Source of the DNA: Microcaldota archaeon
GTDB lineage: Archaea > Micrarchaeota > Micrarchaeia > Micrarchaeales > Micrarchaeaceae
Length of the DNA: 33,706 nt
Direction of reading: 5' to 3'
NCBI GenBank assembly: GCA_028867285.1
Contig: JAGWGP010000003.1
Location: 1 to 33,706 of the forward strand
Under the pieces are notes generated by a model, which was given only the letters and a program-made list of their open reading frames with translations, was not told the origin of the DNA and ran no database searches. This document shows, in pieces, positions 1 through 33,706 of the stretch. The translations under genes were made by a program, and so were the position numbers. Position 1 is the stretch's first letter, and every line of letters begins with the position of its first letter.

Positions 1-95
1 AGATTCAGCCCGTCGGATGTCCTGAACTCGACAAGCCTGCCCTCAGGGAAATCCAAGCGCGGCATAAACCCAACAGGTTACACATCTCTGGGAAG

Positions 96-105
96 TTATA
101 TATAT
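96..105 (+). promoter_or_regulatory. TATA box (ttatatatat) for the 128-856 gene, near-leaderless spacing
   Basis: AT-rich box centred about 27 nt upstream of ATG at 128. Confidence 0.55.
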
Positions 106-127
106 TTCCTGCCGCCCAGTAGTGCCG

Positions 128-856
128 ATGTCCGGAGAGGAGACCAAGGCAACGGGGCACACTACAAGGCAGGCGCTCGCAAGGGCAGCGCACGTCTTCA
201 ACTTCAGGGCGGACGTAAGGAAGCTCAGGAGGCTTGAGGAGGAGAGGGTAGCCCTCATTGAGCAGTTGAGGGGCGGCACGGCGATGGTGGAGCGGGACCC
301 TGGCGCGCTGAAGAGGCTAACCTACCTCTTCAGGAAGGAGGACGCCATGAAGTGGTACCACAAGGCGATGGGCATCTCTGGCGACAAGTACGGCATAGCC
401 AACAGGTACATCAGGGAGATAAAGCAGGTAAGCGAGGAGGGAAAGCTCGGCCAGGCGCCCAACAGGACATTCGACAGGAGGGAGGCCGCGATAGACGAGA
501 TACTGAACGACATGGTGCGATACGTGGACAAGGCGAACAGGGAGTTCCACATATACTCAAAGCTCTTCGCGAAGGCGATGAGGATAAACGCGATCAAGTC
601 CAAGATACAGATGTCAATAGTGGGGGGCGTCTGGGTCGGATTGAGCCCGGTGGTGGCGACGGGAATAGCAGTCAGGATGGACCCCGCGGATTTCGCGAAC
701 ACGGATATCGGCATGCTCATCGGTTTCTCGGTTGGAGGGGCTCTGAGCGCGATAGGGTTATCAGCGGGCCTCTACTCGGCAAGGATCAGGAAGTTCGAGG
801 CTGCGGACAGGGAGCGGACGCAGAAGGATTCAGCCGGAGGAGACGGCGGCGCTTAG
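128..856 (+). CDS. Hypothetical membrane protein with coiled N-terminal region and two predicted C-terminal TM helices
   Basis: Long ORF; GTG at 122 or ATG at 128, ATG fits the TATA spacing; hydrophobic stretches IQMSIVGGVWVGLSPVVATGIAV and IGMLIGFSVGGALSAIGLSAGLYSA. Confidence 0.75.
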   Translation: MSGEETKATGHTTRQALARAAHVFNFRADVRKLRRLEEERVALIEQLRGGTAMVERDPGALKRLTYLFRKEDAMKWYHKAMGISGDKYGIANRYIREIKQVSEEGKLGQAPNRTFDRREAAIDEILNDMVRYVDKANREFHIYSKLFAKAMRINAIKSKIQMSIVGGVWVGLSPVVATGIAVRMDPADFANTDIGMLIGFSVGGALSAIGLSAGLYSARIRKFEAADRERTQKDSAGGDGGA

Positions 857-1885
857 CCGCTTCAGCGCAAGGTACTTGTCCTTTCCCTCGAGCCTCGCTT
901 GGTCTATTATCTGCTGCATCGATTCAACGACGTTGTCGTAGGTCTTCCTAGGGACGGGGAAGGGTATGCCGTCCTTCCCGCCAAGGTTGTAGGCGTACAT
1001 GACCGGGTCCCTGTAGGCAAGCTCCCTGTCGTAGATAAGAGATGCCACGAGTGCGAGCGACCTCACCGTGGCCCGGCCCATCCCCTTGACGAGCAGCAGC
1101 TCCCTGAAGTCCCGGGGGTCGAGCTCCGTCGCCCTCCGTATCGTGTCGATGGCACGCCTGCTCATGTCTATCCTAGGCACTATCTCGTGCCTTGATGGAT
1201 AAAGCGACTTGGATGCGACGCGCTCGTATTCCGAGAGCGCCTCCTTCATCCCCTCCCTCGCCCAGGAGTTCCTGGCGTATGTGAGGTCCATGCTGTTTAG
1301 CTTAAGCTTGGTCTGTATCCCCGTGTGGGGCTCGCTCGCGACGTCGTTGGCGTTGACGTTGTCGCTGAACCACTGGAACCTGATCGCGTTGCTGCTCTGC
1401 GGATGCATCGCCTGCTGGACCACTGCCCACTTCCTGTTCCTGGTGAAGATGAACGCGTGGTGGTAGATACCGATATCGTCGTAAACGAGTGCGGAGTCCA
1501 CCTTGGCCGCGAGCCTGCTCAGCTCCCTGAACCTCCCCTCCTCGGAGGAGACGTTGAGAAGCTCGGCGCCGGCGCCTATCTGCTCCGGGGTCTTCAGCCC
1601 CTCCTTGCCCTTCCCGCCTGCGATGAATATATCGGTGCTGCCGGCGAGCGCCTCCTTCAGCGCCCCCACCGTGACAGTGGTTGTGCCGCTGCTGTGCCAA
1701 TCGTAGCCGATCGTGCAGGCGAGCGCCTGGAACCAGTCCTTGTCGCTCAGGCGGCGCACCAGCTCGTCGGGCCCAAACTCGTCTATGATGACGTCCGATA
1801 TCGCCCTGCTCAGCCTCACCATTCTCCCGAATAGCCACTTCGGCGCGTGGCCGCCGTGAAGGGGAAGGACGGTCGCAGAGTGCAT
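830..1885 (-). CDS. DUF763 family protein
   Basis: N-terminus MHSATVLPLHGGHAPKWLFGRMVRLSRAI matches the recalled DUF763 signature; ATG at 1885 preferred over TTG at 1900 because a minus-strand TATA-like box lies about 25 nt upstream. Confidence 0.85.
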   Translation of the reverse strand: MHSATVLPLHGGHAPKWLFGRMVRLSRAISDVIIDEFGPDELVRRLSDKDWFQALACTIGYDWHSSGTTTVTVGALKEALAGSTDIFIAGGKGKEGLKTPEQIGAGAELLNVSSEEGRFRELSRLAAKVDSALVYDDIGIYHHAFIFTRNRKWAVVQQAMHPQSSNAIRFQWFSDNVNANDVASEPHTGIQTKLKLNSMDLTYARNSWAREGMKEALSEYERVASKSLYPSRHEIVPRIDMSRRAIDTIRRATELDPRDFRELLLVKGMGRATVRSLALVASLIYDRELAYRDPVMYAYNLGGKDGIPFPVPRKTYDNVVESMQQIIDQARLEGKDKYLALKRLSAAVSSG

Positions 1886-1902
1886 GATCCTGATGGTCAA
1901 CG

Positions 1903-1914
1903 AAAATAAATATG
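1903..1914 (-). promoter_or_regulatory. TATA-like box for the DUF763 gene
   Basis: Minus strand gcatatttatttt, about 24 nt upstream of ATG 1885. Confidence 0.4.
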
Positions 1915-1946
1915 CCAGGCGTGGAAAAGCGTATATCGCAGTAACG

Positions 1947-1954
1947 CATATATT
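1947..1954 (+). promoter_or_regulatory. TATA box (catatatt) for the 1976 gene, leaderless spacing
   Basis: Centred about 25 nt upstream of ATG 1976. Confidence 0.5.
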
Positions 1955-1975
1955 CCTTCAGGCCAGAGCAATAGC

Positions 1976-2227
1976 ATGGGCAGAGGAAAGGGCAAGACCG
2001 TGGGCCTGTCGGCGCTTGACCACGCGGCAGGGGAGCTGCAGTGGCTATCCGAGCATCCGAAGGAGGCCAAGGGCACGTCGATGAGGCAGGTGAGGAAGGA
2101 CATCGCCACGCTCACCAGGGGCGCGGCCCAGCAGGTATCGGGCATGTCCAAGGGCATAGCCCTGAGGGGAGGCAAGATGGTGGACCCCATGGGCCTCGGC
2201 AGCTCAGTTATAGACGAGATAGTCTAG
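1976..2227 (+). CDS. Small hypothetical protein (83 aa)
   Basis: ORF with upstream TATA box and local codon style; no family recognised. Confidence 0.65.
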   Translation: MGRGKGKTVGLSALDHAAGELQWLSEHPKEAKGTSMRQVRKDIATLTRGAAQQVSGMSKGIALRGGKMVDPMGLGSSVIDEIV

Positions 2228-2871
2228 CCGCGCAGTACCTTCCCGATCTCGTATATGTTGCTCAGCTTGTGGTCTATCCACGGCTCGGCGTAGCCTCCCT
2301 CCCCGCCCACGAGGACGGTTGTCATCCCAAGCTGCTTGGCTGGGAGCAGGAACTCCTTCTTGTCGTCGACGAACATGGTGCTCTGCGGGTCGTAGCCCGT
2401 GGCGGCGCCCGCGCGCAGGAAGGCACGGATGTCCGGCTTGGCGGCGAAGCCCATCTCCCTCGCGCCGATCACCTTCTCGAACCTGCCGCTGACGCCGAGC
2501 GTGGAGACGACCTTCCACGCATACTCCGAGTAGTTGTTGGTGAGTATCGACATCCGAGCATCGGTCGAGCCGAGGACAGACCTAAGCTTGGGGTCGGCGG
2601 CCACGCCGTTCCTCAGGAGGTCCACGCTCATGCAGGTGCCCCTCACGAACTCGTCGTAGGTTATGCCGTACTCTCTCTCGAAGAGGTAGGCCGAGTAGTC
2701 CACGCCGTACTTGCCGAACAGCCTGTTGCGCAGCGGCATCACCTCATCGGTAGGTATGCCGAGACGGGCCGAGGTGTACACCAGGAAGGCGGCCATCAGC
2801 GCCTGCCGGAGCTGGGCGTTGAGCCTGTACAGGGTCTCATCATTGTCGAACAGTATGTTTTTGACGGTCAT
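2224..2871 (-). CDS. HAD-superfamily hydrolase
   Basis: N-terminal ILFDNDETLY (DxDxT-like motif I), SILTNN motif II, and MFVDDKKEFLLPAKQLGMTTVLV motif IV region. Confidence 0.85.
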   Translation of the reverse strand: MTVKNILFDNDETLYRLNAQLRQALMAAFLVYTSARLGIPTDEVMPLRNRLFGKYGVDYSAYLFEREYGITYDEFVRGTCMSVDLLRNGVAADPKLRSVLGSTDARMSILTNNYSEYAWKVVSTLGVSGRFEKVIGAREMGFAAKPDIRAFLRAGAATGYDPQSTMFVDDKKEFLLPAKQLGMTTVLVGGEGGYAEPWIDHKLSNIYEIGKVLRG

Positions 2872-2946
2872 AGGTAATCACCATTGCTCTCTCCAGGCCT
2901 TGGGAAAAAACAAACGCAGGAAGGGACCGAGCGACAGCTCAGTCAT

Positions 2947-3090
2947 CCGATGCAAACCCCGGATGCGCCTGGCCCATGGGCATCGGGCATCAGACGGATC
3001 CTGAGACGTGATACCTATGGCGGCCCGAGGAGAAACCGGAGCGCATGCCGTCGGCTGGGAAAAGCCGTGCCTTAGCCGTTGCGCGTGCGC
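2947..3090. other. Structured intergenic segment (candidate ncRNA or long leader, strand unresolved)
   Basis: Stem CCGATGC(2947-2953)/GCATCGG(2980-2986); stem GCGCATGC(3041-3048)/GCGTGCGC(3083-3090) with one G-U; inner hairpin CGGCT(3052-3056)-gggaaa-AGCCG(3063-3067). Confidence 0.35.
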
Positions 3091-3179
3091 CAGTCATGTT
3101 CCAGACCTCATAAGTAATGGGTTAGTGGGGAAGGACGTATAAAAGCGTTGTGTGCGAAAACCGCATTGCGCGCCGGAAG

Positions 3180-4505
3180 CTACAGAGTCCTCAGCGCGTC
3201 TATGGGCTCCAGCTTCGACGCGCGCCACGCGGGATAGACGCCGGCGACCACGCTCACGAGCATCGCCACAGCTATCGCCTCGATTATCGTGGAGAGCGGG
3301 AACACGGGGCTGAAGGAGATGGAGCTCGATGAGGAGCTGCTCCCGCCCCCGAAGCCACCGCCGCTACCGCCCCCGCCGCCGAACTGCGCGTTGCCACCTC
3401 CGCCCCGCCCGCCGCCTCCGCCAGAGGTGGTTGCTGCGCCGGAACCTGCGCCGCCGGAGCCGTTGGACCCTGCGCTTAGGACTGTGGAGAGGCCGTAGGC
3501 CCCGCCCGCGCCGACGGCTATGCCGGCTATCCCGCCAATGAGCCCGATCAGCAGCGCCTGTATCAGGAATATCATGAGTATGTGCCTGTTCTTGAAGCCC
3601 ACCGACTTGAGTATGCCGATCTCATGGGTCCTCTCATAGACGGCGATGAGCATTATGTTCATTATCCCGATGGCAGCGACTACAAGGGAGACCCCCGCTA
3701 TGACGGCGAACAGGAGGGTTATCGAGCCGAGTATCGATGATGTGGTCTGTATCAGCGCGGCAGTGGTGGTGATCCTTGCGCTGTTGCCGTAGATGTTGGA
3801 TATCAGCGCGGCGGTGGAGTTGACCGTGGTGGTGTTGGAGGCAAGGACCAGCATCATGTTGAAGGATGACTTGTGGAGCAGCAGCTCGGCCGCAGACAGG
3901 GACATCATTACGCCGGTGTCTATGGGGATTATGAAGCCGCCATGGGCCTGCAGGATACCGGCGATCGGGATGCCGATGGATGTGCTGCCCTTCCCCTCGA
4001 GCTTCAGGGTCGCGGTCTGTCCGACTATCACCGACTGCGCGCCTGAGCCGGAGGCGGGAAACGCTACGGTGTGGCCGACCACCGCGATCGGCGCTATGGT
4101 GTCCTGGTATATAGTTCCCTGGTACATGCTCACGTTGCCGCCAAGGAGCTGCTTCAGCCCCTGCGTGGTGGTGCCTATCAGCGTCACTGAGGAGTTCTGG
4201 CCGCCCGAGGACAGGCTTCCGCTGCCGGTCAGCAGGGGCGTCACGCTGGCCACGTTGGGAAGGCCGGAGACCCTGGCGGAGTCTGCGACCGTGAATCCCA
4301 CGGGACCCACAGAGGAGACTATTATCGAGGTGGGGCCAAGTGAATTAAGGGAGGCGCTTATGCTCTGGCTCAACCCAGCGGTGACCGATGTCAGCCCTAT
4401 TATCGCGGCCACGCCTATCATCACCATGACAACGGTGAGGGCGGTCCTTACCTTCTTCTCGCTCAGGTCCCTGTAGCTCAGCCAGAAGATGTCTTGTATC
4501 TCCAT
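3180..4505 (-). CDS. ABC transporter permease, MacB/FtsX-like
   Basis: N-terminal TM, large extracellular domain, three C-terminal TM helices, AAIGIMNIMLIAVYERTHEIGILKSVGFKNRHILMIFLIQALLIGLIGG motif and PAWRASKLEPIDALRTL C-terminus. Confidence 0.92.
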   Translation of the reverse strand: MEIQDIFWLSYRDLSEKKVRTALTVVMVMIGVAAIIGLTSVTAGLSQSISASLNSLGPTSIIVSSVGPVGFTVADSARVSGLPNVASVTPLLTGSGSLSSGGQNSSVTLIGTTTQGLKQLLGGNVSMYQGTIYQDTIAPIAVVGHTVAFPASGSGAQSVIVGQTATLKLEGKGSTSIGIPIAGILQAHGGFIIPIDTGVMMSLSAAELLLHKSSFNMMLVLASNTTTVNSTAALISNIYGNSARITTTAALIQTTSSILGSITLLFAVIAGVSLVVAAIGIMNIMLIAVYERTHEIGILKSVGFKNRHILMIFLIQALLIGLIGGIAGIAVGAGGAYGLSTVLSAGSNGSGGAGSGAATTSGGGGGRGGGGNAQFGGGGGSGGGFGGGSSSSSSSISFSPVFPLSTIIEAIAVAMLVSVVAGVYPAWRASKLEPIDALRTL

Positions 4506-4514
4506 CCCTAATCC

Positions 4515-5768
4515 TCACTTCTTGTGCTGGCGCGTCTTCTTCTTCTCCCTGTAGAGGAGGAAGCCGAGCACCATTATGATCACAACAAGGAGGAGCAAGA
4601 TTATGCCAGAGCCCCCAGTCGAGTGCCTTGCGTACGTGGACGCGCCTATCGCGTTGGCGCTTGCGAAGCCCGTGCCCAACGTTACGGGCACGTCTATCAC
4701 GGTGCTCAGGTTCTGCCTCAGGCTGTTGAGGTAGTTGACCCTCACGGGTATCACGTACGCGCCCGCCTTGGTCCCTGCCCCGGAGGTCAGGGTCAGCGTT
4801 ACCGGAGTCTGGCTGTCTGTGGCCATGTCGCCGACGAACACGGTGTTGGAGCCGTAGGCTGAGAATCCGCTTGGCGGCAACGGGGTGGCAGTGACCGCGG
4901 ATGCGCCCGCAGTGCCCACGTCAGTCAGCACGAACGATATCGAGAATATGCCGCCAGGCGTGGGCGTGGTCGGCGAGAGCGTGGTGCTGGAGGGCGTTAT
5001 GTTTATTATCCCTGTCGAGAGCACGGTCGGATTGTAGGATATCTGCTCGGGCACTATCCCGTTGTAGAGGTTTATGGTCATGTTGATCGGAAACGACTGG
5101 GTCGCGTTCTTGAAGACGAAGACGCTCTGGGTCAGGTTGAGAGATCCCATCGGCCCTATGGCGCCGACGCCCACCGGCTGTATCCCGAGGAAGGTGCCGT
5201 CCGAGCTTGGCATCGCGGACTTGATGGATATGTAGTTGAGCGTGGTGTTGCCGGCGTTCGACAGCATGAGCGTCACGTTCTGTATCTTGCCGGATGTCAG
5301 CACGCCGGGGAGTATGCCGACCTTGAGCGCGCTTGGGCAGGTCTCGGTGCCGAAGCTTATGTTCCTGACCTCGCTGTCGCTGTAGAGCTGGTCGAAGTCG
5401 TAGTTTATGCTTACCCCGGTAGAGATGAGCGAGGATGCGTTGAGGCTCACGAATATTGGAAGTATGATGGTCCTGGAGCTGTTGGCGCTGACGTTTATTG
5501 TGCCGCTGGTCGTGCCGTTGCCGAACGAGTATATGTTCTTGGAGTTTATCCCGAGAAGTACGCCCTGCATCTGCGCAGAGCCCGGCGGCGATGTCACGGT
5601 TATCGGCAGCTGGTTCACCTGGCCCTTGCAAAGTGTGAGCACGTTGGTGCTGAGCTGGAAGTTCGGAGGGTTGGGTATCGGTGTGGGGCCGCTGGTTCCC
5701 GCAAACGCGAGCAACGGGGCCAGTGTTGCCGTCAGCAACGCCATCAACAACATTGTGTTCGAGTTCAT
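4515..5768 (-). CDS. Secreted, C-terminally membrane-anchored protein with beta-rich (COG1361/CARDB-like) ectodomain
   Basis: Signal peptide MNSNTMLLMALLTATLAPLLAFA, Ser/Thr/Asn-rich ectodomain, C-terminal TM plus basic tail LLLLVVIIMVLGFLLYREKKKTRQHKK; ATG at 5768 overlaps the TGA of the upstream ATPase gene. Confidence 0.8.
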   Translation of the reverse strand: MNSNTMLLMALLTATLAPLLAFAGTSGPTPIPNPPNFQLSTNVLTLCKGQVNQLPITVTSPPGSAQMQGVLLGINSKNIYSFGNGTTSGTINVSANSSRTIILPIFVSLNASSLISTGVSINYDFDQLYSDSEVRNISFGTETCPSALKVGILPGVLTSGKIQNVTLMLSNAGNTTLNYISIKSAMPSSDGTFLGIQPVGVGAIGPMGSLNLTQSVFVFKNATQSFPINMTINLYNGIVPEQISYNPTVLSTGIINITPSSTTLSPTTPTPGGIFSISFVLTDVGTAGASAVTATPLPPSGFSAYGSNTVFVGDMATDSQTPVTLTLTSGAGTKAGAYVIPVRVNYLNSLRQNLSTVIDVPVTLGTGFASANAIGASTYARHSTGGSGIILLLLVVIIMVLGFLLYREKKKTRQHKK

Positions 5769-6457
5769 CTCATTACCTGGTTCTTGAATATCCTGCCGTC
5801 CCTTATGTGTATGACGCGGTCGCAAGACCTTGTGAGCTCGGGGTTGTGCGTGACCATCACGACCGTCACCCTCCGCTTCCTGCTTATCTCCTTGAAGAGC
5901 CTCATCACGTCCTCGCCGGACTTCGTGTCGAGGTTGCCGGTGGGCTCGTCCGCGAGCACCAGCGCGGGGTTGTTGACCAGTGCGCGAGCGACCGCGACCC
6001 TCTGCTGCTGGCCGCCGCTAAGCTGGGTGGGCTTGACGTTCAGCTTCTCCCCAAGGCCAAGCTGCGATAGCATGCTGTCGGCCCGCTCCCTCCTCTCGGA
6101 TGCGGGTATGCGGTTGACCATCAGCGGCAGCTCCACGTTCATCTCGGCGGTGAGGCCGTTGACCAGGTTGTAGGCCTGGAATATGAAGCCGAGCTTCTGG
6201 TTCCTGAACTCGGCGAGCCTGTCGCCGTCCATCTTGGAGGTTGCCACGCCGTCTATGAAGAGCTCGCCGGAGGAGGGCTTGTCTATAGTGCCGAGTATGT
6301 TCATCAGCGTGGACTTTCCGCTTCCCGACGGCCCCACGATGGCGACGAACTCCCCCTTCTTGAGAGAGAAGGATATGTCGCTGAGGGCGTCCACCTCCAC
6401 GGACTCGGACCTGTAGACCTTGGAGATCCTGTTCACCCTCACCGAGTAATCGGCCAT
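5765..6457 (-). CDS. ABC transporter ATP-binding protein (LolD/MacB family)
   Basis: Walker A GPSGSGKST, Q-loop FIFQAYNLV, signature LSGGQQQRVAVARAL, Walker B ALVLADEPTGNLD, H-loop VTHNPEL; start set at MADYSVRV by TATA spacing. Confidence 0.96.
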   Translation of the reverse strand: MADYSVRVNRISKVYRSESVEVDALSDISFSLKKGEFVAIVGPSGSGKSTLMNILGTIDKPSSGELFIDGVATSKMDGDRLAEFRNQKLGFIFQAYNLVNGLTAEMNVELPLMVNRIPASERRERADSMLSQLGLGEKLNVKPTQLSGGQQQRVAVARALVNNPALVLADEPTGNLDTKSGEDVMRLFKEISRKRRVTVVMVTHNPELTRSCDRVIHIRDGRIFKNQVMR

Positions 6458-6478
6458 ATTGCTATAAGCAAAGCCACG

Positions 6479-6488
6479 ATTAAATACG
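6479..6488 (-). promoter_or_regulatory. TATA box for the ABC operon, leaderless spacing
   Basis: Minus strand cgtatttaat about 27 nt upstream of ATG 6457. Confidence 0.5.
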
Positions 6489-6550
6489 TTCGCACTCGTT
6501 TGCGGCATCAGCAGGAGAGAGGGCAATCAGTTTTATAATCTCCGCAGTCA

Positions 6551-6560
6551 TTATATTATA
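6551..6560 (+). promoter_or_regulatory. TATA box (ttatattata) for gltX
   Basis: About 27 nt upstream of ATG 6583. Confidence 0.55.
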
Positions 6561-6582
6561 ATTGGGACTCGGCGGTATCAAA

Positions 6583-8295
6583 ATGGCAACCGGATTGGAC
6601 GCAGTTATCAGGAAATATGCGGTCAAGAACGCGATCGACTACGGCAAGGCCAGCCCGGGCTCGGTCTTGGGAAGGGTGCTGGGCAGCCACCCCGAGGCTA
6701 AGGCAGACATGAAGGCGCTCAACTCGGCGATAGCGAGGACGATAGAGGAGGTCAATAAGCTGGACAGGGCGGCGCTGGAGGCCGAGTACTCGGAACATCA
6801 GGAGGAATTCGACAAGCTCGAGAAGAAGAAGGCCGACGAATCGGTGCCCAAGTTCGTGTTGGAGGGCGCGGTGAAGGGGGATTTCGCCACCAGGTACGCG
6901 CCCGCGCCCAACGGTTACATGCACCTCGGCCACGCTAAGGCGGCGCTGATGGCGAGCGAGTTCGCGCGCATCTACGACGGCAAGATATTCCTCTACTTCG
7001 ACGACACAAACCCTGAGAAGGACAGGCAGGAGTACGTGGACGCGATGAAGAGGGACCTCGCCTGGCTTGGGATCAAGTTCGACCACGAGTACTACGCAAG
7101 CGACAACGTGGAGAAGGTCTACGATGCGACGAGGGAACTGATCGCAAAGGGAAGGGCCTACGTCTGCGAATGCGAAGCGGAAGGGATGAGCAAGGACAGG
7201 TACGAGGGGAGGGAGTGCGAGCACAGGAGCAGGAGCGCGAAGGAGAACGAGGAGCTGTTCGCAAGGATGCTGAACCACAAGATAGAGGAGGGAGGGGCCA
7301 TAGTCAGGTTCAAGGGGGACATGGCGTCGCAGAACACCGCTATGAGGGACCCGACCATCCTCAGGATAAAGAACGACGCCCACTACAGGCAGGGCACGAA
7401 GTACAGCGTATGGCCCACCTACGACATAAACACGCCGATAATGGACTCGCTGCACGGTGTGACGGACGTGATAAGGAGCAAGGAGTTCGAGCTCAGGGAC
7501 GAGCTGGCGGCGGCGATACTCGACGCGATGGGAATGAGGAGGCCGAGGATACACTCCGAGTCGAGGCTAGTGATAAAGAACAACGTGACCCACAAGAGGG
7601 AGCTGAACAAGCTGATAGAGGAGAACATCCTCACGGGATGGGACGACCCTAGGCTGGTCACCATATCCGCGCTCAGGAGGAGGGGCATAAGGCCCGAGGC
7701 GATCAGGGAGTTCGTGCTGAGGTTCGGCATGAGCAAGACGGACAGCAAGGTTGGGATAGAGATGCTGCTTGCGGAGAACAGGAAGGTGGTGGATGCAACG
7801 GCAAGGAGGATCTACTACGTAGAGGACCCGGTCAGGCTCGATATCGATGGATTCGAGGGCAGGCTGGTGGAGCTCAAGCTGCACCCGACAGCCGACCTGG
7901 GAAGCAGGGATTACAGGGTGAACGGAACTGTCTATGTCAGCAAAAGGGACGCCGACGCCATGAAGGAGGGAATCCAGGTGAGGCTGAAGAACCTGGCCGA
8001 TGTCGAGATAACCGGCAGGGGCAAGGCAATCAGCGCCAAGCTCTCGCGCGGCGAACAGGGGGGAATTGTGCAGTGGGTGCCTGCCGATGACCATCTCGAG
8101 TGCACGATAATGGTGCCGGAGAACCCGCTCGATGACGAGGGCAAGCTCAGGAGCGACAGCATGAAGACAAGCAGCGGCTATGTTGAGGGCTATGCGAAGA
8201 CGCTCAAGAAGGGAGACGTAGTGCAGTTCGAGAGGTTCGGCTTCTGCGTGCTGGACAGCGAGAGGCCGATGCGGTTCATATTCATATCAAACTAG
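6583..8295 (+). CDS. gltX: Glutamyl-tRNA synthetase, archaeal type
   Basis: FATRYAPAPNGYMHLGHAKAAL HIGH region, FLYFDDTNPEKD, SKTDSKVGIE KMSK-region equivalent, archaeal C-terminal beta-barrel domain. Confidence 0.95.
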   Translation: MATGLDAVIRKYAVKNAIDYGKASPGSVLGRVLGSHPEAKADMKALNSAIARTIEEVNKLDRAALEAEYSEHQEEFDKLEKKKADESVPKFVLEGAVKGDFATRYAPAPNGYMHLGHAKAALMASEFARIYDGKIFLYFDDTNPEKDRQEYVDAMKRDLAWLGIKFDHEYYASDNVEKVYDATRELIAKGRAYVCECEAEGMSKDRYEGRECEHRSRSAKENEELFARMLNHKIEEGGAIVRFKGDMASQNTAMRDPTILRIKNDAHYRQGTKYSVWPTYDINTPIMDSLHGVTDVIRSKEFELRDELAAAILDAMGMRRPRIHSESRLVIKNNVTHKRELNKLIEENILTGWDDPRLVTISALRRRGIRPEAIREFVLRFGMSKTDSKVGIEMLLAENRKVVDATARRIYYVEDPVRLDIDGFEGRLVELKLHPTADLGSRDYRVNGTVYVSKRDADAMKEGIQVRLKNLADVEITGRGKAISAKLSRGEQGGIVQWVPADDHLECTIMVPENPLDDEGKLRSDSMKTSSGYVEGYAKTLKKGDVVQFERFGFCVLDSERPMRFIFISN

Positions 8296-8306
8296 TTGGG
8301 GAGAAG

Positions 8307-9140
8307 ATGAGGCCTCTTGTCGGGATGGCGGTTTCGTCCGCAGTCAGCATAGACATGTCAATAGACAGGGCAGAGCAGTTTGGATGCACCACGATGCAGA
8401 CCTTCGTGAGCAGCCCCATGATATGGAAGGTCAAGAGCCTTGGGGAGAGGGAGGCAAGGGCGTTCGCCGAGAAGGCGAGGGCGAAGGGGATAAGCCCGAC
8501 GGTGATACACATGCCCTATCTCGCGAACTTCGCCTCGCCCAACAAGGCGATATACGAGAGGTCAAAGGAGACGCTGCGGCTCAACATAGAGAGGTGCAAC
8601 CAGATAGGCGCCGACTACCTAGTGCTGCATCTTGGCAGCGACATGGGACAGGGAAAGGACCAGGGGATACAGAGGGTGGTCGATGCGGTATCGGAGTGCA
8701 TCGACAAGACTGAGGGCAAGCTCCTGCTTGAGAACCAGGCGGGGAGCGCCAACAGCGTGGGCTCGGACCTCAAGGACCTGCACACGATATACGAGGGGAT
8801 AGCGAGCAAGAGGGCGGGTTACTGCATAGACACGTGCCACGCGTTCGCGGCGGGGTATGACATAAGGAAGGGGGAGGTCATGGAACGGATGTCCGGGGAG
8901 ATAGACCTGGGCCAGGCCCATGTGATACACGTCAACGACTCCAAGTTCGACCTCGGCTCGGGCAGGGACAGGCACGCCAGGCTGGGCGAGGGATACATCG
9001 GCATAGATGGATTCAGGAGCTTCATAGGGTTCGGGGAGATGAGAAGGAAGGCGCTGATACTCGAGACCCCGACAGACAGGGAGAGCGACGAGCCGATAGC
9101 GGAGGTCAACAAGCTCAGGGAACTCGCATCCGGTAGATGA
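8307..9140 (+). CDS. nfo: Deoxyribonuclease IV (AP endonuclease, Nfo family)
   Basis: Motifs VIHMPYLANFASPN, LVLHLGS, LLENQAGSANSVGS, YCIDTCHAFAAGYD, HVNDSKFDLGSGRDRHARLGEGYIG, LILETP. Confidence 0.95.
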   Translation: MRPLVGMAVSSAVSIDMSIDRAEQFGCTTMQTFVSSPMIWKVKSLGEREARAFAEKARAKGISPTVIHMPYLANFASPNKAIYERSKETLRLNIERCNQIGADYLVLHLGSDMGQGKDQGIQRVVDAVSECIDKTEGKLLLENQAGSANSVGSDLKDLHTIYEGIASKRAGYCIDTCHAFAAGYDIRKGEVMERMSGEIDLGQAHVIHVNDSKFDLGSGRDRHARLGEGYIGIDGFRSFIGFGEMRRKALILETPTDRESDEPIAEVNKLRELASGR

Positions 9141-9141
9141 G

Positions 9142-9804
9142 ATGGACGCGATAGGGATAGTGGAGAACATCAACACCATCTACGACAGGTTCGAGATACC
9201 GCCGAACCTCAGGCTCCACATGTACAGGGTGGCCACGGTGGGCGAGATGATATGCGACAGCTGGAAGAACGGCGGCATGAGCATCGACAAGGAGGAGATA
9301 CTGGCCGCCTGCCTCACCCATGACCTCGGCAACATAGCGAAGATGGACATGGACGGGGACGGGTCGCTTAGCATGCTGGGAGGGGAGGCGGCGAACGTGG
9401 GCCACTGGAGGTCGGTGAGAAGGCGGATAATGGACAGGTATGGGAATACGCCGGAGGAGGCGACGCACAACATGGCAGTCGAGCTGGGAATAGACACGCG
9501 CATACTCTTCCTGATAGAAAACGGGGGAGGAGGACCGCTGCTGCTCACTGACAAGATAATAAAAACCGGGGACTGGTCGCTCAAGATACTTTCTTATGGC
9601 GACTGCAGGGTCACGCCGTTCGGCATAACAAGCGCAAGGGAGAGGATAGAGGACCTCCTGAACAGGTACGGGAGCGGACCCCTGGATTTCTTCAAGCAGG
9701 TGGACGAGGTTGAGGGGCAGATATTCGCAAACACGGGGATAGGGCCGCAGGACATCAACGACAGGTCGGCCGCGCATTACATAAAGAGGTACAGCGAGAG
9801 CTGA
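9142..9804 (+). CDS. HD-domain protein (putative phosphohydrolase)
   Basis: HMYRVATVGEMI ... CLTHDLGNIAKMD HD signature. Confidence 0.8.
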   Translation: MDAIGIVENINTIYDRFEIPPNLRLHMYRVATVGEMICDSWKNGGMSIDKEEILAACLTHDLGNIAKMDMDGDGSLSMLGGEAANVGHWRSVRRRIMDRYGNTPEEATHNMAVELGIDTRILFLIENGGGGPLLLTDKIIKTGDWSLKILSYGDCRVTPFGITSARERIEDLLNRYGSGPLDFFKQVDEVEGQIFANTGIGPQDINDRSAAHYIKRYSES

Positions 9805-9809
9805 CTCCC

Positions 9810-11222
9810 TTACATCGTCACGATCGCCTTGTTGGCGCGCTTTCCAAGCACCTCATATACGAAGACCGAGATCAGCACCACGATGACATATGTCGCGACT
9901 GCAAAGTAGAATGAGGACGAGAAGGCAAGCCTGGAGTTGAACTCCGCTATGAAAACTCCCGCAATGGGGGCTCCGATGCTGCTGCCGAATATCCTGAATA
10001 CGACGTTTGTGGATGTCGCGACTCCCATGTGCTTGCCCTCCACGCTCAGCACAAGGAGGTTCACGAGTGAGACGTTGAGCATCGCCATACCCGCCCCAGC
10101 TATTGCCGCGCCGGCGACAAGATACCAGTATGTTCCAGAGAATGCGGAGATGAGGAAGCCCACTATGGAGACGATGGCGCCGGAGAGTATGTACGGCTTG
10201 GCGCCGTACTTGTGCAGCGTCCTCCCGACCAGCGGCGCAACAATGATGTTCATTACTGCGAAGGGCACCAGGGCGAGGCCAGTATGGAAGATGTCGAGGC
10301 CGTAGCCGAGCGGCGCAGAAGACTCGAACTCATAGGCGTACGTCTGGTAGGCGAGGAAGAACCCCATTCCGACTATGAGGGCGATGACGTTCGCGCCGAG
10401 CACGTTCCTCTGCTTGAGCATGGTGAAGTTGAGCAGCGACTGGCCCAGCTTGCTCGACCTCCTCTCGGTGATGGCGAAGAGCGCGAAGAATATTACGGCG
10501 ATTACAAGGAAGCTTGCGATCGCGGGAGAGGTCCAGCCGAAGGCCGTGCCCTCAGAGAGCGCATAGACCGTCGCGCCAAGCCCGATGGCAAGGGCCATCG
10601 CGCCGAAGTAGTCTATCTTCGCCGCGGGCATTGAGAACCTCGATTCCTTTATGAACAGGAACACCAGGACAGTGAGCAATACCACGAACGGCAGGGCAGT
10701 GTGGTAGGTCGTCTGCCAGCCGAAGTTGTTGGATATGAATGCTCCGAGGGGAAGGCCTATTGCGCCGCCCAGGCCGAACATCGCGCTCAGGATCCCCTGC
10801 GCCTGCGGCACCTTCTCCCTTGGGAACTGCTCCCTCACAAGCGTCATCGCAAGCGGAAGTATGGTGAAGCCAACGCCTTGGACTATCCTTGAGAATATCA
10901 GGTATGCGAAATTGGGCGAGAAGCCGGTGGAGGCTACGGCAACCACGTATATCGGCATGACATATTTCAGGACTCTCTTCTTCCCGTAAACGTCGCCCAG
11001 TTTCCCCACTATGGGGCTGAGCGCCACGCCGCTCACGAGATACATGGACAGCACAAGGCTGACCTCTGCGGGATTCACGTTGAACTGCGACGCGATTGAT
11101 GGCAGGGAGGGGACAAGCATGGTCTCTATGTACATTACCGTGATGACGAAACCTGCGAATATCAGTAGCGAGCGTCTCGCATATCCCTTGTCGTAAGTCT
11201 CTTGCTTCTGGACTGGCGCCAT
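9810..11222 (-). CDS. MFS transporter, drug:H+ antiporter-like (DHA2/EmrB style)
   Basis: About 14 hydrophobic segments; motif A-like GKLGDVYGKKRVL. Confidence 0.9.
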   Translation of the reverse strand: MAPVQKQETYDKGYARRSLLIFAGFVITVMYIETMLVPSLPSIASQFNVNPAEVSLVLSMYLVSGVALSPIVGKLGDVYGKKRVLKYVMPIYVVAVASTGFSPNFAYLIFSRIVQGVGFTILPLAMTLVREQFPREKVPQAQGILSAMFGLGGAIGLPLGAFISNNFGWQTTYHTALPFVVLLTVLVFLFIKESRFSMPAAKIDYFGAMALAIGLGATVYALSEGTAFGWTSPAIASFLVIAVIFFALFAITERRSSKLGQSLLNFTMLKQRNVLGANVIALIVGMGFFLAYQTYAYEFESSAPLGYGLDIFHTGLALVPFAVMNIIVAPLVGRTLHKYGAKPYILSGAIVSIVGFLISAFSGTYWYLVAGAAIAGAGMAMLNVSLVNLLVLSVEGKHMGVATSTNVVFRIFGSSIGAPIAGVFIAEFNSRLAFSSSFYFAVATYVIVVLISVFVYEVLGKRANKAIVTM

Positions 11223-11278
11223 AATCAGACCTTAGGAAAACTATGCTAATTGCGAGCGAAGATATTTATCCTCTGCGC

Positions 11279-11797
11279 TCACTTCAGGCCGAACTCCTTC
11301 TTTATCTTGCCCACCTTGGGCCTTATCACGAACATGCAGTAGGGCTGGAGCGGGTTGTTCTTGTAGTAGTCCTTGTGGTAGTCCTCAGATTCGTAGAATG
11401 CGTCGAGCCTCTTGACCTCGGTGGCGACGGGCTTCTTGAAGTTCGGAGCGATCCGCTTGATGTAGTCGAGTATCACCTTCTTCTGCGCGTCGTCGCTGTA
11501 GAGGATTATCGAGCGGTACTGGGAGCCTATGTCGGCGCCCTGCTGGTTGACAGAGGTCGGGTCGTGCGATGTGAAGAATATCTCGAGCAGCTTCTCAAGT
11601 GGAGCCACCTTCGGGTCGTAGTCCACCCTCAGCACCTCTGCGTGGCCGGTCTCGCCGCTGCAGACATCCTCGTAAGTGGGGTTCTTGGTGTGACCGCCGG
11701 CGTAGCCCGGGGTGGTCTTCACGACGCCGTTGAACATCTTGAACACCGCCTCGGTGCACCAGAAGCATCCGCCGCCGAACACGATGCTGTCAGTCAT
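11279..11797 (-). CDS. msrA: Peptide methionine sulfoxide reductase MsrA
   Basis: [11 protein letters not shown] catalytic motif, [27 protein letters not shown]; start at MTDSIVFGG overlaps the end of msrB. Confidence 0.96.
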
Positions 11798-12188
11798 TCG
11801 CCTCATCCTTAATCTTGTCACGAGGTACAAATCGCATGGATATGGAGTTGACGCAGTACCTTGTGTTCTTCTTGGTGAGCCTCTCGCCTATGAAGACGTG
11901 CCCAAGGTGAGCGCCGCAGTTGGCGCACTCTATCTCGGTCCTCTCGCCGTCGGGGTCGGGCAGCCTCTTCACCGCGCCGCTTATCTCGTCGTCGAAGCTC
12001 GGCCATCCGCAGTGCGCGTCGAACTTATCCTTTGAGTCGTACAGCTTTGCGCCGCAGCGCCTGCACACGTATATCCCGTCCCTTGAGAAGTGGTCGTACT
12101 CGCCGCTGAATGGCGCCTCGGTCCCCTTGTGGACTATGACCCTCTCCTCCTCGGGGGTGAGCTTGCTGTATTTTTTCTCTCCGGCCAC
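11790..12188 (-). CDS. msrB: Peptide methionine sulfoxide reductase MsrB
   Basis: Zinc Cys pairs CRRCGAKLY and [21 protein letters not shown], catalytic [14 protein letters not shown] start. Confidence 0.95.
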
Positions 12189-12235
12189 GTAGAGCCTTGA
12201 AGCCGCAAATTAATATTACTTTCCAGGATAAGGGA

Positions 12236-12307
12236 AGCCTCGAGAGGGAATTGAACCCTCGACCTCTTGTTTACAAGACAAGCGCTCTACCACTGAGCTA
12301 CCGAGGC
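12236..12307 (-). tRNA. tRNA-Thr (anticodon TGT)
   Basis: Minus strand gcctcggtagctcagtggtagagcgcttgtcttgtaaacaagaggtcgagggttcaattccctctcgaggct folds as a cloverleaf; loop CTTGTAA gives TGT; CCA not encoded; discriminator U. Confidence 0.93.
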
Positions 12308-12334
12308 ACATAGGAAGTTTATACATAATGGTAT

Positions 12335-13933
12335 TTATCTCTTGATGAAGATGCTGCTGTACCTCACGAAGGCGTCGGCCAGGGGGGCGAGTATCGAGAG
12401 CCTCTCCCCCGTCTTGCTTATGAAATCCAGGTTCTTCTTGGTGGCCCCGCCGAACAGCGCGATGAGCGCAGGATAGAGCAGGAGAGCGACAGCGAGGTTG
12501 ACAACGAGGGCAATCCTGCTCTGGTGTAGCGCGAACGATATCCCGTAGAGCACGGCCAGCAGGGCGATGGACGAGAGCGACACCATTATTATGCTGCGGT
12601 ACTTGTGCTGCAGCTTGAACTGGCTCTGCAGCGCCTTTATGTAGATAACGTCCAGCAGTATCGGGGTTATCACGAAGAGCGCGAGCAGCACGCCTATGCC
12701 CTTGAGCATCGGGGTGAGCACGATAAGCAGCGCCAGCTGTATGATGACCGCGGTGACCTGGTACAGCATGAACTTCTTGCTGTTGCCGAAGCCCAGTATC
12801 AGCGTGCCCGCATAGGTGCCTATCAGGCCGGCTGCCATCCCCGCTATCATTATGGAAAAGTACAATGGGGTCGTGGTGTAGGACGCCGAGAAGAGCAGAT
12901 GGGTGAGCGGCGTCGACACCGATATCGCGTAGGCCAGGACAGGGAACAGGATAAGCGCGGTGTAGTAGAGGCTGTTGTTGTATATGGCACCTATCTTCTT
13001 CGCCGTGTTCTGCTTCATCAGTGCCCTAGAGAAAGCGGGCAGCAGTATGAGTGCAATGTCAGTTATGGTGAGGTCCACGAACCTGGCGAGCTTGAACGCC
13101 GCGCCGTAGTTGCCCACCACAGCAGCGGCAACGAATATGCCAAGGAAGAGCACGCCGAAGTTGGTTGCGCCGTTCATGGCAACGTGGGATACCACCACAG
13201 GCGCTGAGAACGAGGCGAGCTTCTTAGAGTCCTCCTTGGTCGGCTTGGCAGGCCAGTAGCCGCCCTTGAATACTATGTACAGGATTCCGACTATACCTCC
13301 AGAGAGCATCCCCAGAAGGTAGCCAAGCACTGCTCCGAGTATGCCGTAGCCGAGGAGCACTAGCCCGACCGAGAGAACAAGGCTCGCGGCAGAGTATATG
13401 GTGTTGCTTATCGCGGCCTCCTTCACCAGACCTATGCTGATCAGCGCGGCCAGCGAGAGGTTGTACAGCACGTAGAAGAACTCTGCGGATGCGCCCAGCT
13501 GGAGGGCGAGGGTCAGGCCGGAGTTGTGGTATACGCTGCCAGCAAGGTATCCGCTGAGGAGGATTCCTGCAATGGAGAGCGCAAGGCCGGCGCCAAGCGA
13601 TATCATGTAGCCGCTACCCAGGAGCTTTCGGATCTTGTCCGAGGACTTTATCTCGGGCAGCATCTTCCTGAATGCGGTGCCCACCCCGAAGTTGCTGCTT
13701 ATGCCCAGCAGGGTGGAGAAGGCTATGACAATGGTGTAGATTCCAAAGTCAGACGGCTGGAGCAGCCTGGCTAGGGCGATGAGCATCAGCAGAGTGAGCA
13801 GAGAGGTGAGCACGTCACCGATGACGTATATGGCGCCCCTCTTCGCTGTGACTATGGCGAGCTCCTCGACCTCGGAGGATGTCCTCGCCTCCTCCATCTT
13901 CGCCTGGCTCTTTAAGGTCTTTGGTGCCGCCAT
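12335..13933 (-). CDS. Polysaccharide biosynthesis/flippase (Wzx/MATE-like, MVF superfamily) membrane protein
   Basis: About 12-14 TM helices; LLMLIALARLLQPSDFGIYTIVIAFSTLLGISSNFGVGTAFRK typical of the Wzx/RfbX N-terminus. Confidence 0.87.
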   Translation of the reverse strand: MAAPKTLKSQAKMEEARTSSEVEELAIVTAKRGAIYVIGDVLTSLLTLLMLIALARLLQPSDFGIYTIVIAFSTLLGISSNFGVGTAFRKMLPEIKSSDKIRKLLGSGYMISLGAGLALSIAGILLSGYLAGSVYHNSGLTLALQLGASAEFFYVLYNLSLAALISIGLVKEAAISNTIYSAASLVLSVGLVLLGYGILGAVLGYLLGMLSGGIVGILYIVFKGGYWPAKPTKEDSKKLASFSAPVVVSHVAMNGATNFGVLFLGIFVAAAVVGNYGAAFKLARFVDLTITDIALILLPAFSRALMKQNTAKKIGAIYNNSLYYTALILFPVLAYAISVSTPLTHLLFSASYTTTPLYFSIMIAGMAAGLIGTYAGTLILGFGNSKKFMLYQVTAVIIQLALLIVLTPMLKGIGVLLALFVITPILLDVIYIKALQSQFKLQHKYRSIIMVSLSSIALLAVLYGISFALHQSRIALVVNLAVALLLYPALIALFGGATKKNLDFISKTGERLSILAPLADAFVRYSSIFIKR

Positions 13934-13947
13934 ATTATCGTCCGTTA

Positions 13948-14865
13948 TTAGTTCCTCAACGCGTTCGATACCACGTCGGCGAGAGCCTCGGTGAGTTTGG
14001 ACGATAGGTTCAGCGACTCTGTCCTTATTAGGTTGACGCCCAATCGCGAAGCCAGCTCCCTGGCCTCTATGTCTATGTCGTAAAGTATCTCCAGGTTGTC
14101 TGAGACGAAGCCCACGGTGCAGACTACTATATTCCTGCTGCCGCCCTTGGCAAGCTCAGCTATCTTCTCGGTTATGTCGGGGCCCAGCCACTTCTCGCTG
14201 GCGTGGCCTGCGCTCTGGTAGCAGAAGGACCAATCAGCGAGCTCTGATGTGGCCGCGACCTTGTCGCAGGTCTCCATAAGCTCGAATGGGTAGGGGTCGC
14301 CGTCGGCCAGTATCCTCTCTGGAAGGCTGTGGGCCGTGAACAGCACATGCGCGTCGTTACCCACCGCATCGAGGGTCTCGGAGAGGTTGGAGGAGAGCGC
14401 GTTGATGAACTGGCCATTGGTGGACCAGCTGTTGACATACGTTGCCTCTATCGGCCTGCCGCTCTCGTTTAGCGCCTCCTCCACAAGCCTGTTGTAGTTC
14501 TGCGTGGTCATCGACGAGTTGTGCGGCGCGAGCGGCATGGCCACCATGTGCGTGTGCTTGGCCTCTATTATCTGGGACACTGCATCCTTTATCGAGGGCT
14601 TCCAGTGCTTGGTCCCCACATACACTTTGTACGAGCTGCCCTCCACGCGGTTCAGCCTTCGCTCCAGCTGCCTCGCCTGCATCTCGGTTATCTCCATCAG
14701 CGGGGAGCATCCGCCTATGCGCTCGTACCGCGCCTTCAGGTCTTCTATCTCTGCGTCCGTTGGCCTCTTGCCGTGGCGGATTGCTGTGTAGTATGGCTCG
14801 ACCTCATCCTCAGAGGCTGGGCTACCGTAGACCATGAGCAATATCGCCACGCTGCTTCCGTCCAT
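13948..14865 (-). CDS. hemH: Ferrochelatase family (protoporphyrin or coproporphyrin ferrochelatase)
   Basis: ILLMVYGSPAS, YERIGGCSPLMEIT, VLFTAHSLPERIL, FCYQSAGHASEKWLGPDITEKI, VVCTVGFVSDNLEILYDIDIEAR. Confidence 0.93.
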   Translation of the reverse strand: MDGSSVAILLMVYGSPASEDEVEPYYTAIRHGKRPTDAEIEDLKARYERIGGCSPLMEITEMQARQLERRLNRVEGSSYKVYVGTKHWKPSIKDAVSQIIEAKHTHMVAMPLAPHNSSMTTQNYNRLVEEALNESGRPIEATYVNSWSTNGQFINALSSNLSETLDAVGNDAHVLFTAHSLPERILADGDPYPFELMETCDKVAATSELADWSFCYQSAGHASEKWLGPDITEKIAELAKGGSRNIVVCTVGFVSDNLEILYDIDIEARELASRLGVNLIRTESLNLSSKLTEALADVVSNALRN

Positions 14866-14869
14866 GAAA

Positions 14870-15892
14870 TCATCTCGTGCTCTGGTGGACCGTGTCCACG
14901 AGCCACTTGACCTTCTCGAGCTCGGTGCCTGGGAGTATGCCGTGGCCCAGGTTGAATATGTGGCCACCTCTTGCGCCAGCCTGCTCGATTATCTTTAATG
15001 AGGAACTCCTTATTGTTGCTTTTGTTCCTAGAAGGATCCCGGGATCCAGGTTGCCCTGTATCGGGGTCGTCTGCCCGATTCTCGAACGCGCCTCATCGAG
15101 ACCGATCCTCCAGTCGACGCTGACCACATCGCTGCCCGCGCTCTTGACCAGCTCGAGGAAGGACGAGGTCCCTGTAGTGAAGTGTATGGTGGGAGAGCTG
15201 CCCTTTATGCCTGCAAATATCTTCTTGGTGTAGGGGAGCACGAAATCCTGGTAATCGGAGGGGCCGAGGCAGCCCACCCAGCTGTCGAAGAGCTGCACAG
15301 CGTCCGCGCCGCTGCGTATCTGCTCCTTAAGGTAGGCGATCGTCATCTCAGTAAGCTTCTTCATGAGCAGCTCCCATCCCTTGGGGTCGTTGTACATCAT
15401 CGACTTGGTCTTAGTGAAGTTCTTGTTGTAGCTGCCCTCTATCATGTAGCTCGCCATGGTGAAAGGCGCGCCAGCAAGGCCGATAATGGGGACGCTTGAC
15501 CTCTTCTTAGTTATCCGCACAGTGTCCATCACGAAGTCCATGTCGCTCTTTGGATCGATCGACTTGAGCCTCTTCACATCCCCGATATTCTTTATCGCCT
15601 TCCTTATCACGGGCCCGATGCTGTCTTTAAGCTCAAAGCCGACTCCCATCGCCTCAAGGGGCAGCATTATGTCGGAGAAGCATATCGCAGCGTCGACGCC
15701 GAGCATATCGACAGGCAGCAGGGTCACCTCGGACGCGAGCTCGGGGTCCTTGCAGATGGTGACCAGGCTCTTCTTCTGCCTTATCTTCCTGTAGTCCGGG
15801 AGGCACCTGCCAGCCTGCCTCATCAGCCATATCGGCGTCATAGGGGTCTTCTCTCCCCTGCATGCCCTGATGAATAGGTCGTTCTTCGGCAT
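14870..15892 (-). CDS. hemE: Uroporphyrinogen decarboxylase
   Basis: PIWLMRQAGRCLPDYRKIR, AAICFSDIMLPLEAMG, DAVQLFDSWVGCL, VDWRIGLDEAR, IQGNLDPGIL, FNLGHGILPGTELE. Confidence 0.96.
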   Translation of the reverse strand: MPKNDLFIRACRGEKTPMTPIWLMRQAGRCLPDYRKIRQKKSLVTICKDPELASEVTLLPVDMLGVDAAICFSDIMLPLEAMGVGFELKDSIGPVIRKAIKNIGDVKRLKSIDPKSDMDFVMDTVRITKKRSSVPIIGLAGAPFTMASYMIEGSYNKNFTKTKSMMYNDPKGWELLMKKLTEMTIAYLKEQIRSGADAVQLFDSWVGCLGPSDYQDFVLPYTKKIFAGIKGSSPTIHFTTGTSSFLELVKSAGSDVVSVDWRIGLDEARSRIGQTTPIQGNLDPGILLGTKATIRSSSLKIIEQAGARGGHIFNLGHGILPGTELEKVKWLVDTVHQSTR

Positions 15893-15913
15893 CAACCATC
15901 AACGTCTAGATAT

Positions 15914-16579
15914 TCAGAATAAAGTGTCGAGTATCTCCTTCGGCTTTGCGTGCATCCCCAGGAATATCGGCCTCTCATTCATCGTGTACTCACGCACCCT
16001 CGCGCTCCTGAGCGCGACCACAGCCTCCTGGAAGAGCTGGAGGTACTCGGTCTCGTAAGACACCACGAACTCGTCCTCGAACAGCCCATAAGACCTTATC
16101 AGGTATTGCTTTATGCCGGGGAAGGTCTTGGCAATCTTCATGTGCTCTGCCATCATCGTGTCCCTGTCCGACTTCTCGAGCAGGTACCAGTGCGGCGTCT
16201 TCGAGAACGGATAGAATATCAGGTACTTGTTCCTCTCCTTCTTGCGCATCAGCTTGTCTATCACGTCGAGAGAGGAGTGCTGCGACTCCTTCACGAAGCC
16301 GAGGCAGGAGTACGATGGAGTAAGCGACCTTCCGAGAGTTGTGGTGAGGAGGTTCCTTATTCTGGCCTCAGTATCCTCCGGAGATGAACCCACTACCCAG
16401 AGAATCAGGTCAGCGGTGGCTGCGCCGATCGCGAGATACAGATGGGCAGGCGCCATGTCGTCCCTGTTGAGCCTGTTTATCAGCTCCTCCTTCGCGTATG
16501 CCTTGTCCTCCTTGCTGAGATTCCTCAGGCTAGGCTGAAGCTTGAACGTGACAAACTGTACGAATATCTCCTTGGGCAT
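15914..16579 (-). CDS. hemQ: Chlorite dismutase-like family protein, probable coproheme decarboxylase (HemQ/ChdC)
   Basis: YLIFYPFSKTPHWYLLEKSDRDTMMAEHMKIAKTFPGIKQYLIRSYGLFEDEFVVSYE resembles the HemQ core Y(P)xxKxxxWY ... EHxxI ... SFGLxDxE; sits next to hemE and hemH. Confidence 0.85.
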   Translation of the reverse strand: MPKEIFVQFVTFKLQPSLRNLSKEDKAYAKEELINRLNRDDMAPAHLYLAIGAATADLILWVVGSSPEDTEARIRNLLTTTLGRSLTPSYSCLGFVKESQHSSLDVIDKLMRKKERNKYLIFYPFSKTPHWYLLEKSDRDTMMAEHMKIAKTFPGIKQYLIRSYGLFEDEFVVSYETEYLQLFQEAVVALRSARVREYTMNERPIFLGMHAKPKEILDTLF

Positions 16580-16597
16580 GTGTATCCTCTGCGCTTT

Positions 16598-17014
16598 TCA
16601 CTTTGTGGGGAACACTCTAAGTAGTATCCCGCCGGGCATCTCCATTTCCTTGGCCAAACTTATGTTATGTATCCGCCATATGAGATCTGGCCCTCCCTGC
16701 ACCTCCATCGTTTTCATTCTGACACGCTTTACGTTTATTGGCGCTGGCACATATGGGGTAGCGCCTTCTTTGGCAAGGGACTCCGAAAGCTCTGCCCTCA
16801 ACTTAATCAGCTTTTTCTTCTGGGCATTGGTTGCATAAAAATCATAAGGGGCGATATTATCTTCTTTGGGGTCAATTCTTTTCCACTTGGGCCCTTTGGT
16901 GACTTCTAGGTCTAAAGAACGTATCCCTTTCATTATTCTGCCCAGCGCAGAGTCTACAGTTGCGCTTTCTAAGCTTATCAACTGAATCCTTGCTTTCTCA
17001 ACACCTGCCATCAT
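16598..17014 (-). CDS. Hypothetical protein, 138 aa, possible ferredoxin-like (uS10-like) fold
   Basis: ORF within the heme gene run; N-terminus KARIQLISLESATVDSALGRIMKGIRSLDLEVTKGP resembles archaeal uS10 N-termini as recalled; locally more AT-rich. Confidence 0.65.
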   Translation of the reverse strand: MMAGVEKARIQLISLESATVDSALGRIMKGIRSLDLEVTKGPKWKRIDPKEDNIAPYDFYATNAQKKKLIKLRAELSESLAKEGATPYVPAPINVKRVRMKTMEVQGGPDLIWRIHNISLAKEMEMPGGILLRVFPTK

Positions 17015-17053
17015 CTCACCGGTTCACTAAAGCATTTCATCTTTTTATACCTT

Positions 17054-18706
17054 CTATCTCAGTATCGCCTTGATTATCCCGTCAGTGGTGTGCTCCTCAG
17101 CAACCGAGTCGGGCTTCAGCCCAACATCGCTAGATGCTGCTGCGGTCTTGGGGCCTATGCAGACTATCTTGGGCCTGAACGTCGCGTTCCACTTTATCTC
17201 CTTTAGGCACCGAGACAGGTTCTTCGCTGCAGATGGGCTCGCTATCGTTATCACGTCAATCTTCCTTGAGAAGACATCGCTAAGTTCCGCCTTCTTTGGC
17301 TTTGTTGCTACAGTATCGTAGACAACAACCCTGTCGACAACAGCTCCCTTCTTCTTGAGCATCTCGTAAAGGCCGCTCTCCGCGATGTCGGACTGCGGAA
17401 GAAGTATCCTCTTTCCATTGACGTTGCCGACGCTCTTCGCTATCTCTTCTGATGTGTCGGCCTTGGGTATTGTTATCCCATCCATGCCGCCCTTCGCAAG
17501 TATCGATGCCGTTTCAGGCCCTATTGCAACGGTCTTGGCTTTGATCAGCTCGGTAATCCCCTCTTGTGCCAGCGCCTTTGCGGCGTTGGCGCTCGTGAAT
17601 ATGACGATATCGTAAGTTCCCAACTTCTTCATCGTCTTCTCGTCTATGCCCTTCATTCGAATAGCTATCATCGGCAGGAGTATCGGCACCGCGCCAAGTT
17701 CCTTCAGCTTGGAGGACAGCTGCTCTGACTGCTCCTTTGGCCTGGTTATCAGTATCAGCTTGCCCCTGAGCGAATCCGTGTTGTAGATAGTGCTCTCCCT
17801 TATCAGCTTGGCCCCGCCAGCGGCAAGCAGCTTCTCCGCAAGCTGGGCCCCCGCCGTGATGTTGTCCTTTGCATCGGAGGATATCTCTGCCTTGTACAGT
17901 TCGGTGCCGTCCTCGTTAGATATCATTCCGGTTATTTTTATCTTCCCTGCCTTGACCTCTGCGTATGCCCCGACTGGCATCCTGCACCCCACTCCGAACC
18001 TCCTGAGGAACTCCCTCTCCGCGTCTGTCGCAATCCTAGTGGACTTGTCCTCTATCTTCTTCAGCATCTCCGCGAGTTCCTTGTCGCCCTCGCGTATCTC
18101 GATGGCGAGGGCGCCCTGGCTAGGGGAGGGTATCATCATCGATGGCTCGATGAACTGGGTTATCCGATTCTTCATTCCAAGTCTCGCCACTCCTGCCGCT
18201 GCGATTATAATCGCGTCGTACTCGTTGTTGTCCAGTTTTTTCAATCTGGTGTCTACATTCCCCCTTAGATTTATTATCTGGAAGTCCTTCCTGTATGCGA
18301 GAAGTTGGCTTGTCCTCCTCGGACTGCTGGTGCCTATCCTCGCGTTCTTGGGCAGCCCGTCCAGCTTCGCCCCATTGCTCGATATCAGCACGTCCCTTGG
18401 GTCCTCGCGCTTTAGCACCGCGCCGATCGCAAGGCCGGGCATTATCTTTGGCGGCAAATCTTTGAGGCTGTGCACCGCCATGTCTATGTTCTTTGATATC
18501 AGCTCCTTCTCTATGTCCTTCGTGAAGACGCCGAGGCCGCCGATAATGCTCAGGGGAAGGTCCGACTTCTTGTCGCCCTCGGTCTTTATCACCCTTATCT
18601 CGATGTCCGCATCAGGAAACAGCTTCCTTATGGCGCCAACAGCCATCTCCGTCTGTATAAGGCTGAGCTTGCTGCCCCTTGTGCCGACAACGTACCTGCG
18701 GCCCAC
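17054..18706 (-). CDS. hemCD: Fused porphobilinogen deaminase (HemC) and uroporphyrinogen-III synthase (HemD)
   Basis: HemC: YVVGTRGSKLSLIQTE, HSLKDLPP, ARIGTSSPRRTSQLLAYRKDFQIINLRGNVDTRLKKLD, GVGCRMPVGAYA; HemD: KLILITRPKEQSEQLSSKLKELGAVPILLPMI, IVFTSANAAKA, ITIASPSAAKNL, IVCIGPKTAAAS. Confidence 0.95.
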   Translation of the reverse strand: MGRRYVVGTRGSKLSLIQTEMAVGAIRKLFPDADIEIRVIKTEGDKKSDLPLSIIGGLGVFTKDIEKELISKNIDMAVHSLKDLPPKIMPGLAIGAVLKREDPRDVLISSNGAKLDGLPKNARIGTSSPRRTSQLLAYRKDFQIINLRGNVDTRLKKLDNNEYDAIIIAAAGVARLGMKNRITQFIEPSMMIPSPSQGALAIEIREGDKELAEMLKKIEDKSTRIATDAEREFLRRFGVGCRMPVGAYAEVKAGKIKITGMISNEDGTELYKAEISSDAKDNITAGAQLAEKLLAAGGAKLIRESTIYNTDSLRGKLILITRPKEQSEQLSSKLKELGAVPILLPMIAIRMKGIDEKTMKKLGTYDIVIFTSANAAKALAQEGITELIKAKTVAIGPETASILAKGGMDGITIPKADTSEEIAKSVGNVNGKRILLPQSDIAESGLYEMLKKKGAVVDRVVVYDTVATKPKKAELSDVFSRKIDVITIASPSAAKNLSRCLKEIKWNATFRPKIVCIGPKTAAASSDVGLKPDSVAEEHTTDGIIKAILR

Positions 18707-18718
18707 TTAATCATCCAC

Positions 18719-19843
18719 TTAATCGCTGACTATGAACTTGTCGAGCTTCTCCCTTGCCCTCTCCTTCTTCCTCCTGTGCTCCTTGAGGAACTTGTTTATC
18801 GTGTCTGCTAGCGCCGCCTTGTGCTCCCCAGCAAGTAGGGTGCCGTTACGCTCGGCCTTGAATATCGCCTCGAGCTTCTTGTCGTTGGGCTCGAAGAAGT
18901 ACCTGTAGTACTGGCAGACCATGCACTTGTCGGGGTCGCCGCCGTACTTCTTCTGCAGCTCCGCGGTGGCCTGCTGGCCGGTGAGCGCCCTGAACACCTT
19001 CTTCTTCACCACCTCGGGCGGGTCGTCCAGGTATATCGTGTTGCCGCCCTCGCTCGACGACATCTTCGAGGTGCCGTCAAGGCCCGGCAGGAACTTGGTG
19101 TATATTATGGAGGGCTTGTAGTAGCCCAGCTTGCCGAGCACGTCCCTAGCCACGCGGAAGTGGACGTCCTGGTCGATCGCGAGCGGGATGAGGCAGGGCA
19201 CGTTGTGGCCCACCTCCACCGACTTCAGGAAGGCGGGCACCGCCTGCATCGCCGTGTAGAACAGGAGGCCGATGTTGGACTCGTTGGTGAAGCCGAAGGC
19301 GTCCTTCACCGTGGAGAAGGTTATGTGCTTGGCCACGCGCACCGCGTTCTTGTACATCGTGTTGGCGTAGTTGGTGTCGAAGAATATCTTCGTCTTGGCG
19401 GGCTTGAAGCCGAGCGCGATGATGTCGAGCACGTTGTCCATCGCCATCGAGTGGATCTCATCGAGGCTCATGTCGATGTCCTTCTTGGCGAGGTACTTCT
19501 CCTCGTCCGGTATCTGTATGTAGATCTCCACGCCGAACTTGTCCTGCAGCCACTTGGCGAGCATGAACGGCATCAGGTGGCCCAGGTGCATCCCCTTGGA
19601 CGTGCCCCTGCCGGTGTAGAGGTAGAAGGGATTCCCCTTCTCGTACTCGTTGAGTATCCAGTCGAGCTCCCTGTGGGCGAAGACTATGTTCCTCCTGAGG
19701 AGGAAGTGGAGGGGGCCGGTGTACTTCTCGAGCCTCTTGGTGAGCTCGGGGTCTATGGGCTTGAGGCCGTACTGCTTCGCGAACTGGTCGTAGTCTATCT
19801 TGCCCTCGACCTTGTAGGCGTCGACGTGGTAGCTCTCCGGCAT
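18719..19843 (-). CDS. trpS: Tryptophanyl-tRNA synthetase, archaeal/eukaryotic type
   Basis: FYLYTGRGTSKGMHLGHLMPF, IQIPDEEKYL, CLIPLAIDQDVHFRVARDV, TSKMSSSEGGNTIYLDD. Confidence 0.95.
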   Translation of the reverse strand: MPESYHVDAYKVEGKIDYDQFAKQYGLKPIDPELTKRLEKYTGPLHFLLRRNIVFAHRELDWILNEYEKGNPFYLYTGRGTSKGMHLGHLMPFMLAKWLQDKFGVEIYIQIPDEEKYLAKKDIDMSLDEIHSMAMDNVLDIIALGFKPAKTKIFFDTNYANTMYKNAVRVAKHITFSTVKDAFGFTNESNIGLLFYTAMQAVPAFLKSVEVGHNVPCLIPLAIDQDVHFRVARDVLGKLGYYKPSIIYTKFLPGLDGTSKMSSSEGGNTIYLDDPPEVVKKKVFRALTGQQATAELQKKYGGDPDKCMVCQYYRYFFEPNDKKLEAIFKAERNGTLLAGEHKAALADTINKFLKEHRRKKERAREKLDKFIVSD

Positions 19844-19941
19844 CGAATCCGTTATAGATGCGAATTAAGGCTTTTATTGGTTTGCGACATCGCCTTCGGC
19901 GGAGCAAAAAATGGGTTCGGCAATTGACTAATCGGCGCACG

Positions 19942-19955
19942 ACATATATAAAAGG
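19942..19955 (+). promoter_or_regulatory. TATA box (acatatataaaagg) for the 19983 gene
   Basis: Strong TATA sequence about 30-40 nt upstream of the ATG. Confidence 0.55.
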
Positions 19956-19982
19956 CCCGTTCTCAAGAGGTTAGGCGATTAG

Positions 19983-21989
19983 ATGATGACATCCACACAC
20001 AAGGAGGATATCTCATCCATACCGGATGAATTAGGCAGGCATACGATGCCAATAGGCATAGACCGCATGGTGGTGACGAGCCCGAGCTACGCGATAACGG
20101 CGAAAAACCTTGGACTCGGCATAACCGCCAACAACATGAAGAAGATGGTAATCGAGGTACTTGACGAGAAGATAGGGGAGGCAGCAAGGAATCCGAGCGC
20201 GATGGAGGAGCTCTCGGAGATGAAGAAACAGATCTCTGGGCTCTACTCTCTGGAAGACGTAAGGAAGGCGGCGAAGGCGCTGCTCACCGGCAACCTGCTG
20301 ACGCTTGAGGAGCTCAGCACAAGGCTCGACACGATGGGCGGCCGCATAAGCATAAGGCGCGGCAAGGAGGACGAGCTGAGACCATCTGCTGACGAGATGG
20401 GGAGGAGGAGGGAGGTCGAGAGGCTCGAGGGATGGATAGACAAGATGGAGATCCCGGAGGGCAAGATAGTGCAGGGATTCGGCATAAAGGAGATAAGGTT
20501 GCCCGGATACTCGGAGAGCAACGTGACCTTCGTCGCAGACGCGATATACAGGTTCGTGAAGGACATAGGCAACAACGAACAGGAGTCCAAGCACTTCGTG
20601 GACCACATAAAGGCGATATTCTACTCCACCGAGAGCAACTCGGACAGGAGCAAGCCCGACGTCCAGATCGCGCTGCAGCTCGTCATGTCGAAGCTGCTCG
20701 CCGACGACGAGAGGAAGTACAGGCCATTCGTGGAGGCGCTGAAGAGGGTGAGGCCCACGCCAATAACCTACGCATGCGTGGGCGGGGTGATATCTCTGGA
20801 CTCATCGCTGGACAAGATAAAGGCGGTGATGTTCGACAAGAAGGAGGCCTCGTGCCTGGTCATAACCGGCGACACCGCGGTATACGACAGCAGGACGGCG
20901 GCGGGGGCGGAGGTCACCCAGGGCGCGGCGTCGACGCTGATGTACATAAAGAGGAACCCTAGGCTGGCGGAGATACACCAGATAGTGGAGGGGGCGGGCG
21001 GCTCGTTCAACGAGTCGTTCTTCGATTTCACCAAGTTCTTCAAGGCCACGCCGTTCGTGCACGGCAAGTTCTCAGAGTTCATATACATATTCGCGATAGC
21101 AAAGGCCTTCGGCAGGGCGGGGATGAAGGAGATACTGGGCCAGCTGTCTAAGGAGGAGCTGGACTTCTACCTGAGCCACCCGCCGTTCCCCAAGCAGCTA
21201 GTCTCGAGGGCGAGCTTCGACTTCGTGGAGTACATGAAGCTCTACGACAAGAAGGCGATGAAAGAGCTCGAGGACGCGGTGGGCAGGGAGCCGCTGCCGA
21301 GAGGGAACAGGAGCATCGTGCAGTACATAGACAAGAGGCTGTACCTGTTCAACAGGAAGCTGGCCAGGGGAGGGGTGATGTCAGAGGACGAGCAGCTCCA
21401 CTGCCTCCAGGAGGACAAGAACATAATCGACTACATGAAGTGGCTCGGCGAGGTGAGGAAGACACCGCAGTTCGCCAGGTTCGCCGAGCGACTGCTGATA
21501 GCGAGCGCCATAGAGCTGCCCTCGCGCATCGGGAACTCCTACTCGAGCTCGGTGTTCGTCTCGCTGGCGAGCCTGATGCAGAGCCACATGGATGCCGTGG
21601 ACAGGGCGGCGAGGGGCGGGGCGGAGGAGATGAAGAGGAGGCTCAAGGGGGTGGTGGCGGGATACGGCAGCGGCTCGCACAGCCAGCTGTTCAGCGCCGA
21701 CGTCGTTGCGGAGTGCAGGCCCGAGGACAACTGCCTAAGGATAGGGATAGACCTCAACAGGGTGGAGATAGGGCCGGAGGAGTACGTCAGGCTGCACGAG
21801 AACCTGCTGGAGGACGACTCCATGAGACTCATCAGCGTGGAGAACCTGATAGAGAAGGACACGGCCAAGCTGCTGAGGGGGGCGAGCATGCCCGAGGGGT
21901 TCAGGATATACAAGAGGAACCAGAACGGCAGCGGCGAGTACGCCTATGTCAAGGACGGCATAGCTGTGCCCCTTCCGATAAGGCACTAA
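19983..21989 (+). CDS. Large hypothetical cytosolic protein (668 aa), no recognised domain
   Basis: Long ORF in the local coding style with a TATA box; no signal peptide or TM. Confidence 0.85.
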   Translation: MMTSTHKEDISSIPDELGRHTMPIGIDRMVVTSPSYAITAKNLGLGITANNMKKMVIEVLDEKIGEAARNPSAMEELSEMKKQISGLYSLEDVRKAAKALLTGNLLTLEELSTRLDTMGGRISIRRGKEDELRPSADEMGRRREVERLEGWIDKMEIPEGKIVQGFGIKEIRLPGYSESNVTFVADAIYRFVKDIGNNEQESKHFVDHIKAIFYSTESNSDRSKPDVQIALQLVMSKLLADDERKYRPFVEALKRVRPTPITYACVGGVISLDSSLDKIKAVMFDKKEASCLVITGDTAVYDSRTAAGAEVTQGAASTLMYIKRNPRLAEIHQIVEGAGGSFNESFFDFTKFFKATPFVHGKFSEFIYIFAIAKAFGRAGMKEILGQLSKEELDFYLSHPPFPKQLVSRASFDFVEYMKLYDKKAMKELEDAVGREPLPRGNRSIVQYIDKRLYLFNRKLARGGVMSEDEQLHCLQEDKNIIDYMKWLGEVRKTPQFARFAERLLIASAIELPSRIGNSYSSSVFVSLASLMQSHMDAVDRAARGGAEEMKRRLKGVVAGYGSGSHSQLFSADVVAECRPEDNCLRIGIDLNRVEIGPEEYVRLHENLLEDDSMRLISVENLIEKDTAKLLRGASMPEGFRIYKRNQNGSGEYAYVKDGIAVPLPIRH

Positions 21990-22007
21990 GGAGGCCCATC
22001 GTTAGCT

Positions 22008-22020
22008 TTATATATAAGGA
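22008..22020 (+). promoter_or_regulatory. TATA box for the 22045 gene
   Basis: tttatatataagg upstream of ATG 22045. Confidence 0.5.
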
Positions 22021-22044
22021 AACCCAAAATTCCATATAGATAAT

Positions 22045-22254
22045 ATGGGCACCGCAACCATGGACTTCGGTGAGGGGAGTGCTGCAGGATCTCACACCCA
22101 GAGGAGAGGCGGAAGGAAGCTGCCTGTGGGCCTGAGGAAGGGCTGCGGGGGCAATGCGGAGAACATCGACCTCCCGAAGAGCCAGAGAATCCTCGAGAGG
22201 GTCGAGTGGACCCAGAGGAAATTCCGCAATGAGAAGAAGCCGGGCAACAAGTAG
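22045..22254 (+). CDS. Small basic hypothetical protein (69 aa)
   Basis: ORF with TATA box upstream; ends 8 nt before the next gene. Confidence 0.55.
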   Translation: MGTATMDFGEGSAAGSHTQRRGGRKLPVGLRKGCGGNAENIDLPKSQRILERVEWTQRKFRNEKKPGNK

Positions 22255-22262
22255 GTCTGATT

Positions 22263-23096
22263 ATGCAACAGGTTTCCAAGACGCAGGAGGCAGGGGCAAG
22301 CGCCAGCGTCAAGCAGAGGCTGAGGATGCTGAGGGCGATGTCGCACGAGGACATAGCCAAGGTCATAGCCAGGGACAGGGACGAGCGGGGGATGAGGCAG
22401 CCCAGCGATGCGGTGCTGCAGGCGAAGGTCTACAACCTCAAGAGGTCGATAAGGCCGAGGGACTTCAGGATACTCACCACCTCGAGCGACCCCGATGAGA
22501 TAATGGCGGCGCTGGGGATATCAAGGGGCCACGCGAACAACCTGAGGACCACCCTGGTGAGCTTCGGGCTGGCCGAGTCGTTCAGGACAGCGGCCCCGGA
22601 GGTCAAGGCGCCCAGAAAGTACATATGGAACGGGGAACCGGCGCACAGGACCAAGGAGGAGCTTGCGGAGACATTGGACAGAATCAGGGCAGCGATACTG
22701 AAGAACGGACCCACCACCTTGGAGGAGCTTGCCCAGGCCACCGGCTACCGCGTAGACACCGTCAGGAGATACACCAACAGCTACCTCAGGATCCTGGACG
22801 TGAAGAAATTCGACCTGGCGCGCGACATAGTGGGCAACAGGAGCGGCCGCTTCGGCATGCTGTTCAAGTCCGATCCCACCAAGGTGTATCTGATTGACGA
22901 CAGCGACCCGGGGAGCCTGGTGAGGTTCAAGAAATTCATCCTGGACAACTGCGTGTGCCAGGTGACCGACATCAGGGCGATGACCTCGCTGGGCCACCTG
23001 TTCGCGGGACTGAAGAACGTGATACCGGGAGCGGCGCAGGCGCTGGACGAGATAAAGCAGGAACTAAAGAGGCGCAACCGTGTGCTCAACGCTTAA
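22263..23096 (+). CDS. Hypothetical protein with predicted winged-helix/HTH segments
   Basis: Segment LKNGPTTLEELAQATGYRVDTVRRYTNSYLRI resembles HTH; DEIMAALGISRGHANNLRTTLVSFGLAE is a second HTH-like segment. Confidence 0.75.
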   Translation: MQQVSKTQEAGASASVKQRLRMLRAMSHEDIAKVIARDRDERGMRQPSDAVLQAKVYNLKRSIRPRDFRILTTSSDPDEIMAALGISRGHANNLRTTLVSFGLAESFRTAAPEVKAPRKYIWNGEPAHRTKEELAETLDRIRAAILKNGPTTLEELAQATGYRVDTVRRYTNSYLRILDVKKFDLARDIVGNRSGRFGMLFKSDPTKVYLIDDSDPGSLVRFKKFILDNCVCQVTDIRAMTSLGHLFAGLKNVIPGAAQALDEIKQELKRRNRVLNA

Positions 23097-23127
23097 TTTA
23101 CTTTTTGTGCAAAGGTTAGTGATATAG

Positions 23128-23385
23128 ATGAAGAACTTTTTCTTCTGCAACAAGTGCCAGGTCATACTGACCCCCAAGGAGGAGGGCGGCAACGTCTACC
23201 TCGAGTGCAAGAACTGCGGGGACAAGAGGGAGTTCGTGGACTGGGTGGAGCACGTGTGCAGCAAGTGCGGGTTCAACAAGTCCACGATAGTCTTCCACGA
23301 GATGACCGGCGGGGACGAGGGCACCACCACCATGTACAGGTGCATAAGGTGCGGCACCAAGGAGAGGGAGGGCCACTTAGCATAG
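23128..23385 (+). CDS. TFS/RPB9-like zinc-ribbon transcription factor, short form
   Basis: Two zinc ribbons: FFFCNKCQVIL...CKNCG and CSKCGFNKSTIVFHEMTGGDEGTTTMYRCIRCGTKERE; acidic DE dipeptide retained. Confidence 0.82.
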   Translation: MKNFFFCNKCQVILTPKEEGGNVYLECKNCGDKREFVDWVEHVCSKCGFNKSTIVFHEMTGGDEGTTTMYRCIRCGTKEREGHLA

Positions 23386-23537
23386 GCCCGCTCGCAACAC
23401 CGGATAGCACGCCGGCGGGCCGCCCATAGGCAACGTTTTTAAGTGCCTGCGGGCAAGCCTAGGCAGTCACGCCCGATTAGAATGGATTGTATGCATTGCG
23501 GATACTGCCATTTAAGTCTTGCTTCCTTAGTTAAACT

Positions 23538-25331
23538 ATGGAAAACCTGTTGCTGTTCGCCGGAGCTGCCATAATTGTGGTGCTGATTGGCGCCGTTTTA
23601 TATGCATTTACCAATGGGGGCGTGCCCACAGGCGTAAAAGGCAGTAACAGCGCAAACTCGCCGGTTTCTACCGCTTCTGCGCCTTCAAACACCTCTGCCA
23701 ACTCCGTTACTGCCATCCAGGACACCAAGTCTAGCAATTCGGCTGGGAACGCCTCAACAAACTCGACCATAGCTACAGCATTGGCCGCGTGTACAAAAGC
23801 GGGGATACCATCCCCGCAATGCCAGAGCTACTGCAAGAGCAATCCCCCAGCCTGCGGCCTAGGCAGCGGACCAGGGAGCACCTCGGCCAATGATAGCAAC
23901 CAGAGCCTTTACAGGAGGATTGATGTTGGTCAGTCCGCGACCATATCACAGTTTAAAATCGGGCTTGTGAACATAACTTACCCTGAGGGCGTGGCAACGG
24001 CCTTGCTCAATGTTAGCCAAGGGCCATACTCCCGCTCGGTCCAGATAGAGCAGAGGCAGTACGTTGGGTTCGGCGAAAACGGAACAGGCCCGTATATCGC
24101 GGTGTACCAGATCAATAGCACAGTCTCGCCAGGGTGGGTCACGCTTAACGTAGTATTTGCAGCTGTGGCAGGTTTCAGCGCAGTCGGTAATCAACAAATG
24201 AACACCACAAACAGCGCACAGGGTAGCAGCGTAGGAGGCAGCCAGGGCTTAGCGTACATGCTACCGACCTGCCAGAATCAAGCCTACCTCACCGCACCGG
24301 CAACCAATCTTTCATCGGTACTTAACATAACGCCACTAGGTAGCCTCAATCCGCAGGGTGGGCATCCGATCCCGTCGGATCATGGGGGATGGTCTATAGC
24401 AAATCCGCATGACGTCGCGGCAACCATATATGCCCCTGGAGATGTGCATGTGCTGCAGATAGTGGCACAAAACTCCACGATCAACGGCCAGAGTTTCCAG
24501 GATGATGCGATCTACTTTGCCCCATGCCAGCAGCTGGTATTCTACTATGGGCACGTCGCGCATCTTTCTGATGCATTGCAGCAGCAGGTCAACAATGCCA
24601 GCAAGTCGGCATACTGCCAGCACAGCGTGCAGCCGGCCGGCACATCAACAACCTGCACGTACTCTCTCAACTACGTGATTAGTGCAGGAAAAGTTCTTGG
24701 CAGCGCTGGAGGGCCCGGCACTTCGATTTTGGGCTTTGACTTCGGGGGATATGACTACCGCACAATAGCGCCAGCCTTCATAGACCCCACAAGGGAAATG
24801 AACGATTTTGGAAGGCCGGTAAATGTCATATTCCCTCTAGATTACTATTCCGCATCAATGCAGGGCGTGCTTTATCCGCTTGTCAAGGATACTCTGAAGG
24901 GATCGAATGGCTATCCCTCGGAATGGACAAACATGCAGGATCTTGCAGGCACCGTTCAAGGCAACTGGTATCTCAATGGAAGCTCTTCGACAGGCGAAGC
25001 AAACTGGTCACAGCAGATGTCGATAGTCCATTACTACGAGAATCCTTCAATCGGTGTGATTTCCGTTGGCGGAGTGCTTGCGCAGGCCAGCATGATCACA
25101 TTCAACCCAAGATCCGAGGGCTATGTAAACAGGGAGCCGTCGCAGGTAACCGCTGATGGGCATGTGTACTGCTATTATCAGGACAACTGGAATACATCTT
25201 ACGGCCTCTCTCCGCTGAGCGGCTACTTTGAGCTGCAGCTCATCAGCGCAAATGTCTTGAGAATCCAGTACCAGGATGGCTCGTGCCCGCAAGATCCCAC
25301 GTTCACCAACGCTACCGAATATATCAGGTAA
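23538..25331 (+). CDS. Large secreted/surface-anchored protein with N-terminal TM and Ser/Thr/Asn-rich linker
   Basis: N-terminal MENLLLFAGAAIIVVLIGAVLYAFTNGG; low-complexity S/N/T linker; multiple N-x-S/T sequons; several Cys. Confidence 0.8.
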   Translation: MENLLLFAGAAIIVVLIGAVLYAFTNGGVPTGVKGSNSANSPVSTASAPSNTSANSVTAIQDTKSSNSAGNASTNSTIATALAACTKAGIPSPQCQSYCKSNPPACGLGSGPGSTSANDSNQSLYRRIDVGQSATISQFKIGLVNITYPEGVATALLNVSQGPYSRSVQIEQRQYVGFGENGTGPYIAVYQINSTVSPGWVTLNVVFAAVAGFSAVGNQQMNTTNSAQGSSVGGSQGLAYMLPTCQNQAYLTAPATNLSSVLNITPLGSLNPQGGHPIPSDHGGWSIANPHDVAATIYAPGDVHVLQIVAQNSTINGQSFQDDAIYFAPCQQLVFYYGHVAHLSDALQQQVNNASKSAYCQHSVQPAGTSTTCTYSLNYVISAGKVLGSAGGPGTSILGFDFGGYDYRTIAPAFIDPTREMNDFGRPVNVIFPLDYYSASMQGVLYPLVKDTLKGSNGYPSEWTNMQDLAGTVQGNWYLNGSSSTGEANWSQQMSIVHYYENPSIGVISVGGVLAQASMITFNPRSEGYVNREPSQVTADGHVYCYYQDNWNTSYGLSPLSGYFELQLISANVLRIQYQDGSCPQDPTFTNATEYIR

Positions 25332-25420
25332 TCCCATTTCGTCGGAAAGTTCTATAGTTTTCCATAACAGCGGGCAGCGGTCGTACTTGAAGCGCGTCGC
25401 CAGAGGCCGGAGTTGAACCC

Positions 25421-25428
25421 TTTTAAAG
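25421..25428 (+). promoter_or_regulatory. TATA-like box (ttttaaag) upstream of the ATP synthase operon
   Basis: Positioned about 70 nt upstream of the first operon gene. Confidence 0.5.
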
Positions 25429-25443
25429 ATTCTCTTCCATTCA

Positions 25444-25464
25444 TTACTGACTAGTTGTCAGTAA
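25444..25464. promoter_or_regulatory. Perfect 8-bp inverted repeat TTACTGAC-TAGTT-GTCAGTAA (candidate operator or leader hairpin)
   Basis: Arms 25444-25451 and 25457-25464, 5-nt spacer; about 20-40 nt downstream of the TATA-like box. Confidence 0.6.
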
Positions 25465-25495
25465 CCTATAACTCCAGTGGATAGGAAGTGAGCGC

Positions 25496-25822
25496 ATGGA
25501 TGGAAGCTTCAAGCCGATAACGGAAGTACAAGAGGCGGAGAGCAGGGCGGCGAAGGCCGTGGAGAGGGCCACAAGGGAGAGGGAGCAGGCCATGATAGAG
25601 GCCAAGGCCCAGGCTGCCAAGCTCGTCCAGGATGCCGAGGAGAGGGCGAAGCAGAAGAGGGCGGACACTATCGCGAGGGCCGTGGAGCAGCTCGAGAAGG
25701 GGAAGAGGCAGGCGCTGGAGGCGGCGGTGTCGGAGGCGAGGGCCTACAAGACGAGGAGGCTCAACAAGGCGGACAGGGCGAGGGTGGTCAGGGAACTGGC
25801 AGACTTGATCTTAGGTGCTTGA
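25496..25822 (+). CDS. ahaH: A-type ATP synthase subunit H (AhaH-like)
   Basis: Short charged coiled-coil protein leading the A-type ATP synthase operon. Confidence 0.8.
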   Translation: MDGSFKPITEVQEAESRAAKAVERATREREQAMIEAKAQAAKLVQDAEERAKQKRADTIARAVEQLEKGKRQALEAAVSEARAYKTRRLNKADRARVVRELADLILGA

Positions 25823-25826
25823 GCTT

Positions 25827-27698
25827 ATGCTTCATACAGAACCGATGCAGAAGGTACGAATTCTTTCGCTTGAATCTAAAAGATATGCTCTCATAAAGGA
25901 GATGCAGAGGATGGGAACGCTGGACATAAGCAAGTCCACGCTCGAGATAGGGGACGACACGACCTCCGAGCTGCTGCCAAGGATATCCGACATGCTCGTC
26001 AAGTTCAACGCCGTATTATCCGTGCTGAAGGCACCCAAGGATGGGGCCCGCGAGCAGCTGAGGCACCTCGACGTTGAGGAGCTGCTGGAAAGGTGCGAGG
26101 GATTCGACGCGGCCAACGAGGCATTCACGCTGTCAAACCAGAGGAAGGGGCTGACCGACAGGCTGAAGAACATAGACGACACGCTCGCGATAGCCGAGAT
26201 GTTCGAGGGGACGGGAGTGGACTTCAGCAAGCTGCACAGCAACGTCCTTGACTTCAAGGCGGTTAAGCTGGAGAGGAAATATGCGGCCAGGTTCAGGGAG
26301 CTTATAGCAAAGGCAAAGGCCAGGCACCAGATGATAGAGAAGGAGCTGAGGGACAGGGAGTGGCTCTTCTTCATAGCATATTCAAGGGACAGGTCGAACG
26401 AGATAGACGCGGCGGTCAAGTCGGTCAAGCACATAGAGATAAACCTCGCCGGGGGCAAGCTCGACTCGACGCCGGCAGAGATGAGGAGGCGGCTCGACGC
26501 CGAGAAGGCGGAGATAAAGGGCGCCATGGCCGACATAGACGGGAAGATAGCGCAGGTGAGCGGGCACAACTACTTCGAGGTCGCGGCGCTGGCCGAGATG
26601 CTGGAGGTGGAGTACGAGAGGGCCAGCATAAGCTCAAGGTTCAAGAAGACCCAGAAGGTGTTCGTCCTGGACGGATGGATACCGAGGAAGAGGCTGCGCG
26701 AGCTGAGGGCGGCGGTGGCCAAGTGCACGGACAACATGTACCAGTTCGACGAGATAAAGACGAAGGAGCTGGCGCCGACCTACACGGAGAGGCCCAAGAT
26801 ACTGGGACCGTTCGGGTTCATACTCAACTTCTACTCGGTGCCGAGGAGCGACGAGATAGACCCTACATGGATATTCATCGTCTCTTTCGTGGTATTCTAC
26901 GGGATGATGGTCAGCGACGTGGGATACGGGCTGATATCGCTGGCTCTTGCGACCCTCATAGCCAGGAAGACCGATCCTGAGGGGCTGATGAACAACGTGG
27001 CCAGGATATGGCAGCTCTCCGCGATATCGATAATATTCTTCGGGATAATATCGAACCAGTACCTCGGGTTCTCCATAGCTGCGCTCAACTTCCTGAAGCT
27101 GTTCGACTGGACCAAGGACACGGTCAACATAATACTGATAACCGCCTTCATAGGCATAGCACAGGTCATACTCGGCCAGGCGTTCAGCTTCGTCAACAAG
27201 ATGAGGCACCACGAGACCAAGCTAGCTGTCAGCAAGATAACCTCCATAATAGCCATACTCTCTGGAGTGGTGGCGATAGGCGGGCTGCTGTTCCACGCCT
27301 TCGGGAGCGGGCTGTCCACCGCGGCTGCGATAATCAGCATAGCGACCTTCGTGGCGACAGGGGCGCTGAGCGGCATAGAGGCGAGCGAGCTCACCAACCT
27401 GATAACCCACCCGCTGAGCTACACCAGGATACTTGGCTTCGGGCTGGCGAGCGTGATCATAGCGTTCCTCATAGACAACGCCTTCACGCCGACGTTATCC
27501 CACGGGATACTGGTATTTATAGTTTTCTTGGTAATTTTCATCGTACTTCACATGCTGAACATGCTCCTCGGCATCTTCGAGGGCATAATACAGAGCATCA
27601 GGCTCAACTTCGTTGAGTTCTTCTCGAAGTTCTACACGGGCAACGGCATAAGGTTCAGGCCCTATTACTTCAGGAGGCGTTACACTAAGGACAATTAG
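25827..27698 (+). CDS. atpI: A-type ATP synthase subunit I (a-subunit, NtpI/AtpI)
   Basis: Soluble coiled N-terminal half, multiple TM C-terminal half; MMVSDVGYGLISL and NLITHPLSYTRILGFGLAS motifs; start could be GTG 25815, ATG 25827 or ATG 25845. Confidence 0.95.
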   Translation: MLHTEPMQKVRILSLESKRYALIKEMQRMGTLDISKSTLEIGDDTTSELLPRISDMLVKFNAVLSVLKAPKDGAREQLRHLDVEELLERCEGFDAANEAFTLSNQRKGLTDRLKNIDDTLAIAEMFEGTGVDFSKLHSNVLDFKAVKLERKYAARFRELIAKAKARHQMIEKELRDREWLFFIAYSRDRSNEIDAAVKSVKHIEINLAGGKLDSTPAEMRRRLDAEKAEIKGAMADIDGKIAQVSGHNYFEVAALAEMLEVEYERASISSRFKKTQKVFVLDGWIPRKRLRELRAAVAKCTDNMYQFDEIKTKELAPTYTERPKILGPFGFILNFYSVPRSDEIDPTWIFIVSFVVFYGMMVSDVGYGLISLALATLIARKTDPEGLMNNVARIWQLSAISIIFFGIISNQYLGFSIAALNFLKLFDWTKDTVNIILITAFIGIAQVILGQAFSFVNKMRHHETKLAVSKITSIIAILSGVVAIGGLLFHAFGSGLSTAAAIISIATFVATGALSGIEASELTNLITHPLSYTRILGFGLASVIIAFLIDNAFTPTLSHGILVFIVFLVIFIVLHMLNMLLGIFEGIIQSIRLNFVEFFSKFYTGNGIRFRPYYFRRRYTKDN

Positions 27699-27710
27699 AA
27701 AGTGATACAA

Positions 27711-27947
27711 ATGGCAATAGGATTGGAGACTGCGATCGCAAGCATCGGGGCCGGTGTGGCAATACTCGGAGGGGCAGTGGGAACCGGAATAGCCCAGTCG
27801 GGCATCGGAAGCGCTGGCATAGGGCTCATAGCCGAGAAGCCAGAGCAGCTGGGAATGGCGCTGCTGTTCCTGGTGCTGCCGGAGACGCTGCTCATATTCG
27901 GCTTCGTCGTGGCAATACTGATAATGCTCAGCGCCGGAATCGTCTGA
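27711..27947 (+). CDS. atpK: A-type ATP synthase subunit K (proteolipid c-ring)
   Basis: Two-helix hairpin, Gly-rich helix 1, LIAEKPEQLGMALLFLVLPETLLIFGFVVAILIM with ion-binding Glu. Confidence 0.95.
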   Translation: MAIGLETAIASIGAGVAILGGAVGTGIAQSGIGSAGIGLIAEKPEQLGMALLFLVLPETLLIFGFVVAILIMLSAGIV

Positions 27948-27958
27948 AGGGTAAGCAA

Positions 27959-28627
27959 ATGCCTTTGGAAGAGATCAAGCATGAGATAGAGCAGGACGCC
28001 AGGAAGGAGGCAAGGCGCATAGCCGAGGAGAGCAGGAAGGAGTGCGATCAGATAGCCTCCGAGGCGAGGGCCAGGGCCAGAGCGATAACCGACCAGAGCG
28101 AGGCGTCGATCAAGGCCGAGCTCGACCTGCTCAACAGGGAGTACGACTCGAGCACCGAGCTCGGGAGGAAGTCGGCCATACTCTCGGCGATGGAGGAGGC
28201 GCTGGAGGCGGAGATGCGCTCGATAAGGAAGGAGCTGGTCAGGAGGGCCAGGTCGAGCCCCGCCTACCCCACGATGTTCAAGGACGCTATGAGGGCCGCA
28301 AGGCAGATGTCGAGCGAGGGCAACTACGTGATACAGGTCGCGAAGAAGGATGTCCCGCTCCTTGGGAAGACAGACGGCAAGATAGAGACCAGGGAGATGG
28401 ACGGCGGGCTGATGATATACTCGCCGGACAGGAGCATGAGCATCGACGCCACGCTGGACAAGCTGATAGACTCGAGCGAGGAGAGGATAAGGGGCGTGAT
28501 AAACTCCCGCCTGTTCGCCCAGGTAAAGAGGGCCAAGAAGGCGGCCACCAAGCCGAGGAAAATCGCAGCGAAGAGGGCCAGCAAGCCAAGGCAGGCGAAG
28601 AAGACCGTGAAGGGAAGGAAGAAGTGA
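27959..28627 (+). CDS. atpE: A-type ATP synthase subunit E with basic C-terminal tail
   Basis: Position in operon; EIKHEIEQDARKEARRIAEESRKECDQI N-terminal helix typical of subunit E. Confidence 0.9.
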   Translation: MPLEEIKHEIEQDARKEARRIAEESRKECDQIASEARARARAITDQSEASIKAELDLLNREYDSSTELGRKSAILSAMEEALEAEMRSIRKELVRRARSSPAYPTMFKDAMRAARQMSSEGNYVIQVAKKDVPLLGKTDGKIETREMDGGLMIYSPDRSMSIDATLDKLIDSSEERIRGVINSRLFAQVKRAKKAATKPRKIAAKRASKPRQAKKTVKGRKK

Positions 28628-28631
28628 GCAC

Positions 28632-29702
28632 ATGACACTGGTAGGCTATGGCGCAGCGAGGCTCTACGGGTACTCCAACTCCAGGGTCAAGGCCATGGAG
28701 TCCAGGATGCTCACCAAGGATTTCCTCAGGGACCTGTACAAGACCGAGGACATAAAGGTCATACTCGCGAAGCTGCTGCAGACGGACTACAAGCCGTTCA
28801 TAGAGGAGTACGGCGACATAACCGAGAGGGAGGAGCTGCTCGACTTCGCGCTCAGGAGGAGCCTGGCCAAGACCGCGGAGAAGGCGATAGCGATAACCCC
28901 CAAGGAGCAGAGGAACATAATACTAAGGATAGTCAGCAAGTGGGACCTCTACAACATCAAGCTGGTGCTCAGCGCGAAGGCCCAGGGAAAGAGCTTCGAC
29001 AGCATATCGAAGTACATAGTGAGCAGCGAGAACGTCTCGGCGAGGGTGATAAAGGAGGCGATGGCCGAGGCGAACATCGAGTATGCGGTGGGTAAGCTGG
29101 TGCTCAGCACGCCCTACAGGCAGATACTCGACATAGCGCTCGACACCTACAGGAAGACGGGAAACGTCACGGCGGTCAACGCGGAGATAGACAAGGCCTT
29201 CTTCAGCATGCTGGGCGACGCGATCTACAAGCTGAGCAGGCTCAGCTACGAGTCGGCGATGGTGGTCAAGCTCGACATAGAGATGAGGAACGTAAGGACG
29301 CTGCTGAGGGCGAAGAAGTACAGCCTCAAGGGTGCGACGATAAGGGAGATACTCATACCAAACGGGATAACGACGGTGGACGCGCTGATGTCCAATTTCG
29401 ACGGCGCGAAGGACATGAGGGACCTGGTCAACGGGATAAAGAGCTTCGACCTCAAGGAGGCGCTCGCCGCATACGAATCGAACAAGTTCAGGCAGATGCT
29501 ACCCTTCGAGATAGCGATGAGGAACAGGATATTCGAGAAGGTGCTCTCGACGCTGAGGCACAGCGTCCTCTCGTTCGGGACGATTGTGGCCTACTTCTAC
29601 CTCAAGGAGATCGAGATATTCGCGCTCAGGGTTATAATCAAGGGCAAGATGTACGGGCTCACCGAGAACGAGATAAACGAGATGATAAGATGGGCAATGT
29701 AG
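28632..29702 (+). CDS. atpC: A-type ATP synthase subunit C
   Basis: YGAARLYGYSNSRVKAMESRMLTKDFLRDL; V-ATPase d/C-subunit family architecture. Confidence 0.94.
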   Translation: MTLVGYGAARLYGYSNSRVKAMESRMLTKDFLRDLYKTEDIKVILAKLLQTDYKPFIEEYGDITEREELLDFALRRSLAKTAEKAIAITPKEQRNIILRIVSKWDLYNIKLVLSAKAQGKSFDSISKYIVSSENVSARVIKEAMAEANIEYAVGKLVLSTPYRQILDIALDTYRKTGNVTAVNAEIDKAFFSMLGDAIYKLSRLSYESAMVVKLDIEMRNVRTLLRAKKYSLKGATIREILIPNGITTVDALMSNFDGAKDMRDLVNGIKSFDLKEALAAYESNKFRQMLPFEIAMRNRIFEKVLSTLRHSVLSFGTIVAYFYLKEIEIFALRVIIKGKMYGLTENEINEMIRWAM

Positions 29703-30034
29703 CAGCCAAGGAGTTCAGGATCGCCGTCATCGGGGACCCGATGCTCAGCATGGGCCTTGGCGTGAGCGGCATAAAGAGGATCTACAACGCGCAGACCACG
29801 GAGCAGGTGGAGGCCGCGGTGAGGGACATACTCGGCAAGAGCGAGGTGGGCATGGTGATAATGAACGAGGTCAACATGCGCATGGTCAGGGACAGGAAGC
29901 TCCTCTCCATAATGGACACCAGCATATCGCCCGTATTCATAGGCATACCATCATACAACCAGAAGGACCTGGAATCTGACACGCTTAGGAGGCTCATAAT
30001 CAGGGCCATTGGAATAGACATAGCAAAGAGATGA
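29690..30034 (+). CDS. atpF: A-type ATP synthase subunit F
   Basis: [23 protein letters not shown] ... GMVIMNE ... VFIGIPSYN. Confidence 0.93.
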
Positions 30035-30038
30035 TATC

Positions 30039-31790
30039 ATGGGAATAATAGTGAAGATTGCGGGACCCCTTGTCATAGCTGATGACATGAGAGGCAGCAA
30101 CATGTACGATGTTGTAAAGGTGGGGACGCTGGGGCTCATAGGGGAGGTAATACAGCTCAAGGAGACCACGGCGGTGATACAGGTCTACGAGGACACGAGC
30201 GGGATAAGGCCGGGAGAGCCGGTGGAGAGCTCGGGCCAGCCGCTGTCCGTGGAGCTGGGGCCGGGGATACTCACCAAGATATACGACGGGGTCCAGAGGC
30301 CGCTCGACGTGATAAGGCAGAAGAGCGGGGTCTACATAAGGAGGGGGATAAACGTCGCCTCGATAGACAGGGGCAAGAAGTGGAAGTTCATGCCGGAGAA
30401 GAGCATGAAGAAGGGGAGCCACGTGAGCGAGGGAACCATAATAGGGCACGTGGAGGAGACTCCGCTGATAAAGCACTTCATAATGGTGCCGCAGGGGATC
30501 AGCGGCAAGATAGAGACGATAAAGAGCGGGAGCTTCACTGTCGAGGACACGATAGCCACGGTTAGCACGGGCAAGAAGGTGGAGAAGCTCACCATGATGC
30601 AGAGGAGGCCGGTGAGGATGCCGGCGAGGTACAAGAGCAGGATACCGTCGGACTCGCCGCTGGTGACAGGGACAAGGGTGATCGACATGTTCTTCCCGGT
30701 GGCGAAGGGAGGCGCGGCTGCGATACCGGGGCCGTTCGGGTCCGGAAAGACAGTGACGCAGCACAGCCTGGCGAAGTACTCGGACAGCAAGATAGTGATA
30801 TACGTGGGATGCGGCGAGAGGGGCAACGAGATGACAGAGGTGCTCACAGAGTTCCCTGAGCTGAAGGACCCGCAGACCGGAAGGCCGCTTATGGAAAGGA
30901 CGATACTGATAGCCAACACGAGCAACATGCCGGTGGCAGCGAGGGAGGCCAGCATATACACCGGAATAACGATAGCGGAGTATTTCAGGGACATGGGATA
31001 CGACGTCGCGCTGATGGCGGACTCCACCTCGAGATGGGCGGAGGCGATGAGGGAGATATCGACCAGGCTGGAGGAGATGCCCGGAGAGGAGGGATACCCG
31101 GCATACCTGGCGAAGAGGCTAGCGGAGTTCTATGAGCGTGCAGGGAGGGTCAACGCGCTGAGCGGAAACGTGGGCTCGGTCACGCTGGTTGGTGCGGTCT
31201 CGCCGCCGGGAGGAGACATATCCGAGCCGGTGTCGCAGGGAACGCTCAGGGTGGTCAAGACCTTCTGGGCCCTGGACGCCTCGCTGGCGAACTCGAGGCA
31301 CTTCCCGTCGATAAACTGGCTCAGCAGCTACTCGCTGTACATACCCCAGCTTAGCAAGTGGTACCAGACCAACATGGGGGAGAACTTCGCGAAGCTCAGG
31401 GACGACGCGATGCAGATTCTCCAGAGGGAGGCGGAGCTGAAGGACATAGTTCAGCTCGTGGGAGCAGACGCGCTGCCTGACACCGAGAGGCTCACTCTGG
31501 AGATAGGAAGGATGGTGAGGGAGGACTTCCTGAGACAGAACGCGTTCGACGAGATAGACGCGTCGACCAGCCTCAAGAAGCAGGAGATGATGCTGGACGT
31601 GATACTTCACTTCAGGGACATGGCGGCGAGGGCGCTGGACGCGCAGGTCACAATAGACAAGATAGTGGCGGCGAAGGTCAGGGCCAGGATAGCGAGGATG
31701 AAGGAGCTGAAAGAGGAGGCGGCGAAGAAGGAGATAGACTCAATAAGGGGCGACACGGACAAGGAGTTCGCGGAGCTGACGAAGGGATAA
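30039..31790 (+). CDS. atpA: A-type ATP synthase catalytic subunit A
   Basis: Walker [62 protein letters not shown]. Confidence 0.98.
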
Positions 31791-31799
31791 GGTGATCTC

Positions 31800-33188
31800 A
31801 TGAGCGTAATGAAATTCGAGAAGGAGTACAAGACGATAAAGAGCGTTGCTGGGCCGCTGCTGGTGGTGGAGAAGGTAAGGGACGCGGCCTACAACGAGGT
31901 AGTGAGGATAAACCTGCCGAACGGGGAGACCAAGCTGGGGCAGGTGCTGGAGAGCACCGACAAGTTTGCGGTGGTGCAGATATTCGGGCAGACCAGCGGG
32001 ATAAACATAAGCGACACATCGGTCAGCTTCCTGGGCGACACGTTCAGGATAGGGGTGTCGGAGGAGATGCTCGGCAGGGTGTTCGACGGGCAGGGAAGGC
32101 CGATAGACATAAAGGCGGCAATAACGGCGAAGGAGAAGAGGGACATCAACGGGGAGCCGCTCAATCCAGTATCAAGGGCGATGCCCAAGGACTTCATAGA
32201 GACAGGAATATCAACGATAGACGGGCTGATAACCCTGGTCAGGGGGCAGAAGCTCCCGATATTCTCGGGATCTGGACTCACCCACAACGACCTTGCTGCG
32301 CAGATAACCAGGCAGGCGAAGGTGAAGAACAGCACCGAGGATTTCGCGGTGGTGTTCGCCGGAATTGGGATAACCCACGACGACGCGGAGTTCTTCATAA
32401 GGGACTTCGAGAAGACCGGGGCGCTGAAGAGGACGGTGGCGTTCATCAACATGGCTGACGACCCGAGCATAGAGAGGATACTCACCCCGAGGCTCGCGCT
32501 CACGACAGCGGAGTACCTCGCGTACGAGAAGGACATGCACGTGCTGGTGATAATGACGGACATGACCAACTACTGCGAGGCGCTGAGGGAGCTGGCGAGC
32601 GCAAGGGAGGAGGTCCCTGGAAGGAGGGGATACCCGGGTTACATGTACACCGACCTGGCAAGCCTGTACGAGAGGGCGGGGATAGTGGTCGGGAAGAAGG
32701 GGAGCATAACCCAGCTCGACATACTGACCATGCCCAGCGACGACGTCACCCACCCGATACCCGACCTGACGGGCTACATAACGGAGGGGCAGATATACCT
32801 GAACAGGGAGCTGGCGAACAAGGCCATCTACCCATCGGTAGACCCGCTCGGTTCGCTCTCCAGGCTCATGAACAACGGGATAGGAAACGGCAAGACGAGG
32901 GAGGACCACAGGGGAGTCGCGGACCAGCTCTACGGATTCTACGCGAAGGCGAAGGAGGCGAAGAGCCTCAGCTCGATAGTGGGAATAGAGGCGCTGAGCG
33001 ACATAGAGAAGAAGTACCTCAAGTTCGGCGAGAACTTCGAGAAGAGGTTCATACAGCAGGGAAGGTACGAGGACAGGAGCATAGAGAGGACGCTCGAGAT
33101 CGGGTGGGAGCTGCTGTCGGAATTCGACCAGAACGACCTCACGAGGATAAAGACGGACTACATAGGCAAGTACTACAAGAAGAAGTGA
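31800..33188 (+). CDS. atpB: A-type ATP synthase subunit B
   Basis: [78 protein letters not shown]. Confidence 0.98.
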
Positions 33189-33192
33189 TATC

Positions 33193-33706
33193 ACGGCAGC
33201 GGTAAGCCCAACAAGGATCAACCTCATCAACACGAGGAAGAGCGTGAAGATCGCCCAGAGAGGGTACTCCCTGCTCAAGAGGAAGAGGGAGGTCCTCGTG
33301 ATGGAGTTCCTCAAGCTGCTGAAGGAGTCCACGAACGACAGGAACTACCTCAACGAGATGCTACAGAGGAGCTACAAGAACCTCGCGGTGGCGTCCGCAT
33401 ACGCGGGAGACTTCGAGCTGGAGCAGGTGGCCAACTACGCAAGGGAGCCCAACCCGGTGGAGATCGCGCAGAAGAACATCATGGGGGTCAAGATACCTGA
33501 GATAGAGAGGAGCAAGGAGGAGAGGGGGATACTCGAGAGGGGCTACGGGCTGCTCTCCACAAGCACCGCGATAGACGACGTGGCTGAGTCGTTCAACGAT
33601 GTCCTCAACACGGTGGTGGACGTGGCGAAGAGGGAGCAGGGGATAAAGAGGCTCGTGATCGAGATAGACAAGGTAAAGAGGAGGGTAAACGCCTTGGAGT
33701 ACATAG
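33193..33706 (+). CDS. atpD: A-type ATP synthase subunit D, truncated by window end; apparent ACG start
   Basis: Translation from 33193 T(M)AAVSPTRINLINTRKSVKIAQRGYSLLKRKREVLVMEFLKLL...RRVNALEYI matches subunit D; frame runs open to 33706; no ATG/GTG/TTG between the in-frame TAG (33163-33165) and the VSPTR motif. Confidence 0.9.

Follow-up and report, generated by a model that had tools for sequence, protein, structure and literature searches.

In Actinobacteria and Firmicutes, the coproporphyrin-dependent heme pathway comprises UroD, CgoX or CgoN, CpfC, and ChdC. Among archaea, hemE and hemH without a known oxidase have been reported for Thermoplasma and Picrophilus (PMC3004389), which carry hemA, L, B, C, and D together with hemE, hemH, and a HemQ (TA0507). 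HemC, HemE, and HemH are listed for DPANN archaea including Micrarchaeota (PMC8407392), and the function of ChdC has genetic support in Haloferax (PMC5746218). Haloarchaeal PitA is a fusion of a ChdC domain with an ABM domain. Partner-dependent heme auxotrophs such as 'Candidatus Leucobacter sulfamidivorax' GP have lost early heme genes and retain late ones. The cultured Micrarchaeon Mia14 raised the question of where DPANN archaea with cytochrome bd and few biosynthetic genes obtain heme (PMC5498576).

The window analyzed here, a 33,706-nucleotide stretch of a Micrarchaeal genome, shares with the pathway of Actinobacteria and Firmicutes HemE, a CpfC-type HemH, a ChdC-type HemQ, and conserved catalytic residues. 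It differs in being archaeal, in the fusion of HemC to HemD, and in having no recognized coproporphyrinogen oxidase, HemA, or HemB. Operons of Chloroflexota and Nitrososphaerota (for example L080, L085, L101, and L093) have the gene order of the window, with highest identities of 39% for HemQ and 48% for HemH (HemE is closest, at 54%, to a TA06 bacterium); however, the window lacks their hemA, hemB, and cgoX and carries an orphan reading frame in the slot of hemB. Thermoplasma and Picrophilus likewise combine archaeal hemE, hemH, and HemQ with no recognized oxidase, but Thermoplasma retains hemA, hemL, and hemB, and its HemQ falls in the other micrarchaeal clade rather than with that of the window. 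PitA also brings a ChdC-type domain to archaeal aerobic heme supply. In contrast, the 221-amino acid HemQ of the window is a single PF06778 domain with neither an ABM domain nor an ABM neighbor, and haloarchaea lack uroD and cpfC. The Leucobacter strain has additionally lost hemC and hemE, whereas the cut in the window falls precisely between PBG and HMB.

A preliminary description of this locus emphasized the presence of a coproporphyrin-dependent type of heme gene set in an archaeon. The assignment to that type (HemE, CpfC-type HemH, ChdC-type HemQ) is supported by sequence, but in light of the earlier archaeal reports the gene set is not itself new. The larger result is the missing early steps. 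We propose, with a probability of about 0.6, that this genome-reduced Micrarchaeon, which is probably host-dependent, has a truncated coproporphyrin-dependent heme pathway that is entered at external PBG.

Organization of the heme gene block

The block on the minus strand (13948–18706) is close-packed and lies downstream of trpS (Table 1). Its five reading frames were all found where they had been placed in the preliminary description. They belong to a longer co-directional run, trpS-hemCD-orphan-hemQ-hemE-hemH-flippase, in which intergenic gaps measure 4–39 bases. The trpS gene is probably co-transcribed with the heme genes, yet it stands outside the pathway. The heme block is shared with 17–18 relatives, which indicates that the arrangement is more than chance. 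The flippase gene is co-directional with hemH, and nothing points to a role for it in the pathway.

Table 1. Genes of the co-directional run and the evidence for their assignment
Feature	Position	Strand	Evidence
trpS, tryptophanyl-tRNA synthetase, opens the run	18719..19843	-	profile matches
hemCD, fused hydroxymethylbilane synthase and uroporphyrinogen-III synthase, 550 aa	17054..18706	-	Pfam/NCBIfam
orphan ORF, 138 aa	16598..17014	-	no family match
HemQ / ChdC-type coproheme decarboxylase (putative), 221 aa	15914..16579	-	PF06778, structure model, residues
HemE, uroporphyrinogen decarboxylase, 341 aa	14870..15895	-	TIGR01464, motifs
HemH, CpfC-type ferrochelatase, 305 aa, proposed ATG start	13948..14865	-	PF00762, TIGR00109, motifs
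MOP-type flippase/polysaccharide exporter, 14 bases after hemH	12335..13933	-	profile match

The hemCD gene begins with GTG 12 bases after trpS. Its product contains PF01379 (1e-78), PF03900, and PF02602 (4e-48), scores above the cut-off of TIGR00212, and carries an Asp84-type HSLKD motif and the cofactor Cys in GCRMPVG. HemE matches URO-D at 2e-126 and TIGR01464 at 1e-122 (409 bits against a cut-off of 303) and contains the motifs MRQAGR, FSDI, and NLGHG. For HemH, which matches PF00762 (Ferrochelatase, 1e-80) and exceeds the cut-off of TIGR00109, the most likely start is the ATG at 14865 rather than the reading frame's upstream GTG at 14967, which would overlap hemE. HemH aligns with the ferrochelatase of B. 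subtilis at an E-value of 4e-62, compared to 3e-30 for the human enzyme, and with Bacillus and Listeria ferrochelatases at 1e-62 to 1e-54. By sequence, HemH is of the CpfC type; mitochondrial ferrochelatase is much more distant from it than Bacillus CpfC is. Its active-site motifs place Tyr in MVYGSP, His in TAHSLP, and Glu in FVSDNLE; a proximal Tyr, matched by that in MVYGSP, is a feature of Firmicutes ferrochelatases (PMC10427985).

HemQ resembles coproheme decarboxylases

The sole domain of HemQ is that of the Cld family (PF06778, 3e-41). The best NCBIfam match, HemQ_actino (4e-32), falls under that model's cut-off, and the protein is divergent, with a long branch and at most 39% identity. 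A scan of the genome contigs with the HemQ sequence alone retrieved nothing; an alignment as query gave matches. The best PDB matches of the structure model (pLDDT 92) are Streptomyces coelicolor coproheme decarboxylase (TM 0.85). The RMSD is 2.4–2.7 Å to actinobacterial ChdC and 4.2–5.0 Å to chlorite dismutases, whose Foldseek E-values are nearly equal to those of ChdC.

An alignment of 40 relatives reveals that Tyr123, Lys127, and His146 are invariant and that Gln158 is at least 90% conserved; the candidate catalytic Tyr and proximal His named in the preliminary description are thus both present. The phmmer matches of HemQ include the W146Y R173Q mutant of Nitrospira chlorite dismutase, and Gln158 aligns to residue 173, which is Arg in the wild-type enzyme. 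The distal catalytic Arg of true chlorite dismutases is therefore missing, as the earlier reading of Gln for Arg by eye had it. Sequence and structure model together support a coproheme-decarboxylase-type protein.

Early steps are missing in most HemQ-bearing genomes of the order

The organism's own assembly comprises 87 contigs and is 86.8% complete, and absences from it rest on family searches. The window had been described as lacking a coproporphyrinogen oxidase. This is correct, and HemN, HemY/CgoX, CgoN, HemJ, and amino oxidases (PF01593) were not found anywhere in the assembly. The description of a single gap required revision, as HemA (PF05201) and HemB (PF00490) were also not found in the genome. 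With both missing, the pathway cannot begin at glutamate or ALA with known enzymes, which shifts the biological reading to precursor scavenging. AhbC and AhbD were not found among the seven radical SAM proteins of the genome, which are Tes, MiaB-like, LipA, AmmeMemo, TYW1, a B12-binding-type protein, and one unassigned protein that scores far below the AhbC/AhbD cut-offs. Because the assembly is 87% complete, a gene could have been missed in this single genome. CydA of cytochrome bd is encoded.

The survey of the order covered 164 genomes; the order includes named 'Candidatus Micrarchaeota' MAGs. HemQ is present in 26 of them, 25 of which also have HemH. Among these 26, hemA (GlutR_N) and hemB each occur in three and CgoX in one (G071). 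Both hemA and hemB are missing in 22, of which nine are at least 90% complete, one as a single contig. If genomes are treated as independent, the chance that incompleteness alone removed hemB from all 23 genomes that lack it is ~3e-23. HemC, HemD, HemE, HemH, and HemQ are retained together, in distant relatives as well, which suggests that selection maintains the portion from PBG onward. CydA is enriched with HemQ (21/26 HemQ-positive genomes vs 32/138 others, p = 3.7e-8). No transporter for PBG was identified, and the surroundings of the block contain no conserved one.

Two candidates for the missing oxidase were ruled out: CgoN (DUF1444) occurs in 0 of the 164 genomes, and G071 carries both an ABM protein and CgoX. 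In some micrarchaeal relatives, a gene for an ABM-type protein lies beside hemQ.

Origin and recurrent truncation

The order of the block is hemC-D-B-Q-E-H of the Chloroflexota and Nitrososphaerota operons minus hemB and cgoX. The trees point to lateral origins, a possibility that the preliminary description had raised for HemH and HemQ. The window joins other clade-A genomes in the HemC tree with moderate support (88/87); in the HemE and HemH trees it is not firmly joined to them, and in the HemQ tree its long branch is not firmly placed. One group mixes complete (G035, G043, and G071) and truncated (G040, G078, G093, and G098) members whose blocks are otherwise alike. A single-clade origin of the truncated members is rejected (AU p = 3.5e-11), indicating that truncation recurred. 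The block appears to be laterally derived from a full hemA-C-D-B-Q-(cgoX)-E-H operon of a probable donor. From this operon hemA, hemB, and cgoX would have been lost, with similar losses in other micrarchaeal lineages.

Proposed pathway and alternatives

The observed genes, their order, and their active-site residues suggest activities for the following model. PBG from a host or neighbor would enter the cell, and HemCD would condense four PBG into uroporphyrinogen III, which HemE would convert to coproporphyrinogen III. Oxidation to coproporphyrin III may occur spontaneously in oxic conditions or by an unrecognized oxidase; on general chemical grounds, coproporphyrinogen would be expected to oxidize spontaneously when oxygen is present. 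HemH/CpfC is predicted to insert iron into coproporphyrin III, and HemQ/ChdC would remove two propionates with peroxide to yield heme b, mainly for cytochrome bd. Since the starter genes are missing in the organism and in most heme-making relatives, PBG is probably taken from neighboring cells. To our knowledge, no PBG transporter has been described, and searches of the openly accessible literature found no relevant report of PBG uptake, PBG salvage, or DPANN ChdC.

In one alternative, the pathway is complete and unrecognized, non-homologous enzymes replace hemA/hemL/hemB and the oxidase. That CgoN, which is not homologous to CgoX, went unrecognized until 2024 (PMC10965808) makes hidden oxidases credible, and Thermoplasma and Picrophilus have long been without a recognized one (PMC3004389). 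However, hemA and hemB are jointly missing in 22 of 26 genomes, whereas relatives whose block is otherwise alike have ordinary HemA and HemB, and repeated replacement of two well-conserved enzymes is less simple than loss; we consider this alternative unlikely. Somewhat less likely still is that the organism imports a tetrapyrrole from further down the pathway, be it uroporphyrin(ogen), coproporphyrin, or heme, and that the early genes are relics. Mia14, which has CydAB and no heme genes, must get heme otherwise (PMC5498576), but both HemCD and HemE are intact, with their active-site motifs preserved, and persist across distant relatives, whereas relics would be the first to decay in a streamlined genome.

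Very little weight falls on an assembly or binning gap that hides hemA, hemB, and cgoX in unassembled parts of the genome. Fragmentation and incompleteness of the assembly would allow it, yet hemA and hemB are also missing from the nine truncated genomes of at least 90% completeness, including the single-contig one. Moreover, in the few complete relatives hemB is for the most part found near the block, whereas the 33.7-kb contig that encloses the block here has no hemB. It is equally improbable that HemQ is a chlorite dismutase or peroxidase-like protein and that the cluster yields another tetrapyrrole or only coproheme. The divergence of HemQ, its scores below NCBIfam equivalog cut-offs, and the Foldseek E-values would fit such a protein; Gln in place of the catalytic Arg, the ChdC Tyr and Lys, the RMSD values, and the adjacent hemE and hemH argue against it.

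The truncated pathway entered at PBG would give a concrete, testable answer to the question raised by Mia14 for part of DPANN, namely that they build their own heme from a pyrrole taken up from outside. PBG would become a metabolite traded between microbes, and the pathway would reveal repeated loss at one position. It would also mark genomes in which oxidation in the coproporphyrin pathway must be non-enzymatic or performed by an unnamed enzyme. More tentatively, and at somewhat less than even odds, host-dependent archaea may on several occasions have truncated the heme pathway precisely at PBG, import PBG from partner cells through a carrier, and use a coproporphyrin branch without a known coproporphyrinogen oxidase.

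The orphan reading frame

The orphan occupies the slot held by hemB in the Chloroflexota and Nitrososphaerota operons. Searches to an E-value of 10 returned no family or PDB match apart from one chance-level NCBIfam match, no homologue was found among the 163 other genomes of the order, and the single-sequence structure model is uninformative (pLDDT 42). These results leave the orphan unsupported as the missing oxidase or as a remnant of hemB. Its N-terminal part resembles ribosomal protein S10 by eye, which profiles did not confirm. The GC3 of the orphan is 0.50, compared to 0.70–0.79 for the heme genes.

Genes retained and genes missing

Profile searches recognized all heme genes of the window far above chance. 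These genes lie in a co-directional run with intergenic gaps of 4–39 bases. The HemH open reading frame begins at a GTG within hemE; the ATG listed in the table is the sensible start.

Genes of the cluster and related features
Locus	Feature	Coordinates	Strand	Remark
window	trpS (TrpRS-type)	18719–19843	minus	first of run
window	hemCD	17054–18706	minus	heme gene
window	orphan ORF	16598–17014	minus	between hemCD and hemQ
window	hemQ	15914–16579	minus	heme gene
window	hemE	14870–15895	minus	heme gene
window	hemH	13948–14865	minus	heme gene; ATG at 14865
window	flippase	12335–13933	minus	last of run
window	HMG-CoA-synthase-like	19983–21989		668 amino acids
L041	TrpRS-type	5028–6152		directly upstream of hemC
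L053	TrpRS-type	13801–14949		directly upstream of hemC
L048 (G035)	second ferrochelatase-family gene	12044–15312		divergent

Contig C33, which makes up the window, belongs to a 768-kb genome (87 contigs, 86.8% complete). Judged by its gene content, the contig is archaeal, because it encodes an archaeal-type TrpRS and carries A-type ATP synthase genes in synteny with their counterparts close to the hem block in the relative G010. Three genomes of the same order match the 'Candidatus Micrarchaeota' MAGs REEA63, REEA81, and REEA75 (identical over the tested 3-kb stretch).

The preliminary description had portrayed a coproporphyrin-dependent pathway with a visible gap at the coproporphyrinogen oxidase. 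Searches of the genome's own assembly bear out that gap, revealing no amino-oxidase family protein (HemY/CgoX), CgoN, or HemJ, and none of its seven radical SAM proteins is HemN, AhbC, or AhbD. A second gap emerged in that hemB and GluTR/hemA were not found either; the observation stands, and its interpretation holds only in part. Across the 164 genomes of the order, HemQ occurs in 26, ferrochelatase in 36, hemB in 9, and hemA and CgoX-type proteins in 8 each. The 26 HemQ genomes include 25 with HemH, three with hemB, three with hemA, and one with CgoX (absent from the other 25), whereas CgoN is absent from all 26. Both hemA and hemB are absent from 22, nine of which are at least 90% complete. 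These searches gave matches in the expected control genomes, which indicates that they work.

Earlier work lists HemC, HemE, and HemH in some DPANN phyla, Micrarchaeota among them (PMC8407392), and notes heme pathways that are nearly complete in some micrarchaeal orders (PMC12892359); neither study analysed the route. In an archaeal survey, the coproporphyrin pathway was complete nowhere but in Halobacteria and one Hydrothermarchaeote (PMC11459464). Our search of the literature, mainly of open-access papers, turned up no account of a heme pathway truncated at porphobilinogen (PBG) or of coproheme decarboxylase (ChdC/HemQ) in DPANN.

Entry at porphobilinogen and the oxidation step

PBG is consumed by HemC, and HemB is, to our knowledge, the sole enzyme that makes it from ALA. 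Because HemC, HemD, HemE, HemH, and HemQ are kept together in genomes without HemA and HemB, the simplest reading is that PBG is supplied from outside the cell by putative import; no transporter was identified. Import of uroporphyrin, coproporphyrin, or heme would render HemC and HemD useless and is therefore disfavored. Both the enzyme activities and the PBG import are predictions from gene content.

CydA of cytochrome bd is encoded in the same genome. Mia14, another Micrarchaeon, encodes cytochrome bd and lacks heme genes (PMC5498576). Within the order, CydA is found in 21 of the 26 HemQ genomes versus 32 of the 138 others (Fisher p = 3.7e-8, somewhat overstated since same-genus genomes are not independent). 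The presence of CydA and its association with HemQ argue that the pathway is in use.

Iron insertion requires prior conversion of coproporphyrinogen to coproporphyrin. Porphyrinogens oxidize spontaneously in air, and it is therefore possible that this step proceeds unenzymatically in oxic habitats; alternatively, an unrecognized enzyme may catalyze it. Thermoplasma and Picrophilus were reported to have hemE and hemH and no recognized oxidase (PMC3004389); in contrast, three Thermoplasmata MAGs encode a CgoX homologue near hemQ.

Eight micrarchaeal genomes carry CgoX (G071, G089, G115, G119, and G129–G132; loci L052 and L189–L195), and in each of them cgoX is followed by the gene for an AhbD-like radical SAM/SPASM protein of the TIGR04053 family (460 bits to TIGR04053). 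Five of these genomes (G115 and G129–G132) contain hemA, B, C, E, H, and cgoX and lack HemQ, which makes the TIGR04053 protein a candidate oxygen-independent coproheme decarboxylase.

HemQ and HemH

The HemQ model, built from the window protein and 39 relatives, has a mean pLDDT of 92. Its top PDB match is Streptomyces coelicolor coproheme decarboxylase (TM 0.85), closely followed by Thermoplasma TA0507 and the Corynebacterium and Listeria ChdCs; chlorite dismutases superimpose with a larger rmsd than coproheme decarboxylases. Among the same 40 sequences, Tyr123, Lys127, and His146 do not vary, while conservation of Gln158 is at least 90%. Gln158 occupies the column of Arg173 in Nitrospira chlorite dismutase, so the distal Gln first assigned by eye was correct. 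Most members of a second micrarchaeal HemQ group, and TA0507, have Ser in this column.

An ABM-fold protein of ~98 amino acids is encoded adjoining or near hemQ at eight loci (L043, L045, L046, L047, L048, L051, L052, and L054) and at three in Thermoplasmata (L119, L124, and L154). It aligns to residues 549–636 of the haloarchaeal PitA model NF007124, which lie in the C-terminal ABM domain, and the pair therefore looks like a split PitA.

HemH matches the ferrochelatases of Bacillus and Listeria at E values of 1e-62 to 1e-54, versus 1e-30 to 1e-20 for those of human and yeast. At the proximal position it has the Tyr of Firmicutes CpfC, whereas human PpfC has Met there (PMC10427985). HemH thus appears CpfC-like, which does not in itself prove a preference for coproporphyrin III. 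Some relatives have second, divergent ferrochelatase-family genes (G035; G043, locus L198; and G093); the G043 copy begins VLMSVGSP, with Val in place of the proximal Tyr seen in the others.

Origin of the cluster

In the Chloroflexota and Nitrososphaerota loci retrieved by the HemQ profile, the genes are arranged as hemA-hemC-hemD-hemB-hemQ-(cgoX)-(radical SAM)-hemE-hemH. The window, G007, G010, G087, and G088 keep this order, but hemC and hemD are fused and hemA, hemB, and cgoX are missing. These five also share one of two micrarchaeal groups in the HemQ tree; the other is joined by TA0507 and Marsarchaeota (starred). Several separate micrarchaeal groups appear in the HemC, HemE, and HemH trees. 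A single clade for all truncated clusters (those without hemA and hemB) was rejected when imposed as a constraint (p-AU 3.5e-11), and so, more weakly, was a single grouping of all micrarchaeal HemC (p-AU 0.011). One group mixes complete (G035, G043, and G071) with truncated (G040, G078, G093, and G098) members, which suggests gene loss within it. The window sequences are long-branched, and the trees do not single out an exact donor.

The orphan ORF occupies the hemB slot of the Chloroflexota and Nitrososphaerota operons. Its GC3 is 0.50, versus 0.70–0.79 in the surrounding heme genes, and a search of the order's 163 remaining genomes gave no homologue; it may be a recent operon insertion or a fast-evolving gene. 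Immediately upstream of hemC, the window and two g26 genomes (loci L041 and L053) each have a TrpRS-type gene, with 32% identity, though their heme genes belong to different clades. The HMG-CoA-synthase-like protein carries ~150 additional N-terminal residues and matches known models weakly.
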